Under the pieces are notes generated by a model that saw nothing but the letters and a program-made list of their open reading frames with translations, was not told the origin of the DNA and ran no database searches. From contig CADCVH010000063.1 in assembly GCA_902806085.1 (NCBI GenBank), positions 1 through 64,000 on the forward strand: a DNA stretch of 64,000 nt, written 5' to 3'. This stretch comes from an uncultured Rubrobacteraceae bacterium (GTDB lineage Bacteria; Actinomycetota; Rubrobacteria; Rubrobacterales; Rubrobacteraceae). Of the stretch, positions 1 to 64,000 are shown one piece after another (positions within the stretch are counted from its first letter, which is position 1; every line of letters starts with the position of its first letter). The position numbers were made by a program, and so were the translations under genes.

Positions 1-2
1 TC

Positions 3-170
3 TCGCAGTCTGTGATGCAGCTCTTCGCCTCGCGCGACACCGAGAAGACGTGGGCCCGGTCCATAGCCATGATGCGCCACGGCTTCGGCGGACACCCCTA
101 CGGGTCGGATGAGGCGGTCGTCCGCGAGCGCCGGGAAGGACGCATCGGTGGCTTCCCCGACGATCGGTAG
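3..170 (+). CDS. gnd: 6-phosphogluconate dehydrogenase, C-terminal end only
   Basis: The reading frame is open from the left edge and stops at 168–170. The 55 visible residues carry the typical tail of decarboxylating 6-phosphogluconate dehydrogenase: an LFASRDTEKTW segment followed by an MRHGFGGHPYG segment, matching the family pattern of SRq...aaK...lRn.FGGH. In the family this region helps close the active site and dimer interface. The enzyme oxidises 6-phosphogluconate to ribulose 5-phosphate in the pentose phosphate pathway. The neighbour downstream is a glucose 1-dehydrogenase, which fits a glucose oxidation cluster. Most of the gene lies outside the window, so the assignment rests on a short segment. 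Confidence 0.72.
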   Translation, partial: SQSVMQLFASRDTEKTWARSIAMMRHGFGGHPYGSDEAVVRERREGRIGGFPDDR

Positions 171-237
171 ATGCCGCGAACGCGCGTGTTCGAAGCGGAA
201 AGTGGCGTCAAGGTAAAACGATCGGAAAGGTCGAGCG

Positions 238-1026
238 ATGGAACAAAGACTCGAAGGCAAAGTGGCACTCGTAACGGGGGCCTCCAGCGGGATCGGCCGG
301 TCGATCGCGGTGCGCCTGTGCCGGGAGGGCGCCGCGGTAGGGATGAACCACCTGTCGGACACGGACAAGGGCGGGGCCGAGGAGGCCGTGCGGGAGGTGA
401 CGGACTCCGGAGGGCGGGCCGTGGCGATCCGGGGGGACGTCTCCAAAGAAGACGACGCAAAGCGGATGGTGTGGGAGGTCGTCGAGGAGTTCGGACGCAT
501 AGACGTCCTGGTGAACAACGCCGGGATAGAGAACGAGCGCCCCTTCCTCGAGATGGCCCTCGAGGACTGGGAGAAGGTCCTCTCGGTGAACCTCACCGGG
601 GCGTTCCTGATGAGCCGGGAGGCCCTCAGGGTCATGACCGGGCACGGGGGCGGTACGGTCATAAACGTCTCCAGCGTCCACGAGCGCATCCCGTGGCCCA
701 ACTTCGCCCACTACGCCGCGACGAAGGGCGGGCTGAAGATGCTCACCGAGACGCTGGCGCTGGAGTTCGCCAAGAGGGGCGTGAGGGTGAACGCGGTGGC
801 CCCCGGGGCCATAGCGACGCCCATAAACAAGGAGAAGCTGGACGACCCCGCAAAACGGGCGGAGGTCGAGAAGCTCGTCCCCTGGGGCCGGTGGGGAGAG
901 CCGGAGGAGGTGGCCGCCTGCGTCGCCTTCCTGGCCTCCGATGAGGCTTCCTACGTTACGGGGGCTACGCTCTTCGTGGACGGGGGGATGGCCCTCTACC
1001 CGGGCTTCGAGGCGGGTGGTGGGTAG
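238..1026 (+). CDS. Glucose 1-dehydrogenase, SDR family
   Basis: This 262-residue classical short-chain dehydrogenase should oxidise glucose to gluconolactone with NAD(P)+ in the cytosol. The cofactor motif TGASSGIG lies at residues 13–20, NNAG at 93–96, and the catalytic tetrad is N118, S146, Y159 and K163. The segments NVSSVHERIPWP, GAIATPIN and SYVTGATLFVDGGM follow the Bacillus glucose 1-dehydrogenases closely, which is why I name the substrate. The ATG at 238 is preceded by GGAAAGG. The end of a 6-phosphogluconate dehydrogenase gene lies 67 bases upstream. Another sugar or alcohol substrate remains possible because SDR specificity is hard to read from sequence alone. Confidence 0.82.
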   Translation: MEQRLEGKVALVTGASSGIGRSIAVRLCREGAAVGMNHLSDTDKGGAEEAVREVTDSGGRAVAIRGDVSKEDDAKRMVWEVVEEFGRIDVLVNNAGIENERPFLEMALEDWEKVLSVNLTGAFLMSREALRVMTGHGGGTVINVSSVHERIPWPNFAHYAATKGGLKMLTETLALEFAKRGVRVNAVAPGAIATPINKEKLDDPAKRAEVEKLVPWGRWGEPEEVAACVAFLASDEASYVTGATLFVDGGMALYPGFEAGGG

Positions 1027-1143
1027 CGAGGGCCACGCCGGCCTTCTCTCTCGCGGCGATCCGTCGCCGTTTCGTCGTCCCGTTGCGGGAGGCCTCGGGC
1101 GTATTACGGCAAAAGCGGGACGAACCCGCATCAACGGGAGAAG

Positions 1144-1848
1144 GTGCACCGGAGTTTGACCGCCCTCAACGTAGCCCTGGCCGCCATCGGGGGCCTGATC
1201 CTCGTGATCGGGCTATTCTCCGAGCCGCTGAAGCGCAGCCTCCTCTCGGCGACCATACTCGCCCTGCTGGTCGGAATCCTGCTCGGCCCGTCCGTGTTCG
1301 GGCTACTCGACCTCTCCGAGTGGGGCAACCCGGAGGCGATCCTCGAGCAGGCGTCCCGCCTGACGATAGCCGTCGGGCTCATGGGCGTGGCGTTGCGCCT
1401 CCCCAGCGGATACGTCCTGAGCCGCTGGCGGTCCCTGTTTGTCCTGCTGGGCCCGGTCATGCTCTTCATGTGGTTGAGTAGCGGCCTGTTGACGTACCTG
1501 ATACTGGGGCTGCCCTTCTGGGTGGCGATGCTGGTGGGGGCCGTGATCACCCCCACCGATCCGGTCATCGCCAGCACCATAGTCACGGGCGAGGTGGCGG
1601 AGCAGAACCTGCCCGCTCGCGTGAGGAACCTCCTGTCCGGGGAGTCGGGGGCCAACGACGGGCTGGCCTACCCGCTCGTGTTCCTGGCCATACTCATGCT
1701 GGAGCGGCCGCCGGGGGAGGCCCTGGCGCACTAGCTGACAGACGTCGTGTTGTGGGAGGTGGGGGCGGCCATGGTCTTCGGGGTCCTTACGGGTTACGTG
1801 GCGGGACGCCTGCTGCGCTGGGCCGAAGCCCAAGGCAATATAGGGTAG
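1144..1848 (+). pseudogene. Broken CPA1-type Na+/H+ antiporter (NhaP-like)
   Basis: The frame starts at a GTG and encodes several hydrophobic helices plus the CPA1 core motifs TPTDPVIAS and LLSGESGANDG. A TAG at 1732–1734 interrupts it. Translation resumes in frame with good antiporter sequence (VVLWEV... then GRLLRWAEAQG) and stops at 1846–1848. The TAG sits where relatives usually carry tryptophan, so a TGG to TAG change is likely. The C-terminal half of a normal antiporter of about 400 residues or more is missing, because sequence of an oppositely oriented gene begins immediately after. Both the nonsense codon and the truncation argue that this is a dead gene. Confidence 0.82.
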
Positions 1849-1849
1849 C

Positions 1850-2284
1850 CCTCCTACCTTTCAAGCTGTAGCCGATGAGCCCGTCGACGATCAGATCGGG
1901 GTCCGCACCCCCGACGGCGGTCTCGGATGACCCGACCTCCACCCCCATCCGGCGGAGGATGCGCAGCTGATGGGCGGGGACCGGCGCGAAGCCATCGTCG
2001 GGTTTGGTGGTGAGGACCCCGACCCGCGCGCCCCAGTTGTGCAACCGCCTCGCGCACACCAGCGCGCCGCCGTTGCCGCCCGTGCCGGCCAGGACGGTGA
2101 CCCCCTTGCCGCGCGGGTCTCCTCCCAAAAAGCGTACCCTGCCCAGGTGGGCGAGGGCGCGCCCGGCGTTCTCCATCATCTGAACCAGCTCTATGCCGAA
2201 GTCTTCGATCATGGCCCGGTCCACCTCGATCATCTGCTCGGTGGTCAGGTATGGGACCTCGCCCCGGTAGATCGGGAACGTCAC
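1850..2284 (-). pseudogene. 3'-truncated NAD(P)H-hydrate epimerase (YjeF N-domain)
   Basis: The minus-strand frame probably starts at the GTG at 2284, after AAGAAAAGG. It encodes a YjeF N-terminal domain: VPYLTTEQMIEVDRAM, MMENAGRALA, a glycine-rich VLAGTGGNGGALVCARRL loop, then DPDLIVDGLIGYSLKG. In relatives that last motif is followed by about 80 more residues, including the conserved LDVPSG. Here homology ends near 1855, directly against the tail of the broken antiporter gene on the other strand. The enzyme would repair hydrated NAD(P)H. The loss of the last third makes function unlikely. Confidence 0.8.
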
Positions 2285-2368
2285 GGCCTTTTCTTCACCT
2301 CGGCTCTCTCGCGGCACGGTCGGGCGGAAGCCCGGCGCACATCGCCGCTGGGCGACAGGATCTGACAC

Positions 2369-2562
2369 CCCCGCCGCTCTGGGGGTTCGTCTGCGCCCCG
2401 AATGGTGGGCCTTCCGCCGACCCGCACCTTACGCTCAGCATCCGTATACGCGTCCGCGGCCGGAGGGCCCCGCTGCAACCGTTCGCGCGCGGGAGTATCA
2501 GACGTGGAGCGTTGGCCGCGGCGTGAGATCGTGCCCCGCCTCTTCGCCGGCGAATTCGGGCC
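2369..2562. other. Short gap without a recognisable gene
   Basis: This stretch lies between the 5' end of the truncated epimerase and the 3' end of the anti-sigma gene. I see no protein family, RNA gene or clear terminator hairpin in it. Confidence 0.5.
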
Positions 2563-2850
2563 TCAGCCCGGGCCGAGGGATCGCCTCAGCCGGGCCCACA
2601 GGCGACCGACCGGGCCGCGACCTTCTTCCCGCAGGGCCTCCAGCAGCGCCTCGAACTCCTCGCGGCAATCCCCGCACTTGCCGAGGTGATCTTCTACCAG
2701 CGGCATCGCCCTCGCCGCGTCGAGCCCAGAGAGATCCAGCTCGACGAAGCGCTCCAGCCGCTCGAAGCACTCGTCGCAGCCGATCTCCTCCTCGCGCGTG
2801 CGCGTAAGCGCCATCAGGACCATCCTGAGGTCCTTTTGGTTCTTATCCAA
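2563..2850 (-). CDS. Zinc-binding anti-sigma factor, soluble
   Basis: This 95-residue protein carries C25 and C28 and then the H55-x3-C59-x2-C62 signature of the zf-HC2 anti-sigma domain. It has no membrane helix, so it would act in the cytosol, and zinc or redox state could control it. It lies 55 bases downstream of a sigma factor gene on the same strand, the usual order for a sigma/anti-sigma pair, so it very likely holds that sigma factor inactive. The C-terminal part is rich in arginine and glutamate and may be the sigma-contacting helix. The signal sensed cannot be read from the sequence. Confidence 0.75.
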   Translation of the reverse strand: MDKNQKDLRMVLMALTRTREEEIGCDECFERLERFVELDLSGLDAARAMPLVEDHLGKCGDCREEFEALLEALREEGRGPVGRLWARLRRSLGPG

Positions 2851-2905
2851 CGGGGTGCGCTCCTTTTGTCTCCATGCTCCTCCGACCCCTCGGGCCGATC
2901 GATCC

Positions 2906-3535
2906 TTACCCCTGGGCGAGCTCCTCCAGCAAGTCTTTGGGGGAGAGTCCGTCCTCTTCCATGCGCCTCTTGAGCCGCTTTCGTGCGTCGTGCATCAGCT
3001 TGTAGAGGGCGCCCCTGGTGGTGCCCATGCGACGGGCCGCCTCCTCGAGCGGCATACCCTCGAACATTACCACCGTCATGGCCACCCGCTGTTTGTCTGT
3101 TAACTCCTGGTCCATAAATTTTCGTACCAAAGCGCCCGCATCCGCGCGCGTCGAAAGCTCCTCGGGGGTGGGCTCCTCGTCGGCGAACGCGTCCTTCCGG
3201 CTGCCGGTCTGCTCGTGCCGCTCCAGGGCCTCATCCAGCGACACGTCGCGCCATCTCAGGCGCCTCAGCTCCGTGAGGGCCACCCTGACGGAGATCTTCT
3301 GGGCCCAGGTTGTGAAGCGGCTCTCGCCACGGAAGGAGCCGAGGTTGCCGAGGACCTTCATGAGCGCCTCCTGGGCGAAGTCCTCGACCGCCTCCCGGGA
3401 GACGCCGCGCCGGGAGCCCAAGGCGGCCCCCAGCCCACGCACGAGGAGGACACGCAGGTCGGCGAGCGCCTCGTCGCGCGGCGGGGGTCGCAGCTGCGCC
3501 AACCACTGCTCGTTGGTGCGCTCCTTCTTCGGCAT
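2906..3535 (-). CDS. ECF-type sigma-70 family RNA polymerase sigma factor
   Basis: I start the gene at the ATG at 3535 (MPKKERTNEQW, 209 residues) because the longer frame upstream has no sigma-like sequence. Region 2 is recognisable in EDFAQEALMKVLGNLGSF and the ESRFTTWAQKI segment. Region 4 is a helix-turn-helix near residues 155–195 with EEAARRMGTTRGALYKLMH. Regions 1 and 3 are absent, as in ECF sigma factors. A TACAAT hexamer lies 8 bases before the start codon on the minus strand, so the transcript may have almost no leader. A soluble zinc anti-sigma gene follows. The regulon is unknown, but the divergently placed redoxin gene at 3727 is a plausible target. Confidence 0.85.
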   Translation of the reverse strand: MPKKERTNEQWLAQLRPPPRDEALADLRVLLVRGLGAALGSRRGVSREAVEDFAQEALMKVLGNLGSFRGESRFTTWAQKISVRVALTELRRLRWRDVSLDEALERHEQTGSRKDAFADEEPTPEELSTRADAGALVRKFMDQELTDKQRVAMTVVMFEGMPLEEAARRMGTTRGALYKLMHDARKRLKRRMEEDGLSPKDLLEELAQG

Positions 3536-3726
3536 CGAACGATCATTGTAGCGGCGAAGGACGATCTTCGCGCCGAGACCTTCACCGATCCTCGGTTGGA
3601 GCGAGTAGGCTCCGGGATATGAGGCTCGAACTCCGCGTCCAATAACCAATACCTCCGGGTCGCTGTGCGTGGCGAGGTTCAAAATGCTACTTTTGTAGAG
3701 AATGCACCAGACCGAAGAGGAGCGCC

Positions 3727-4419
3727 ATGCTCAAACCCAAAGATCTGGCCCCCGACTTCGCTTTGCCCGATCTGGACGGAAGTTCCCTGAGCCTCTCGGA
3801 CTTCCGCGGCCAGAGGGTGATCCTGTTTAACTTCTCGAGCTGGTGAACGTGCCGCGCCCAGCTGCCCGTGTGGCAGTCCTTTTTCGATGAGCGCCCCGAG
3901 CTAGACGCTCGGCTCATCGCCGTGGCGCTGGACGCCGTACCCGAGCGGGTACGGCGGCTCCCAGAAGCGCAGGGGGTGAGCTTCCCTATAGTGATCGACG
4001 AGCAGAATGCTCTGGGCGAGGCTTACCGGTTCAGTGCGGTCCCGAATGCGTTCCTGATCGACGAGGCCGGGGTGATCCGCTACGCTGGGTACGACGGGTT
4101 CTCTATAGAGCGCGATCCCGGGCGCGGCGAACTGCTAGCGGCGCTTGCCGGCGAAGAGGTGAACGCGGTCTCCTCGATGTCGCCGCCGGACCCGAAGGCC
4201 AACCGGCTCTTCGAGAAAGGTACGCAGGCCCTCGGGCGCGGCGAGCGCGACGTGGCGCTGGAACTGTGGCGCGAGGCGCGCGCTCTGGATCCCGACAACT
4301 GGATCATACGCAAGCAGATCTGGTCAGTGGAGCACCCGGAGCTCTTCTATCCGGAGATAGACAAGGATTGGCAGGCCGCACAACTGCAGCGGGAAGGCTA
4401 TGCTCGGCACCAAGACTAG
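3727..4419 (+). CDS. Candidate selenoprotein: thioredoxin-fold redoxin with in-frame TGA and TPR-like tail
   Basis: The ATG follows GAGGAG. The first 39 codons encode the start of a TlpA/peroxiredoxin-type domain (APDFALPDLDG, then RVILFNFSSW). Codon 40 (3844–3846) is TGA, and the frame continues without a break as TCRAQLPVWQ through the rest of the thioredoxin fold (SAVPNAFLIDEAGVIRY, with the cis-proline near residue 106) to a TAG at 4417–4419. The TGA occupies the position of the first redox cysteine after the conserved tryptophan, giving a U40-T-C42 motif. Residues 160–195 resemble one TPR unit. If TGA is read as selenocysteine the product has 230 residues. The alternative is a nonsense mutation, but no other frame damage is visible. 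No signal peptide is seen, so the protein is probably cytosolic. Confidence 0.66.
3862..3876 (+). promoter_or_regulatory. SECIS-like hairpin just after the in-frame TGA
   Basis: CTGCC (3862–3866) pairs perfectly with GGCAG (3872–3876) around the loop CGTGT. The loop begins 20 bases after the TGA at 3844–3846 and has a G in its second position. As I recall them, these features fit the bacterial SECIS consensus: a short stem, a small loop with an early G, and roughly 16–37 bases from the UGA. The stem is short and such hairpins occur by chance in GC-rich DNA, so this supports selenocysteine insertion without proving it. Confidence 0.5.
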
Positions 4420-4646
4420 TAACCGCTCGCAACGTGGGGTGGATGCTTCTCGGCCCACCCAAACAGCTTCGCGTACCCGGCCTCATTCGTAGGGACGTGC
4501 ATCTCTCCCAGCCGACGTCCGAGGTCGTCCACGGCGACGGCCACGTGCGAGTCGAGGTGGGTGTCCACCCCCACGGTGACGGGCTTCTTCTCTGCGGCGT
4601 TCTCGGTGACGGGCACGGTCGTTGTCACTCCTCTGCTCCGGGACAC
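4416..4646 (-). pseudogene. N-terminal remnant of an IS110-family transposase
   Basis: About 55 residues match the start of the DEDD-type transposase of IS110 elements: VTVGVDTHLDSHVAVAVDDL followed by GEMHVPTNEAGYAKLFGWA. The first catalytic aspartate (GVDTH) is present. Similarity stops after that, and the frame ends at 4416–4418, overlapping the stop codon of the redoxin gene. The DEDD remainder and the C-terminal serine domain are absent, so this cannot transpose. In IS110 elements the guide (bridge) RNA is encoded in the non-coding end next to the transposase start. Decayed traces could lie in 4647–4900, but I cannot recognise one. Confidence 0.72.
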
Positions 4647-5157
4647 GGCTTGGCGCTCTGCGGAGGGGGCGGCCGGACGGTACTGCGACGGGACCTCTCT
4701 CTGGCAAGCTCCTATTAGGTCACTGCCGGCCCTTCCGAGACGCGACGGCGACCCTCCCTGGCCGGCCGACGGTTCGCTAAGAAGGCACAGACGGCCCTAC
4801 GATTTTCGGGTCAGGCCGACCGGGAGGGCAACCGCCGCTCGTATTCTCGCAGTACGATATCCCTCAGTTCATCCCTGCTAGGGTTCGCGGCGCCCTGCGC
4901 GGAGCACCTTGAATCCGTCGCTCCTGCGAGGCGCGTCCCGGTGCCGCCCGCTTCCCATGTGGATGAGGGAGGATCGTTACGTACCCGGCAGAATACAAAC
5001 CGCGCCGAGGTACGGTTCCGGACCCTGGCGATTGACGGAACCTTGGTGCTGCAGTTGGCTTAGGTCACCCGACTCATATGAACGTGTTGGCCGTATGGTG
5101 GGCCCCTTCCCGAAACTTCGCGCCGAGGGGGTTCTAGGAAGTCCGGGGCACGAAGAA
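4647..5157. other. Region without a recognisable intact gene
   Basis: No open frame here has convincing protein character. The stretch probably contains the decayed non-coding end of the IS110 element. Near its right end (4948–4977) lies a 30-base sequence that is repeated almost exactly inside the truncated dprA at 6307–6336. Confidence 0.5.
4948..4977 (+). repeat. Left copy of a 30-base direct repeat
   Basis: The 30 bases beginning CCGCTTCCC match 6307–6336 at 28 positions. In the frame that corresponds to dprA this copy reads FPCG, a stop, then GRIVTYP, so it looks like a decayed dprA fragment. The two copies bracket the RTX-type gene. Confidence 0.65.
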
Positions 5158-5185
5158 GAGGGCCGGGGGTTCGCTCCCGGCCCTC
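5158..5185 (-). terminator. Intrinsic terminator of the RTX-type gene
   Basis: GAGGGCCGGG (5158–5167) pairs perfectly with CCCGGCCCTC (5176–5185) across an 8-base loop. On the minus strand the hairpin is followed by TTCTTC. It lies about 30 bases after the stop codon of the gene at 5217–5711, the normal place for a rho-independent terminator. Confidence 0.72.
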
Positions 5186-5216
5186 CTCCCCCCTCGTGGG
5201 TCGTTGTTCGGGGCGG

Positions 5217-5711
5217 CTAGTTGAAGAACCTCTCGCAGCCCACGAAGCGGTCGAGGTTCTGGTCGGGGCCCTTCTTGACCCTGTCGATTCCGGAGCCACA
5301 GTCCACCAAGTCCGCGCCGCCATCGCCCACAGAGAAGATCGTGTCGTTGCCGGGTCCGCCGTAGAGCGCGTCGTCCCCGGCCCCGCCCGAGAGGACGTCG
5401 TCGCCGGAGCCGCCGTGGACGGCCCGTTCCTCGGCCCGGTCGTCGCCGGGGCCGCCGTAGATGAGGTCCTCGCCGGGTCCGCCGTAGAGGCCGTCGTGGC
5501 CGGCGTCGCCGTAGAGCGTGTCGGCGCCGCCCAGGCCGTAGATGGCGTCGTTGCCGCCCAGGCCGTGGATCACGTTCGACTTCGCCGTGCCCTTGATGAC
5601 CTCCCCGGCCGCCGTGCCGTAGTCTATGGCCGTCGTGGTCGCAAAGGCCGCCCCGGCCGTGAGCGCCAGCATCAGCATCAACGTGGTGGTTATGGTCGCT
5701 ATCTTCCTCAT
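5217..5711 (-). CDS. Secreted RTX-type calcium-binding repeat protein
   Basis: This 164-residue protein starts with a signal peptide (MRKIATI, a hydrophobic core, then a GAAFA cleavage region near residue 24). The mature part is a run of nonapeptide-like RTX repeats such as GGNDAIYGLGGADTLYG and GGSGDDVLSGGAGDDALYGG, which in this family form calcium-loaded beta rolls. The end (VDCGSGIDRV, then GCERFFN) has two cysteines that could form a disulfide outside the cell. No enzymatic domain is visible, and the usual C-terminal type I secretion context is absent. A terminator follows at 5158–5185. The gene lies between two copies of a 30-base repeat, so it may have been inserted into the dprA region. 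Confidence 0.75.
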   Translation of the reverse strand: MRKIATITTTLMLMLALTAGAAFATTTAIDYGTAAGEVIKGTAKSNVIHGLGGNDAIYGLGGADTLYGDAGHDGLYGGPGEDLIYGGPGDDRAEERAVHGGSGDDVLSGGAGDDALYGGPGNDTIFSVGDGGADLVDCGSGIDRVKKGPDQNLDRFVGCERFFN

Positions 5712-6247
5712 CTTGGTGCTTCTCCTTTTCTCGGTCTCTATCTGCCCATACTGTGCCGTCTAAAGAGACGCCCGACCACGCACAGAGCACCCACAACACC
5801 CACACGGTGGCCTTTGTGGGGGTACCGTGTGGGTTCTCGGGGGACGCACCGCCGAGCCGGAGGACAACAGTCTCCAACAGGGCGCGAGCACGAAGGGCCT
5901 CCGGCGGACGGTACGACTCTCCCCCGCTCCTATTCACCGGAGTGCGTGGAAGGATCATTCTCCGAACTCCGTATGCAGGATCTGGGATATGCGGCACCCG
6001 GAAGACCAAGGGCCTAGGCGATCTGGCCTCGCGGCGTTTCGGGTCGACCGCCATATGTCGTGGCGGTGCATAGAAATGCGCTTGGCTGCGTGGTGCGGCC
6101 GGAGGGGCGGGCCTTGCCTCGCGGGCGCCGATCCTGCCACTGGGCAGGCCTTCCCGCCAAGGCCGTTGTGCGCCTTCCTGCGCCCACGCTCTGGCAGGCC
6201 GGGCCTCCGCCATCCTTCCGGCCCCTTCGCGGCGTCCTGCGGCGTTT
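5712..6247. other. Region without a recognisable gene, upstream of truncated dprA
   Basis: Apart from the inverted repeat at 5798–5834, I recognise nothing. In an intact locus the N-terminal half of dprA would be expected here, but no Rossmann GSR motif is found in any frame. Confidence 0.5.
5798..5834. repeat. 11-base perfect inverted repeat upstream of the RTX-type gene
   Basis: ACCCACACGGT (5798–5808) and ACCGTGTGGGT (5824–5834) are perfect complements around a 15-base spacer. The element lies about 90 bases upstream of the start codon at 5711. It could be an operator or a transcript hairpin. No partner regulator can be named. Confidence 0.45.
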
Positions 6248-6946
6248 GTGGCGCCCCGTCGGTTCGCCGTTCATCTGCGGCCGCTTGGAGGCGTGGCCCA
6301 GGATCGCCGCTTCCCGTGTGGATGGGGGAGGATCGTGGTTTATCCGCGGGCCAACCGGGATCTCTTCCGGCGCCTGGGCGCCCAGGGCGCGCTCGTCTCC
6401 GAGTACCCGCTTGGGGAGGCGCCGCTCGCGTGGCGGTTCCCGGCCCGGAACAGGATCATCGCCGGCCTCTCGGACGCCGTCGTCGTGGTCGAGGCGCCGG
6501 AGAAGAGCGGCGCCCTCATCACCGCGCGCCACGCCCTCGACGCCGGGCGGGACGTCTGGGCCGTACCCGGGCCGCCCGGCTCCCCGGAGTGCCGGGGCTC
6601 GAACAAGCTTCTCGCCGACGGCGCCGGCGTCCTCTGGGACGTGCCGGAGTTCCTGGAAGCCGTGGCGGGTGGGGGCGAGGACGGAGGGGGCGTTCTCGCG
6701 TCGGACCGTCCGCCCGTGCCGTCCGCCGTGCGGGAGCGCGAGGTGCCGGGGGCCTCCGCCGGGCTTCCGGAGGGGGAGGCCGAAGTGTTGCGGGGGGTGG
6801 ATTTCAGGTCCGTGGGGGCTGACGTGGTCGCGGGCCGGACGGGGGTGGAGATGCGGGCGGTCCTGAGCTCGCTTGCGATGCTTGAGCTAAAGGGTTACGT
6901 CGCGCGGGACGCGGCGGGCAACTTCGCGCGGCGGGTAGCCCCGTGA
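6248..6946 (+). pseudogene. dprA: 5'-truncated DprA (DNA processing protein), C-terminal half only
   Basis: DprA homology begins near 6335 with VVYPRANRDLF and continues through LVSEYPLGEAPLAWRFPARN, NRIIAGLSDAVVVVEAPEKS, GALITARHALDAGRDVWAVP and a C-terminal winged-helix segment ending KGYVARDAAGNF. The N-terminal SAM-like domain and the first half of the Rossmann fold, including the glycine-rich nucleotide-like loop, are missing from the sequence upstream. DprA loads RecA on incoming single-stranded DNA during transformation, and without the first half it should be inactive. The end overlaps the start of the sigma factor gene by 4 bases, which may be why the 3' part persists. Confidence 0.8.
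6307..6336 (+). repeat. Right copy of a 30-base direct repeat
   Basis: This copy matches 4948–4977 at 28 of 30 positions and marks the left edge of recognisable dprA homology (FPCGWGRIVVYP). Two extra codons are present between the CG and VVYP parts compared with the usual family pattern, another sign of decay. Confidence 0.65.
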
Positions 6947-7758
6947 GGAGCCGGACGCTGGGATCACTCTGGACGCGGTATCTGCGGGCCCGGGGGCGGG
7001 CCGGGGCCGGGATCTCCTGCCCCGTCGAGCGGCGGGCGGCCCAAAGGGAGATGACGGCGTTGCGCGACAGGCTCGTCGCGAACTACTCGCCGCTCGCGCG
7101 GTACGTGGCGGGCAGGGTCTGCGCCCGGTCCGTCGGGACGCTCGATCGGGAAGACGTCGTTTCCTGGGGGCTGTGCGGGCTCCTCGGGGCCGTCGAGACC
7201 TACGACCCGTCCAGGCCGGGCAAGTTCGAGACGTACGCGATCTCGAAGATCCGGTGGTCCATCCTGGACGAGTTGCGAAAGACCGACCCGCTCCCCCGCA
7301 CGGCCCGGCTGCGCGCCCAGCGCGTGGAGCGCGTCCGCTGCGAGCTCGCGCAGCGCTACGGCCGGTCGCCGACGGAGTCGGAGGTCGCAGGCACGCTCGG
7401 GGTCTCACTCACGGACCACCGGGCCTTCCTGGAGAGGGTCGCCAGATCCAAGGTGGCCTCCCTGGAGGCCCGCTGCGGCGGCGAGCCCGTCGAAGGCGGG
7501 CTGCACGAGGTCGTGGCGGACCACCTGGCGGCAGACCCCGCCCGGGCCGCCGAGAGCTCGGAGCTTCGGGCGCTGCTCGTCCGGGCGATAGAAGGGCTCG
7601 GGGAGCAGGAGCGGGTGGTCACCACCTTCTACTACTACGAGGGGCTCACGCTGCGCGAGATCGGCTGCGCGCTCGGGCTGACGGAGGGCAGGATCTCCCA
7701 GATACTCAGGGCCTCGCTGGCGAGGCTGCGCCAGTCCCTCGCCGAGCGCGTCTCCTAA
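6943..7758 (+). CDS. whiG: FliA/WhiG-family RNA polymerase sigma factor
   Basis: This 271-residue group 3 sigma factor starts at a GTG overlapping the dprA stop. Region 2 is visible in LVANYSPLARYVAGRV, LDREDVVSWGLCGLLGAVET and KFETYAISKIRWSILDELRK. Region 3 follows (RTARLRAQRVERV), and region 4 is the helix-turn-helix LTLREIGCALGLTEGRISQI. The order dprA–whiG–rpsB is the one seen around the sporulation sigma factor WhiG of Streptomyces, so I use that name. In that group WhiG is held by the anti-sigma RsiG with cyclic di-GMP; an RsiG-like gene lies at 44581–44838. The native role in this organism is not known from sequence. Confidence 0.82.
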   Translation: MRSRTLGSLWTRYLRARGRAGAGISCPVERRAAQREMTALRDRLVANYSPLARYVAGRVCARSVGTLDREDVVSWGLCGLLGAVETYDPSRPGKFETYAISKIRWSILDELRKTDPLPRTARLRAQRVERVRCELAQRYGRSPTESEVAGTLGVSLTDHRAFLERVARSKVASLEARCGGEPVEGGLHEVVADHLAADPARAAESSELRALLVRAIEGLGEQERVVTTFYYYEGLTLREIGCALGLTEGRISQILRASLARLRQSLAERVS

Positions 7759-7781
7759 AGGCCGGCGCGGGGCGTGTTTCC

Positions 7782-7810
7782 TAGATGCATCGCCCCCCTT
7801 GTGCTAGTAT
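7782..7810 (+). promoter_or_regulatory. Probable rpsB promoter
   Basis: A TAGTAT hexamer at 7805–7810 makes a good -10 element. The hexamer 17 bases upstream (TAGATG) is a poor -35. Transcription from here would give an rpsB leader of about 145 bases. Confidence 0.45.
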
Positions 7811-7823
7811 CTTCGAGGTTTAG

Positions 7824-7847
7824 GCGGCGGTCACGGACCGTTGCCGC
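7824..7847 (+). promoter_or_regulatory. Hairpin in the rpsB leader
   Basis: GCGGC (7824–7828) pairs with GCCGC (7843–7847), and inside it GGTC (7829–7832) pairs with GACC (7836–7839). Ribosomal protein S2 often binds its own leader in bacteria, so this structure could be part of an autoregulatory site. I cannot match it to a known leader class. Confidence 0.35.
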
Positions 7848-7963
7848 TCAACACGCACGCCCGCCGGAGGTCTTCTAGACCCGGGTGGTGGTCCCTCGGT
7901 AGAACGCGAGCGGATTGCGAGGCGCGGGCGGAGGACGTCAACCACCAAAGAGAGGTAAAGAGC

Positions 7964-9037
7964 ATGGAAGGCACAACCGAGCGGGTAGGCATCCGAGAGC
8001 TGCTCGAGGCCGGGGTCCACTTCGGGCACCAGGCCAAGCGCTGGAACCCCAAGATGAAGCGGTACATCTTCGCGCAGCGGACCGGCGTGCACATAATAGA
8101 TCTGGACCAGACGATCACGCTGCTCGAGCGGGCCCTGAAGTTCGTGCGCGGCGTGGCCGAGGCGAACCGCGAGGTCCTCTTCGTCGGTACGAAAAAGCAG
8201 GCGCAGATACCCCTGGCCGAGCAGGCCATCAGGAGCGGCCAGCCGTACGTGGCCGAGAGGTACATCGGCGGGATGCTGACGAACTTCCAGACCATCCTGC
8301 CGCGCATCCAGTACTTCACGGAACTCGCCCGTCGGGTCGAGGAGACCCCCGAGGAGGAGAAGACCGGTAAGGACTGGTTCGCCCTCAACCGCGAGTACCA
8401 GAAGCTCAGGCGGAACTTTGCCGGGCTCACGGAGATGGAGAAGCTTCCCGGCGCCATCTTCGTGGTGGACCCCAAGCGCGAGGAACTGATGGTCAAGGAG
8501 GCCAACCGGCTCAAGATCCCGGTCGTGGCCCTCACCGACACCAACTGCGATCCCGAGGTCGTGGACTACGTCATCCCCGGCAACGACGACGCGATCCGGG
8601 CTATCGGCCTGATCTCGCGCCTGATGGCGGACGTCATCGTCCAGGCCCGCGGCGAGGAGGTCGCCGCCGAGGACCGTCCGCTGCCGCCGGTTATCGAGGA
8701 GGCCCTCGTGACGGAGGAGGAGCCGCTGTCGGAGGCCGCGGGTGAAGCGGTGGTCACCGAGGTCGCCAACGGCGCAGCGAACGGCCAGGCCGAGCCCGCA
8801 ACCGCCGAGGCGCCCGCCGAAGTCGCCACCACGGACGACGCGCCCGAGAACGGGGCGGTGGAGCCGGCTGCGGAGACCACCGAAGGGCCCGCGGCGCAGG
8901 CGGCCGACGAGGCCGCGGCGGATGAGCCCGCCGCGGATGAGCCCGCCGCCGAGGAGCCGGTCGCTGAAGAGCCTGCCACCGAGGGGGCTGAGATCCCCGA
9001 AGCTGGGCAGGAGAACAGAGAGAACGAGGAGAATTAG
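7964..9037 (+). CDS. rpsB: 30S ribosomal protein S2 with long acidic C-terminal tail
   Basis: The ATG at 7964 follows AGAGAGG. Residues 1–227 are standard S2, with AGVHFGHQAKRWNPKMKRYI near the N terminus and GAIFVVDPKREELMVKEANR in the core. S2 joins the small subunit late and is needed for S1 binding. Residues 228–357 form an unusual tail of about 130 residues rich in Ala, Glu, Pro and Asp, with two perfect 15-base repeats at 8918–8947 (ADEPA units). Typical S2 ends near residue 230–260. The tail is probably disordered. tsf follows after 5 bases, the universal S2–EF-Ts pairing. Confidence 0.95.
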   Translation: MEGTTERVGIRELLEAGVHFGHQAKRWNPKMKRYIFAQRTGVHIIDLDQTITLLERALKFVRGVAEANREVLFVGTKKQAQIPLAEQAIRSGQPYVAERYIGGMLTNFQTILPRIQYFTELARRVEETPEEEKTGKDWFALNREYQKLRRNFAGLTEMEKLPGAIFVVDPKREELMVKEANRLKIPVVALTDTNCDPEVVDYVIPGNDDAIRAIGLISRLMADVIVQARGEEVAAEDRPLPPVIEEALVTEEEPLSEAAGEAVVTEVANGAANGQAEPATAEAPAEVATTDDAPENGAVEPAAETTEGPAAQAADEAAADEPAADEPAAEEPVAEEPATEGAEIPEAGQENRENEEN

Positions 9038-9042
9038 AAGCC

Positions 9043-10462
<1,420 letters not shown>

Positions 10463-10464
10463 GC

Positions 10465-11025
10465 GTGTCGGACATTATCGATTTGACCGCTGCGGAGCGC
10501 CGGATGCAGGGTGCTCTGGAGTCGGTCAGGAACAACTTCGCGACGATCAGGACCGGGAGGGCGAACCCGTCCCTCTTGGACAGGATAGAGGTCGAGGCCT
10601 ACGGGACCAGGATGGACCTCAGGAGCGTGGCCAACGTCGGCGTCCCCGAGCCGAGGCTGCTCACCGTCACCCCGTTCGACCCGAACTCCCTCAAGGACAT
10701 CGAGCGGGCGATCCGGGACTCGGACATCGGGCTCAACCCGCAGAACGACGGGAAGATGCTGCGGCTTCCCATCCCCGAGCTCACCGAGGAGCGCCGGCGC
10801 GACCTGATCCGGCTGGCGAGGAGCATGGCCGAGGAGGGCAAGGTCTCGGTGCGCAACGTCCGCCGGGACGAGATGCGCGACGTGCACGAGCTGCGCAAGG
10901 AGGGCGAGGTCTCCGAGGACGACGAGCGCCGCGCCGAGGCCGAGCTCCAGAAGCTCACCGACGGCTACGTCAAGCGCGTGGACGCCGTCCTCGCGGACAA
11001 AGAAGCGGAGCTTCTGGAGGTCTAG
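10465..11025 (+). CDS. frr: Ribosome recycling factor
   Basis: The product is 186 residues from the GTG at 10465, which lies 2 bases after the pyrH stop and 5 bases after a GGAGGAGG. The family pattern is clear: FATIRTGRANPSLLDRIEVE at the start of the three-helix bundle, then SVANVGVPEPRLLTVTPFD and the long C-terminal helices ending VKRVDAVLADKEAELLEV. With EF-G it splits post-termination ribosomes. Length and gene order are normal. Confidence 0.95.
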   Translation: MSDIIDLTAAERRMQGALESVRNNFATIRTGRANPSLLDRIEVEAYGTRMDLRSVANVGVPEPRLLTVTPFDPNSLKDIERAIRDSDIGLNPQNDGKMLRLPIPELTEERRRDLIRLARSMAEEGKVSVRNVRRDEMRDVHELRKEGEVSEDDERRAEAELQKLTDGYVKRVDAVLADKEAELLEV

Positions 11026-11028
11026 CTT

Positions 11029-11757
11029 CTGGAACCCGCCGCGAAATCAGCCCCCGCCGGCTTCGACCCGAAGTCGGCGCCCCGTCACGTCGCCATCATC
11101 ATGGACGGCAACGGCCGCTGGGCCCAGCGACGCTGGCTGCCCAGGGCCGCCGGCCACCGCGAGGGCATAGCCGTCCTGACCCCGCTGCTCGAAGCCGCGG
11201 GCCGGGCCGGCGTCCAGGCGCTGACCCTGTACGCCTTCTCCACCGAGAACTGGAAACGGCCCCCGAACGAGGTCAAGACCCTCATGCGCCTCTTTATCGA
11301 GACGGCCCGCAAGAAGGTGCCCGAGCTGAACGAGCGCGGCGCCCGGCTGCGCTTTGTGGGGCGTAACGAAGGTTTGCCCGAGCGGGTTCTGGAGGCGCTC
11401 CGCGAGGCCGAGGAGCTTACCGCGCACAACGACCGGCTCGACGTCTACATCGCGCTCAACTACGGGGGACGCGCGGAGATAGTGGACGCCGCGCGCAGGA
11501 TGATGGAGGACGGCCTCCCGCCGGAGGCCGTGGACGAGGAGGCCTTCGCGCGCTACCTGTACGCGCCGGAGGCGCCGGAGGTGGACCTCGTGATCCGGAC
11601 GAGCGGCGAGCTTCGCGTCTCCAACTTCCTGCTCTGGCAGATCGCCTACGCCGAGTTCTACGTGACGGAGACCCTCTGGCCCGACTTCTCCGCCGAAGAG
11701 TTTACCCGAGCCCTCGAAGCCTTCGCCTCCCGGTCCCGGCGCCGGGGCGGCGCCTGA
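11029..11757 (+). CDS. uppS: Isoprenyl (undecaprenyl) diphosphate synthase
   Basis: This cis-prenyltransferase makes the C55 lipid carrier for cell-wall polymers. The catalytic Asp lies in IIMDGNGRWAQ; other signatures are LYAFSTENWKRP and DLVIRTSGELRVSNFLLWQ. The conserved block RHVAIIMDGNG begins upstream of the first in-frame ATG (11101), so that ATG cannot be the true start. The best start is CTG at 11029, 8 bases after a GGAGG at 11016–11020, giving 242 residues, the family norm. The gene begins 3 bases after frr. A standard ATG, GTG or TTG is not available between the frr stop and the conserved block. Confidence 0.9.
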   Translation: MEPAAKSAPAGFDPKSAPRHVAIIMDGNGRWAQRRWLPRAAGHREGIAVLTPLLEAAGRAGVQALTLYAFSTENWKRPPNEVKTLMRLFIETARKKVPELNERGARLRFVGRNEGLPERVLEALREAEELTAHNDRLDVYIALNYGGRAEIVDAARRMMEDGLPPEAVDEEAFARYLYAPEAPEVDLVIRTSGELRVSNFLLWQIAYAEFYVTETLWPDFSAEEFTRALEAFASRSRRRGGA

Positions 11758-11764
11758 GGCCCCC

Positions 11765-12538
11765 GTGCTCCGGTGGCGGGCCGTCACCGCGCTCGTGCTG
11801 GCGCCCATCGCCCTGGCGGCAATCGTCGTCGGCAAGGCGGCGGTGCTCGGGCTGGTGCTCGTCGTGGTCGCAGGCGGCGCCTACGAGCTCTCCCGCGCGC
11901 TGAAACCCCTCCCGTTCGTCGCCGCCTTCGGGGCGGGCGCGATCCCGGTCCTGCTCTCGATCCCTTACCGCCAGACGGGCATCCTCGCCGGGGCCGTCGC
12001 CGGCCTGCCGTGGGCGCTGATGTGGCTGGCCGGCAAGCCCGAGACGAGGACGCTGCGGGCCGTGCTGGCGGTGCTCCTGATGGCGCTCTGGGTCGGGGTG
12101 CCGCTCGCGCACCTGGGTATCTACCCCGGGCCCCGCAACGAGCGGGTAGTCCTCACCCTGATAGCGGTGGTTGGGCCCTGGATCTCGGACTCCGGCGCCT
12201 ACTTCGCCGGCCGCTTTTTCGGCCGCCACCCCCTTTTCCCCAAGCTCAGCCCCAAAAAGACCCTGGAAGGGAGCATCGGCGGCCTCGTTCTCACGGTGAT
12301 CGTGATCTCGCCGTTCGCCTTCGGCTTCCTGGAGTACACGCTCGTCAAGGCGCTGGTGATCGGGGTGGGCGTCTCCCTCGCGAGCCAGATGGGCGACCTC
12401 TTCGAGTCCGTCCTAAAGCGCATCCTCGACGTGAAGGACCTCGGCCGCTTTCTCCCCGGCCACGGCGGCCTGCTCGACAGGATCGACAGCCTGCTCTTCA
12501 CGGTCCCCGCGGTATACTACATCCAGTTGCTCGTATGA
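11765..12538 (+). CDS. cdsA: Phosphatidate cytidylyltransferase
   Basis: This 257-residue integral membrane enzyme makes CDP-diacylglycerol from phosphatidate and CTP. Most of the protein is transmembrane helices. The C-terminal signature is present as SQMGDLFESVLKRILDVKDL followed by GRFLPGHGGLLDRIDSLLF, as is WISDSGAYFAGRFFGRH. The start is a GTG at 11765, 7 bases after uppS. The order uppS–cdsA–dxr–rseP–ispG is common in bacteria and joins isoprenoid and phospholipid synthesis. Confidence 0.93.
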   Translation: MLRWRAVTALVLAPIALAAIVVGKAAVLGLVLVVVAGGAYELSRALKPLPFVAAFGAGAIPVLLSIPYRQTGILAGAVAGLPWALMWLAGKPETRTLRAVLAVLLMALWVGVPLAHLGIYPGPRNERVVLTLIAVVGPWISDSGAYFAGRFFGRHPLFPKLSPKKTLEGSIGGLVLTVIVISPFAFGFLEYTLVKALVIGVGVSLASQMGDLFESVLKRILDVKDLGRFLPGHGGLLDRIDSLLFTVPAVYYIQLLV

Positions 12539-12557
12539 GATTCCCTTACACACTCGC

Positions 12558-13700
12558 GTGAAGCGGCGCCTGATCATCCTGGGCTCGACCGGCAGTATCG
12601 GTCTTCAAGCCCTCGACGTCGTCCGCGCCCACCCGGACCGCTTCGAGGTCGTGGGCCTCTCCGCCGGCCGCAGCGCCGACGTTCTTGGAGACCAGGCCGC
12701 CGAGTTCTTCCCGGACTTCGTGGCCCTGGAGAACGGGGACGCCACCGTCCTGGAAGGCCTGCCGTGCGAGGTCATCTCCGGCCCCGGCTCCGCGGAGCGA
12801 TTGTCGGAGGTCCCGGCGGACGTCGTCCTGAACGGCATCGTGGGCTTCGCCGGCCTCGCGGCCACCGTTGGGGCCCTCGGGGCGGGAAACCGGGTCGCCC
12901 TCGCCAACAAGGAGTCCCTGATCGCCGGCGGCGACTGGGTCATGTCCCTGGCGAAGGACAACCCCCTGATCCCGGTAGATTCCGAGCACTCGGCCATCTT
13001 CCAGTGCCTCGACGGCAGGAGCGCCCATGAGGTGCGGGGCATACTGCTGACCGCCTCTGGCGGACCCTTCTTCTCCACCGACAAAGCACGGCTCGCCGGG
13101 GTCGGCCCCGAAGACGCGCTCGCCCACCCGACCTGGAAGATGGGGCCCAAGATCACGATAGACTCGGCCACGATGATGAACAAGGGCCTCGAGGTCATGG
13201 AGGCCCACCACCTGTTCGGCGCCGATTACGACGACGTGCGCGTCGTGGTGCATCGCCAGTCCGTCGTGCACGGGGGCGTGATGTTCGTCGACGGCTCCGT
13301 GGTCCTGCACGCCGCCCTCCCCGACATGCGCCTGCCCATCTCCTACGGCGTCCTCTACCCCGAGCGGGTGGACGTTGGCGCCGCCCCCGTGCCGTTCGAC
13401 GCCGCCTCCTGGACCTTCGAGGAGCCGCGCAGCGACGTCTTCCGGTGCCTCCCGCTCGCCGTCGAGGCCGGCAAGGCCGGGGGGGCGTACCCGGTCGCGC
13501 TAAACGCCGCGAACGAGGTCGCCGTCGAGGCTTTCCTGGACGGCCGGGTACAATTCCTCTCGATAGCAGACACCATCGAGGAGGTCCTCGAAGCCGTGCC
13601 CGACTTCGGCAAGATGCACAGCCTGGAAGCCATAACCGCCGTCGACGCCTGGGCCAGGGAAGAAGCCGGGTCGAAAATAGAGAGGGGCGCCGCCAGATGA
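12558..13700 (+). CDS. dxr: 1-deoxy-D-xylulose 5-phosphate reductoisomerase
   Basis: This 380-residue enzyme catalyses the committed NADPH-dependent step of the MEP isoprenoid pathway. Motifs in order are the dinucleotide loop ILGSTGSIGLQALDVV (residues 7–22), ANKESLIAGG, the metal-binding IPVDSEHSAIFQCL, the TASGGPF loop, HPTWKMGPKITIDSATMMNK, and MRLPISYGVLYPER. Translation starts at GTG 12558. The stop overlaps the next start as ATGA. The partner MEP enzyme IspG is encoded two genes downstream. Confidence 0.95.
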   Translation: MKRRLIILGSTGSIGLQALDVVRAHPDRFEVVGLSAGRSADVLGDQAAEFFPDFVALENGDATVLEGLPCEVISGPGSAERLSEVPADVVLNGIVGFAGLAATVGALGAGNRVALANKESLIAGGDWVMSLAKDNPLIPVDSEHSAIFQCLDGRSAHEVRGILLTASGGPFFSTDKARLAGVGPEDALAHPTWKMGPKITIDSATMMNKGLEVMEAHHLFGADYDDVRVVVHRQSVVHGGVMFVDGSVVLHAALPDMRLPISYGVLYPERVDVGAAPVPFDAASWTFEEPRSDVFRCLPLAVEAGKAGGAYPVALNAANEVAVEAFLDGRVQFLSIADTIEEVLEAVPDFGKMHSLEAITAVDAWAREEAGSKIERGAAR

Positions 13701-14734
13701 CCTTCGCCCTCGGCATCCTCGGCCTGATCGTGCTCATCGTGATCCACGAACTCGGCCACATGCTTACCGCCAAGGCCGTAGGCGTCCGCGTCCCGGAGTT
13801 CGGGGTCGGCTTCGGCCCCGCCCTCTTCAAGAGAAAGTTCGGCAAGACCGTCTACTCTTTCCGCATAATACTCCTGGGCGGGTTCGCGAAGATGGCGGGG
13901 ATGGGGGACGGGGAGGAGGGGCCCGACACCTACAACGCCAAGGCGCCGTGGAAGCGGGCGGCGATCATCTTCGCCGGCCCGTTGGCGAACATCCTGGCCG
14001 CGATCGTCATCTTCACCGGCATCTACATGAGCGGGGTGCCGCGGGCGACCACGGAGATCGCCGAGGTCGTGCCCAACTCCCTGGCCTCAGAAGCGGGCGT
14101 TCGGCAGGGCGACCGCATACTCTCCGTGGACGGTGAAAAGTCCGAGAACTGGGAAGGCTTCGTCGGGGACGTAGGACAGAAGGAGCCGGGCGACCGGGTC
14201 GAGCTCGTCGTCCAGAGGGACGGCGAGGAGCGGCGGGTCGCCGGGGACCTGATAGCCGACCCCGCGAACCCGGACCGGGCGCTCGTGGGGGTTCGGCCGG
14301 TGGTCGTCGAGGACTCTTACGGGCCGGTGGCGGCGCTCGGGCAGGCCGTGGCGCGGTGCTGGGAGATCACGGCTACGTTGGGCGCGTTTGTCGGGGACCT
14401 CGTGACGGGTGAGCGGTCGTTTTTCGAGAACGTGAGCGGGCCGGTCGGGATCACGTCCGTGGCGAGCACGTCGGTGGCGCAGGGGTTCTTCCTGCCGCTG
14501 CTCGCGATCATCAGCCTCAACCTGGCGCTGTTCAACCTCCTGCCGTTCCTGCCGCTGGACGGGGGGCACCTATTCTTTATAGCGGCGGAGAAGCTGCTGG
14601 GGAGGCCGGTAAGCCAGGAGACGATGGGCAGGTTCGCGGCGGTCGGGGTCGCGCTGGTCCTGATGCTCTTCGTGTTCGCAACCTACGCCGACCTTAGTAA
14701 AATCATCACGGGACAGCCGTTTATCCCGGAGTAG
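13697..14734 (+). CDS. rseP: Site-2 protease (M50 family, RseP type)
   Basis: This 345-residue membrane zinc metalloprotease cleaves transmembrane substrates such as anti-sigma factors. The zinc motif HELGH is at residues 17–21 in the first helix, and the third ligand is in LPFLPLDGGHLFF near residue 288. A single PDZ domain spans roughly 115–200 (GVRQGDRILSVDGE). It starts at the ATG overlapping the dxr stop. Codon choice switches from C-rich to G-rich at 13862–13871, where the motif CGCATAATAC encodes part of FRIILLGG. No membrane-bound anti-sigma is encoded in this window, so the substrate is unknown. Confidence 0.93.
   Translation: MTFALGILGLIVLIVIHELGHMLTAKAVGVRVPEFGVGFGPALFKRKFGKTVYSFRIILLGGFAKMAGMGDGEEGPDTYNAKAPWKRAAIIFAGPLANILAAIVIFTGIYMSGVPRATTEIAEVVPNSLASEAGVRQGDRILSVDGEKSENWEGFVGDVGQKEPGDRVELVVQRDGEERRVAGDLIADPANPDRALVGVRPVVVEDSYGPVAALGQAVARCWEITATLGAFVGDLVTGERSFFENVSGPVGITSVASTSVAQGFFLPLLAIISLNLALFNLLPFLPLDGGHLFFIAAEKLLGRPVSQETMGRFAAVGVALVLMLFVFATYADLSKIITGQPFIPE
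13862..13871 (+). promoter_or_regulatory. CGCATAATAC motif, site A (in rseP)
   Basis: This is an exact copy of the 10-mer found six times in the window. The + strand is C-rich on the left (dxr and the rseP start) and becomes strikingly G-rich from about 13890. CATAAT on one strand and TATTAT on the other each match the -10 consensus at five of six positions. Confidence 0.45.
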
Positions 14735-14764
14735 GATCATGGCGACGTATATTTTGGGAGTGAG

Positions 14765-15838
14765 ATGACTGAGGCAGCGGTACGCGAGCGTCCGGTGACT
14801 AGCAGGCAGATAAAGGTCGGGGACGTGCCGGTCGGGGGTGGCGCCCCCGTGGTCGTCCAATCGATGACCAACACCATGACCTACGACGTCGAGGCGACGG
14901 TGCAGCAGGTCTACGACCTGAACGCCGCAGGTGCCGAGCTCGTGCGCGTCTCGGTCAACGGCTCGAAGGCGCTAAACGGGTTCAGGGAGGTCGTCTGGCG
15001 TTCCCCCGTGCCCCTGATCGCGGACATCCACTTCGACTACCGGATGGCGCTCGGCGCCGCGGACGCAGGCGCCGCCTGCGTCCGCATCAACCCCGGCAAC
15101 GTCGGCAACGACGACCGCTACCGCCAGGTCATCGAGAAGTGCCAGGAGACCGACGTCGCCATGCGCATCGGCGTCAACTCCGGCTCCGTGGAGAAGAAGT
15201 ACTGGGATTTGCCCAAAGAGGAGGCGCTCGTCGCCAGCGCGCTGCACAAGGTGGAGATCGCCGAGGAGATGGGCTTCTTCAACTTCAAGGTCTCCCTCAA
15301 GGCCAGCCACGTCCCCGAGATGGTCGAGGCGAACAGGCGGTTTCGCGAGCACTCCGACGCACCCTTACACCTCGGCGTCACCGAGGCCGGCACCAAATTG
15401 ACCGGCTCCATAAAGACCGCCGCAGCGCTCGGCCAGCTGCTCCCCTACGGGATAGGCGACACCATCCGGGTCTCGCTGGCCGAAGACCCCGTCGAGGAGA
15501 TACCGGTCGCGTACCAGATCCTCTCCTCCCTCGACCTGCGCCACCGCGGCCCGAACGTCATCGCCTGCCCGAGCTGCGCCCGTACCCTCGGCTTCGACGT
15601 CATCGGCATGGCCGCGCAGGTGGAAGACAGGCTCAAGCACTTCGAGGACCACTTCACGGTTGCCGTCATGGGCTGCATCGTCAACGGCCCGGGCGAGGCC
15701 AGGGACGCGGATTACGGGGTCGCTGGCGGCAAGGACGACGGCGTGATCTTCTCCAAAGGAGAGCCGCTCCGGAAGGTCGGCCGCGACGAGATCTACGACG
15801 CCCTCTTCGAGGAGATAGAGAAGGACGGCCACAAGTAG
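14765..15838 (+). CDS. ispG: 4-hydroxy-3-methylbut-2-enyl diphosphate synthase (IspG/GcpE)
   Basis: This 357-residue iron–sulfur enzyme reduces methylerythritol cyclodiphosphate to HMBPP in the MEP pathway. The N-terminal TIM barrel carries VVVQSMTNTMTYDVEATVQQ and PLIADIHFDYRMAL. The three [4Fe-4S] cysteines are in the C-terminal part, in NVIACPSCARTLGFD (near 268 and 271) and MGCIVNGPGEARDADYG (near 303). The ATG at 14765 follows TTGGGAG. It ends one base before the next start and co-occurs with dxr here. Confidence 0.95.
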   Translation: MTEAAVRERPVTSRQIKVGDVPVGGGAPVVVQSMTNTMTYDVEATVQQVYDLNAAGAELVRVSVNGSKALNGFREVVWRSPVPLIADIHFDYRMALGAADAGAACVRINPGNVGNDDRYRQVIEKCQETDVAMRIGVNSGSVEKKYWDLPKEEALVASALHKVEIAEEMGFFNFKVSLKASHVPEMVEANRRFREHSDAPLHLGVTEAGTKLTGSIKTAAALGQLLPYGIGDTIRVSLAEDPVEEIPVAYQILSSLDLRHRGPNVIACPSCARTLGFDVIGMAAQVEDRLKHFEDHFTVAVMGCIVNGPGEARDADYGVAGGKDDGVIFSKGEPLRKVGRDEIYDALFEEIEKDGHK

Positions 15839-15839
15839 A

Positions 15840-16298
15840 GTGGGGCGGGGCCAGGGTACGAAGTGGCCCATGGCCGGCGTGGCCGGGCTATCGGGCACCC
15901 TGGTCTTGTACTTGATGCTTTTTATCGTTCAGCTCGCAAACGCCGACGATGCTTGCGAGGGCTACCCCCAAACGGTCCCCGGGGCCGACCGCGAAGACGT
16001 CCGGGGTGGCGGCTTTGAGAACACTTTCCTGAACCTCGCCGGCCGCTGGACGTACCGGATGGAGGACGGTTCGGTGGTCGTTACGCGCGCACCCGGCCGG
16101 TCGTTCTCGGGGACGATTGCCGGTGTCGTGGCGGTCGTCGCCGGCCTGGTTGCCCTCTCCGTTCGCCGCAAGGGCCACCCGGGCGTGCCCTACGGCCTCG
16201 CCACGCTATTCGCGCCGCCCCTGGGCCTCGTCCTTGCGCTCGCCGCGCCGCGCAGAACCCGGCACGGGCCCCCGCGTGGGGCCCCGTCTGCCTTGTAA
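15840..16298 (+). CDS. Small membrane protein of unknown function
   Basis: This 152-residue protein starts at a GTG one base after ispG. It has one hydrophobic segment near the N terminus (residues about 13–35), an extracytoplasmic-looking middle of about 60 residues with a single cysteine (DACEGYP), and two further hydrophobic segments (SGTIAGVVAVVAGLVALSV and YGLATLFAPPLGLVLALAA). The C terminus is arginine- and proline-rich. I recognise no family. It is probably cotranscribed with ispG. Its stop codon overlaps the -35 element of the following promoter. Confidence 0.55.
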   Translation: MGRGQGTKWPMAGVAGLSGTLVLYLMLFIVQLANADDACEGYPQTVPGADREDVRGGGFENTFLNLAGRWTYRMEDGSVVVTRAPGRSFSGTIAGVVAVVAGLVALSVRRKGHPGVPYGLATLFAPPLGLVLALAAPRRTRHGPPRGAPSAL

Positions 16299-16320
16299 CC
16301 TACATACTCTGAGGTAGAAT
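16293..16320 (+). promoter_or_regulatory. Promoter of the rimP–nusA–infB operon
   Basis: TTGTAA (16293–16298) and TAGAAT (16315–16320) are separated by 16 bases. The predicted start is near 16327, before the hairpin at 16337–16369. The DNA left of this site is C-rich and that to the right is G-rich. Confidence 0.6.
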
Positions 16321-16336
16321 TCTGGTTGCTGTAACG

Positions 16337-16369
16337 AGCAAGGGGTCCCCTGGACCCGTTGCTTTTTTT
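16337..16369 (+). terminator. Intrinsic terminator/attenuator in the rimP leader
   Basis: AGCAAGGGGTCC pairs with GGACCCGTTGCT around a 3-base loop with one internal mismatch, followed by seven T residues. It lies between the probable promoter and the rimP start at 16384. It may therefore attenuate the nusA operon itself as well as end the ispG transcript. Confidence 0.8.
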
Positions 16370-16383
16370 ATCGTTCGGAGAAG

Positions 16384-16833
16384 GTGAGAGAGACGGCGAG
16401 GCTGGAGAGATTGGCTGAGGTTGTGGAGGGCGCGCTGCCCCAAGGCAGCGAGCTCGTCGACGCCCGATTTTCGGGCGGGCCGCTTCTGACGCTGCTCGTG
16501 GACCGGGAGGACGGTCCGGTGGACCACGAGTTCTGCACCAGGGTCGCCAACGCTGTGGGACCCGCGGTCGAGGGAGAGGGCTACGACGGCCCGGTCGAGA
16601 TTTCCTCCCCCGGCATAGAAAGGCCGCTCACGAAGCCCGGCCACTTCCGGCGTTTCGTCGGGCACGAGGCCAGGGTTCGCCTCGGCGAGCCGCTGGACGG
16701 CCGGCGCAACTTTGTCGGCGTCATCGAGAGCGCCGGCGAGGCGGCCTTCGTTCTAAAACTCTTGGAGGGGGGAGCGGAGGTGGAGCTGCCGTTCGGCTCC
16801 GTCGCCCGCGCAAACCTCAAGGAGGACATATAA
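16384..16833 (+). CDS. rimP: Ribosome maturation factor RimP
   Basis: This 149-residue protein assists 30S subunit assembly. It carries the family core ELVDARFSGGPLLTLLVDRE, followed by the characteristic VEISSPGIERPLTKPGHFRR and a C-terminal SH3-like domain. It starts at a GTG 15 bases after a strong hairpin with a T run. The order rimP–nusA–infB is nearly universal. The usual ylxR gene between nusA and infB is missing here. Confidence 0.93.
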   Translation: MRETARLERLAEVVEGALPQGSELVDARFSGGPLLTLLVDREDGPVDHEFCTRVANAVGPAVEGEGYDGPVEISSPGIERPLTKPGHFRRFVGHEARVRLGEPLDGRRNFVGVIESAGEAAFVLKLLEGGAEVELPFGSVARANLKEDI

Positions 16834-16837
16834 CCAG

Positions 16838-17971
16838 ATGAATACGGCACTATTGTCAGCGTTGCACGAGATAGAGACAGACAAGGGCATCCCCTTCGAG
16901 ACGGTCAAGGGCGTGCTGGAAGAGTCCCTGCTCGCCGCGTACGAGGGGCGCGAGGGGGCGGAGGAGGACGCCCGCGTGGTCCTCGAGGAGGATACCGGCG
17001 ATCTGCGGGTGATGAAGGACGGGGAGGACATAACGCCCCACGACTTCACCCGCATAGCCGCCCAGGTCATGCGCCAGACGTTCTACCAGCGGCTAAACGA
17101 GGTCCACAACGAGCAGCTCCTCGAAGAGTACGGGGACCGCGTGGGTAAGGACATCGTCACCGGGATCGTCCAGCAGGCCCACCGGCGCATGACGCTGGTG
17201 GATCTCGGCCAGGTCGAGGCCATACTGCCCGCCAGCGAGCAGGTTCCCCAGGAGCGCTACGAGAACGGCCAGCGCCTGAAGGTCTTCCTGCTCGAGATCC
17301 GGGAGGGCGGTCGCGGCCCGAGCCTGACCGTCAGCCGCCGCGCCGAGGGGCTCCTCAAGGAGCTGTTCCGGCTCGAGGTGCCCGAGATCTACGACGGGCT
17401 CGTCGAGATCCGGGCCGTGGCGCGCGAGGCAGGCCTGCGCTCTAAGGTGGCCGTGTGGTCCAACGAGCCGGGCGTTGACCCTGTGGGCGCCTGCGTCGGG
17501 CCGCGCGGGAGCCGCGTGCGGGCGGTCGTCTCCGAGCTCAGGAACGAGAAGATAGACATCATCCAGTGGGACCCGGAGCCTGCGCGGTTCATAGCGAAGG
17601 CCTTGAGCCCGGCGAGGGTTCGCGAGGTCTACCTGGACGAGGACGAGAAGCAGGCCGAGGTGATCGTGCCGGACGACCAGCTCTCGCTGGCGATCGGCCG
17701 CGAGGGCCAGAACGCCCGCCTCGCGGTGAAGTTGACGGACTGGAAGATAGACATAAAGCCCGAGAGCCAGGCGACGGAGTACGAGGAAGAGGAAGAGGAC
17801 TGGGAGCCCGACACGGATTCCCAGATGCACCGCTGCCGCGCGGTCCTCTCCAACGGCCGCAGGTGCGCCAACATGGCGCTGGCAGGCTCGCTCTTCTGCG
17901 GCATCCCGTCGCACCAGGCGCAGGCCTCGGAGTTCGAGGGCATGGTAGAGGGTAGGGGATCGGATGAGTAA
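16838..17971 (+). CDS. nusA: Transcription factor NusA with C-terminal Cys/His extension
   Basis: This 377-residue RNA polymerase elongation factor has an N-terminal polymerase-binding domain (ALHEIETDKGIPFETVKGVL), an S1 domain (VTGIVQQAHRRMTLVDLGQV), and two KH domains (VGACVGPRGSRVRAVVSEL and SLAIGREGQNARLAVKLT). After an acidic linker it ends with a small module, C333-x9-C343-x10-C354-x4-H359, that looks able to bind zinc. I do not know such a module as part of standard NusA. The start is an ATG at 16838. The end overlaps infB by 8 bases. A leader terminator upstream suggests NusA could control its own operon. Confidence 0.94.
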   Translation: MNTALLSALHEIETDKGIPFETVKGVLEESLLAAYEGREGAEEDARVVLEEDTGDLRVMKDGEDITPHDFTRIAAQVMRQTFYQRLNEVHNEQLLEEYGDRVGKDIVTGIVQQAHRRMTLVDLGQVEAILPASEQVPQERYENGQRLKVFLLEIREGGRGPSLTVSRRAEGLLKELFRLEVPEIYDGLVEIRAVAREAGLRSKVAVWSNEPGVDPVGACVGPRGSRVRAVVSELRNEKIDIIQWDPEPARFIAKALSPARVREVYLDEDEKQAEVIVPDDQLSLAIGREGQNARLAVKLTDWKIDIKPESQATEYEEEEEDWEPDTDSQMHRCRAVLSNGRRCANMALAGSLFCGIPSHQAQASEFEGMVEGRGSDE

Positions 17972-20126
17972 GCGCGTACACGAGATAGCCAAAGAGCTCG
18001 GCCTCAACAGCAAAGAGGTCATGGGCCGCCTGAAGGACGCGGGTGTGGAGGTGAGGAGCCACTCCTCGTCTGTCGAGGACCCGGTCTACCAACGGGTCTT
18101 CGGTTCGGGGACGAACGGCGCGGCCAACGGCCGCTCGGCCGCCCAGGAGGCCGAGGCGCAAGAGGCCCGCCAGGCGGCCGAAGAGTCCGGCCACGGGGCG
18201 ACGATACAGGAGGCCCCGGCCGAGAAGCCGGTCTCCGACGTGAAGAAGGGCCGCAACCAGAAAAAGCGGCGCCGGGTGGTCATCGACGCGAGCGCCAGGA
18301 ACCGGGGGGCGCGTCCCACCGCCGCCCCCGTCGCGCCGCGCGAGCAGGAGGCCGCGCCCGCGGCGGAGAAAGGGGAGCCTTCTCACGACGCGGGGGTTCG
18401 CGTCGAGCCCGGGGCCACGGTCAAGGACCTTGGGGACGCCCTTGGGGTTCCGCCGACCAGGATCATCCAGGTCCTCATGGGCCTCGGCGAGATGAAGACC
18501 CTCACCCAGACGCTCTCCATAGAAGAGATCGAGCTCATCTCCGAGGAGCTCGGCATGAAGGTAGAGATCGGGGCCGTCGACGAGCCCGCGCCTGAAGAGG
18601 TGCTCCCGGACGACGACCCGGCGGACCTTGAGGACAAGCCCCCGGTCGTCACGGTGATGGGCCACGTCGACCACGGCAAGACGAGCCTGCTCGACCGCAT
18701 CCGCCACGAGAACGTGCAGTCCGGCGAGGCCGGCGGCATCACCCAGCACATCGGCGCCTACCAGGTCGAGAGCGACGGCCGCAAGGTCACGTTCATCGAC
18801 ACCCCGGGCCACGAGGCGTTCACCGAGATGCGCGCCCGGGGCGCCAAGGTGACGGACGTCGTCGTGCTCGTCGTGGCCGCCGACGACGGCATCATGCCCC
18901 AGACCCAGGAGGCCATCGAGCACGCCCAGGCCGCCGGGGTCCCGATGGTCGTGGCCCTGAACAAGATCGACGTCCCCAACGCCAACCAGGACCGGGTTCT
19001 CGGCGAGCTCTCCGAGCGCGGCCTGATGCCGGAGGCCTACGGCGGCGAGACCGTCACCGTCCCCGTCTCGGCCAAGACCGGCGAGGGCATCGACGAGCTC
19101 CTGGAGAACATCCTGGTCGTCGCCGAGCTCGAGGACCTGAAGGCCAACCCGAACGCCCCGGCGAGCGGCTACGTCGTCGAGGGCGAGAGGGACCCGGGCC
19201 GCGGGCCCGTTGCGACGCTGCTCCTCAGCCGCGGGACGCTCAACAAGGGCGACGTCGTGCTCGCGGGCACGGCCTACGGCAGGGTTCGGGCGATGCTCGA
19301 CTACACCGGCAAGCGCGTCAAGGACGCGAGCCCGGGCAGCCCGGTCGAGATCCTGGGCCTCTCCGGCGTGCCCGAGGCCGGCACCCGCTTTGAGGTCGTC
19401 GGGCACGAGAGGCTCGCCCGCGACAGGGCGCAGCAGGCCGAAGAGAAGCTCCGCCGCCAGGAGCTCGCCCAGGGCGGCTCGCGCCGTTCCCTGGAGGAGC
19501 TGCTCGGGCAGGGCGGCATGCAGGACCTCAACCTCGTCATCAAGGCGGACGTGGCGGGTTCCGTGGAGGCCTTGAAGGAGGCCCTCGCCAAGCTCTCGAC
19601 CGACGAGGTGCGCGTGAACATCGTGCGCAGCGGGGTCGGGGCGCTCACCGACTCGGACGTCATGCTGGGTTCCGCGAGCGACGGAATACTTCTCGGGTTC
19701 AACGTGAGGCCGACCAACACGGCCAAGCAGGTCGCCGAGCGCGAGGGTGTGGAGATCCGGACCTACGACGTGATCTACAAGGCCCTCGAGGAGATAGAGG
19801 CCGCCATGCGCGGCATGCTCGCCCCCGAGGAGCGCGAGCAGGAGACCGGCACGGCCGAGGTCCGCCAGACCTTCCGCACCCCGAACGCGGGCGTGGTCGC
19901 CGGCTGCATGGTCCTGAGCGGCGAGATCTTCCGCAACAACCGCGTCCGCCTGGTGCGCGACGGGACGGTCGTCTACGAGGGCAACATCTCCTCCCTCAAG
20001 CGCTTCCGCGACGACGCCCGTTCGGTGCGCGAGGGCTTCGAGTGCGGCATCGGCATCGAGAACTTCGACGACGTCAAGGAGGGCGACGTCATGGAGTTCT
20101 TCGAGATCGTCGAGGTCCCGAGGTAG
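17964..20126 (+). CDS. infB: Translation initiation factor IF-2
   Basis: This 720-residue GTPase delivers initiator tRNA to the 30S subunit. The N-terminal domain begins [20 protein letters not shown], followed by an Ala/Glu-rich linker to about residue 150. The G domain has GHVDHGKT (233–240), [20 protein letters not shown] and NKID. The C-terminal domains end with [20 protein letters not shown], the fMet-tRNA-binding region. The length is short for IF-2 because the linker is reduced, which is common in deeply branching actinobacteria. Its start overlaps nusA, implying coupled translation. Confidence 0.96.
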
Positions 20127-20135
20127 CCCCGCGCG

Positions 20136-20417
20136 TTGTTCTGCAACGTGAGGCTGGAGCTGGACCTCCCGTTCGCCTCCAGCCTGAAGGACAAGCGCCA
20201 GACGGTCCGCTCTTTAAGGGACCGTCTGCGCCGCAAGAACGTCTCCATCGTGGAGTCCGGCAACCAGGACTTCTGGCAGCGGGCCACGCTGGAGATCTCC
20301 CTCGCCGCGGTCTCCCGGGGTGCTGCGGAGGAGAAGAGGGAGGAGGTACGGCGCATGCTCCTGAACTACGACGAGGTCATGATCGCCGACTGGCGCGAGG
20401 AGTTCGTGAAGCTTTGA
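20136..20417 (+). CDS. DUF503 family protein (YlxP-like)
   Basis: This 93-residue protein starts at a TTG 9 bases after infB. The pattern LPFASSLKDKRQTVRSLRDR and VESGNQDFWQRATLEISLAA identifies the DUF503/YlxP family, which sits between infB and rbfA in many Gram-positive bacteria. It folds as a small ferredoxin-like domain. Its place suggests a role in ribosome assembly or translation, but I cannot assign a reaction. Confidence 0.85.
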   Translation: MFCNVRLELDLPFASSLKDKRQTVRSLRDRLRRKNVSIVESGNQDFWQRATLEISLAAVSRGAAEEKREEVRRMLLNYDEVMIADWREEFVKL

Positions 20418-20430
20418 TAGGGGGCCCACG

Positions 20431-20784
20431 ATGAGCGACAGGACCCGCAAGGTCGAGTCCCAACTCAAGGAGATAGCCGGCGAGGAGCTCGCCGGCCTCT
20501 CCGACCCCCGCATCCAGGGGCTCGTTACGGTGACGGCCGTCCGGGTGAGCCCGGACCTCGCCCAGGCGACGGTCTTCTACAGCGTCCTTGCGGGCGAGGA
20601 CGAGGAGGCCGCCCACGAGGGCCTCCAGAGCGCCGCCGGTCGCGTTCAGGCCGCCGTCGGGCGCCAGACGCGCCTGAGGCGCACGCCGAGGCTCCGCTTC
20701 GAGCCGGACCCGGTGGTGGACCGGGCGATGAGCATAGAGGCCGCTCTTAGGGAGGTAAGGACGAATGAAGACGCAGGCAACTAA
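20431..20784 (+). CDS. rbfA: Ribosome-binding factor A
   Basis: This 117-residue KH-like protein acts late in 30S maturation on the 16S 5' region. It has the N-terminal RTRKVESQLKEIAGEELAG helix, DPRIQGLVTVTAVRVSPDL, and the C-terminal RRTPRLRFEPDPVVDRAMSI segment. The ATG at 20431 follows TAGGGGG. The 3' end overlaps the start of the DHH phosphatase gene by 20 bases. Confidence 0.93.
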   Translation: MSDRTRKVESQLKEIAGEELAGLSDPRIQGLVTVTAVRVSPDLAQATVFYSVLAGEDEEAAHEGLQSAAGRVQAAVGRQTRLRRTPRLRFEPDPVVDRAMSIEAALREVRTNEDAGN

Positions 20785-21727
20785 CAACTCGGTCCGCGAG
20801 GTCGCGGACTTCCTGAGGACGCTGGAGCGCGTGGCCGTCACGACCCACGTGGGCGCGGACGGCGACGCCATAGGCGCCTCCGCCGCGCTCCTGCGCCTGA
20901 TGCGGTCTTTGGGCGCCGAGGCGGTCTTCTGCCACGCCGAGCCCGTGCCCGAGTACTTGAGGTGGCTCCTCCCGGACGACGCCCTGCAGGAGATCCCGAT
21001 CGGCCACGACCTCCTAGTCGTCGACACCTCTCGCGCGGACCGGGCGGGCGTCCCGATCCCCGAGGCCGGTGCCCGCCTGAACCTCGACCACCACGAAGAC
21101 AACCCGTTCTACGCGGAGTTGAACCTCGTCGACGCGAGGGCCGCGGCGAGCGCCGAGGTCGTATCCCGCCTCTACGGGGAGCTCGGCGTCGCGTACGATA
21201 GGGAGGCCGCCCAGGCGATCTACGTCGGCGTCAAGACCGACACCGGCGGCTTCAACTTCCGCAACATCTCGCCCGCGGCCCACGAGCTCGTCGCCGGGCT
21301 GTTGCGGGCCGGCGTCGTGCCGGCGGAGATCTCCGAGCGCATAAACCGCCGGGGCAGCCTGGAGCAGCTGAAGATAGTCGGCACCTCGCTCGCGAACGCC
21401 GTGCGCCACGGGGAGGTCCTGATCTCCACGGTGGACAACGACGATTACGCCCGCACCGGCGCCGGCGAGCTCGACTCCAAAGAGGCCATAGACCAGCTCC
21501 GCACCGTGGAGGGCATCGACATGGTCGCCCACCTGCGCGAGGTCCCGCAGGGGACCAAGGGCTCCCTGCGCTCGGAGACGATAGACGTGGGCGCGGTCGC
21601 CCGCGCCTTCGGCGGCGGCGGCCACAGGCTCGCCGCCGGGTACACCACCGCCCGCCGCCCCGCCGAGGCCAAGGAGGAACTGCTCGGCGTGTTGAGGGGC
21701 GTCGTGGACCTCGGGGAGGCGAGATAG
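20765..21727 (+). CDS. nrnA: Bifunctional oligoribonuclease/PAP phosphatase (NrnA, DHH family)
   Basis: This 320-residue DHH/DHHA1 enzyme degrades short RNA and dephosphorylates pAp. Metal-binding motifs are VTTHVGADGDAIGASAALLR (the DHH-family D-x-D), VVDTSRADRAG, and LNLDHHEDNPFYAELNLVD. The DHHA1 signature GGGGHRLAAGY (residues 280–290) is present. It starts at ATG 20765 inside rbfA. The placement between rbfA and truB is common in Firmicutes and Actinobacteria. Confidence 0.92.
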   Translation: MKTQATNNSVREVADFLRTLERVAVTTHVGADGDAIGASAALLRLMRSLGAEAVFCHAEPVPEYLRWLLPDDALQEIPIGHDLLVVDTSRADRAGVPIPEAGARLNLDHHEDNPFYAELNLVDARAAASAEVVSRLYGELGVAYDREAAQAIYVGVKTDTGGFNFRNISPAAHELVAGLLRAGVVPAEISERINRRGSLEQLKIVGTSLANAVRHGEVLISTVDNDDYARTGAGELDSKEAIDQLRTVEGIDMVAHLREVPQGTKGSLRSETIDVGAVARAFGGGGHRLAAGYTTARRPAEAKEELLGVLRGVVDLGEAR

Positions 21728-22602
21728 CCGACGGGCCGCCATCGGGCGCCCTGCTGCTTGACAAGCCGACGGGCCTCACGAGCGCCCGCGCCCTCTCGAA
21801 GGTAAAAAGGCTCCTGCCGAAGGGAACCAGGATCGGTCACACCGGCACCCTCGACCCGCTCGCCTCGGGCCTGCTCGTCCTCCTGATAGGCCGCGCGACC
21901 CGCCTCGCCCGCTACGTCACCCCTCTGGACAAGTCCTACACCACGACCGCCCGCTTCGGCGTCACCTCCACCACCCTCGACGCGGAGGGCGAGCTCTCCC
22001 CGGTGGACGGCCCCATACCGGACGAACCCGCCATCCGCGCCGGGCTGCCGAACTTTACCGGCGGCATCCTACAGGTCCCCCCGATGACCTCCGCCCTGAA
22101 GGTCGGCGGAAAGCGCCTCTACCACCTGCACCGCCGCGGCATCGAGGTCGAGCGGGAGGCCCGGCCCGTCGAGATACACGCCTTCGAGCTCCTCTCCACG
22201 GACCCGGCCAACCACACCGCGACCTTCGAAATCTCCTGCAGCAGCGGCACCTACGTCCGATCCCTGATCTCCGACCTCGCCCTCGCCCTCGGCTCCGGCG
22301 CCTACCTCACCGCCCTCCGCAGAACCCGCGTCGGCGACCTCCCCGTCTCCGACGCCGCCCCCCCCGAAAACCTGGACGAATACAACCTAAATAACCGCAT
22401 AATACATGGCGACGCCGCTCTGAGGCGGTTGGCCAGGGTGGAGGTAGCCGAAGAGCAGAGAAGGGCGGTCTGCAGCGGCCAGAAGCTGCCGCCTTTTGGG
22501 GTGGGGGGCAGTTACCGGGTGTTCGCGGGCGGGGAGTTGCTTGGCGTGTATCGGGACGATGGGGTTCGGGCGAGGGCGGAGGTGGTGCTTTGCGACCCGT
22601 AG
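21724..22602 (+). CDS. truB: tRNA pseudouridine(55) synthase
   Basis: The enzyme makes pseudouridine 55 in the T loop of tRNAs. The conserved N terminus LLLDKPTGLTS and the catalytic RIGHTGTLDPLASGLLVLL (with the nucleophilic Asp) are both present, as is KSYTTTARFGVTS. No ATG, GTG or TTG lies in frame between the nrnA end and the conserved LLLDKP block. The only codon well placed after GGGGAGG (21713–21719) is ATA at 21724, which overlaps the nrnA stop. That would be a rare start; CTG at 21751 is an alternative that trims the first residues. Codon choice changes sharply at 22396–22405. Confidence 0.88.
   Translation: MADGPPSGALLLDKPTGLTSARALSKVKRLLPKGTRIGHTGTLDPLASGLLVLLIGRATRLARYVTPLDKSYTTTARFGVTSTTLDAEGELSPVDGPIPDEPAIRAGLPNFTGGILQVPPMTSALKVGGKRLYHLHRRGIEVEREARPVEIHAFELLSTDPANHTATFEISCSSGTYVRSLISDLALALGSGAYLTALRRTRVGDLPVSDAAPPENLDEYNLNNRIIHGDAALRRLARVEVAEEQRRAVCSGQKLPPFGVGGSYRVFAGGELLGVYRDDGVRARAEVVLCDP
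22396..22405 (+). promoter_or_regulatory. CGCATAATAC motif, site B (in truB)
   Basis: This exact copy lies in the context AACCGCATAATACA and encodes NRIIH in a poorly conserved linker of TruB. The + strand is C-rich up to the site and G-rich from about 22420 through the start of ribF. Confidence 0.45.
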
Positions 22603-23480
22603 TCGTCGCGCTCGGAAACTTCGACGGGGTCCACCTGGGCCACCAGGCCGTGCTGGCGCGGGCGGTGGAGGAGGCGCGGGAGCTTGGGGGCAGGGTCGTC
22701 GCGGCGACCTTCTGGCCGCACCCCCGCTCTGTGCTTGGGGCGGGCGCGTCGCCGGTGCTGCTCACCACCATCGAGGGCCGGCGGGAGGCGTTGCTGGAGC
22801 ATGGCGCCGACGAGGTGCGGGCGATCCCGTTCGACCGGGACCTCTCCAGGAAGAGCCCGGAGGAGTTCGTGCGGGACGTGCTCGTCGGGGAGCTCGGGGC
22901 GCGGGCGGTGGTCGTCGGGGAGAACTTCCGGTTCGGGTACAAGGCGGCCGGGGATTTCGCGGAGCTCCGGCGCCTCATGCGGAAGGGCGGGGGGGACGCC
23001 CACGCGGTGGAGGTGCGGGGGGCGCGGGGGGAGATCAGCTCGACCCGCATCAGGTCGTTGTTGCTTGAAGGCGACGTTGCCGGGGCCGCCGGGCTTCTCG
23101 GGAGGCCTTACGCGGTCAGGGGCGAGGTCGTGACGGGGGACCGCCGGGGCCGGACCATCGGGTTCCCGACGGCCAACGTGAGGGTCGACCCCGCCGTCGT
23201 CGTCCCGGCCAGGGGCGTGTACGCGTGCACGGTCCGGATCGGGGACAAAAACCATGCCGCCTGCACCAACGTCGGGGTCGCGCCGACCTTCGAGCGGGGG
23301 GAGAACCGGATCGAGGCGCACCTGCTGGACTTCGCGGGGGACCTGTACGGACGGGTCGTCGCGGTCGGTTTCCTCGAAAGGGTTCGCGGAGAGAGGCGTT
23401 TCTCGGGCGTGGATGAGCTCAAGGAGCAGATCGGGCGGGACGTCCGGGAGGCGCGGCGGCTACTGCAGGGGTCCGTCTGA
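22590..23480 (+). CDS. ribF: Bifunctional riboflavin kinase/FAD synthetase
   Basis: This 296-residue enzyme makes FMN and FAD. The N-terminal nucleotidyltransferase domain has VVALGNFDGVHLGHQAVLAR, ATFWPHPRSVLG and VGENFRFGYKAAGDF, then ISSTRIRSLLLEGDV. The C-terminal flavokinase domain has RRGRTIGFPTANVRVD and VYACTVRIGD. It starts at a TTG overlapping the truB stop. The 5' part is unusually G-rich compared with neighbours. The order truB–ribF–rpsO–pnp is standard. Confidence 0.95.
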   Translation: MRPVVVALGNFDGVHLGHQAVLARAVEEARELGGRVVAATFWPHPRSVLGAGASPVLLTTIEGRREALLEHGADEVRAIPFDRDLSRKSPEEFVRDVLVGELGARAVVVGENFRFGYKAAGDFAELRRLMRKGGGDAHAVEVRGARGEISSTRIRSLLLEGDVAGAAGLLGRPYAVRGEVVTGDRRGRTIGFPTANVRVDPAVVVPARGVYACTVRIGDKNHAACTNVGVAPTFERGENRIEAHLLDFAGDLYGRVVAVGFLERVRGERRFSGVDELKEQIGRDVREARRLLQGSV

Positions 23481-23586
23481 GGCGCGGGCCGATTGCCGGG
23501 GATGCCATTAGGAACGTGTGGTAGCATAACCGGTTGAATAGAGTGAGATCAAAGAAGAGTAAAGAACGCAGAGGAGAAGGAAGAAG

Positions 23587-23853
23587 TTGGCTGTCGTAGA
23601 AGGCAAGCAAGAGATCATCCAGGAGCATCGGACGCACGAGGGCGACACGGGGTCGCCGGAGGTGCAGGTGGCTGTGCTCACCAAGCGCATCTCCCACCTC
23701 ACGGACCATTTGCGCACGCACAAGCACGATTTCCATTCCCGCCGGGGTTTGCTCAAGCTGGTCGGCAAGCGTCGGCGTCTGCTCAAGTACGTCCAGAAGA
23801 AGGACGTCGAGCGCTACCGGTCGCTCATCGCCAGGCTCGGCCTGCGCCGATAG
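23587..23853 (+). CDS. rpsO: 30S ribosomal protein S15
   Basis: This 88-residue primary 16S-binding protein shows the family pattern throughout: [53 protein letters not shown]. It starts at TTG 23587 after GGAGAAGGAAG. The 106-base gap upstream probably holds a promoter (TAGCAT near 23522 may be a -10) and in many bacteria carries an S15 autoregulatory fold; I cannot identify the fold with confidence. pnp follows 36 bases later. Confidence 0.95.
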
Positions 23854-23889
23854 GCCCGGGCACCCCCGCAAGAAACAAGAGGAGATAAC

Positions 23890-25947
23890 ATGCGTCTAGA
23901 GATACCAGTAGGCGGGCGCTCCGTCGTGCTCGAAACCGGCAAGCTCGCCAAACAGGCCGGCGGCTCGGTTACGGCCCAACTCGGAGACACCGTCCTGCTT
24001 TCGACGGCGACCCGCTCGTCCAACCCGCGCCCGGGGGCCACGTTTTTGCCCCTGAGCGTGGACATAGAGGAGAGGATGACCGCGGCCGGCAAGATCCCCG
24101 GCGGCTTCCTCAAGCGCGAGGGGAGGCCCTCTGATCGGGCCATCCTGACCTCGAGGCTCACGGACCGGCCCATCCGGCCGCTCTTCCCCAAGAACTACCA
24201 CCACGAGATCCAGGTAATAGGCACGGTCCTCGTCGCCGACCAGGACACCCCCTACGACACCGTCAGCATGGTCGGCGCCTCGGCCGCCCTCGCGCTCTCC
24301 GACCTCCCCTTCGACGGGCCGATCGGCGCCGTGCGCGTCGGCCGCTCGCTCGACGGGGATTTCATCCTGAACCCGACCTACTCGCAGATAGCCGAGAGCG
24401 ACCTCGACCTCGTCGTGGCCGGGACCAAAGAGGCCATCACGATGGTCGAGGCCGGCGGGAACGAGGTTCCCGAGGAGGTCATGGTCGAGGCCCTGCAGCT
24501 CGCCCAGGAGACCGTCATGGCGCAGGCCGCGGCGATAGACGCCTGGGCCGCCGAGCACGGCAAGCCCAAGCAGCAGGTGGAGGCGACCGAGGAGAACCCG
24601 TACCTGGCCGAGTTCCGGGCCCAGTACTTCGACCGGCTAAAGGACGGCATCGTCCAGACCGACCGCCGCGCCCGCCGCGAGGCCGTCTCCGGCCTCAAGG
24701 CCGAGCTCGTGGAGGGCCGCGAGGAGGGGGAGATCCCGGCCATCTCGGACGCCCTCTCGACGCTCGAGAAGGAGGCGTTCCGGGCGCTTTACCTGCAGGA
24801 CCGCAAGCGCACCGATCTGCGGGCGTTCGACGAGATCCGTCCGACGACCGCCGAGGTCTCCGTGCTGCCCAGGGTCCACGGCACCGGCCTCTTCACCCGC
24901 GGCGAGACGCAGGTGTTGAGTTCGCTCGCGCTCGCCGACCTCGGGCTCTCCCAGCGGCTCGACACCATCGAGCCCCAGACGGGCAAGCGCTACATGCACC
25001 ACTACAACTTCCCGCCCTACTCCACGGGCGAGACCGGCCGCGTGGGCAGCCCCAGGCGGCGCGAGATCGGGCACGGGGCCCTCGCCGAGCGCGCCCTGCT
25101 CCCGGTGGTGCCGGGCGATGAAGAGTTCCCCTACGCCCTGCGCATCATCTCCGAGGTCCTCGAGTCCAACGGCTCCTCCTCGATGGCGAGCGTCTGCGGC
25201 TCGACGCTGGCGCTCATGGACGGCGGCGTGCCCATAAAGGCGCCCGTGGCGGGTGTAGCGATGGGCCTGGTCAAGGAGGGCGAGGACTACGTCATCCTCT
25301 CGGACATCCAGGGCCTCGAGGACCACTTGGGCGACATGGACTTCAAGGTCGCGGGCACCAGGGACGGCATCACGGCGCTCCAGATGGACATGAAGATCAC
25401 GGGCGTCTCCGCCCAGCTGTTGCAGGAGGCCCTCGGCCAGGCCAAGGAAGGCCGCCTGCAGATACTCGACATCCTGCGCGGCGCCATCGCGGAGCCCCGC
25501 GCCGAGGTCTCCGAGTACGCCCCGCGGGTCGAGGTGCTGCGCATCCCGAAGGAGAAGATCGGGATGCTCATAGGCCCGGGCGGCAAGACCATCAACGCGC
25601 TGCAGGACCAGTTCGGCGTGAACATCTCCGTCGAGGACGACGGCATGGTCCACGTCGCCGGCGACGGGGCCGTGGCCAAAGACGCGGCGGGCGCCATCAA
25701 GGGGATGATGAAGGACGTCGAGGCCGGCGACATCTACAACGGCAAGGTCGTCAAGACCACGAACTTCGGCGCCTTCGTCGAGCTGACCCCGGGCCGCGAC
25801 GGGCTCGTGCACATCTCGCGCCTGGCGCCCGGCAAGGAGCGGGTCGAGCGGGTCGAGGACGTCGTCACGGAGGGCGATTTGGTGAAGGTGCGGGTGCTCG
25901 AGATAGACAAGCAGAACCGCATCTCGCTAGAGAAGCTGGAGGACTAG
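23890..25947 (+). CDS. pnp: Polyribonucleotide nucleotidyltransferase (PNPase)
   Basis: This 685-residue phosphorolytic 3'-5' exoribonuclease has a first RNase PH domain (residues about 5–220), a helical linker, a second catalytic RNase PH domain with FTRGETQVLSSLALADLG and MGLVKEGEDYVILSDIQGLE, a KH domain (PKEKIGMLIGPGGKTINALQ), and a C-terminal S1 domain from about residue 615 (GKVVKTTNFGAFVELTPG). The ATG at 23890 follows AAGAGGAG. The adjacent metalloprotease gene overlaps its stop by one base. With rnj and rny in the same window, it supplies the main RNA decay set. Confidence 0.96.
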   Translation: MRLEIPVGGRSVVLETGKLAKQAGGSVTAQLGDTVLLSTATRSSNPRPGATFLPLSVDIEERMTAAGKIPGGFLKREGRPSDRAILTSRLTDRPIRPLFPKNYHHEIQVIGTVLVADQDTPYDTVSMVGASAALALSDLPFDGPIGAVRVGRSLDGDFILNPTYSQIAESDLDLVVAGTKEAITMVEAGGNEVPEEVMVEALQLAQETVMAQAAAIDAWAAEHGKPKQQVEATEENPYLAEFRAQYFDRLKDGIVQTDRRARREAVSGLKAELVEGREEGEIPAISDALSTLEKEAFRALYLQDRKRTDLRAFDEIRPTTAEVSVLPRVHGTGLFTRGETQVLSSLALADLGLSQRLDTIEPQTGKRYMHHYNFPPYSTGETGRVGSPRRREIGHGALAERALLPVVPGDEEFPYALRIISEVLESNGSSSMASVCGSTLALMDGGVPIKAPVAGVAMGLVKEGEDYVILSDIQGLEDHLGDMDFKVAGTRDGITALQMDMKITGVSAQLLQEALGQAKEGRLQILDILRGAIAEPRAEVSEYAPRVEVLRIPKEKIGMLIGPGGKTINALQDQFGVNISVEDDGMVHVAGDGAVAKDAAGAIKGMMKDVEAGDIYNGKVVKTTNFGAFVELTPGRDGLVHISRLAPGKERVERVEDVVTEGDLVKVRVLEIDKQNRISLEKLED

Positions 25948-27203
25948 TGGCGGACACAAACGTCAGGAGCAAGGTGCTTGACGGGGGCCTCAGGGTTTTC
26001 TCCGAGCCCCTGTCTGAGGCGACCAGCGTCTCCTTGGGCCTCTGGATCCGGGCGGGCTCGCGCGACGAGCGCGACGAGGTTGCGGGTATTACCCACCTCA
26101 TGGAGCACATGCTCTTCAAGGGCACCCCGGAGATGGACGCATTGGGCATCGCCCAGGCCTTCGAGGGCATAGGCGCCCAGGAGAACGCGGCGACCGGCGA
26201 GGAGTACACCGTGCTCTACGCCCGCTTCTTGCCAGAGCACTTAGAAAGGGCGCTCGACGTGATGGCCGGCATGGTCCTCCGGCCGACCTTCGCCGACCTC
26301 GAGAGGGAGCGCGAGGTGATAGTCGAGGAGATCAAGATGTACGAGGACAGGCCAGACCAGATGGCCGACGAGTACCTCTCAGGCCTGATCTTCCACGGCG
26401 ACCCGTTGGGCCGCCCGATCATCGGCTCCGCCGAGACGGTCCGCGGCGTGGACCACGACACCCTGAAGAACTTCCACCAGGACACCTACACCACCGCCAA
26501 CGTCTTCGTGGTCGGCGCCGGCAAGCTCGACCCTGACGAGCTCGAGTCGATGGTCGGGGAGAAGCTCGGCGGCCTGCCTTCGGGCGAGCCGTTCGGGCGC
26601 GACGCGCGCCCCGGCGAGCCGCAGAGCCGGGTCCACTACAAGTTCAAAGAGACCGAGCAGTACCACGTCTCCGTGGGCTCTTTGGGGATACCCGCGAGCA
26701 GCGAGGACCGCTTCGCGATGGCGGCGCTGAACAACGTCTTTGGCGGCGGCATGAGCAGCCGGCTCTTCCAGGAGGTCCGCGAGAAGCGGGGCCTGGCCTA
26801 CGCCGTCTACTCGTACCACCAGGCCTACTCCGACGCCGGCGCCATAAAGACCTACGTCGGATCGACGACCGGCAACGTCGAGGAGGCCGTGGACGTCATA
26901 GTCCGCGAGATGGGCAAGATGCGCACGGAGCCCGTGGACGCCGAGGAGCTCGAGCGTACCAAGCAGCAGCTGAAGAGCTCGACCCTCCTCGCCCTGGAGA
27001 GCACCGCCGCCAGGATGAACCGCGTCGGACGAAGCGTCATCCTGGACACCGAGTTGCTCTCCCCCGAGGAGATAGCCGCGCGCATAGAGGCCGTCACGGC
27101 GGAAGACGTCATGCGACTGGCAAACGAACACCTGGACACCAAAAAAATGTACCTCTCAGCCGTCGGCCCGAAAGAGCTCGACCTGGGGAGGTACCTGGGA
27201 TAG
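25947..27203 (+). CDS. M16 family zinc metallopeptidase
   Basis: This 418-residue pitrilysin-type peptidase has the inverted zinc motif HLMEHMLFKGT (H-x-x-E-H) near residue 50 and the downstream glutamate in the EREVIVEEIKMYEDRPDQM region. The C-terminal inactive-like domain carries FGGGMSSRLFQEVREKRGLAY. It belongs to the processing-peptidase-like family that follows pnp in many Gram-positive bacteria. Translation starts at GTG 25947, sharing one base with the pnp stop. The natural substrate is unknown. It is probably cytosolic because there is no signal peptide. Confidence 0.9.
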   Translation: MADTNVRSKVLDGGLRVFSEPLSEATSVSLGLWIRAGSRDERDEVAGITHLMEHMLFKGTPEMDALGIAQAFEGIGAQENAATGEEYTVLYARFLPEHLERALDVMAGMVLRPTFADLEREREVIVEEIKMYEDRPDQMADEYLSGLIFHGDPLGRPIIGSAETVRGVDHDTLKNFHQDTYTTANVFVVGAGKLDPDELESMVGEKLGGLPSGEPFGRDARPGEPQSRVHYKFKETEQYHVSVGSLGIPASSEDRFAMAALNNVFGGGMSSRLFQEVREKRGLAYAVYSYHQAYSDAGAIKTYVGSTTGNVEEAVDVIVREMGKMRTEPVDAEELERTKQQLKSSTLLALESTAARMNRVGRSVILDTELLSPEEIAARIEAVTAEDVMRLANEHLDTKKMYLSAVGPKELDLGRYLG

Positions 27204-27293
27204 GTTTTGAGGTTCTAGGTTTTGACGTTTTGAGGCCGAGGGGATCGGGGCTTTCCCCATCCCTTACACCTCGAGCCTCAAGCCTCAAAACCT
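27202..27293. repeat. Complex inverted repeat between M16 peptidase and RNase J genes
   Basis: AGGTTTTGAGG (27202–27212) is the perfect complement of CCTCAAAACCT (27283–27293). Between them GTTTTGA recurs at 27219 and again at 27227, and GGGGATCGGGG faces CCCCATCCC. The RNA would fold into a long branched hairpin just after the peptidase stop and before the RNase J Shine-Dalgarno. It could terminate transcription or act as a processing site for RNase J itself. Confidence 0.55.
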
Positions 27294-27314
27294 CCACAGA
27301 GGAGGTAATTCAAG

Positions 27315-28979
27315 CTGATAGATAAAAGTACCTTGCAGGTCGTGCCCCTAGGAGGATTGGGCGAGATCGGCAAGAATATGACGGCCGTGCGCCAGTCGAG
27401 CGGCATCATCCTCATCGACGCCGGGATGTCTTTCCCGGACGAGGAGATGCCCGGCATCGACCTGGTGCTCCCCGACTTCACGTTCCTGCGCGAGCACGCC
27501 GACGAGCTCAAAGGCATCGTGCTCACGCACGGCCACGAGGACCACGTAGGCGCCCTGCCCTACCTGCTGCGCGAGTTCAACGTGCCCGTGTACGCGACCA
27601 AGCTCACGCTCGGGCTCGTGCGGAGCAAGCTGCAGGAGTTCGGGATAAAGAAGGGGGACCTGCGCGAGATCAAGGCGGGGGACACCCAGAACCTGGGCGG
27701 CTTCGGCCTCGAGTTCATAAACGTCAACCACTCCATACCCGACGCGGTGGCCATAGCCATCCGCACCAACGCGGGCCTGATCCTGTTCTCCGGCGACTAC
27801 AAGGTGGATCTGACGCCCATCGAGGGCGACCCGATGGATCTCGGGCGCCTCGCGGAGCTCGGCAACGCCGGCGTGCTCGCCTACTTCGGCGACTCCACGA
27901 ACTCCGAGCGGCCGGGCTACGTGCCCAGCGAGAAGACGGTGCAGAAGACCCTCGAAGAGGTGTTCGAGAGGGCGACCGGCAGGATCATCGTCGCCTCCTT
28001 CGCCTCCCACATCCACCGCGTCAGCCAGGTGGTCGAGGCGGCCAAAAAGCACAACCGCCTCGTCGGCGTGGCCGGGCGCTCGATGGTCCGCAACGTCCAG
28101 ATCGCGCGCGAGCTCGGCTACCTCGACCTCCCGGACGAGATGTTCGTCGAGCAGCAGCGGGACTTCGGCAGGATCCCCGACTCCGACATCGTCGTCATGA
28201 TGACCGGGTCCCAGGGCGAGCCCCTCGCGGCCCTCAGCCGGGTCGCCGCCGGCACCCACCGGAGCATCGAGGTCGGCCCGGGCGACACGGTCGTCGTGGC
28301 CGCCCACCCCATACCGGGCAACGAGCGGGGCGTCTCGCGCACCATAAACGGCCTCATGAAGAAGGGCGCCGACGTCCACTACAGCCCCCTCCAGAACGTC
28401 CACGTCTCGGGTCACGGGGCCCAGGAGGAGCAGAAGCTCGTCTTGGCACTCCTCAAGCCCAAGTTCCTCGTGCCCGTCCACGGCGAGTTCAGGATGCTCA
28501 AGCACCACGCCAACACGGCCATGAGCATGGGTATCCCCGAGGAGAACATCTTTATCCTCGAGAACGGCAACCGCCTGGAGTTCAAGAACGGCAAGGCCCG
28601 CAGGGCCGACAACGTCGCCGCCGGCATGTTCCTCGTGGACGCCGGCGCCATAGCCGACGGCTCCTCTAGCGTGATGCGCGAGCGCCAGCAGCTCTCCGAG
28701 GACGGCATGTTCATCGTCGTCGCCCGCGTGAGCGCCCAGAACGGCCAGCTCCTGGGCCCCCCGGACGTCATCTCGCGCGGTTTCGTGAACCCTCAAGGGG
28801 CGAACGGCCTCACGGAGCAGTCCATAGATACCGTCCAGCGCACCCTGGAACGGACCGCCAGCCGCCAGGTCACCGACCGCGGGGAACTCAAGAACGCCGT
28901 CCGTAAGGACCTCTCGGGCTTTATCTCCCAGAAGACGGGCAAGCGCCCCATCATCCTCCCGCTAATAGTAGAGGTCTAG
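27315..28979 (+). CDS. rnj: Ribonuclease J
   Basis: This 554-residue metallo-beta-lactamase/beta-CASP nuclease combines endonuclease and 5'-3' exonuclease activity on mRNA and rRNA. The zinc motif is LTHGHEDHVGALPYL (near residue 70), with FSGDYKVDLTP and FGDSTNSERPG further on, and the beta-CASP region SFASHIHRVSQVV. I place the start at CTG 27315 because AGAGGAGG (27298–27305) lies 9 bases before it. The first in-frame standard start, TTG 27333, would be 27 bases from that Shine-Dalgarno. The C-terminal dimerisation domain is complete. Confidence 0.93.
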   Translation: MIDKSTLQVVPLGGLGEIGKNMTAVRQSSGIILIDAGMSFPDEEMPGIDLVLPDFTFLREHADELKGIVLTHGHEDHVGALPYLLREFNVPVYATKLTLGLVRSKLQEFGIKKGDLREIKAGDTQNLGGFGLEFINVNHSIPDAVAIAIRTNAGLILFSGDYKVDLTPIEGDPMDLGRLAELGNAGVLAYFGDSTNSERPGYVPSEKTVQKTLEEVFERATGRIIVASFASHIHRVSQVVEAAKKHNRLVGVAGRSMVRNVQIARELGYLDLPDEMFVEQQRDFGRIPDSDIVVMMTGSQGEPLAALSRVAAGTHRSIEVGPGDTVVVAAHPIPGNERGVSRTINGLMKKGADVHYSPLQNVHVSGHGAQEEQKLVLALLKPKFLVPVHGEFRMLKHHANTAMSMGIPEENIFILENGNRLEFKNGKARRADNVAAGMFLVDAGAIADGSSSVMRERQQLSEDGMFIVVARVSAQNGQLLGPPDVISRGFVNPQGANGLTEQSIDTVQRTLERTASRQVTDRGELKNAVRKDLSGFISQKTGKRPIILPLIVEV

Positions 28980-29044
28980 CCCTAGACCTCTACTAGATGG
29001 TGCGGTAGAGGTCTGGCCCGCGGGTATAGGCTAGACTTCTACCG
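28966..29044. repeat. Two tandem inverted repeats built from one TAGAGGTCT unit
   Basis: TAGTAGAGGTCTAG (28966–28979) faces its complement at 28982–28995, and CGGTAGAGGTCT (29003–29014) faces AGACTTCTACCG (29033–29044) with one mismatch. The 9-base unit TAGAGGTCT therefore occurs four times in alternating orientation in 80 bases. The left arm contains the rnj stop codon and the right end reaches the ftsK start codon. It may be a terminator, an RNase site or a protein-binding array. Confidence 0.6.
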
Positions 29045-31359
29045 TGGCTACGCACAGGAGCGCCCCGAAAAAGACCGCAAAGAAGGCCACCCCGAACAAG
29101 GCCCGCGCCAGGGGGACCCGCAAGAAGGCCCCGCCGTCGCTGATGGAGGGCCTGCGCGGGGCCGTGAGTCGCGAGGCCGTGGGCGTCGCCCTCCTCGCCC
29201 TCGGGCTGTTCTTTACGGCCGCGTTCTTTACCGGGCGCGGCGCCTTCCTCGGTGAGGCGGGCCTGTTCGTGGCGCGCAACCTTCTCGGGGACGCCGGCCT
29301 GGCGCTGGCGCCCCTCGCGGCGGTCGGCGGGTTGCTCCTGTTGTTGGACCGCCTGCCCGGGCGCGTCGTGGTCGGGGCCGGTCTACTTCTGGCCGGCGTG
29401 GCGACGACGCTCGCCGCGGCGATGCCCCGGCGCATGCTGTTCTCCGGCGAGGCGTACCCGGAGGCCGGCGGCGCGGTCGGGAGCGCCGTCTACTACGCCG
29501 TGGACTTTGTCGGCGGCGCCATCGGGGTCGTGCTTGCCCTGGCGTTGCTCTACGCCGTCGGGCTCTCGCTGTTGACCGGCGTCGGCTTCGGCGTCGCGCT
29601 GTCTTCCCTGCGCGACGGCGTCGCGTCCCTCGCCGGGTCCCTCGCCGGGTCCCTCGCCGGGCGGGCCCGGGGCCTTCTGGAGGGCTTGCGGGCCGGGCGG
29701 GAGGCGAAGGCCGCCAAACACAAACCCCGCGCGAAGCCGGAGCGTCCGGCGGGGCAACCGGGGGCTGGGGCGTGGGATCTGCACGAAGAATCGCCCCCCG
29801 AGCCGGTCGCCCCGCCGCCGGAAGAGGACGCGCCGACGCGGGAGTTCGAGGTCGTGCTGCCGGCGAGCTCCGAGGGGCTTCCGCTTGAGGAGGGCCGGCC
29901 CGTGGAGCCCGGCGAGTACACGCCGCCGTCCTTCGGGCTTCTTGAGGTCGGGCACGGGGTCCCCGAGCACGACGCGGAGGGCACGAGCGAGCGGCTCACC
30001 CGGGCGCTGGCGGACCTCGGGGTCGAGGCGCGGGTCATAAGGGCGGTCGTGGGGCCGCGGGTCACGCGCTACGAGCTCAGGCTCGGGAGCGGGGTGAAGG
30101 TCGGCAAGGTCAGGAACCTGCAGCAGGACATAGCCTACGCCCTGGCCGCCACCGAGGTCAGGATCCTCGCCCCCATCCCCGGCAAGAGCGCCGTCGGGGT
30201 CGAGGTGCCGAACACGAGGCCCGCCAAGGTCACCTTGGGCGACGTCTTCCGGGAGTACCCGGAGGCCAACGACTGGACCCTGCCGGTGGCGCTCGGCAAG
30301 GACATCTCCGGGCGGGCCGTGTTCTGCGACCTCGCGGAGATGCCGCACCTGCTCGTGGCCGGCACGACCGGCAGCGGGAAGAGCGTCATGCTCAACGGGT
30401 TGCTCACGTCTCTGCTGCTCACCACAGACCCCAGGCAGGTCAAAATGGTCCTCATAGACCCCAAGAGGGTGGAGCTCTCGCCCTTCGGCCGGGTGCCGCA
30501 CCTCATAACCCCCGTCGTCACCGACGTCAAAAAGGCGGCGAACGCGCTGCAGTGGGCCGTCGCCGAGATGGAGCGGCGCTACGAGGTTTTGGAGAGGATG
30601 GGCTCCAGGTCGCTCGAGGGCTACAACATCAGGGCCGATACCCAGATGCCCTACGTCGTGATAGTCATAGACGAGCTCGCGGACCTCATGATGCAGGCCG
30701 GGGCGAAGGTGGAGGATTCGATAGTGAGGCTCGCGCAGAAGGCCAGGGCCGTGGGCATACACCTCGTGGTGGCGACCCAGAGGCCCAGCGTTGACGTCAT
30801 CACCGGCATGATCAAGGCGAACATCCCGAGCCGCATCGCCTTCGCCGTCTCCAGCCAGGTGGACTCCCGGGTGATCCTGGACGGGGGCGGTGCCGAGTTC
30901 CTGCTCGGCATGGGCGACATGCTCTTCAAGCCGGTATCTGCCTTGAGGAGCTCCCGCGTGCAGGGCGCCTTTATCTCCGAGAACGAGGTCGAGCGGGTCG
31001 TTAGCGCCACCGAGGACGCCGCGTCCGGGCGGGCGGAGCCCCACTTCGTTGAGGAGGTAACCCAGCAGCCCAAGGGCGACAAAGAGGAGACCGGAGAGCC
31101 CGAGGACGACCTTTTGCCCGAGGCGGCGAGCTTTGTGGTGTCGACCCAGCAGGCCTCCGTGAGCGCTGTGCAGCGGCGTTTCAGGGTCGGGTACTCCAGG
31201 GCCGGCAGGATCATCGACGCGCTGGAGCGCAAGGGGATCGTCGGCCCGTACGAGGGCTCCAAGAGCCGCGCCGTCGTCGCGAGCACGCTCGACCTCGAGT
31301 CCATGTTCGACGGCGGCGAGGGCGTGGAATCGGGCGGAGAAAACCCCGAGGGTTGGTAG
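29044..31359 (+). CDS. ftsK: DNA translocase FtsK/SpoIIIE
   Basis: This 771-residue septal DNA pump clears the chromosome during division. Residues about 45–190 contain four hydrophobic membrane segments. A Pro/Glu-rich linker follows, with three perfect 12-base repeats at 29625–29660 (GSLA units) near its start. The motor begins around residue 300 and has Walker A GTTGSGKS near 440, Walker B YVVIVIDELADLMM, and LVVATQRPSVDVITG. The C-terminal gamma domain (SVSAVQRRFRVGYSRAGRII) recognises polar KOPS-like sequences. It starts at GTG 29044. Confidence 0.94.
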   Translation: MATHRSAPKKTAKKATPNKARARGTRKKAPPSLMEGLRGAVSREAVGVALLALGLFFTAAFFTGRGAFLGEAGLFVARNLLGDAGLALAPLAAVGGLLLLLDRLPGRVVVGAGLLLAGVATTLAAAMPRRMLFSGEAYPEAGGAVGSAVYYAVDFVGGAIGVVLALALLYAVGLSLLTGVGFGVALSSLRDGVASLAGSLAGSLAGRARGLLEGLRAGREAKAAKHKPRAKPERPAGQPGAGAWDLHEESPPEPVAPPPEEDAPTREFEVVLPASSEGLPLEEGRPVEPGEYTPPSFGLLEVGHGVPEHDAEGTSERLTRALADLGVEARVIRAVVGPRVTRYELRLGSGVKVGKVRNLQQDIAYALAATEVRILAPIPGKSAVGVEVPNTRPAKVTLGDVFREYPEANDWTLPVALGKDISGRAVFCDLAEMPHLLVAGTTGSGKSVMLNGLLTSLLLTTDPRQVKMVLIDPKRVELSPFGRVPHLITPVVTDVKKAANALQWAVAEMERRYEVLERMGSRSLEGYNIRADTQMPYVVIVIDELADLMMQAGAKVEDSIVRLAQKARAVGIHLVVATQRPSVDVITGMIKANIPSRIAFAVSSQVDSRVILDGGGAEFLLGMGDMLFKPVSALRSSRVQGAFISENEVERVVSATEDAASGRAEPHFVEEVTQQPKGDKEETGEPEDDLLPEAASFVVSTQQASVSAVQRRFRVGYSRAGRIIDALERKGIVGPYEGSKSRAVVASTLDLESMFDGGEGVESGGENPEGW
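29625..29660 (+). repeat. Three perfect 12-base repeats inside ftsK
   Basis: The unit GTCCCTCGCCGG occurs three times in tandem and encodes GSLA repeats after the last membrane segment. Copy number changes would keep the frame. Confidence 0.85.
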
Positions 31360-31384
31360 CTTTTATGGTAGGGTTCTAGGCTGC

Positions 31385-32227
31385 ATGGACGAAGGCCACA
31401 ACACCCCCCACGCGCCGAACGGCGATGGCAAGATCGGGCGCGTCCTGGAACAGGCTAGAAAGGACAGGGGCCTCTCCCTCGAAGAGGCCGAGCGGGCCAC
31501 CAAGATCCGCAAGCGCTACCTCGTGGGCCTTGAGAGGGACGACTACACGGTCCTCCCCGACGCGGTCTACGCCGGGGGCTTCCTAAAGACCTACACCAAC
31601 TTTCTCGGCCTCGGCGGCGCGGAGCTCTCCCGGGACCTCAGGGCCCGCAGAAAGCCCCGCCGGGAGCCCCGCCGGGAGCGGGGCTTGAGCTACGCGCCGC
31701 CGACAAAAAGCGGGTTCGAGCGCCCGATCATCAACCCGGGCGGCGTCTCCGGGGCCGAGAAGCGCAAGATCCCACGCTCTACGGTCTTGGCCTTCGCGGT
31801 GGCCGCCCTCGTGATATCCGCCCTCGTCGGGGCCCTGTACTACGTCGGCCTCAACGCCAGGGCCTCCGCGGGGGACGGGGCCCCGGCAAAGATCTCCGCC
31901 GACGGGGAAGACCGGGGATCTACCGGCGGGGAGGCCGGGTCCGCCGGGGAGCCCGTCTCAAACGGGGGGTCGCTGGATACGCTCAGGGTCGGGGTCAGGG
32001 TCGAGGGGTCTCCGGCCTGGATCCGGGTCCGATCGGACTCCGAGACGGTCTTTGAGCGGGTCGCGGAGCCCGGCTACTCCCGGACCTTCGAGGCGCGGCG
32101 GGTGGTCGGCATCAGGGCCGGCGACGCCGGCGCCGTCTCCGTGGAGGTCAACGGCCAAGAGGTCGGGCCGCTCGGCGAGCCCGGGCAGGTCCGCGACAGG
32201 AGCTACACCCTGAAGTCCGCCGGTTGA
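31385..32227 (+). CDS. RodZ-like membrane protein with N-terminal helix-turn-helix
   Basis: This 280-residue protein has a cytoplasmic Xre-type HTH (LEQARKDRGLSLEEAERATK, then IRKRYLVGLERDDY and AVYAGGFLKTYTNFLGL), which is the RodZ pattern. It also has one transmembrane helix near residues 138–160, a flexible Gly/Ser/Glu-rich linker and a C-terminal DUF4115-like beta domain (SPAWIRVRSDSETVFERVAE). RodZ links MreB to the envelope and shapes the cell. No mreB is in this window, so the partner here is uncertain. The ATG at 31385 lies 25 bases after ftsK. Confidence 0.82.
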   Translation: MDEGHNTPHAPNGDGKIGRVLEQARKDRGLSLEEAERATKIRKRYLVGLERDDYTVLPDAVYAGGFLKTYTNFLGLGGAELSRDLRARRKPRREPRRERGLSYAPPTKSGFERPIINPGGVSGAEKRKIPRSTVLAFAVAALVISALVGALYYVGLNARASAGDGAPAKISADGEDRGSTGGEAGSAGEPVSNGGSLDTLRVGVRVEGSPAWIRVRSDSETVFERVAEPGYSRTFEARRVVGIRAGDAGAVSVEVNGQEVGPLGEPGQVRDRSYTLKSAG

Positions 32228-32250
32228 GGGGCGGCGCGCTAGAGGTTTCT

Positions 32251-32271
32251 CGGGGGAGCACTGTCCCCCCG
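32251..32271 (+). terminator. GC-rich hairpin after the RodZ-like gene
   Basis: CGGGGGA (32251–32257) pairs with TCCCCCCG (32264–32271) with one bulge. No T run follows, so termination would be weak or factor-assisted. It separates the RodZ-like gene from the recA promoter. Confidence 0.45.
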
Positions 32272-32287
32272 TCCGCCGGAAACGCTC

Positions 32288-32316
32288 TTGGGAGGCCCCC
32301 CGCCCTGAAGTATAAT
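32288..32316 (+). promoter_or_regulatory. recA promoter
   Basis: TTGGGA (32288–32293) and a perfect TATAAT (32311–32316) are 17 bases apart, the best sigma-70-type promoter in the window. I looked for an actinobacterial SOS box (GAAC-N4-GTTC) between 32228 and 32377 and found none. Confidence 0.75.
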
Positions 32317-32377
32317 TCCCTGCGAGGAATGCCGATCACCCAAAAGAAATCGACGCACGCGTTTCGTGGAGGATGCA

Positions 32378-33472
32378 TTGGATAAGAGCAAGGCAATAGA
32401 CGCCGCGGTCTCCCAGATAGAGCGGCAGTTCGGCAAGGGCTCCATCATGAGGATGGGCGACGACGAGAGGCCCAAGGTCCCGGCCATCCCGACGGGGGCG
32501 CTCGCGCTCGACCTGGCGCTCGGCGTGGGCGGCGTGCCCCGGGGCAGGATCATCGAGATCTTCGGCCCCGAATCGAGCGGAAAGACGACCCTCGCCCTGC
32601 ACATCATCGCCGAGGCCCAGAAGAAGGGCGGCCTGGCCGCCTTCGTGGACGCCGAGCACGCCATCGACCCGGACTACGCCCAGGCCATCGGCGTGGACCT
32701 CGAGGACCTCTACTTCTCCCAGCCGGACAACGGGGAGCAGGCCCTTGAGATAGCAGACACCCTCATCCGCTCGGGCGCCCTGGACGTCGTCGTCATCGAC
32801 TCCGTGGCCGCCCTGGTGCCCCGCGCCGAGATAGAGGGCGAGATGGGCGACTCCCACGTCGGCCTGCAGGCCCGGCTCATGAGCCAGGCCCTCAGGAAGC
32901 TGTCCGGCTCCCTGAACCGCTCCGGGACCACCGCCATCTTCATCAACCAGCTAAGGGAGAAGATCGGGGTAATGTTCGGCTCCCCCGAGACGACCCCCGG
33001 CGGCCGGGCCCTGAAGTTCTACTCGAGCGTCAGGCTCGACATCCGGCGCATCGGCGCGCTCAAGGCCGGCAACGACACCGTGGGCAACCAGACGCGGGTA
33101 AAGGTCGTCAAGAACAAGGTGGCGCCGCCGTTCAAGGTCGTGGAGTTCGACGTGATGTACGGCGAGGGCATCTCTAGGGAGGGGAGCCTGCTGGACATCG
33201 GCATCGAGAACGGGGTGGTCCAGAAGTCGGGCGCCTGGTTCGCCTACGGCGACGAGCGCCTCGGCCAGGGCCGCGAGAACTCCAAGACCTTCCTGAAGCA
33301 GAACGAGGGGGTGCGCAACCGCATCCTCGCCGACATCTACGAGAAGCTCGGCTTCGACAACCCGGGCGCCGAGGGCACCGCTGCCGACGGGACCGAGAAC
33401 GGGGCCAACGGCGCCGTTGATGGGGACCTCGTCGCCGAGGCCCCGGCGGTTCGGCCGCTCTCTAGGGGGTAG
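32378..33472 (+). CDS. recA: Recombinase RecA
   Basis: This 364-residue ATPase forms the strand-exchange filament and triggers the SOS response. The N terminus [20 protein letters not shown], Walker A GPESSGKT (near 63–70), the [15 protein letters not shown] Walker B region, and the DNA-binding loop [19 protein letters not shown] all match the family. I choose TTG 32378 because GGAGG (32368–32372) lies 5 bases before it. A GTG at 32366 adds four residues but overlaps that site. recX follows after 6 bases, as in most actinobacteria. Confidence 0.97.
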
Positions 33473-33478
33473 CCCGGT

Positions 33479-34093
33479 TTGCCCGAGATCACGGGCGTAA
33501 AGGAGCGGCGGGGGAGGTCCAGGATCTCCGTGGACGGGGAGTTCTGGGCCGAGCTCGACGCCTCGGTCGCCGTAGAGCGCGGCCTCCGCGAGGGGGCCGC
33601 GCTCTCGCGCGAGGAGCTGGGCGAGGCGCGGGTGGCGGGGGAGAGGCCGCTCGCCATGGGCCGCGCGCTGAACCTGCTCGGCTACCGGGCGCGTTCGGAG
33701 GGCGAGGTGAGGGAGCGGCTCGGGCGTTACGGGTACGCGCCCGAGACCGCCGAGATCGTCGTGTCGCGCCTCCTCGAGCTCGGGTACCTAGACGACGAGG
33801 AGTTCGCCCGGCAAAAGGCGCGGGAGAAGGCGCGGCGGTACGGGCCGCGGCGGGTGTCGGCCGATCTGTTGAGGAGCGGGGTCGGGCGCGAGGTGGCCGC
33901 AGGCGCCGTCGAGGAGGAGTTCGCGGGCCGCTCTGAGATCGAGGACGCTAGAAGCGCCGCGGCGCGGCGGTATAATGGGGAGGGATCCGAGGCCGAGGCG
34001 CGCAGGGTCTACGGTTTTCTGGCGCGTCGCGGTTACTCGGCGGAGGTCTGCGCCGAGGTCGCCGGGGGTTATCGGGGGCCGGCGCGGTCCTAG
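33479..34093 (+). CDS. recX: Regulatory protein RecX
   Basis: This 204-residue helical-repeat protein binds and modulates RecA filaments. Characteristic RecX segments are ALNLLGYRARSEGEVRERLG, SRLLELGYLDDEEFARQKAR and RYGPRRVSADLLRSGVG. The N-terminal beta-rich part (RSRISVDGEFWAELDASVAV) is the extended form seen in other Gram-positive RecX proteins. It starts at TTG 33479 and is surely cotranscribed with recA. A TATAAT at 33972 inside the gene could be an internal promoter for rny. Confidence 0.88.
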   Translation: MPEITGVKERRGRSRISVDGEFWAELDASVAVERGLREGAALSREELGEARVAGERPLAMGRALNLLGYRARSEGEVRERLGRYGYAPETAEIVVSRLLELGYLDDEEFARQKAREKARRYGPRRVSADLLRSGVGREVAAGAVEEEFAGRSEIEDARSAAARRYNGEGSEAEARRVYGFLARRGYSAEVCAEVAGGYRGPARS

Positions 34094-34161
34094 GAGAAGG
34101 ACTGTCAGGCTAACTCGACGCCGGGCCGCCCGTTTTCGGGGCCCGTTGAAGGAGACAACCC

Positions 34162-35706
34162 GTGAACGTTCTGTTACTGGTCCTCGGGCTCGCCGTTGGC
34201 GCGATCGCCGGGGCTGCCGTGGGCTACTTTGTCTGCAAGTCTCGCATGGAGGCGGCCCAGGCCCAGGCCCGGGCCGACGCCCGCTCGATAGTGGAGGACG
34301 CCCGCCGCGAGGCCGAGGCCGCCCGCCGCGAAGGCGAGCTCGCAGCCAAGGAATCCGCGCTCAAGGTCAAAGACGACGCGGAGGCCGAGATCCGGGCCCG
34401 CCGCGCCGAGGTCTCGCGGGTGGAGGAGCGCCTGGACAACCGCGACGCCGCCCTCGAACGCCGGGAGGGCGAGCTCGAAGCCCGCCGCCAGCGCCTGGCC
34501 CGGGACGAGGAGGCTCTCGCCCGCAGGAGGGAGGAGCTCCAGCAGAAGGAGTCCGAGCAGCTCAGGGTGCTCGAGGAGCTCTCGGGCCTCACCCGCGACG
34601 AGGCCGAGAGGCGCCTCTTCTCGGGCCTGGAGTCCGAGCTCGAGACGGACCTTGGCAAGATGGTCAGGGACATGACCATCGAGGCGGAGGATAGGGCCGA
34701 CCAGGAGGCGCGCCGCCTCATCTCGACGACGATGGAGAGGGTGGCCTCCGACCTCACCTCCGAGACCACGGTAAAGGCCGTGAGCCTCCCCTCCGACGAC
34801 ATGAAGGGCCGGGTCATAGGCCGGGAGGGGAGGAACATCCGGGCCTTCGAGGCCGCGACCGGCGTGGACGTCATCATCGACGACACGCCAGAGACGGTCG
34901 TCATCTCGTGCTTCGATCCGGTGCGCCGGGAGGTCGCGCGCGTCTCCATGGGCCGCCTCGTGCAGGACGGGCGCATCCACCCCGGGCGCATCGAGGGCAT
35001 CGTCGCCAAGGCCAAAAAGGACGTCGAGAAGGAGATGAAGGCGGCCGGCCGCCAGGCGGTCTACGACGCCAAGATCTCGGGCAACGTGCACAACGACCTC
35101 GTCCGCCTGCTCGGCGTCCTCAAGTACCGCACCTCCTACGGCCAGAACGTGCTCGCCCACTCCGTGGAGGTCGCCAACATCTGCGGCATGATGGCCGGGG
35201 AGCTCGGGGCCAACGTCAAGCTCGCCCGCCGGGCCGCCCTCCTGCACGACGTCGGCAAGGCCATAGACCACGAGGTCGAGGGCACCCACGCCATCATCGG
35301 GGGCCGGTTCGCCAAGAAGTCCGGCGAGTCAGACGACGTGGTGCGCGCAATCCAGGCCCACCACCACGAGATCGAGATGGAGACCGTCGAAGACGTGCTG
35401 GTCGCAGCCGCGGACGCGGTGTCCGCCGCCCGCCCCGGCGCCCGCCGCGAGACGACAGAGACCTACATCGAGCGCCTGCGTTCGCTCGAGGACATAGCAC
35501 AAGGGCACCGCGGCGTGGACAAGGCCTACGCCATCCAGGCCGGGCGCGAGATCCGGGTGATGGTCCAGCCCTCGGAGGTCGACGACCGCATCGCCGCCAA
35601 GCTCGCCTACGACATCTCCAAGCAGATAGAGACGGACCTCGAGTACCCCGGACAGATAAAGGTCACCGTCATCCGCGAGAGCCGCGTGAGCGAGGTCGCG
35701 CGCTAG
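34162..35706 (+). CDS. rny: Ribonuclease Y
   Basis: This 514-residue membrane-anchored endoribonuclease initiates mRNA decay. It has an N-terminal transmembrane helix (residues about 3–25, LLVLGLAVGAIAGAAVGYF), a coiled coil of roughly 150 residues rich in Glu, Arg and Ala, a KH domain (MKGRVIGREGRNIRAFEAAT), and the HD domain (AALLHDVGKAIDHEVEGTHA). Translation starts at GTG 34162 after AAGGAG. recX lies 68 bases upstream. The presence of both RNase Y and RNase J in one region points to a Bacillus-like decay scheme. Confidence 0.95.
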   Translation: MNVLLLVLGLAVGAIAGAAVGYFVCKSRMEAAQAQARADARSIVEDARREAEAARREGELAAKESALKVKDDAEAEIRARRAEVSRVEERLDNRDAALERREGELEARRQRLARDEEALARRREELQQKESEQLRVLEELSGLTRDEAERRLFSGLESELETDLGKMVRDMTIEAEDRADQEARRLISTTMERVASDLTSETTVKAVSLPSDDMKGRVIGREGRNIRAFEAATGVDVIIDDTPETVVISCFDPVRREVARVSMGRLVQDGRIHPGRIEGIVAKAKKDVEKEMKAAGRQAVYDAKISGNVHNDLVRLLGVLKYRTSYGQNVLAHSVEVANICGMMAGELGANVKLARRAALLHDVGKAIDHEVEGTHAIIGGRFAKKSGESDDVVRAIQAHHHEIEMETVEDVLVAAADAVSAARPGARRETTETYIERLRSLEDIAQGHRGVDKAYAIQAGREIRVMVQPSEVDDRIAAKLAYDISKQIETDLEYPGQIKVTVIRESRVSEVAR

Positions 35707-35740
35707 CGCCGCGCTCGCGCGGCGCCGGCACACCGGCACG

Positions 35741-36670
35741 ATGGAAGGACCCTACAGGGACCTCGGCTCCGGCTTCGCCCGCCTTACCGGCCAGGAGGGC
35801 GCCCGCCGGGGCCCCTCCCGGATAACCCACGTCGAGGACGCGCTCCTCGAGCTCCTGCGCAACGCCCGCGACGCCGGCGCCTCCCAGATCTTCGTCGCCT
35901 CCACCCTGGCCGCCCGACGCTTCCGCGCCCTCACCGTAATAGACGACGGCCGGGGCATCCCCGAACCCTACGCCGGCCTCGTCTTCGAGCCCGGCGTCAC
36001 CACCCGCCACCTCAACCCCGTCCCCGACCCGACCGCCCCCACGGGCTCCCACCACGGCGCAGGCCTCGCCCTCTACCACCTGAAACAGGCCTCGGTCTCA
36101 GCCGAAGTCCTCTCCCCGTCCTCACCAACGGCGATCCGCGCGACCTTCGACACCCGAACCCTCCCCGAACGCCACCTGCAGTCCGCCTCCCGCCCCTCCA
36201 GATCCAACCTCCTCGCGACCGCGGAGTCCTTCGCCCGATCCCAAAAGCAGCCCCACCCGCCCCGCCTCTACCACGGCTCCCCGGCCAGAATCCTCGCCGC
36301 CCTCCTACGAAACCGCATAATACAATCAAGCAGTGGCAGCGGGGGCTTGCGGAGGGAGGCGGGGCGGGTGGGTTTGTACCTTTCGGGGCGCACGGTGCAG
36401 CGGGTCATGAGGGGCCAGGTGGCGGCGGCGGAGCCCGTAGGCTCCGGTGGCCTGCGGGCGGGGTCCGGGCCCGCGCCGCGTAGGAGAGGGGCGGGGGGTG
36501 GGGGGGCCGTGCTTCCGGTGGGGGAAGAGGAAAAGGCCGAGATCGCGGCTATACTGGGTCGTGCCGCGCGCGCCGGGTACGTCGAGGTGGACGACCTCAA
36601 GGTGGAGTCGCGCCCCGGTGAGATCCTTCTAAAAGCCCGCGTCTACGAACCGGAGGAAGAGTATGAGTGA
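35741..36670 (+). CDS. GHKL-type ATPase domain protein of unknown role
   Basis: The first half (residues about 25–140) has a GHKL/MutL-like ATP site: the N-box VEDALLELLRNARDAGASQI, the G1 box VIDDGRGIP, a GVTTR segment, and the glycine-rich GSHHGAGLALYHL lid. There is no MutL transducer domain and no histidine kinase phospho-acceptor. Residues 140–235 are Pro/Ser-rich, then Gly/Arg-rich, and probably disordered. A compact C-terminal stretch (EEEKAEIAAILGRAARAGYV) follows. The gene lies between rny and miaB and overlaps miaB by 8 bases. Codon choice flips from C-rich to G-rich at 36314. I cannot name the substrate. Confidence 0.7.
   Translation: MEGPYRDLGSGFARLTGQEGARRGPSRITHVEDALLELLRNARDAGASQIFVASTLAARRFRALTVIDDGRGIPEPYAGLVFEPGVTTRHLNPVPDPTAPTGSHHGAGLALYHLKQASVSAEVLSPSSPTAIRATFDTRTLPERHLQSASRPSRSNLLATAESFARSQKQPHPPRLYHGSPARILAALLRNRIIQSSSGSGGLRREAGRVGLYLSGRTVQRVMRGQVAAAEPVGSGGLRAGSGPAPRRRGAGGGGAVLPVGEEEKAEIAAILGRAARAGYVEVDDLKVESRPGEILLKARVYEPEEEYE
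36314..36323 (+). promoter_or_regulatory. CGCATAATAC motif, site C (in the GHKL ATPase gene)
   Basis: This exact copy lies in the context AAACCGCATAATACAAT. The switch is the sharpest in the window: the preceding 300 bases are dominated by C and the following 250 by G on the + strand. Confidence 0.5.
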
Positions 36671-38009
36671 GACCGCGAGCACGCCCGTACAGCTCACCCG
36701 CAAGCCCCACAAACCCAAAAGCGTCCCCGCCCCCGGCGCGGGCAAGACCGCCTGCATAAGGACCTTCGGCTGCCAGATGAACGTCCACGACTCGGACAGG
36801 ATGAGGCGCATGATCCTGGACGCCGGCTACGCCGAGGTCCCCCGCTACGAGGACGCCGACCTCGTCATCCTAAACACCTGCTACGTCCGCGAGAACGCCG
36901 TCGACCGCGTCCGCGGCCACCTCGGCGAGCTGACCCGGCTCCGCCGCGAGGGCCGCCTCAAAAAAGTCGCCCTGGCAGGCTGCATAGGCGCCGCCGAAGA
37001 GTCCGAAACCCTCCGCCGACAGTTCGGCATAGACCTCGTCCTGGGCACGCATAATACATACGAGTTGGCCGAGTTCGTGGGCCTGCCGACGATGGAGGAG
37101 ACGTACACGCCCGAGTTACCGGGAACCGAGGGGGATCACTCGTCGTTCGTCACCATCATGACGGGGTGCAACTACCAGTGCAGCTACTGCATAGTGCCCA
37201 CCGTGAGGGGAAGGATGGTTTGCAGGTCCAAGGAGAGCATCCTTGGGGAGGTGGATCGTCTCGTGGCGGGCGGGACCGGGTACGTCACGCTGCTCGGGCA
37301 GACGGTGGACGCCTGGAGGCAGGACGGCGAGAGGTTCTGCGATCTTCTCGAGGCGGTCTCTGAGAGGGCGCCGAGGGTGTGGTTCACGACCAGCCACCCG
37401 TCCAACATGGAGGATCGCACGCTCAGGGCTATCGGAGAGAGGGACACGATAGTCGAGCGGCTCCACCTCCCCGTCCAGTCCGGGTCCGACAGGATGCTCA
37501 AGGTCATGCACCGGGGGTACAAGGCGGAGCGGTACAGGCGAAAGATCGAGATCTTCCGGGAGTCGGCACCCGAGGGCACCCTGAGCACGGATATCATAGT
37601 GGGCCACCCGGGCGAGACCGAAGGGGACCACGAGGAGACGCTGAGGCTCGTGGAAGACTGCGCTTTCGACTCCGCGTACGTCTTCAAGTTCTCGCCGAGG
37701 GACGGCACGGAGGCGGCCACACTGGGCGAACCGGTGGCGCCCGAAGTGGCGCAGAGGCGTTTTGTGGAGGTGCTCAGGGCGGTCGAGGGCAACGCCCTCT
37801 CGCGCAACCGGCGCAAGGTTGGCGGGGTCGAGGAGGTCTACGTGCGACACGGGGCCAACGAGGACGGGCGCGCGGTCGGAGAGACCTGGACCGGGCACGC
37901 GGTCCACCTGCGGACCGATGCGAGCCCCGGCGAGTACGTGAGGGCCAGGATAGATTCGGCGGGCCCGCACGCGCTGTACGGTAGCGTCCTCCCCGACGGG
38001 ACCGGGTAG
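36663..38009 (+). CDS. miaB: tRNA-2-methylthio-N6-dimethylallyladenosine synthase
   Basis: This 448-residue radical SAM methylthiotransferase modifies A37 of tRNAs reading UNN codons. The auxiliary cluster cysteines are in FGCQMNVHDSDRM, LNTCYVRENA and LAGCIGAAEES. The radical SAM motif is TGCNYQCSYCIVP. The C-terminal TRAM domain is present but divergent. miaA, which provides the dimethylallyl group that is its substrate, is next downstream. Codon choice changes at 37048 within the conserved GTHNTYEL stretch, from C-ending to mainly G-ending codons. Confidence 0.94.
   Translation: MSETASTPVQLTRKPHKPKSVPAPGAGKTACIRTFGCQMNVHDSDRMRRMILDAGYAEVPRYEDADLVILNTCYVRENAVDRVRGHLGELTRLRREGRLKKVALAGCIGAAEESETLRRQFGIDLVLGTHNTYELAEFVGLPTMEETYTPELPGTEGDHSSFVTIMTGCNYQCSYCIVPTVRGRMVCRSKESILGEVDRLVAGGTGYVTLLGQTVDAWRQDGERFCDLLEAVSERAPRVWFTTSHPSNMEDRTLRAIGERDTIVERLHLPVQSGSDRMLKVMHRGYKAERYRRKIEIFRESAPEGTLSTDIIVGHPGETEGDHEETLRLVEDCAFDSAYVFKFSPRDGTEAATLGEPVAPEVAQRRFVEVLRAVEGNALSRNRRKVGGVEEVYVRHGANEDGRAVGETWTGHAVHLRTDASPGEYVRARIDSAGPHALYGSVLPDGTG
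37048..37057 (+). promoter_or_regulatory. CGCATAATAC motif, site D (in miaB)
   Basis: This exact copy encodes the conserved GTHNTYEL segment through rare codons (CAT, AAT, ACA), and its frame differs from that of sites A–C. The + strand is C-rich for about 350 bases to the left and G-rich to the right. Confidence 0.45.
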
Positions 38010-38053
38010 GGAGCGCCACGGCCGAAGAACCCGCCAAGACCGCCAAGAATAAG

Positions 38054-38905
38054 GTGGTGGCCGTCTGCGGGCCCACGGCGGCCGGGAAGAGCGATCTCGC
38101 GGACGATCTGGCGGACCATCTCTCGTCGGGCCGGGACCGGAGGACGCCGGTCGTCGTGGTCGACTCCATGCAGGTCTACTCCGGGCTCGAAGAGATATCG
38201 AACCAGGCCCGCAGGCGCCAGGCGGAGCTCGTCTCGATAGTTCCCATCACCGAGAGGTGGACCGTGGCCCGACACGCGCGGGCGGCCCAGGCCCTGATCT
38301 CCGGTTCGGTCGACGGCGCGGTCCTCGACGCCGGAACCGGCATGTACCTCAACGCCATCCTCCTGGACGTGCCCATGGCCCCCGAGGTGCCGGGGCCCAT
38401 CAGGGAAGAGGCCCTTCGGGTCGCCTCGGGTCTCACCAACCCGAGGAGGGCGTCGAGGGCCCTCGAACTCGAGATGGCCGGCGCTTCCCGGCGGGGTTCG
38501 ATCTGGCAGGGCCCGCTCCGGTACGACACCACGCTCCTGTATCTCAGGCCGGAGAGGAACCACCTGGACGCCCGTATAGCCGCACGGTCCGCCAGGATCG
38601 TGGCGCGGGGCATCGAGGAGGCCAGAAGGATAAGGTCGATACGGGAGCACGGGGAAACCGTCAACCCCTCGGTGATCGAAGCCGTGGGCGTCGGGGAGCT
38701 GCTCGCGCTCGTAGACGGAGAGCTCGCCCCCGACGAGGCACAGGCGCGGATCTCGGCCAGGACGAGGAGGCTCGCGAGGAGGCAGATGAGGTGGTTCGAC
38801 AAGCTCGCCCGGACGCTCGAACCCACAGCGTCCCGCGTCGCCGTCGCCCAGACGCCGGACGAGCTGCTACGCCTGCATACCATGCATGATACAATGTGGG
38901 GATGA
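38054..38905 (+). CDS. miaA: tRNA dimethylallyltransferase
   Basis: This 283-residue enzyme transfers dimethylallyl from DMAPP to A37 of tRNA. It has the P-loop VCGPTAAGKSDLADDL near the N terminus, VVDSMQVYSGLEEIS, the GTGMYLNAILLDVP segment and the C-terminal RTRRLARRQMRWFDKLA. The GTG at 38054 is the first standard start but lacks a Shine-Dalgarno. An AGGGAG at 38007–38012 would better serve a start near 38018, where only ACG is in frame, so the true start is uncertain. The product is somewhat shorter than usual. The stop overlaps the hflX start. Confidence 0.9.
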   Translation: MVAVCGPTAAGKSDLADDLADHLSSGRDRRTPVVVVDSMQVYSGLEEISNQARRRQAELVSIVPITERWTVARHARAAQALISGSVDGAVLDAGTGMYLNAILLDVPMAPEVPGPIREEALRVASGLTNPRRASRALELEMAGASRRGSIWQGPLRYDTTLLYLRPERNHLDARIAARSARIVARGIEEARRIRSIREHGETVNPSVIEAVGVGELLALVDGELAPDEAQARISARTRRLARRQMRWFDKLARTLEPTASRVAVAQTPDELLRLHTMHDTMWG

Positions 38906-40236
38906 TGGATTTCTCGGGAGAGGTCAACACGCGGGCGGTTCTCGTTGGGGCCGGCCAGAACCGCCACATGGGGGAGCTCGGCAGGCTGGCGTCCACGCTC
39001 GGGATGGAGGTGGTGGGGGTCGTGGAGCAGGCCCGCCGGGACAACGCCGGCTACATCGGGGTCGGGAAGCGTGAGGAGTTGCGGGGGATTGTGGAGGAGG
39101 CTGGCGCCGCGTTCGTGGTTACAGACGACGAGTTGACGGCTTCGCAGGCGCGGAGGCTCGAGCGGGACGCCGGGGGGAACGTGGTCGACAGGACGGAGTT
39201 GATCATCCGCATCTTCGAGGCGCACGCCGGGGACGCGGCGAGCAGGCTCGAGGTGGAGCTGGCCGACCTCCAGTACAGGCTGCCCCGCGTGAAGGGCCGA
39301 AACCCCGAGCTCGGCCGCCTGGGCGGTGGCCGGGGCGGCTCAGGCGGCGGGGCGAGGCGTGGTAGCGGCGAGCAGCAACTCGAGTACGACAGGCGCGTCA
39401 TCCGGCGCCGCATAGAGACCATCGACGCGAAGCTGCGCAGGGAGAAGGTCGGCCGGGAAGTGAGGGGCGCCAAACTCAAGGGCGGCTCCACGCCGACGGT
39501 CGCGCTCGTGGGCTACACCAACGCCGGCAAGACCACCATCCTGAACGCCCTATCCGGCGCCGGAAGGTCCACCAAGGACCGGCTCTTCGAGACCCTCGAG
39601 ACCACAACGCGCACCGTGGAGGGCACCCCGGCTGCCGACGGCTCGGCGTCGGGGCCTGTGTACGCGCCGGTGGCGAGGCCGGTGGCGAGGCCGGTGGCGA
39701 GGCCGGATTTCGTGGTCACCGACACGGTTGGGTTTATAAGGAAGCTTCCCACCCAGCTCGTCCATTCGTTCGCGTCCACCCTCGAAGCCGCCCACGACGC
39801 CGACGTGCGGGTTCTCTGCGCCGATGCGTCGAGCGAGGAGCTCGAGGACGAGATCTCCACCGTCATGCGCACCCTGTCGGAGGGCGTCGGCAAAGGCGAG
39901 GGAGGCGTCGGGACGCCGGATATCCTCTGCCTGAACAAGATGGACCTCGTGGGCCCCGAGCGGGCCCGGGAACTCGAGGCCGCGTATCCGGATGCCGTGT
40001 TTATTAGCGCGCTTGCGGGAACGGGGCCGCTGCTCGATGCGATCCACCGCGAGATCTCGTCTGGCAGGGAGCGGATGGAGGTGCTGATACCCCACGACGA
40101 GTACGCCGTGGCGAGCCGTCTCTACGGCCTGGCGGAGATCTACGGCCGCGAGAGCACCGAAGCGGGCATCCGGTTGGACGTGAGCATCCCCAAGGCCGCG
40201 GGTGCCCGGTACGCCCGCTACAGGGTCGTCGATTAA
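38902..40236 (+). CDS. hflX: GTPase HflX
   Basis: This 444-residue GTPase binds the 50S subunit and can split stalled ribosomes. The N-terminal domain includes AGYIGVGKREELRG and the glycine-rich helical hairpin ending VKGRNPELGRLGGGRGGSGG. The G domain has VALVGYTNAGKTTILNALSG (near residue 204), VVTDTVGFIRKLPTQLVHSF and LCLNKMD. A PVAR repeat (three perfect 12-base units at 39667–39702) is inserted before switch II. I choose ATG 38902, overlapping the miaA stop as ATGA. A TACAAT just upstream (38891) could be a -10 giving a nearly leaderless mRNA. Confidence 0.92.
   Translation: MMDFSGEVNTRAVLVGAGQNRHMGELGRLASTLGMEVVGVVEQARRDNAGYIGVGKREELRGIVEEAGAAFVVTDDELTASQARRLERDAGGNVVDRTELIIRIFEAHAGDAASRLEVELADLQYRLPRVKGRNPELGRLGGGRGGSGGGARRGSGEQQLEYDRRVIRRRIETIDAKLRREKVGREVRGAKLKGGSTPTVALVGYTNAGKTTILNALSGAGRSTKDRLFETLETTTRTVEGTPAADGSASGPVYAPVARPVARPVARPDFVVTDTVGFIRKLPTQLVHSFASTLEAAHDADVRVLCADASSEELEDEISTVMRTLSEGVGKGEGGVGTPDILCLNKMDLVGPERARELEAAYPDAVFISALAGTGPLLDAIHREISSGRERMEVLIPHDEYAVASRLYGLAEIYGRESTEAGIRLDVSIPKAAGARYARYRVVD
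39667..39702 (+). repeat. Three perfect 12-base repeats inside hflX
   Basis: The unit CCGGTGGCGAGG is repeated three times in tandem and encodes PVAR repeats in the G domain, between switch I and switch II. An insertion this close to the active site is unusual. Confidence 0.85.
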
Positions 40237-40255
40237 CTGGGACGCGGAGGAGAGG

Positions 40256-41035
40256 GTGGCCCAGGGTCGTTGCCTCGAGGCGTCTGGCGCGGTCTACGAC
40301 GAACTCGAGCTTCCCTTTCCGGGGGATCCATCCCGCCCTTACGTCCTCTTGAACATGGTCTCCTCCGTGGACGGCGTCTGTTCTGTGGGTGGCAAGGCCT
40401 CCGGAATAGGCGGCGGGGCCGACAGGAGGGCCATGCGAGCCCTAAGGTCCAGGGTGGATGCCGTCATGGTAGGCGCGGGCACCCTGCGGGCGGAGAGGCT
40501 AAACCTCGGCCTTGACGATCCGCGCGCCGAGCAGCCCCTGGCCGTGATAATCGCAGGGAGAGGGCCCGTACCGATCCGCAACCGCCTGATACGGGGCCCG
40601 GGATCTTCCCAAAGGGTAATCGTCTTCCGTCCAGACAAGCCTCAGTCGGGAGAGCCTCATTCGGGAGACGAAAAGATCGAAGAGACTTTGCCCGAAAGGG
40701 TCAGGACCATCCGCGTTCCCAAGGTTCCCAAACCGTCCGACGGACAATCCGACGGACAATCCGACGGACGGGCCGACCTCCGTCGCTGCCTCGAGATCTT
40801 GCGGCGGGAAATCGGCGTCGACCGGCTACTGGTCGAGGGCGGCCCGTCCCTTAACGGAGCCCTGATCGAAGCCGGCCTCGTCGACGAGCTTTTCCTGACC
40901 ATCGCGCCCAGGCTGATGAACGCCGACCCGGCCCCGATCGTCCACCCCGGCCACCCCGAGGCCCAAAGCCTCCAACTCATCTCGGCCCGCACCCAAAACG
41001 GCGAGCTCTTCCTGCGCTACGGCCTCAAAAAATGA
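40256..41035 (+). CDS. RibD C-terminal/dihydrofolate reductase-like reductase
   Basis: This 259-residue protein has the RibD C-terminal fold: YVLLNMVSSVDGVCSVGGKA, LRSRVDAVMVGAGTLRAERL, then LLVEGGPSLNGALIEAGLVD and LFLTIAPRLMN. It lacks the deaminase half of bifunctional RibD, so it is a stand-alone pyrimidine-type or related NADPH reductase. The GTG at 40256 follows GGAGGAG; a GTG at 40202 overlapping hflX is an alternative. Two perfect 12-base repeats (40741–40764) encode SDGQ units. With ribF far upstream, a role in riboflavin synthesis is possible but not shown. Confidence 0.8.
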   Translation: MAQGRCLEASGAVYDELELPFPGDPSRPYVLLNMVSSVDGVCSVGGKASGIGGGADRRAMRALRSRVDAVMVGAGTLRAERLNLGLDDPRAEQPLAVIIAGRGPVPIRNRLIRGPGSSQRVIVFRPDKPQSGEPHSGDEKIEETLPERVRTIRVPKVPKPSDGQSDGQSDGRADLRRCLEILRREIGVDRLLVEGGPSLNGALIEAGLVDELFLTIAPRLMNADPAPIVHPGHPEAQSLQLISARTQNGELFLRYGLKK

Positions 41036-41628
41036 ACTTCCGAGAATTACCATTATGCGAAGTTCGCGAACGAATAGTACCCGTGGGTCGGATATAAGAG
41101 GTCGCCTCTGCACCGCAGTTCTCTGTAAACGCTTTTCTGCGCTCTCGGGTCGCGTGCCGTCGCGGGGTAGATCCGCCTCGTCCTGTTCCTGCTCTCAAAC
41201 ACCCCGCGATCCCTATCGTAACCGAACCCGAGGATTCTGACGTACCCGGGGACGTTGGTGTCGACACGACGAGACCACACGACAAGACCACAACGGTCCA
41301 GAAGTGCCTCGTCCACCTGTCGCGCAGTGTACTCCGGCCCAATGCCTGTTTCCTTCTCTTTAGATATGCAGCCCATTGGCGCTTTATCTGAAAAGAATCT
41401 TTATCTGAAAAGGATCGCTCAGGAGATCTTGTGTAGAGGGGTATTATATTAACAGCGGCGTGGCGTTTCTGGACCCAGGAACGGGCGTGGGTGTCGGCCA
41501 ACGGCAGGCGAAATCTCGTTGAAGGCTAGGCAGGGCTTCATCCCGTGGGGATTACAAAGTACCGCTCTCGACCTTTCGCTATCGGCTTGTCCTGTAGTGA
41601 TCGGTAGTGATCGTTTCGTCTCGGGATA
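41036..41628. other. AT-richer gap without a confident gene
   Basis: Base composition is clearly less GC-rich than on either side. A minus-strand frame of 107 codons (41053–41376) reads smoothly but matches no family I know; it could be a fragment of a lost mobile element. GTATTATATT occurs at 41441–41450 and again at 41642–41651, the second copy in the 3' end of the recombinase gene. TTATCTGAAAA is doubled near 41387–41411. The region looks like an old insertion next to a tyrosine recombinase. Confidence 0.5.
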
Positions 41629-42579
41629 TCAAATCGGGAGAGTATTATATTGATATGCCTTGCTCGCAAGCTCTTCGGCGCGGCGGATGTAGCGCATAGT
41701 CGTTTTGGGATCGGAGTGGCCGAGGAACTGCTGGATGACGAGGAGCGGGGCTTCGTTTAAGGCCATGTTGGTGCCGACGGTGTGGCGGATGGAGTGCGGG
41801 CTTATGGGTTTTGTTATGCCGGCGGCTCGGACGTATTTCTTGACTATGTTCTGGACGGAGCGGGTCGTTAGGGGCTTGTCTTTGCCTACGCGGGATGTGA
41901 GGAGCGGTTTGCGGGCGTCGGTGTTGGAGTTGAGGCTGCGGCCCGAGAGGAGGACGTAGCGCTGGACTAGGCGCCAGAGGTCCGGCGAGATCGGGACGTT
42001 TCTTACCTTGTCGCCCTTGCCGAGCACCCGCAGCAGGACGACCTCGTTTCCGGCGTCCTTGAAGTCGGAGAGCCTTAGGCCGACGACCTCGGCTTCGCGC
42101 AGGCCGCAGCCCGCCATGACGGCGAGCATGACGTAGTCCCTGTAGTTGTCTGTGCGGGCGGCGTTTAGCATCCGCTGGAGCTCGTCCTCGGTGAGGACGT
42201 TGTAGGCGGGGTCCTGGCGAACGCGCGGGCTCTTGGCGAAGAAGCGGAGAGCCTCGGGGTTGACGGTGGTGGCGCCGGTCATGAACGTGAAGATCAGGAA
42301 CCGACGCAACACCGCAAGCTTCTTCGCCGCCGTCGCCGCCGCGTAGGCCTTTATCATCTTCTCCCTGTAGATGGAGACGTCCTCCGCCGTCAACCCCGAG
42401 AGGTCCTTGCCCATCTCCCCCACCACGTGGGCGACGAAGAGCCGGATCTCTGTATTATAAGTTTTTATGGTCTGGGGGCTGGTCAGGGTACGCAGGTAGA
42501 GGGTGACGAGGCGTTCGGTGTCCGGGGGGGGGCTTGGGGCCGGCGCGGACTCCTGGCGCCGCGCGGGGAGGTCAGTCAT
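41629..42579 (-). CDS. Tyrosine recombinase, XerC/XerD-like
   Basis: This 316-residue site-specific recombinase has an N-terminal SAM-like core-binding domain (RLVTLYLRTLTSPQTIKTYN) and a catalytic domain. The catalytic residues are visible: Arg in MAGCGLREAEVVGL, Lys in GKGDKVRNVPIS, His and Arg in SPHSIRHTVGTN, His in FLGHSDPKTTMRYI, and the nucleophilic Tyr in the same segment. It overlaps apt by 8 bases, so it is transcribed with a housekeeping gene, which suggests a resident Xer-type enzyme. However, the AT-rich gap just downstream would also suit an integrase. Codon choice changes at 42452–42461 (GTATTATAAG). Confidence 0.85.
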   Translation of the reverse strand: MTDLPARRQESAPAPSPPPDTERLVTLYLRTLTSPQTIKTYNTEIRLFVAHVVGEMGKDLSGLTAEDVSIYREKMIKAYAAATAAKKLAVLRRFLIFTFMTGATTVNPEALRFFAKSPRVRQDPAYNVLTEDELQRMLNAARTDNYRDYVMLAVMAGCGLREAEVVGLRLSDFKDAGNEVVLLRVLGKGDKVRNVPISPDLWRLVQRYVLLSGRSLNSNTDARKPLLTSRVGKDKPLTTRSVQNIVKKYVRAAGITKPISPHSIRHTVGTNMALNEAPLLVIQQFLGHSDPKTTMRYIRRAEELASKAYQYNTLPI

Positions 42580-43132
42580 CGGGGGTGGCGTAGGTTATGA
42601 GGGAGACGACCTCGTAGGGTTCGAGGCGGGCGCGGCCGTTGAGGTAGCCGAGTTCTATGAGGAAGGCCACGCCTGCCACGGTTCCGCCGGCGTTCTCGAC
42701 GAGGTCGCACATGGCGCGGGAGGTTCCGCCGGTTGCCAGGAGGTCGTCGGCCACGAGGACGCGGTCGCCCCGGGTGATGGAGTCGGCGTGGGCTTCCAGG
42801 GTGTCGGTGCCGTACTCGAGGTCGTAGGCGGCGGAGATGGTTTGGCGGGGGAGCTTGTTTGGTTTGCGGGCCAGGATCAAGCCCTTGCGGGAGCGGTAGG
42901 CGAGCGCGGTGCCGAAGACGAAGCCTCGGGCTTCGGCGGAGAGTATGCGGTCGTAGCGGAGGTGCTCGGTGGCCTTGTGGAGGGCGTCCGTGGCGGCGTG
43001 GAGGGCGTCGCCGTCTTCTATCAGGGGGGTTATGTCCTTGTATGAGATGCCGGGCTTTGGGAAGTCAGGGACCGTGCGGATGAGGCGCCCGACGGTATCG
43101 GGGGCGTTGGGGGGGGTCTCTTTTTCGGTCAC
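42572..43132 (-). CDS. apt: Adenine phosphoribosyltransferase
   Basis: This 186-residue purine salvage enzyme converts adenine and PRPP to AMP. The N-terminal VPDFPKPGISYKDITPLIED and the PRPP-binding loop VLVADDLLATGGTSRAMCDL are diagnostic, with ARGFVFGTALAYRSRKGLIL between them. It starts at GTG 43132, only 4 bases after the MerR gene. It is co-directional with the FHA, MerR and recombinase genes and probably part of one transcript with them. Confidence 0.93.
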   Translation of the reverse strand: MTEKETPPNAPDTVGRLIRTVPDFPKPGISYKDITPLIEDGDALHAATDALHKATEHLRYDRILSAEARGFVFGTALAYRSRKGLILARKPNKLPRQTISAAYDLEYGTDTLEAHADSITRGDRVLVADDLLATGGTSRAMCDLVENAGGTVAGVAFLIELGYLNGRARLEPYEVVSLITYATPDD

Positions 43133-43136
43133 GGCG

Positions 43137-44096
43137 TCAGGGGGCGAAGGTGTCTATCACGTTCGCCATCATGAGCTCCTTCATGCGGGAGTCGACGGAG
43201 GCGAGGTGGCGGGCCTTGTTCACGGCCTCCGCGACCCTGCCCTCGTCCCTGCTGCGAAGCTCGGGGTTGACGACCTGCTTGAAGAGGGCGGCCTCGCGGT
43301 CCACGGCGGCCATGATGCCGCGCAGGTGGCGGGGTTGGATCGAGTACTTCGCCATCTCGAGCGCCAGGCGTGCGATCTCGGCGTCCCGCTGGGTGAGCTC
43401 GCCGGTGCGGCCCACCACCCCGACCGTTATGAGCTCGTCCACGAACCGCGACTCGGTCTCTAAAGTGTCGGCGAGCTCTTCGCGGGTGTAGGTCCTGTCC
43501 TCGAGGACCCGCGAAAGGTCGCCGGCCGCGTCGCCGCCGCCCGCCATGATCCCGCCCCCACCCTCGATGCGCTTCTTTATGACCTTTAGGGGCAGGTATT
43601 CCTTGTCCTGAAGGGTCAGGATGTACTTGAGCAGCTCTATGTCCTGGCCGGAGAAGAGCCTGTAACCGCCGCGGGTGCGGGTGAGGTTTATAAGGCGGCG
43701 ACGCTCCAGGTAGCGGATCTTGCTCACGGACAGCGTCGGGAACTCGGGCCTCAGACGCTCCACCACCTCGCCGATGGTGTAGCTGTCCTTGGAGCCCCCC
43801 CGCCCCCGCATGCCCGCCGCGGGCGCTTCGGTCCGCGGCTCCGTCCGCGGCTCCGTCCGCGGTTCCTCGGGGACGTCCTCCGGGGCGGGGCGCCTGTGGA
43901 CCGCCGGCCGCGAAGCCGGGGGAAAGTCCCCAGCCCCCCGTCCGGGTCCGGGGTTTTCGGCGATGGGCGGCCCGTCGAGCGGCTCCTCTTCCAGGCCGAA
44001 CCCGTGCTCGCGCGCGTTGCCGGCCGGCGGGTCGTCCCTCAGGGGATCGGTCCACCTGCTCCTGTTAGTGTCTCCGTTGTCCAAGGGGCCTCCCAT
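43137..44096 (-). CDS. MerR-family regulator, FtsR-like
   Basis: This 319-residue protein has a long, Pro/Arg/Glu-rich and probably disordered N-terminal region (to about residue 103) with TEPR repeats. A MerR winged helix follows: YTIGEVVERLRPEFPTLSVS, KIRYLERRRLINLTRTRGGY, then RLFSGQDIELLKYILTLQDK. The C-terminal part is helical and could bind an effector or a partner. The position next to an FHA-domain gene is the one seen for the mycobacterial and corynebacterial garA–ftsR pair, where FtsR regulates division genes. That comparison rests on synteny and the FHA/MerR combination only. Confidence 0.8.
   Translation of the reverse strand: MGGPLDNGDTNRSRWTDPLRDDPPAGNAREHGFGLEEEPLDGPPIAENPGPGRGAGDFPPASRPAVHRRPAPEDVPEEPRTEPRTEPRTEAPAAGMRGRGGSKDSYTIGEVVERLRPEFPTLSVSKIRYLERRRLINLTRTRGGYRLFSGQDIELLKYILTLQDKEYLPLKVIKKRIEGGGGIMAGGGDAAGDLSRVLEDRTYTREELADTLETESRFVDELITVGVVGRTGELTQRDAEIARLALEMAKYSIQPRHLRGIMAAVDREAALFKQVVNPELRSRDEGRVAEAVNKARHLASVDSRMKELMMANVIDTFAP
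43831..43866 (-). repeat. Three 12-base repeats inside the MerR gene
   Basis: The + strand unit GTCCGCGGCTCC occurs twice perfectly and a third time with one change, encoding TEPR repeats in the disordered N-terminal region. Confidence 0.8.
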
Positions 44097-44131
44097 CCTC
44101 TACGCAAGTTCTCGTGTCGCGTCCGCCGTTT

Positions 44132-44581
44132 CTACGAGAACACGAACCTGAAACGGTACTTTCCTACCTGTATCTCGTCGCCGTTGCGCAGGTCGACGGA
44201 GTCGACCCTCACCCGGTTTACGTAGGTGCCGTTCAGGCTGCCCGCGTCCCGGATCAGGTACCCTCGCTCCCCGCGCACGACCTCCGCGTGCTTCCTGGAG
44301 ACCGTGACGTCGTCCAGGAAGATGCTGCTGTCCTGCCCGCGGCCGACGGTGACGACCTCCTCGTCTATGTCGTGCATCCGGCGGCCCGCAGTACCCTCCA
44401 CCTGGTCGAGCTCTATGAGCGAGGCCCCGCCCGACCCGCCGCCGGAGACCGGGCTATCGGCCTCTTCCCCGAAGCTCGGGGCGAAAGAGACGGTGCTCTG
44501 GCCCGCGTCGAGCTTCGTTCCGCACTCCGCGCAGAACCTCATGCCGCGCGTGATCTCGGCGCCGCAGTCGGGGCAGACCAT
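44132..44581 (-). CDS. FHA-domain protein with N-terminal zinc ribbon, GarA-like
   Basis: This 149-residue protein begins with a small zinc ribbon (C3, C6, C17, C20) and a linker containing GQSTVSFAPSF. It ends with a complete FHA domain, which binds phosphothreonine: TVGRGQDSSIFLDDVTVSRK, HAEVVRG and RDAGSLNGTYVNRVRVD. The linker resembles the phosphorylated ETT-type segment of mycobacterial GarA, which regulates 2-oxoglutarate metabolism after Ser/Thr kinase action. The zinc ribbon is not in the GarA I know. The ATG at 44581 overlaps the stop of the RsiG-like gene as TGATG. Confidence 0.85.
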   Translation of the reverse strand: MVCPDCGAEITRGMRFCAECGTKLDAGQSTVSFAPSFGEEADSPVSGGGSGGASLIELDQVEGTAGRRMHDIDEEVVTVGRGQDSSIFLDDVTVSRKHAEVVRGERGYLIRDAGSLNGTYVNRVRVDSVDLRNGDEIQVGKYRFRFVFS

Positions 44582-44838
44582 CACGGGCGCCCCCACTCCC
44601 CGCCGATGAGCACCCTGGCGAGCTCCTCCGGCGGCAACGACGCCACGCCCCGGCCCGCGAGCTCGGCCCGGATCAGGTTGACCCTGCCCAGCAACACCTC
44701 GTGCCGGTACGCCGCCGCCCGCTCCTCCTCGGAGACCCGCGCCAGAAGCCGCCCGAGATCCCGCCGGGAGAGCGCCGTGACGTCCTCCGTACCCTCCCAG
44801 TCGAACGAGCCTGCCTGCGTCGATCCGTCCTCAACCAT
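44581..44838 (-). CDS. RsiG-like helical protein with degenerate c-di-GMP signature
   Basis: This 85-residue, mostly helical protein matches the anti-sigma factor RsiG in its coiled-coil region (LSRRDLGRLLARVSEEERAA, then LGRVNLIRAELAGRG and LPPEELARVLIG). RsiG binds the sigma factor WhiG with cyclic di-GMP through the pattern E-x3-S-x2-R-x3-Q-x3-D. Here the equivalent positions are E39, A43, H46, L50 and N54, so only the glutamate is kept. The protein may have lost ligand control or act on another sigma factor. Its promoter places the predicted transcript start at or next to the ATG, suggesting a leaderless mRNA. The FHA and MerR genes follow in the same direction. Confidence 0.7.
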   Translation of the reverse strand: MVEDGSTQAGSFDWEGTEDVTALSRRDLGRLLARVSEEERAAAYRHEVLLGRVNLIRAELAGRGVASLPPEELARVLIGGEWGRP

Positions 44839-44844
44839 CCGACC

Positions 44845-44874
44845 AGTATAGCGCGACCTGAACCTGAAGCGCAA
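44845..44874 (-). promoter_or_regulatory. Promoter of the RsiG-like/FHA/MerR operon
   Basis: On the minus strand TATACT (44850–44845) is the -10 and TTGCGC (44874–44869) the -35, with an 18-base spacer. The expected start lies at about 44838, the first base of the ATG. Confidence 0.6.
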
Positions 44875-44887
44875 TCTCAGCTTCAGG

Positions 44888-44957
44888 CATCGCCGGGCAT
44901 CGCCGGGCATCGCCGGGCATCGCCGGGCATCGCCGGGCATCGCCGGGCATCGCCGGG
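44888..44957. repeat. Seven perfect 10-base tandem repeats (CATCGCCGGG)
   Basis: Seven head-to-tail copies fill the space between the 3' end of the guanylyltransferase gene (stop at 44960) and the -35 element of the RsiG-like gene. The array is non-coding. Copy number could vary between strains. Confidence 0.95.
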
Positions 44958-44959
44958 CC

Positions 44960-47467
44960 TCACGCGGGGTCGGCGGACCCGTCGTCTATGAGGGAGCGCA
45001 CGAGCTCGACGTACTCGCCGGCTAGGGTGTCGGGGTCAGCGCCGTTGGTGGGCTCGGCGTAGACGTAGAAGACGGGGTTGTCGGGGTCTGGGAGCATGAG
45101 CACCCACCCGTCCTCCACGCTCAGGCGGACGCCTTCCGTCAGGATGGCGTCCGGGTCGCCGCCGAACCTCTCGGCGAGGCCCCGCATCACGCGGCCCTTG
45201 GCCGTCCACGGGCACTCCAGGCGCTCGCGGACGACGTTGCCGAAGGAGTCGTCGAAGCTCTTGCGGACGAGCGAGAGCGGCTCCTCGCGGAAGGCCTCGA
45301 GGGCCCGGGCGAGCGTCATAAAGCAGTCGGGGGCCGGGAGGAAGGAGGGGAAGATGTAGCGGCCGTCCGCGAGGGAGGCTAAGTCGGCCCGGACTTCGGA
45401 GGCCCGGATGGCGACGTTGCCTATGCCCGTGCGGCTGATCTCGACCGTCCCCCCGCCCTCTTCGGCGAGTTGCTTGTAGCCGGTGGAGAGGTTTATGGGG
45501 AAGACCGAGCGGCGCGGGCGGGTGGCCTGGATCAGGGCCGCGAGCATCACGTCGCCGGGCACGAAGCGGCCCTCGTCGTCCACGAACCGCACCTGCTCGG
45601 CCTCGGGGCCGACCACCGCCCCGAAGACGGCCCCCACCGTCGGCACTATGCGCGCGACCCGCTCGATGCTCTCGTCGAGGTCCGTTGGCAGGCCGGAACC
45701 GACCACGTTGGCGTTGTAGAAGCCCTCCATCACCACGGCGCCGATGCCCAGGCGCGAGAAGACCCGGCTGGCGACGAGGCCCGCGACGCCGCCGTAGAAG
45801 TCCACGACTATCGTCGCGCCGTTGGTCTTCTCCTTATCGACCACGCGCTCCAGGCGCTCGACGAACTGCTCGACGACGCGGCCGGGGTAGATCAACTCGC
45901 CTATCCCCTCCCCGTACGCCCTGCGGTACTCCTCCCGCACGAACGCCTTCTCCACCGAGCGCTGGTCGTCCTCGGTCATCGGGGTGGCGTCGGAGGAGAA
46001 GAAGAGGATCTCGACGTCGTCCGGGTCCGCGCCGACCCGGACGTGCACCCCCGCCGAAGACCTGCCGGAGAGCACGTCGTGGCGCACCACGCCGGCGTGG
46101 GCGGCCCTGAGGTCCCGGATGTTGATGCCGGTACCAAGGAGCGCCGCGGTCATCGCCCGCTTGGCGACCTGCGCCGAGCGGGAGGCGTCGCGGCCCAAAG
46201 TCACGACGGCGCCGGGGTCCAGGGTGGTGCCGAAGGACGAGGAGAGGCGGGTGACGAACTCGGGGGTGAGGTTGACGTTGAATTTGCCGGTGACGACCCC
46301 GCCCTTGAAGACCGTGCGCAGGCCCATCGTCTCGTAGATCAGGGAGTGGGTCACGTTCGCGCCGGCCTCTATGGTCTTGTGCGGGTAGACCTTCACCTCC
46401 GGGGCGATGGTCGCGCCCTCGCCGACGATCACGTCGTCCCCAAGGGCGCTGCGCTCGAGTATCCTCGCCCTCGCCTGCACGTACGAGTTTCGCCCGACGA
46501 GGGTGTCCTTGAGCTCGGCCCCCTCCCCGATATAGGTCCCCTCCGCGACCACGCTGCGCTCGACGCTAGCACCCGACGAGACGACGACGTTGTCCGCTAT
46601 GACGGAGTAGGGGCCTATCTTCGCGCCGGCGTCGATGCGGGCGTTCTCCCCGATGACCACCGGGCCTTCGAGCTCCTCCTCCGCGACCTGCGCCCTGCGC
46701 CCGACGAAGATGTTCTCCCGAAGCCGCGTTCCGGGCGGCCTGACGTCCTTGACCTTGCCGTCGAGGACGTCGCGCTGGGCGGAGGCGAACTGCTCCAGCG
46801 TCCCTATGTCCTCCCAGTAGTCCTCGGTGACGTACCCGTACATCGGCCGGCCGGCCTCGAGCAGCTTCGGAAAGAGCTCCTTTGAGAAGTCGTACTCGCC
46901 CTCTGAGGGTATCTCCTCCATAACGGAGGGCTCGAGAAGGTAGATGCCGGTGTTGACCGTGTCGGAGAAGACCTGGCCCCAGGCCGGCTTCTCCAAAAAG
47001 CGCGAGACACGCCCGTCCTCCTCCAGGATGACTATGCCGAAGTCTAGAGGGTTCTCCACGCTCTTTAGCACCATCGTCGCCTCCGAGCCCTTCTCCTCGT
47101 GGAAGCGCAGCAGGCGGGTGAGGTCGGCGTCGGTGAGGGCGTCGCCGCTTATGATGAGGAGGCGTTCGCCCCGGAGGCCGAGCTGTTGCTCCGCCATCTT
47201 CACGGAGCCGGCGGTGCCGGCGGGGGCGTCCTCGACGGAGTAGCCGATATCGACGCCCCAGTCCGAGCCGTCGCCGAAGTAGTCCCGGATCTCCTCGGGC
47301 ATGAACTGCAGGGTGACCGCGATGTCCGTGAAGCCGTGGCGTTTTAGGAGGCCCACGATGTGCTCCATGCAAGGCAGGTTCGCTATCGGGATCATGGGCT
47401 TGGGCTGGTCGCTCGTGAGCGGCCTCAGGCGCGTGCCCTGCCCGCCGGCCATGATCACGGCCTTCAT
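44960..47467 (-). CDS. Mannose-1-phosphate guanylyltransferase/phosphomannomutase-like fusion
   Basis: This 835-residue protein has three parts. Residues 1–230 are a nucleotidyltransferase (MKAVIMAGGQGTRLRPLTSD, RLLIISGDALTDADLTRLL, FLEKPAWGQVFSDTVNTGIY). Residues about 245–370 are a left-handed beta-helix with hexapeptide repeats. From about 375 there is a phosphohexomutase-like module. That module keeps TLGRDASRSAQVAKRAM but lacks the usual TASHNP phosphoserine loop, having SGRSSAGVHVRVGADPDD in its place, as in a known subgroup of such fusions. The enzyme should make GDP-mannose or a related NDP-sugar for polysaccharide or glycolipid synthesis. The ATG at 47467 follows AAGGGGAGG. Confidence 0.85.
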   Translation of the reverse strand: MKAVIMAGGQGTRLRPLTSDQPKPMIPIANLPCMEHIVGLLKRHGFTDIAVTLQFMPEEIRDYFGDGSDWGVDIGYSVEDAPAGTAGSVKMAEQQLGLRGERLLIISGDALTDADLTRLLRFHEEKGSEATMVLKSVENPLDFGIVILEEDGRVSRFLEKPAWGQVFSDTVNTGIYLLEPSVMEEIPSEGEYDFSKELFPKLLEAGRPMYGYVTEDYWEDIGTLEQFASAQRDVLDGKVKDVRPPGTRLRENIFVGRRAQVAEEELEGPVVIGENARIDAGAKIGPYSVIADNVVVSSGASVERSVVAEGTYIGEGAELKDTLVGRNSYVQARARILERSALGDDVIVGEGATIAPEVKVYPHKTIEAGANVTHSLIYETMGLRTVFKGGVVTGKFNVNLTPEFVTRLSSSFGTTLDPGAVVTLGRDASRSAQVAKRAMTAALLGTGINIRDLRAAHAGVVRHDVLSGRSSAGVHVRVGADPDDVEILFFSSDATPMTEDDQRSVEKAFVREEYRRAYGEGIGELIYPGRVVEQFVERLERVVDKEKTNGATIVVDFYGGVAGLVASRVFSRLGIGAVVMEGFYNANVVGSGLPTDLDESIERVARIVPTVGAVFGAVVGPEAEQVRFVDDEGRFVPGDVMLAALIQATRPRRSVFPINLSTGYKQLAEEGGGTVEISRTGIGNVAIRASEVRADLASLADGRYIFPSFLPAPDCFMTLARALEAFREEPLSLVRKSFDDSFGNVVRERLECPWTAKGRVMRGLAERFGGDPDAILTEGVRLSVEDGWVLMLPDPDNPVFYVYAEPTNGADPDTLAGEYVELVRSLIDDGSADPA

Positions 47468-47533
47468 CGTCCGTCCCCGCGGTGGCGCATTGTGCCTCCC
47501 CTTCTAACCCGCCGGTTGGCGGTAACGAGATCC

Positions 47534-47561
47534 ATCTTACCCGACGTGTGGCGGTGTCTAA
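47534..47561 (-). promoter_or_regulatory. Promoter of the guanylyltransferase gene
   Basis: On the minus strand TTAGAC (47561–47556) and TAAGAT (47539–47534) are 16 bases apart. The -35 overlaps the stop codon of der. The leader would be about 60 bases. Confidence 0.55.
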
Positions 47562-48862
47562 CGGCTGCTCTTCGCCCTGACCCCGACGGCCACGCCCCAC
47601 AGGTCGTAGCGCTCCCGGAGCGCGTTCTCGACGTAGCGGACGTAGTTGTCCGGCAGGTCGTCGGGGCGGTTGGCGAAGAGGGTGAACCGGGGCGGCGTGG
47701 TCCCGACCTGGGTGGCGTACCGGATCTTCACGCCCCTCGGCGGCGCGTTGCGGTCCACGAGGGCGTTGACGAACTCCGCGATCTCGTGGGTGGGTATCCG
47801 CAGCCGGTAGGCGCCCCTCACGCGGGCGGCGAAGGGCAGCACGTCCCCCACGCCGGCGCCGGTGAGCGCGGAGATCGGCAACGAGCGGGGCTTGAGGTCC
47901 GTGAGACGGGCGGCGATGCCGTCGGTCACCCCGCGTACCCGGTCGGGCGAGACGAGGTCCCTCTTGTTCACGAGGACGCCGCAGGCCCGGCCCGACTCCT
48001 GGATCTCGCGGGCTATCCTGAGGTCGCCTGCCACCACGCCGTCGACCGCGTCCACCAGAAGCAGCGAGACGTCGGAGCGCCGGATCGCCTCCGAGGTCCT
48101 GAGAGAGGAGTAGTAGGGCACCCCGCTCGCCTTCCTGGCGGTCTTGCTCACCCCGGCCGTATCCAGCAACAGGTACCGCTCGGGGCTACCCTCTATCTCC
48201 ACCTCGATCTCGCCAGCCACCGCGTCGGTGGTGGTGCCGGCGACCTCGGAGACGACGGCCCGCTCCGCGCCGAGCAGCCGGTTCAAGAGCGTGCTCTTGC
48301 CCACGTTCGGCCGGCCCACGATTGCCAGCCGCGGCAGGTCGGATTCCTCGTCCGGGCCCGCCTCCGGCAGCAACGCGACGACGGCGTCGAGGAGGTCGCC
48401 GATGCCGAGGCCGTGGACGGCGGAGACGGCGTGGGGCTCGCCCTCGCCCAAAGAGTGGAAGCCGTGGCGTTCGGTGTCGTCGGCGGGGTTGTCCAGCTTG
48501 TTGACGGCGAGCACAACCGACGCGGGGGAGCGGCGCAGCTCGCGGGCTATGGCCGCGTCGGCCTCCGTCGGGCCGAGCCTGGCGTCGGTGAGGTGCAGGA
48601 TCACGTCCGCCTCCTCGACGGCCACCCGCGCCTGCAGGGTCACGAGCGCCTCCAGCCCGACCTTCGCCTTCGGCTCCATGCCGCCGGTGTCCACGAGGTC
48701 GAACTCCGCCCCCGCCCACTCCGCCCTGTTGTACGAGCGGTCGCGGGTCGTGCCTGGCTGGTCGGAGACGACGGCGCCCCTGCGGCGCAGGATCCTGTTT
48801 ATGAGCGAGCTCTTGCCCACGTTGGGCGCGCCGACCACGGCGACGACCGGGAGTCGGCTCAT
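47558..48862 (-). CDS. der: Ribosome biogenesis GTPase Der (EngA)
   Basis: This 434-residue protein has two consecutive G domains, the hallmark of Der, and a C-terminal KH-like domain. G1 motifs are VVGAPNVGKSSLINRILRRR at residue 8 onward and IVGRPNVGKSTLLNRLLGAE near 185. The NKLD and NKRD base-specificity motifs follow in each, and the KH-like region is RIPTHEIAEFVNALVDRNAP. Der is required for 50S assembly. Its ATG overlaps the plsC stop as ATGA. It ends a long, tightly coupled minus-strand series that starts at pyrG. Confidence 0.95.
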   Translation of the reverse strand: MSRLPVVAVVGAPNVGKSSLINRILRRRGAVVSDQPGTTRDRSYNRAEWAGAEFDLVDTGGMEPKAKVGLEALVTLQARVAVEEADVILHLTDARLGPTEADAAIARELRRSPASVVLAVNKLDNPADDTERHGFHSLGEGEPHAVSAVHGLGIGDLLDAVVALLPEAGPDEESDLPRLAIVGRPNVGKSTLLNRLLGAERAVVSEVAGTTTDAVAGEIEVEIEGSPERYLLLDTAGVSKTARKASGVPYYSSLRTSEAIRRSDVSLLLVDAVDGVVAGDLRIAREIQESGRACGVLVNKRDLVSPDRVRGVTDGIAARLTDLKPRSLPISALTGAGVGDVLPFAARVRGAYRLRIPTHEIAEFVNALVDRNAPPRGVKIRYATQVGTTPPRFTLFANRPDDLPDNYVRYVENALRERYDLWGVAVGVRAKSSR

Positions 48863-49503
48863 GCCTGGTCCTTTCGGTGCTCTTTGGGCAGGGCGTAGAT
48901 GGCGCGCAACACCCCGTCGGCGGCCTCGCGGTAGGCCTTGCCGCCGCGCAGGCCCGGGTCCAGCGTAATGGGCTCCCCGACGATCAGGCGCAACCGTTCG
49001 CCGCGCAGGCGCGCCAGGGGGCCAGGCATCCTGCTGACGTAGACGGGCACGACGGGGGCGCCGCCGCGGATGGCGAGCATGACCGCCCCGCTCTTGGCCT
49101 CCCTGGCCGTCCCGTCGTCCTTGTGGGTGCCTTCCGGGAAAATGCCGAGCGCCCACCCTTCGGCGAGGTAGGAGAGGGCGATCCGCACCCCGGCCCGTCC
49201 GCCGCCCTCGCGGTCCACCGGGAAGGAGCCTATAAACTCGAAAAACCTCTTGTACGGGGGCTCGTAGAGCTGCTTCTTGCCCATCCACTGCATGCGGCGG
49301 GGGATCGCCATGCACACGAGCACGGGGTCGGGGTACTGGCGGTGGTTTGCCGCGACGACCAGGGGCCCGGTCTTCGGCGCCTTCTCCATGCCCTGGATGG
49401 TCAACCCGAAGAGGAGGCGGCAGGCGAGGATCATCAACCGCCGGAAAAGGTCGTACCGGAGGGACATCTTCGTCGGCGTGCTCCGGCCCTCGAAGGTCGT
49501 CAC
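48859..49503 (-). CDS. plsC: 1-acyl-sn-glycerol-3-phosphate acyltransferase
   Basis: This 214-residue membrane-associated enzyme acylates lysophosphatidate to phosphatidate, the substrate of CdsA encoded elsewhere in this window. The catalytic H-x4-D is in VAANHRQYPDPVL, and the substrate-binding motif is LGIFPEGTHKDDG. An N-terminal hydrophobic stretch (LMILACRLLFGLTI) would anchor it. I choose GTG 49503, which overlaps the cmk stop as GTGA. A longer start at 49539 would run into the repeat region. The cmk–plsC–der order is common in Gram-positive bacteria. Confidence 0.92.
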   Translation of the reverse strand: MTTFEGRSTPTKMSLRYDLFRRLMILACRLLFGLTIQGMEKAPKTGPLVVAANHRQYPDPVLVCMAIPRRMQWMGKKQLYEPPYKRFFEFIGSFPVDREGGGRAGVRIALSYLAEGWALGIFPEGTHKDDGTAREAKSGAVMLAIRGGAPVVPVYVSRMPGPLARLRGERLRLIVGEPITLDPGLRGGKAYREAADGVLRAIYALPKEHRKDQA

Positions 49504-50207
49504 GGGTTCCCCCAAGGGTTCCCCTGCGGGTTCCCCCAAGGGTTCCCCACGCGCCTTAAGTCTTCGGCGAGATCCAGGACCCGCGAGACGACGTCTTCGA
49601 GGGAGAGGGCCGTCGTGTCGAGCACCACGGCGTCCTCGGCGGGCCTGAGCGGGGAGACCTCGCGTTCGGAGTCCTGGCGGTCGCGGCGCGAGATCGCCTC
49701 CCGGATCCGGTCGAGCTCGGCCTCCCGCCCGCTCTGACGCGCCCTCCTGCGGGCCCGCTCTTCGGGGTCCGCGAGCAGGAAGACCTTGAGATCCGCGCCC
49801 GGCAGGACGACGGTCCCTATGTCCCTGCCCTCGACCACGGCCCCGCCCCGCTCCCTGGCCGCCTCCGCCGCGGCCCGCTGCACCGGCAACAGCACCCCGC
49901 GAAGGCCGGCGTTTACGGAGACCTTCGAGGCCGCGGCGGAGACCTCGGGCGTGCGCAGGTCCGGCTCCGCCACCGGTTCTCCGTCGATGCTGGCCCCGTC
50001 CGGGTCGAGCGAGACCCGGGAGGCGAGCGCCGCGAGCCCGGGCCCGTCCGAGAGGTCGGCCCCCTCCCGCAACGCGAGCAGCGCGGCGGCCCGGTAGGCG
50101 GCCCCGGTGTTGAGGTTGACGACGCCGAGCCGCCCGGCCACGCGCCGCGCGACCGAGCTCTTCCCGCTCCCGGCGGGCCCGTCTATGGTTACGAGGATGC
50201 CCTTCAT
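49500..50207 (-). CDS. cmk: Cytidylate kinase
   Basis: This 235-residue kinase phosphorylates CMP and dCMP. It has the P-loop VTIDGPAGSGKSSVARRVAG at the N terminus, LNTGAAYRAAALLAL for substrate binding, and GGAVVEGRDIGTVVLPGADL. The lid helix region is RRRARQSGREAELDRI. The last 15 residues come from four 12-base repeats (NPWGNPQGNP type) and lie beyond the normal end of the family. The ATG start lies about 30 bases downstream of aroA. The gene overlaps plsC by four bases. Confidence 0.94.
   Translation of the reverse strand: MKGILVTIDGPAGSGKSSVARRVAGRLGVVNLNTGAAYRAAALLALREGADLSDGPGLAALASRVSLDPDGASIDGEPVAEPDLRTPEVSAAASKVSVNAGLRGVLLPVQRAAAEAARERGGAVVEGRDIGTVVLPGADLKVFLLADPEERARRRARQSGREAELDRIREAISRRDRQDSEREVSPLRPAEDAVVLDTTALSLEDVVSRVLDLAEDLRRVGNPWGNPQGNPWGNP
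49504..49551 (-). repeat. Four 12-base repeats at the cmk 3' end
   Basis: The + strand unit GGGTTCCCCCAA occurs four times with minor changes. It encodes the extra tail of Cmk and lies immediately upstream of the plsC start, so copy number might also affect plsC initiation. Confidence 0.85.
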
Positions 50208-50238
50208 CGACCCGGAAGTATAGCCGATAGCCGGGCCC

Positions 50239-51579
50239 CTACCTCAACGATTCGAGCGCGTCGAAGTACCCGGGGAAGGTCTTGGTGACGCATCCCGGGT
50301 CCCTGATGGTGACCACGGGGCCCTCCGCGGCCAGGCCGGCGACGGAGAAGGCCATCGCCACGCGGTGGTCGCCGTAGGTCTCTACGACGGCGGGGCGCAA
50401 CGGGCCGGGCAGGATCCTGAGCCCGTCCCGCCCCTCCTCGACCTCGACCCCGAGGCGCCCGAGCTCCGTTGCGGCAGCCGAGATCCTGTCCGTCTCCTGG
50501 TGCCTGGCGTGCCCGACGTTTGTGATGGTCGTCGGCGTGGAGGCGAACGGCGCTATGGCGGCCAGGGTCATCATGGTGTCCGAGAAGGCGTTCATGTCGA
50601 CCTCCACCCCCCGCAACCGCCCCGGCCCCCGCACCTCCACGGCGTCCTCCCAAAGGTCCACCCCGCACCCCATCCTCCCGAGCACCTCCGCGAACCTCAG
50701 GTCCCCCTGCGTGGAGCGCGAACCTAGCCCCGGCACCCGCACGCGTCCCCCGGTCACGGCCGCAAGCGCCATGAAGTACGAAGCGGCGGAGGCGTCAGGC
50801 TCCACCCGAAAATCCCGCGCCCGGTAGCCGCCGGGCTCGACCGCGAGCCTCCCGAGGCCCTCAGGCGCCCCGACCTCGACGCCGAAGTGACGCATGACCT
50901 CTACCGTGATCCCAACGTAAGGCCACCTCTCCCTGCCCCGGACGTCGAGGTTTACCGTTCTCCTCGCGTAGGGGGCGGCCATGAGGAGCCCGCTCACGAA
51001 CTGGCTGCTGCCGGCCCCCTGGACGGGCGTGTCGCCGCCCTCAAGGCCGCCCCCGCGGACGAGGAGGGGGAAGCGTCCGTCCTCGTCCGCGTAGTCCACG
51101 GCGGCGCCGAGGCGGCGCATCGCGACCACGAGGTCCCGGATCGGGCGCTCCCTCATCCTGGGCACGCCGTCTACGGTGTACGGCCCCGGGCCGAGCGCCA
51201 GGGCGGGCGGCAGGAAACGGGCCACGGTGCCCGCGTTGCCGACGAACACCTCCACGTCGCCGTGCGGGATCCCCCCTCCAAGCCCCCCCACGCGGGCCTC
51301 GCCGGCCTCCGCGTCCGCCCGGACGTCGAAGCCAAGCCCCACGAGGGCGTCGAGCAGGTAATAAGGGTCGTCGGAGAAGAGCGGGTTGCGAACGACGGAG
51401 ACGCCGTCGGCCAAGGCCGCGACGAGCAGGGCCCGGTTCGTCACGCTCTTGGAACCGGGGACCCGTACCTCGGCGTCCACGGGGCGGCCGAGGGGCGGGA
51501 TCTCGAGCTCGTCTGGAAAGTCGCCGCGCACGTCTCCGATATCGAAGTCCCGCCCGGGCGTGCCCCGCACCCGGCTCAA
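50239..51579 (-). CDS. aroA: 3-phosphoshikimate 1-carboxyvinyltransferase (EPSP synthase)
   Basis: This 446-residue shikimate pathway enzyme has the N-terminal PEP/S3P site AEVRVPGSKSVTNRALLVAA, then VFVGNAGTVARFLPPAL, GAGSSQFVSGLLMAAPYA, the VEPDASAASYFMALAAVTGG segment and TYGDHRVAMAFSVAGL near the end. The start is probably the TTG at 51579, which overlaps the stop of the pseudouridine synthase gene. A GTG three codons later is also possible. It lies in the series scpA–scpB–rluB–aroA–cmk. Confidence 0.94.
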   Translation of the reverse strand: MSRVRGTPGRDFDIGDVRGDFPDELEIPPLGRPVDAEVRVPGSKSVTNRALLVAALADGVSVVRNPLFSDDPYYLLDALVGLGFDVRADAEAGEARVGGLGGGIPHGDVEVFVGNAGTVARFLPPALALGPGPYTVDGVPRMRERPIRDLVVAMRRLGAAVDYADEDGRFPLLVRGGGLEGGDTPVQGAGSSQFVSGLLMAAPYARRTVNLDVRGRERWPYVGITVEVMRHFGVEVGAPEGLGRLAVEPGGYRARDFRVEPDASAASYFMALAAVTGGRVRVPGLGSRSTQGDLRFAEVLGRMGCGVDLWEDAVEVRGPGRLRGVEVDMNAFSDTMMTLAAIAPFASTPTTITNVGHARHQETDRISAAATELGRLGVEVEEGRDGLRILPGPLRPAVVETYGDHRVAMAFSVAGLAAEGPVVTIRDPGCVTKTFPGYFDALESLR

Positions 51580-52277
51580 CGCAAGGCCCCAAGCTCGGCC
51601 TCGGTGAGCGGCCGGTGCCGGCCCTCCGCGAGGTTGCCGAGCCGGACCGGGCCGACGCGCACCCTCCGGAGGGAGAGTAGGTCCAGCCCAACCGCAACGC
51701 ACGCCCGACGTATTATGCGGTTACGACCCTCGTGGATGGTGAGGTGGAGGGTGGTGTGGCCTCCGGTTTTTTCCGTGCGGGAGAGGGTCGGCGGGGACAT
51801 TTTGCCGTCTTCCAGGGCGGGGCCGGCGGCGAGGGCTTCGAGGGCTTTGGGCGGGGCGGGGTTTTTGAGGATCAGGCGGTACTCCTTTTCGATCTGCGAG
51901 GAGGGGTGGGTGATGCGGTGGGCGAGCGGGCCGTCGTTGGTGAGGATGAGGAGGCCGGTCGTGTCGGCGTCTAGCCGTCCGGCGGGGACGAGGCCGGGGA
52001 CGTCAGGCATCAGGTCGGCGACGGTGGGGCGGTCCTTGTCGGGCTCGTCCTTGAGGGTGGTCAGGTATCCGGCGGGCTTGTTCAGGGCGAGGTAGGCGTG
52101 TTCTGCCGGGAGGGAGATCCTGTGCCCGTCGAGGAGGACGGTCTCGTGGCCAAAGACGGAGGAGCCGAGGGCGGCGGTCTCGCCGTTCACGGTGACGCGG
52201 CCGGCTTCGATCAGGGCCTCGGCCTTGCGCCTGGAGGGGGCCCCGCCGGCGCGGGCGAGAAAGGCCTGCAGGCGCAT
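51576..52277 (-). CDS. RsuA/RluB-family rRNA pseudouridine synthase
   Basis: This 233-residue enzyme has an N-terminal S4 RNA-binding domain (MRLQAFLARAGGAPSRRKAE, then EAGRVTVNGE) and the catalytic domain with YLALNKPAGYLTTLKDE and the nucleophilic Asp in VPAGRLDADTTGLLILTND. The EGRNRIIRRACVAVGL segment is the usual EGRxRQVRRM motif with two isoleucines, encoded across the CGCATAATAC motif. It probably modifies the 23S peptidyl-transferase region, as RluB does. The place between scpB and aroA/cmk is typical of Gram-positive bacteria. Confidence 0.9.
   Translation of the reverse strand: MRLQAFLARAGGAPSRRKAEALIEAGRVTVNGETAALGSSVFGHETVLLDGHRISLPAEHAYLALNKPAGYLTTLKDEPDKDRPTVADLMPDVPGLVPAGRLDADTTGLLILTNDGPLAHRITHPSSQIEKEYRLILKNPAPPKALEALAAGPALEDGKMSPPTLSRTEKTGGHTTLHLTIHEGRNRIIRRACVAVGLDLLSLRRVRVGPVRLGNLAEGRHRPLTEAELGALR
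51710..51719 (-). promoter_or_regulatory. CGCATAATAC motif, site E (in the pseudouridine synthase gene)
   Basis: This exact copy is on the minus strand in the context AACCGCATAATACG and encodes NRIIR. The + strand changes from C-rich and mixed on the left to strongly G-rich on the right. Confidence 0.45.
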
Positions 52278-52278
52278 A

Positions 52279-52947
52279 TCAGGTGGCCCCGGACCCGGGG
52301 GCCTCCACCTGGGGTTCCCCGGTCTGGGAGTCCCCGGTCTGGGAGTCCCCGGTCTGGGAGTCCCCGGTTTGGGGCTCCTCGGCGGAGGTTAGGCGTTCGC
52401 GGACCCGGTCGAGCTCTTCCTGGGAGACGAGCGCGTCGAGCGGGGGGAAGTCCTCGCGGGAGGCCGCGTCGGTGGCGGCGAGGAACTCGTCGGTTACGGC
52501 TAGCAGGGCGGGGGCGCCAGGGGCCTCGCGGTCGGCGCCGATTTCGGCGAGGAGGTTGCGTTCGAGGAGGTTTCGGACGACGGCGTCGGAGTTGACGCCC
52601 CGCACGCGCGAGACGGCGCCGCGGGTCAGGGGGCCGAGGTAGAGGGCGCAGGCGAGCACCTCGTGGGCGGCGCCCGAGAGCGGGGCCGGCCTGGCCTCCT
52701 CGCGGAAGCGCTCCACGGCGGCCGAGCAGGCCGGGTTCGTCGAGAAGAGGTAGCCGCCGGCCGCGGCGCGCAGGACCACGCCGGAGGTCCCGGGGGAGTA
52801 GCGCCCCGCGAGGTTGGCGAGGGCGGCCTCGACCTCGTCCGGGGGGAGGCCCGTCGCGGAGGCGAGGTCGGCGGTAGGGACGGGCCGGGCGCTGACGAGG
52901 AGCACGGCCTCCAAGAGGTGCTCGGGGGCGGGGGCGCGTTCGGTCAT
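52279..52947 (-). CDS. scpB: Segregation and condensation protein B
   Basis: This 222-residue winged-helix kleisin partner of SMC starts LLEAVLLVSARPVPTADLAS and has the tandem WH pattern LAGRYSPGTSGVVLRAAAGG and LYLGPLTRGAVSRVRGVNSD. The C-terminal 25 residues are an added TGDSQ repeat tail encoded by 15-base units. ScpB with ScpA and SMC compacts and segregates the chromosome. The ATG overlaps the scpA stop as ATGA. No smc gene is in the window. Confidence 0.9.
   Translation of the reverse strand: MTERAPAPEHLLEAVLLVSARPVPTADLASATGLPPDEVEAALANLAGRYSPGTSGVVLRAAAGGYLFSTNPACSAAVERFREEARPAPLSGAAHEVLACALYLGPLTRGAVSRVRGVNSDAVVRNLLERNLLAEIGADREAPGAPALLAVTDEFLAATDAASREDFPPLDALVSQEELDRVRERLTSAEEPQTGDSQTGDSQTGDSQTGEPQVEAPGSGAT
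52321..52380 (-). repeat. Three perfect and one degenerate 15-base repeats at the scpB 3' end
   Basis: The + strand unit GGTCTGGGAGTCCCC occurs three times perfectly, then once with changes, and encodes TGDSQ units beyond the conserved ScpB fold. Confidence 0.9.
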
Positions 52948-53681
52948 CGGGGGGACGGTTCCGAGGGTTCCAGGGTGAGGGCGCCGAGCGGTTCCGGTTG
53001 GAGGAGTTTGACGCTGCCCTCCTGGGCCAGGGAGAGGGCGGCGGCGAAGGCCACGGCCGAGCGCAGGCGGTCCATGCCGCGGGTCAGGTCCTCGAAGGAG
53101 ACCGGGCCGCGCAGGAGGCCGGCCCGGATCAGGCCGGCGAGCTCCTGGACGGTCACCGTGATCGGCCCGAGGTGCGCGACGGGCGGCTCGATGAGGCGGG
53201 AGAAGGTGCGCCGGGCGGCGAGCGTGACGCGGTCTTCGGCGACGCGCAGGCGCCCCGGCTTCGGCGGCACCACGTGGGCTGAGGGGTGGTGCCCGGCGGC
53301 GCGGGCGAAGCGGTCGCGCAGGTCCTCGGCGGCCCGCCGGATCTTGAGGTACTGCTGCAGGCGTTCGGCGAGCTCCTCGGGGGTGGCGGCGACGGCGTCC
53401 TCACCGTCGGCCTCCGGATCTGTGGCCGGGGAGAGGGTGCGGCTCTTCAGCAGGATCAGGGCGGCGGCGGACCCGGCAAAGTCCGTGTCGCGGTCCAGGG
53501 CGTTCGGGGCTTCGGGGTCGCGGGAGCCGGCGTAGAGGCCGACGAGCTCGCGCAAGGGGACCTCGAAGATCTCGAGCTCGTCCTTGAGGATCAGGGCCAG
53601 GAGCCACTCGTAGGGGCCTGAGTAGACGTCGAGCTCGACGGTGAAGTCCGCCAGCGAGCGCCCGGTGGCCTCGAAGGTCAC
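52944..53681 (-). CDS. scpA: Segregation and condensation protein A
   Basis: This 245-residue kleisin has the diagnostic N terminus VELDVYSGPYEWLLALILKD followed by ELEIFEVPLRELVGLY. A middle region carries the conserved AAALILLKSRTLSP, and the C-terminal winged helix is VSFEDLTRGMDRLRSAVAFA. The N-terminal helix bundle contacts the SMC neck. Translation starts at GTG 53681, sharing bases with the ald stop (GTGA). The pairing with scpB is the usual one. Confidence 0.92.
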   Translation of the reverse strand: MTFEATGRSLADFTVELDVYSGPYEWLLALILKDELEIFEVPLRELVGLYAGSRDPEAPNALDRDTDFAGSAAALILLKSRTLSPATDPEADGEDAVAATPEELAERLQQYLKIRRAAEDLRDRFARAAGHHPSAHVVPPKPGRLRVAEDRVTLAARRTFSRLIEPPVAHLGPITVTVQELAGLIRAGLLRGPVSFEDLTRGMDRLRSAVAFAAALSLAQEGSVKLLQPEPLGALTLEPSEPSPR

Positions 53682-54826
53682 CGCGCCTCGCTGTGCAGGG
53701 GCAAGACGGAGGAGAGCTGGCTGTGGTCGGCGCCCGTGGCCCGGGCGAGGACGGGGTCGACGACCCTTCCCTCCGCGAGCGCTACCCCGCGCGCGAGCCC
53801 CTCGTCCGCTTTGAGGGCGTCGGCGAGGCCGAGGCCGGCGATCCCACGCACGTAGGGGAGCAGCGCGTTGCTCAGGGCGCGCGAGGCGCTGACGGGGACG
53901 GCGGCGGGCACGTTCTTTACGCAGTAGTGGGTGACGCCACCGTCCACGAAGACGGGGTGTTGCAGGGTCGTTGGGCGGGAGGTCTCGACGCAGCCGCCGT
54001 AGTCCACGTCGACGTCCACGATAACGGACCCGTCCTTCATCCCCTCGACGGTCTCGCGGTCGACGAGGGCCGGCGTGCGGGCGCCGACGACGTGGACGGC
54101 GCCTATCAGGAGGTCGGCCTGGAGCGCGGCGTCCCGGATGCCCATGGTGCTGGCGGCGAGCGTCGTGACGCCGGGGATGCGGGCGAGATCCAAAGTACGC
54201 AAGCGGTTCACGTCGCGGTCGATCACGACGACCTGGGCTCCGAGGCCGCTCGCCATCCTGGCAGCACCCGAGCCGACGATGCCGCACCCGAGCACGACGA
54301 CCCGCCCCGGCCTCACGCCCGCGGCCCCGCCGAGCAGGACGCCCCGCCCGCCGGACTGCCGCAGGAGGTAGTGGGCCCCTATCTGGGGGGTGAGGCGGCC
54401 CGCGATCTCGCTCATCGGCGTCAGGATGGGGAGCCCGCCGGCCGCGCCCCTTACGGTCTCCATGGCGAACGCGATGCAGCGGGCGTCAAGCAGCGCCCGC
54501 ATGAGATCCCGGTTTACGGGCAGGGAGAGGAAGGAGAGAAGGACGAGGCCCTCCCGCAGGCGCGGCCACTCCTCTTCGACCGGCCCGTAGACCTTGACCA
54601 CGAGCTCCGACTCGTCCCACACCCTGCGGGCGTCGTCCACGACGTGGGCGCCGGCCTCGCCGTAGGCCGCGTCCCCGATGCCGGACGCCTCCCCCGCCCC
54701 GGCCTCGACGAGCACGCGGTGCCCCGCCCGGCTGAGCTCGTGCGCCGCGTGCGGGGCGAGCGCCACCCGCGTCTCGCCCGGCGTCCTCTCTTTAGGCACC
54801 CCTATCCTCACGGTCGCACCCCCCAA
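53678..54826 (-). CDS. ald: Alanine dehydrogenase
   Basis: This 382-residue NAD-dependent enzyme interconverts alanine and pyruvate plus ammonia. Substrate residues lie in the N-terminal [20 protein letters not shown] and [12 protein letters not shown]. The central segments are [20 protein letters not shown] and the Rossmann loop [20 protein letters not shown]. The C-terminal [20 protein letters not shown] and [20 protein letters not shown] are diagnostic. The start is ATG 54826 or a GTG at 54811. It is unusual to find ald overlapping scpA, which suggests coupled expression in this lineage. Confidence 0.94.
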
Positions 54827-54905
54827 AAGACTGCCGCCGTAAATCCGCCCGTGCCCACGTCTCCAAGACTAACCCGAAGCCGGCCGGCGATCCACGCTAG
54901 CTTTT

Positions 54906-57343
<2,438 letters not shown>

Positions 57344-57345
57344 CT

Positions 57346-58224
57346 ATGCCCCGCGCCGCCGCATCCAAGGGCCCCCTCTTCGTCGTCCTCGCGGCGATCC
57401 TGTGGGGCACGAGCGGCACGGCCCAGGCGTTCGCCCCGGAGGCCGCAGGCCCCCTCTCCGTCGGCGTCGTGAAGATCGGCATCGGCGGGGCGGCGATGCT
57501 CCTGTTCGCGGCGGTGTCCGGAAAGCTGGCGAAGGGGTCGGGCGCGTCCGTGGGGTGGAGGCCCCTTCCCGTGCTCGCCTGCGCGGCGCTGGTCGCCTCC
57601 TACCAGGTGCTCTTTTTTACGGGCATCACGCTTACGGGCGTGGCGCTCGGGACCATCTCGGCCATCGGCAGCCTCCCCGTGTGGGCCGGGATGATAGACC
57701 TCCTGTTCGGCAAGCGGCCCGACGCGCGGTGGCTTTACGCCGCGGCCCTTGCCGTCGTCGGCTCCGCGCTGCTGATCGGCTCGGGTGGCTCGCTCTCCGT
57801 GGACCCCATAGGCGTGATGCTCTGCGTCGCCTCCGGCGGCGGGCTGGTCGCCTTCACCACGATAGCGAAGGGCCTGCTCGAGGAACGCCCGCACGCGGTG
57901 GTGATGGGCGTGACCTTCACCCTGGGGGCCCTGTTCCTCTCGCCGGCCCTGCTGTTCTCGGATCCTTCCTGGGCCCTCTCCCCCCTCGGCCTGGCCGTCG
58001 CCCTAGAACTCGGTCTCGCGGCGACCGCGCTGGCCTACATCCTGTTCGCGAGCGGGCTCTCGAGGGTCTCCGTCTCGACGGCGGCCACGCTCTCCCTCGC
58101 GGAGCCCCTGACGGCAGGGATCCTCGGCGTCCTGCTCCTGGGCGAGCGGCTCTCCCTCGTGGCCGTGGCAGGAATAGCGCTCCTGGTGTCGGGACTGCTG
58201 CTCGCGACCGCGAGACGCGGATAG
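57346..58224 (+). CDS. EamA-family drug/metabolite transporter
   Basis: This 292-residue inner-membrane protein has ten hydrophobic helices in two EamA repeats. The first repeat shows LAAILWGTSGTAQAFAPEAA and LISAIGS-type segments (TISAIGSLPVWAGMIDLLFG). The second shows SVSTAATLSLAEPLTAGILG followed by LLLGERLS, the most recognisable family motif. Such proteins export or import amino acids and other metabolites; the substrate cannot be told. I choose ATG 57346; a TTG at 57304 would add 14 residues. It is convergent with the TetR gene. Confidence 0.87.
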   Translation: MPRAAASKGPLFVVLAAILWGTSGTAQAFAPEAAGPLSVGVVKIGIGGAAMLLFAAVSGKLAKGSGASVGWRPLPVLACAALVASYQVLFFTGITLTGVALGTISAIGSLPVWAGMIDLLFGKRPDARWLYAAALAVVGSALLIGSGGSLSVDPIGVMLCVASGGGLVAFTTIAKGLLEERPHAVVMGVTFTLGALFLSPALLFSDPSWALSPLGLAVALELGLAATALAYILFASGLSRVSVSTAATLSLAEPLTAGILGVLLLGERLSLVAVAGIALLVSGLLLATARRG

Positions 58225-58326
58225 AGTCCGGCAAACCCCAACGACTCGACGGCCCAACCTCCCGGAGAAGGTCTACGAAGAAACGCCGACGCCCCGGTTC
58301 TCTCGCAACGCGCGTCGTTTGCCGAC

Positions 58327-58926
58327 TCACGGCGGGTTGGGGCCGCCCGGGGTCTGGGCCGGCGCGCACAGCCTGCGCGCAGCCTCGACGAGCGAGGCGC
58401 GGTGGGCGGCGAGGCGTTCGGGCGAGTAAGGGTCGGACCCGTCGGCGCAGAGCAGGTCCTCGGGGCTGATGAGCCAGCTAGAGGCCAGCCCCTGCACCAG
58501 CACGAGCAGGTCCGCCGGGGGCAACCCGCTCGCCGTGAGCCCGCCCCCCCCGCCGGCCATCGCCTCGATCTTGTGGGCGTAGACTTCGGCCGCGTCCGGA
58601 CCCTTGGCGGGGCGTTCGAGGTGGCGCCACATGCTCATCCTGAGCGCCTCCGGATGGACGAGCAGGTAGTCGAACATCCTGCCCGCGTAGCCGGGAAGGT
58701 CATCCTCGGTCAGCGGAACCGCCTCGACGAGGTCGCCGATCACCCGGTGCAGGGCGGCGGTGAACAACCCCTCCTTGCTCTCGTAGTACACGTAGATGGA
58801 GCGCTTGTTCGCCTCGGCCGCCTCGGCGATGCGGTCGATGCGGGCCCCGGCCAGCCCGTACGCGGAGAACTCCCCGATCGCGGCGTCCAGTATCCGATTG
58901 CGGGTGGCTGCAGAGTCACGAACCAT
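58327..58926 (-). CDS. TetR-family transcriptional repressor
   Basis: This 199-residue protein has the N-terminal TetR helix-turn-helix (RNRILDAAIGEFSAYGLAGA, then RIDRIAEAAEANKRSIYVYY and SKEGLFTAAL). The helical C-terminal ligand domain has a proline- and glycine-rich stretch near residue 130. It is transcribed divergently from an aldo-keto reductase gene. The intergenic region holds the perfect palindrome TAACCGGTTA overlapping the reductase -35, so the protein most likely represses that gene and itself until an aldehyde or similar ligand binds. Confidence 0.88.
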   Translation of the reverse strand: MVRDSAATRNRILDAAIGEFSAYGLAGARIDRIAEAAEANKRSIYVYYESKEGLFTAALHRVIGDLVEAVPLTEDDLPGYAGRMFDYLLVHPEALRMSMWRHLERPAKGPDAAEVYAHKIEAMAGGGGGLTASGLPPADLLVLVQGLASSWLISPEDLLCADGSDPYSPERLAAHRASLVEAARRLCAPAQTPGGPNPP

Positions 58927-58934
58927 GCCCGTAG

Positions 58935-60029
<1,095 letters not shown>

Positions 60030-60136
60030 TCCACGTCCCCGGTGCGCCTTCCCCGCCTTCTCGGACTAAATCCGCCCACCGAGGAGAAACCCGCGCGTTG
60101 ATAGACTACGAACGGCAACCCGGATCGGAGCAGAAA

Positions 60137-61099
60137 ATGACCATGGGCACGAACCGAGTAACAACGCCCTTCGGCGCGGGGTCCACCGCCCGGGAGGTGT
60201 TGGAGGGGATCGACCTGTCCGGGAAGCGGATGGTCGTCACCGGCGCGTCGTCGGGCATCGGCATCGAGACCGCCAGGGCCCTCGCCGGCGCGGGCGCCGA
60301 GGTGACGCTCGCCGTGCGCAACCCGGGCGCCGGAGAACGCGCCGCGGCCGACATCGCCCGGACGACAGGCAACCCGCGCCTCCGCGCGGCACCCCTGGAT
60401 CTCGCCGACCAATCCTCCGTGGCCGCCTTCGTCGCCTCCTGGGAGGGCCCGCTTCACGTCCTCGTCAACAACGCGGGCGTCATGATGCTGCCCGAGCTCA
60501 CGCGCACCCCCGAAGGGTGGGAGATGCAGTTCGCCACCAACCACATGGGCCACTTCGCCCTCGCAGCGGGCCTGCACGACGCCCTGGCCGCCGCGGGAGC
60601 CGAAGGGGGCGCGCGGGTTGTCTCGGTGAGCTCCAGCGGGCACGGGGCCTCGCCCGTGGTCTTCGACGACATCCACTTCGAGCGGCGCGAGTACGGCCCG
60701 GCGCTCGCCTACGGGCAGTCAAAGACGGCCAACGCGCTCTTCGCCGTGGGGGCGACGCGCCGCTGGGCCTCCGACGGCATCCTCTCAAACTCGCTGATGC
60801 CGGGCGGGATCTGGACCGACCTCCAGCGCCACTGGAGCCCGGAGTACCGCGCCGAGCAGGAAGAGTACGCCCGTCGGGCGGGAATCTTAATGAAGACCCC
60901 TGAGCAGGGCGCTGCGACCTCCGTGCTGCTGGCGGCCTCCCCACTTGTCGAGGGCGTCGGCGGACGCTACTTCGAGGACTGCCAAGAGGCCGAGGTCGTC
61001 CCCGACATCGTCGACGGGGTCCACGGGGTCCGCGATTACGCCCTCGACCCCGCGGCGGCCGAACGTCTCTGGGGCGAGTCCCTGCGCCTCCTGGGATAA
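60137..61099 (+). CDS. Short-chain dehydrogenase, retinol-dehydrogenase-like
   Basis: This 320-residue SDR has an N-terminal extension of about 30 residues, then MVVTGASSGIGIETARALAG for cofactor binding and LHVLVNNAGVMMLPELTRTP. The catalytic Ser and Tyr-x3-Lys are in VVSVSSSGHGASPVVFDDI and LAYGQSKTANALFA. The long form and the NHMGHFALAAGL segment are typical of the retinol dehydrogenase/WWOX-like group. It lies 107 bases after the reductase and could share its transcript and TetR control. The substrate is unknown. Confidence 0.87.
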   Translation: MTMGTNRVTTPFGAGSTAREVLEGIDLSGKRMVVTGASSGIGIETARALAGAGAEVTLAVRNPGAGERAAADIARTTGNPRLRAAPLDLADQSSVAAFVASWEGPLHVLVNNAGVMMLPELTRTPEGWEMQFATNHMGHFALAAGLHDALAAAGAEGGARVVSVSSSGHGASPVVFDDIHFERREYGPALAYGQSKTANALFAVGATRRWASDGILSNSLMPGGIWTDLQRHWSPEYRAEQEEYARRAGILMKTPEQGAATSVLLAASPLVEGVGGRYFEDCQEAEVVPDIVDGVHGVRDYALDPAAAERLWGESLRLLG

Positions 61100-61489
61100 A
61101 GGGCAGCGGCGCGGAAGGCGGCGCCCCTCCGCCCACTTGGCGGCGTGCGCTATCTGAACCCGGCAGGGTCTCGACGGTCTGGCGCGGCTTCGCCCCGGAC
61201 CGGGCCGCAAGAGGAGACCCGGGCCGATCCGCGCAAATCCCTCGGGCATCCCCTCTCCACCGGTCTTCGCCCAGGGCGCGTACGACCGCATCAGCGGCGC
61301 CCCTCCCGGCCCGGTCTGCGTCGCTGTGGACCCCCGCCGCGACGGGCGTTCTTGTCGTGGCGGGCCTCGGCGCGGGCCCCGTAGGCGCGGGCCCCGTAGC
61401 CTCAACTTACGCGGCGGGGCCAGGACCTCCTGGATCACCGCGCCACGTCTTTATTGTATTATGCGGTTACCGTCGGAGGGGTTTGTGCG
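61100..61489. other. 390-base gap without a gene
   Basis: No frame has convincing coding character. A 15-base unit, GGCGCGGGCCCCGTA, is repeated twice in tandem at 61369–61398. The motif CGCATAATAC lies on the minus strand at 61456–61465, downstream of the recN stop. The gap is C-rich on the + strand up to that motif. Confidence 0.5.
61456..61465 (-). promoter_or_regulatory. CGCATAATAC motif, site F (3' of recN)
   Basis: This exact copy is on the minus strand in the context TAACCGCATAATACAATAA and is the only one of the six outside a coding region. The + strand turns from C-rich to G-rich here. Confidence 0.5.
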
Positions 61490-63154
61490 CTACCGGCGGA
61501 CGAGGAGTTCTGAGGCGTGGGCGAGGGAGGCGTCGTCTATGCGGCCCGAGAGCATGCGGGCCATCTCCTTGAGGCGCTCGTCGCCGGTCACGCGGGTTAT
61601 GCGGGTTATGGTTCGTCCGTCCGCTTCTTCTTTGGCCACGACGACGTGGGAGGCGGCTTCGGAGGCTATCTGGGGGAGGTGGGTGATGGTGAGGACCTGG
61701 TTCTTTTCTCCGAGCTCGCGCAGCTTCGCGCCGACGGCGGTGGCGGTCTCGCCGCCGATGCCGGCGTCGACCTCGTCGAAGACGTAGGTCGCGCCCGGTT
61801 CGACGCGTTCCTGGGCGAGACGGATGGCGAGCATGATGCGGGAGAGCTCGCCGCCGGAGGCGTAGCGCCTGACGGGCAGGGCGGGTTCGCCAGGGTTTGG
61901 CCGGATCTCGAACTCCACCCGCTCCCTGCCCGTCGGCCCCGGCTCCGCCGGCACGAGCCCGGCCCGGAACTCGGTCCTGCCGAGGTTGAGCCCCGCGAGG
62001 TTCTCCTGGACCTTCTTCGCGAGGCGCTTGGCGGCCTTCCGTCGGCCTTCTGAGAGGGTTGTCGCCAGTTCTTCAAGCCGCTCTTCTCCGGCGGCGACGC
62101 GGGCTTCGAGGCCAGCCGTCTCCTCGTCGAGGTTCTCCAGGCGGGAGAGCCTGGCGCGGGCGTCGTCAAGGTAACTCTCCACGTCCCCGTATTTGCGCTC
62201 GAGGGCGCGCAGCGCGGCGATGCGGTCCTCGACCGCCTCCAGGCGGGCCGGGTCCGCCTCCAGCTCCTCGACGTAGGAGCGGAGCTCGTAGAGCACGTCT
62301 TCGAGCTCCGCCGAGAGGCCGCCTAGGCGCCCGAGCAGGACCGAGAGGCCCTCGTCGAAGCGGAGGGCGGTCTCGAGCTCGCCCTGAGCCCTGGCGACCG
62401 AGTCGACGGCGCCCCCTCCCTCCTCGGAGGCGAGGGCGGCGGCCGCGGCGGCCGCGGCCTGCTGCAGGTCGGTTACGTTGCGCAGCCGGTCGCGTTCGCG
62501 GGCGAGGTTGTCCGCCTCCTCGGTGCTGTACTCCGCCGCCTCGAGCTCGCCCACCTGGAAGCGCAGGAAGTCCGCCTCGCGCAGGCGGGCCTCCCCGCTC
62601 GCCCGGACGTCGGCCAGCTCGCGGCGGTCCCCCTCGACGGAGCGCCACTGCTCTCGGTGGTCCCGGCGGGCTTTCAGGGCGTCGCCGGCCAGGAAGTCGT
62701 CCAGGATCTCTAGCTGCTCGGCGGGCTCGGTGAGGCGGGCCTGCTCCCGCTGGCTGTGGTAGGAGACGAGGCGCTCGCCCAGGGCGCCGAGCGCCCGGAC
62801 CGGCACGGAGACGCCGCCCACGTAGCAGCGGGAGCGGCCCTCGCCGGTAAGGGTCCGGCGCAGGACCAGGCCGTCTTCGGCGTCCACCTCCTCGGCGAGG
62901 TCCCCAAGGGCGTCGGCGAGCATCCCGGGGCCCGCGTCCTCGGGCAGGAGAAACGTGCCCTCGACGGTCGCCCGGTCTGCGCCGGCGCGGACGGTTTCCG
63001 AGCGGGCGCGGCCGCCGAGGAGGAGTTGGAGGGCGGTCGCCAGGAGGGTCTTGCCCGCGCCCGTCTCGCCGGTTATGGCGTTGAGGCCGGGGGAGAGCTC
63101 GAGGGTGGCCTCTTCGATCAGGGCGACGTTCTCGACGGAGATCTCCAGCAGCAT
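61490..63154 (-). CDS. recN: DNA repair protein RecN
   Basis: This 554-residue SMC-like ATPase helps repair double-strand breaks. The N-terminal half-site has LNAITGETGAGKTLLATALQ, a long coiled coil rich in Glu, Arg and Ala fills residues about 150–370, and the C-terminal half-site has the signature RRYASGGELSRIMLAIRLAQ and Walker B YVFDEVDAGIGGETATAVG. The ATG shares a base with the nadK stop (TAATG). The nadK–recN order is widespread in Gram-positive bacteria. The coding 3' end is G-rich on the + strand. Confidence 0.95.
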   Translation of the reverse strand: MLLEISVENVALIEEATLELSPGLNAITGETGAGKTLLATALQLLLGGRARSETVRAGADRATVEGTFLLPEDAGPGMLADALGDLAEEVDAEDGLVLRRTLTGEGRSRCYVGGVSVPVRALGALGERLVSYHSQREQARLTEPAEQLEILDDFLAGDALKARRDHREQWRSVEGDRRELADVRASGEARLREADFLRFQVGELEAAEYSTEEADNLARERDRLRNVTDLQQAAAAAAAALASEEGGGAVDSVARAQGELETALRFDEGLSVLLGRLGGLSAELEDVLYELRSYVEELEADPARLEAVEDRIAALRALERKYGDVESYLDDARARLSRLENLDEETAGLEARVAAGEERLEELATTLSEGRRKAAKRLAKKVQENLAGLNLGRTEFRAGLVPAEPGPTGRERVEFEIRPNPGEPALPVRRYASGGELSRIMLAIRLAQERVEPGATYVFDEVDAGIGGETATAVGAKLRELGEKNQVLTITHLPQIASEAASHVVVAKEEADGRTITRITRVTGDERLKEMARMLSGRIDDASLAHASELLVRR

Positions 63155-63954
63155 TACAGGAACGTTCTCCTGACGGCCCGCCACCAGCCCCAGTCGTCGG
63201 TGCGCCCGATCCTGACGGACCTGCTGGAGAGCCGTATCTCCACTACCTCCCCCTCGGAAACCTCGCGCGGCTCGTCGCCGTCGAGCGAGAGGAGGGCCTC
63301 GCGGTCCACGATCTTCAGCTCGACGACCTGCTCCTCGCCGAGCACGAGCGGCCGGCTGACGAGCGCGTGGGGGGCTATGGGGACGAGCACGTAGCACCCG
63401 GCGTCCCCGGAGATTATGGGGCCGCCGGCGGAGAGCGCGTAGGCCGTGGACCCGAGCGGGGTGGCCGCTATGAAGCCGTCGCAGCGGAACGCGAAGAGTT
63501 CCTCGCCGCCCACGGTCACGTCGACCGAGACCAGCTGGTGCGGCCTCTTTTTTATGAGCACGGCGTCGTTTGCCGCGAGCTCCGGCTCCTCGCCCGCGCG
63601 CCTGACATCGAGCATCCGGTACTCCTGCACGGTGAGGCCGCCCTCCAACACCTTCTGGACGCCGGTCTCCATCTCCTCGGGCAGCATCCCGGACATAAAG
63701 CCGACCTTGCCGAGGTTCACCCCGAGCAGCACGCGCCCGGGGTACATCCTGGCCGCCTTGAGCATAGTCCCGTCGCCCCCTAACACGAAGACCAGGTCCG
63801 GGTCTACCATCCCGTCCGGCTGGCCCTGCGGCCTGACGTCCGCGACCTCTACCCCGCCCCGCTCGAGCGCCGCGACGAGCCGCTCGGAGTGGCCGTCGTC
63901 CACCCTCGGGTTCGCGACGATGGCGACCCGCCTGACCTCGCGCGGCCCGTTCAC
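63154..63954 (-). CDS. nadK: NAD kinase
   Basis: This 266-residue enzyme phosphorylates NAD to NADP. The GGDGT motif lies in LVFVLGGDGTMLKAARMYPG. Other family segments are GVNLGKVGFMSGMLPEEMET, ELAANDAVLIKKRP and FIAATPLGSTAYALSAGGPI. I choose GTG 63954, just after the stop of the upstream gene; a GTG at 63978 is also in frame. It is coupled to recN by overlap and follows another gene with one base between, so all three are probably one operon. Confidence 0.94.
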   Translation of the reverse strand: MNGPREVRRVAIVANPRVDDGHSERLVAALERGGVEVADVRPQGQPDGMVDPDLVFVLGGDGTMLKAARMYPGRVLLGVNLGKVGFMSGMLPEEMETGVQKVLEGGLTVQEYRMLDVRRAGEEPELAANDAVLIKKRPHQLVSVDVTVGGEELFAFRCDGFIAATPLGSTAYALSAGGPIISGDAGCYVLVPIAPHALVSRPLVLGEEQVVELKIVDREALLSLDGDEPREVSEGEVVEIRLSSRSVRIGRTDDWGWWRAVRRTFL

Positions 63955-63955
63955 C

Positions 63956-64000
63956 TCAGGCACCGGCCACGACCCCACGGACCAGCCCGTCGTCGATGGT
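63956..64000 (-). CDS. 3' end of an upstream gene, probably cotranscribed with nadK
   Basis: An open minus-strand frame enters from the right edge and ends with a TGA at 63956–63958, giving the last 14 residues TIDDGLVRGVVAGA. The gene before nadK is often the TlyA rRNA methyltransferase in actinobacteria, but these residues are too few to decide. The assignment as coding rests on the frame and on the one-base spacing to nadK. Confidence 0.4.
   Translation of the reverse strand, partial: TIDDGLVRGVVAGA

What the first reader, a model, noticed from the sequence alone, without database searches (positions are those of the whole stretch)
3727..4419. Redoxin gene with an in-frame TGA that looks like selenocysteine in a UxC motif
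Seen: codon 40 is TGA, flanked on both sides by uninterrupted thioredoxin-fold sequence in the same frame. It sits where the first redox cysteine should be after the conserved Trp, with a Cys two residues later (W-TGA-T-C-R). Known: Sec replaces catalytic Cys in thioredoxin-fold oxidoreductases. Inference: this is a selenoprotein of a UxC type fused to a TPR-like tail, a combination I do not recognise as described.
Basis: partly seen in the sequence, partly recalled or inferred. Interest (0 to 1): 0.78.

Follow-up and report, generated by a model that had tools for sequence, protein, structure and literature searches.

The report
Short selenocysteine redox protein gene
The bacterium very probably reads an apparent stop codon inside this redox-enzyme gene as the rare amino acid selenocysteine; the gene is a short, rare variant of a selenoprotein family already predicted in the literature.

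Summary
The genome carries selA, selB and tRNA-Sec(UCA) in one cluster, and a selD with its own in-frame TGA. Of 20 sampled genomes with a family member of this motif type, 18 (own included) have TGA at the column and 2 have Cys. A hairpin fitting the published bacterial SECIS model follows the TGA; its five inner pairs are intact in 21 of 21 distinct TGA copies and 8 of 21 distinct Cys copies. The kind is not new: UGC-motif Prx/TlpA-like selenoproteins were tabulated in 2008 (PMC2398784), and NCBIfam has NF041054. The helical tail is common to that family. This gene differs: no N-terminal domain, U-T-C instead of U-G-C, and a score below the NF041054 cut-off. One short orthologue was found (L119, genome G249). 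Verdict: very probably a real selenoprotein gene, a short variant of a known kind; selenium incorporation and enzymatic role are inferred.

The parts
3715..3722 (+). Shine-Dalgarno-like AAGAGGAG upstream of the start codon
   Evidence: read from the sequence
3727..4419 (+). selenoprotein gene: redoxin (ResA/TlpA-like) domain plus helical tail, 230 residues with TGA read as Sec
3844..3846 (+). in-frame TGA, proposed Sec40, first residue of the U-T-C motif
   Evidence: same column is TGA or Cys in relatives
3850..3852 (+). Cys42, proposed resolving cysteine of the motif
   Evidence: invariant in alignments A1 (10 rows) and A2 (22 rows)
3861..3877 (+). candidate SECIS hairpin GCUGCC-CGUGU-GGCAGU (6 bp, 5-nt loop with GU, 20 nt after UGA, -8.0 kcal/mol)
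   Evidence: model criteria from PMC13188914 section 5
4192..4395 (+). C-terminal helical (TPR-like) tail, residues 156-223, containing the block IRxQIWxVEHPExFY shared with L119

Best explanation
The gene encodes a selenoprotein. SelB and tRNA-Sec decode the UGA at codon 40, helped by a hairpin 20 nt downstream, giving a full 230-residue protein. The protein has a ResA/TlpA-like thioredoxin fold whose nucleophile, Sec40, sits just before the first active-site helix. Cys42, two residues on, would form a selenenylsulfide with it during turnover. The most likely activity is thiol-disulfide oxidoreduction on a cytosolic partner, held by the helical tail; a peroxidase role is the main alternative. 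Shown: reading frame, machinery genes, TGA/Cys exchange, hairpin conservation, fold match. Inferred: Sec insertion itself, the selenenylsulfide, the activity, the role of the tail, and cytosolic location (no N-terminal extension is seen; no signal-peptide program was run). The confidence given is for a decoded selenoprotein; for the oxidoreductase role alone I would say about 0.6.
For: selA, selB, tRNA-Sec (anticodon TCA) on one contig, and selD with its own in-frame TGA in an AGUGSK context. In one search, 20 of the 25 matched genomes have a family member with the UxC/CxC motif: 18 TGA (own included), 2 Cys; G249 makes 19 TGA genomes. 17 of these 19 have selA, against 131 of the 197 genomes; the Cys genomes G190 and G377 have none. 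Five inner hairpin pairs intact in 21 of 21 distinct TGA copies against 8 of 21 distinct Cys copies; L018 keeps them by paired changes (GGUCCC/GGGACC, with Val and Asp replacing Leu and Gln). Short orthologue L119: 40% identical over 218 aligned positions, TGA at the same place, own ATG 42 codons upstream. AlphaFold model pLDDT 82.8; nearest solved structures are ResA.
Against: The hairpin in this one gene is weak evidence alone: about 25% of synonymous recodings satisfy the model and 41% form the same 5-bp stem, and the 42-nt stretch has a competing fold at -11.9 kcal/mol. Two genomes with TGA copies, G038 (79% complete) and G072 (94% complete), show no selA. The eight same-genus genomes gave no match at the cut-offs used (weak or no matches). 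The gene and the Sec machinery lie on different contigs of an assembly with 4.55% estimated contamination, though the window contig also carries ribosomal protein S2. Window against L119, third codon positions are only slightly less alike than first and second after the TGA (0.52 against 0.60 and 0.55). No protein or selenium data; function is by analogy only.
Confidence: 0.88

Rival explanations
1. It is a selenoprotein, but works as a peroxidase: Sec40 attacks peroxide and Cys42 resolves the selenenic acid, with thioredoxin or another thiol as reductant. (A variant of the best explanation, not exclusive of it.)
For: Top Pfam match is AhpC-TSA; the 2008 survey files the UGC family as Prx-like; Foldseek also matches Bcp proteins at lower rank (3hjp, 3drn; that these are peroxiredoxins is recalled).
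Against: NCBIfam and fold matches rank ResA/TlpA-type oxidoreductases first; the W before the Sec (Y in some copies) and the conserved V-P are of thioredoxin type (assignment recalled).
Confidence: 0.25
2. The TGA is a nonsense mutation or sequencing error in an ordinary Cys gene, so the gene is broken or the sequence is wrong.
For: The gene is sporadic: no match in the eight same-genus genomes sampled at the cut-offs used, and an IS110 transposase remnant lies directly downstream.
Against: The same column is TGA in 18 other genomes, the genome has Sec machinery, and the protein past the TGA is conserved with a distant orthologue.
Confidence: 0.02
3. Translation ends at the TGA and a second protein is started at an internal codon (the GTG at 3868), so that the domain is split.
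For: A 183-codon ORF from GTG 3868 is listed mechanically.
Against: It would lack the first strands and the active-site residues of the fold, and relatives with Cys at the column are open through it.
Confidence: 0.03

Closest known systems
NCBIfam NF041054, WAxxUGC_long, 'ResA-like WAxxUGC motif-containing protein'
   Same: Best family match (E 1.2e-36); the same redoxin domain, Sec/Cys column and helical tail as relatives that match this model
   Different: 126.8 bits against a cut-off of 300; no N-terminal domain; motif F-S-S-W-U-T-C, not W-A-x-x-U-G-C
UGC-containing Prx-like / TlpA selenoprotein subfamily (PMC2398784, PMC9312934, PMC13188914)
   Same: pfam00578 domain, Sec two residues before a Cys
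   Different: U-T-C instead of U-G-C; these papers were seen in passages and tables only, so lengths and architectures of their members were not compared
ResA, solved structures 4nmu, 1su9, 1st9
   Same: Fold (best Foldseek E 9.9e-13, TM by target 0.82)
   Different: ResA has a CxxC motif and no helical tail (recalled); here one residue fewer between the two redox residues, with Sec first
L119 (genome G249) short orthologue
   Same: Similar length (233 residues), no N-terminal domain, W-U-T-C, same tail block
   Different: 40% identity only

Membership tests
Bacterial selenoprotein gene | Sec biosynthesis and insertion genes in the genome | tested here: met
   selA, selB, selD over cut-off; tRNA-Sec 64 bits with anticodon TCA
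Bacterial selenoprotein gene | In-frame TGA aligned with Cys or TGA in homologues | tested here: met
Bacterial selenoprotein gene | bSECIS: loop 3-9 nt with early G, stem 4-16 bp, 16-37 nt after UGA, at most -7.5 kcal/mol | tested here: met
   6 bp, loop CGUGU, 20 nt, -8.0 kcal/mol; criteria from PMC13188914 section 5. Weak in this gene alone
Bacterial selenoprotein gene | Selenium present in the full-length protein | not testable with these tools
   needs mass spectrometry
NF041054 (WAxxUGC_long) | Score over the curated cut-off of 300 bits | tested here: not met
   126.8 bits. Long relative L004 with U-G-C also fails it, at 200.7
NF041054 (WAxxUGC_long) | N-terminal part of the 354-position model, preceding the redoxin domain | tested here: not met
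   39 residues precede the Sec and the match starts at model position 84; a C-x4-C element lies upstream in 49 of 54 copies by a simple pattern
NF041054 (WAxxUGC_long) | W-A-x-x-U-G-C motif (as in the model's name) | tested here: not met
   F-S-S-W-U-T-C
UGC-containing Prx-like / TlpA selenoprotein subfamily | pfam00578 domain | tested here: met
   AhpC-TSA 73.2 bits, cut-off 26
UGC-containing Prx-like / TlpA selenoprotein subfamily | Sec motif UGC | tested here: not met
   UTC
ResA/TlpA-like thioredoxin fold | Fold | tested here: met
   predicted structure only

The most novel reading that the evidence does not exclude
A separate, undescribed branch of Sec redoxins: short, soluble, without the N-terminal domain, with U-T-C in place of U-G-C, in which the tail block IRxQIWxVEHPExFYPxxDxxWQ binds a dedicated partner distinct from that of the long family.
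Probability: 0.35. Interest if true: 0.5.

Novelty: new variant of a known kind. Interest (0 to 1): 0.35.

Why it matters
Ordinary gene calling with table 11 ends this gene at the TGA (the mechanical list shows only a 183-codon piece after it), so such genes are easily mis-annotated. Natural TGA and Cys copies with one residue fewer between the redox pair would allow a test of what Sec buys in a UxC, as against a UxxC, active site. Long and short forms together would let the contribution of the N-terminal domain be tested.

Tried and rejected
Plasmid records: 18 had a match and none covered 80% of the query; the 10 rows shown were annotated as TlpA/redoxin/StoA proteins or had no annotation. 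A viral-contig scan confirmed no relative; one of its two patterns demanded Cys at the column. ORFs around six relatives were listed and I saw no shared neighbour by eye (filtered ORF lists, no family search). The sigma factor next to the window gene has 56-62% identical matches in five same-genus genomes; I listed ORFs of at least 120 codons around two of these (L113, L116) and saw no redoxin gene, which does not show an empty site. The 53-nt fold around the TGA is no better than shuffles (z 0.40). The tree joins the window gene with L005 (94/93), but both are long branches, which the program warns may join falsely; shared W-U-T-C and tail residues support the link; L119 was not in that tree. 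The genome-contig scan used a pattern with Cys at the column, so its 26 loci are Cys copies by construction and say nothing on the TGA:Cys ratio. In the hairpin count, Cys copies without the Pro of LPxW did not pass the script's filter and were left out (at least L058, L060, L064, L070, L093 and second Frankia copies, seen); identical 48-nt stretches were merged. Rows are related to each other, so the Fisher values printed overstate significance. Of the 21 TGA rows one is the window gene and one (L110) lies in a frame-broken copy. The codon usage of the synonymous test came from 11 stretches that I chose, not from the whole genome. Searches scored only the first 5 to 7 candidates of a genome, so copies may have been missed (G249 was missed and found). 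A profile search of solved-structure sequences also listed ResA and designed TPR proteins; the TPR rows had no single significant stretch and were not used.

Full report
Observation. Window 3727-4419 (+) holds an ATG-initiated frame of 230 codons with one in-frame TGA (codon 40, 3844-3846) and a TAG stop. Read through, the protein has one continuous AhpC-TSA match (residues 5-119, E 2.2e-20), a Redoxin match, and a weak TPR_2 match below cut-off at 160-191. The best NCBIfam match is NF041054, 'ResA-like WAxxUGC motif-containing protein', E 1.2e-36, 126.8 bits against a cut-off of 300. G+C by codon position shows coding bias on both sides of the TGA.

Machinery. The window's own genome (G000, 4.41 Mb, 133 contigs, estimated contamination 4.55%) has selA (486 bits), selB (316 bits) and a tRNA-Sec with anticodon TCA within 4 kb of each other on contig C130. 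On contig C74 it has selD (354 bits) with its own in-frame TGA, read as ...SQKAGUGSKFAPG..., followed by a hairpin that fits the same model. The window is on a third contig, C63, which also carries ribosomal protein S2.

Relatives. A search with the window protein found TGA-bearing relatives among 197 genomes. A ten-row profile (A1) searched in 396 genomes of the phylum matched 25 genomes at E <= 1e-25. Five of these are set aside: G256, G289 and G295 are ordinary CxxC proteins, and the matches of G087 and G151 do not cover the motif. The other 20 have a family member with the UxC/CxC motif: TGA in 18 (own included) and a Cys codon in 2, G190 and G377. G249, found, makes 19 genomes with TGA. 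17 of these 19 have selA; G038 and G072 do not. Of the 197 genomes, 131 have selA, so the enrichment is modest. The two Cys genomes have none. A scan for Cys-type copies returned 26 loci, 25 of them titled as actinobacteria (Frankia and Acidimicrobiales among them) and one as a gammaproteobacterium. On a tree of 54 copies (22 Sec, 32 Cys) the label needs 6 changes, against about 17 for shuffled labels. The eight same-genus genomes gave no match at the cut-offs.

Hairpin. At 3861-3877 lies GCUGCC-CGUGU-GGCAGU, 20 nt after the UGA, -8.0 kcal/mol alone. It meets the four bSECIS criteria given in PMC13188914 section 5 (section read in full). The inner five pairs are intact in 21 of 21 distinct TGA copies and in 8 of 21 distinct Cys copies. 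L018 keeps the stem through paired changes that also change both amino acids. L119, read by eye, has GCUGCC-CGUGU-GGCAGC. Against: in this gene alone about 25% of synonymous recodings meet the model, and a competing fold exists.

The short form. By a simple pattern, 49 of 54 copies carry an upstream C-x4-C element. The five others are the window gene, L005 (which has a C-x5-C there), L013 (cut by a contig end), L110 (frame-broken) and L069 (88 open codons before the Cys; not resolved). The window gene has 39 residues before the Sec and only 27 further open codons upstream. It shares W-U-T-C and tail residues with L005, which is long. L119 in genome G249 is a short orthologue: ATG 42 codons before the TGA, W-U-T-C, 40% identity over 218 aligned positions. 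G249 has selA. A profile of the two matched 6 of 396 genomes at E <= 1e-22, of which only these two have the short form (with the other four seen). NF041054 is the best NCBIfam match of both, below its cut-off in both.

Structure. AlphaFold with 22 rows gave mean pLDDT 82.8, pTM 0.71; residue 40 directly precedes helix 41-54, and helices 156-170 and 174-187 form a TPR-like pair. Foldseek ranks ResA structures first (4nmu, E 9.9e-13). That a residue at the head of this helix is the nucleophile in thioredoxin folds is recalled.

Literature. 'Prx-like (UGC-containing)', pfam00578, motif UGC, is in a table of the GOS selenoproteome paper of 2008, which says it was more abundant in non-marine samples (PMC2398784, passages). 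It is listed again in reviews PMC9312934 (passages) and PMC13188914 (abstract, section 5, first of three parts of section 7, second of three parts of the reference list, passages). PMC5029168, which PMC13188914 cites for this family, does not hold the letters UGC in its main text, and PMC12013277 holds none of the six terms tried. A passage of PMC1794560 lists Rubrobacter xylanophilus in a selenoprotein table. PMC1088965 was seen in a listing only. Searches for UxC with selenoprotein and related words (3 papers), 'WAxxUGC' (none), 'UGC-containing TlpA' (1 paper) and selenoprotein with tetratricopeptide and TlpA (none) showed no mention of a short U-T-C form; the library holds open-licence papers only and supplements were not read.

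Conclusion. The gene is very probably a decoded selenoprotein gene and a short variant of a known, predicted family. I do not file it under NF041054 as modelled, because cut-off, N-terminal part and motif are not met; it is a relative that probably works the same way.

Noticed in passing
window 4416-4646 (-): N-terminal fragment of an IS110-type transposase (DEDD_Tnp_IS110, E 4.1e-6, 27.1 bits, just under the cut-off of 29) abutting the stop codon of the selenoprotein gene.
   Followed up: partly
window 2563-3535 (-): Divergently placed sigma-70-family factor (2906-3535) and a short ORF with CxxC pairs (2563-2850, zinc-finger anti-sigma-like by eye, no Pfam match).
   Followed up: partly
window 5217-5711 (-): RTX calcium-binding nonapeptide repeat protein (HemolysinCabind, E 2.7e-23).
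   Followed up: no
L007, around position 500 (+), genome G036: Permease-like frame with TGA in SMUTGCAAPLVV, upstream of a long family member; resembles an SO_0444-type metal efflux selenoprotein by eye only.
   Followed up: no
L110 (genome G030 C1:2561004-2562020, -) and L087 (G030 C1:422939-424030, +): Two copies in one genome: one is split between frames around its TGA motif, the other has an in-frame TAG besides the TGA.
   Followed up: no
L018/L089 (genome G072): TGA copy with a compensated hairpin in a 94%-complete assembly without a selA match; either selA is missing from the assembly or the copy is not decoded.
   Followed up: partly
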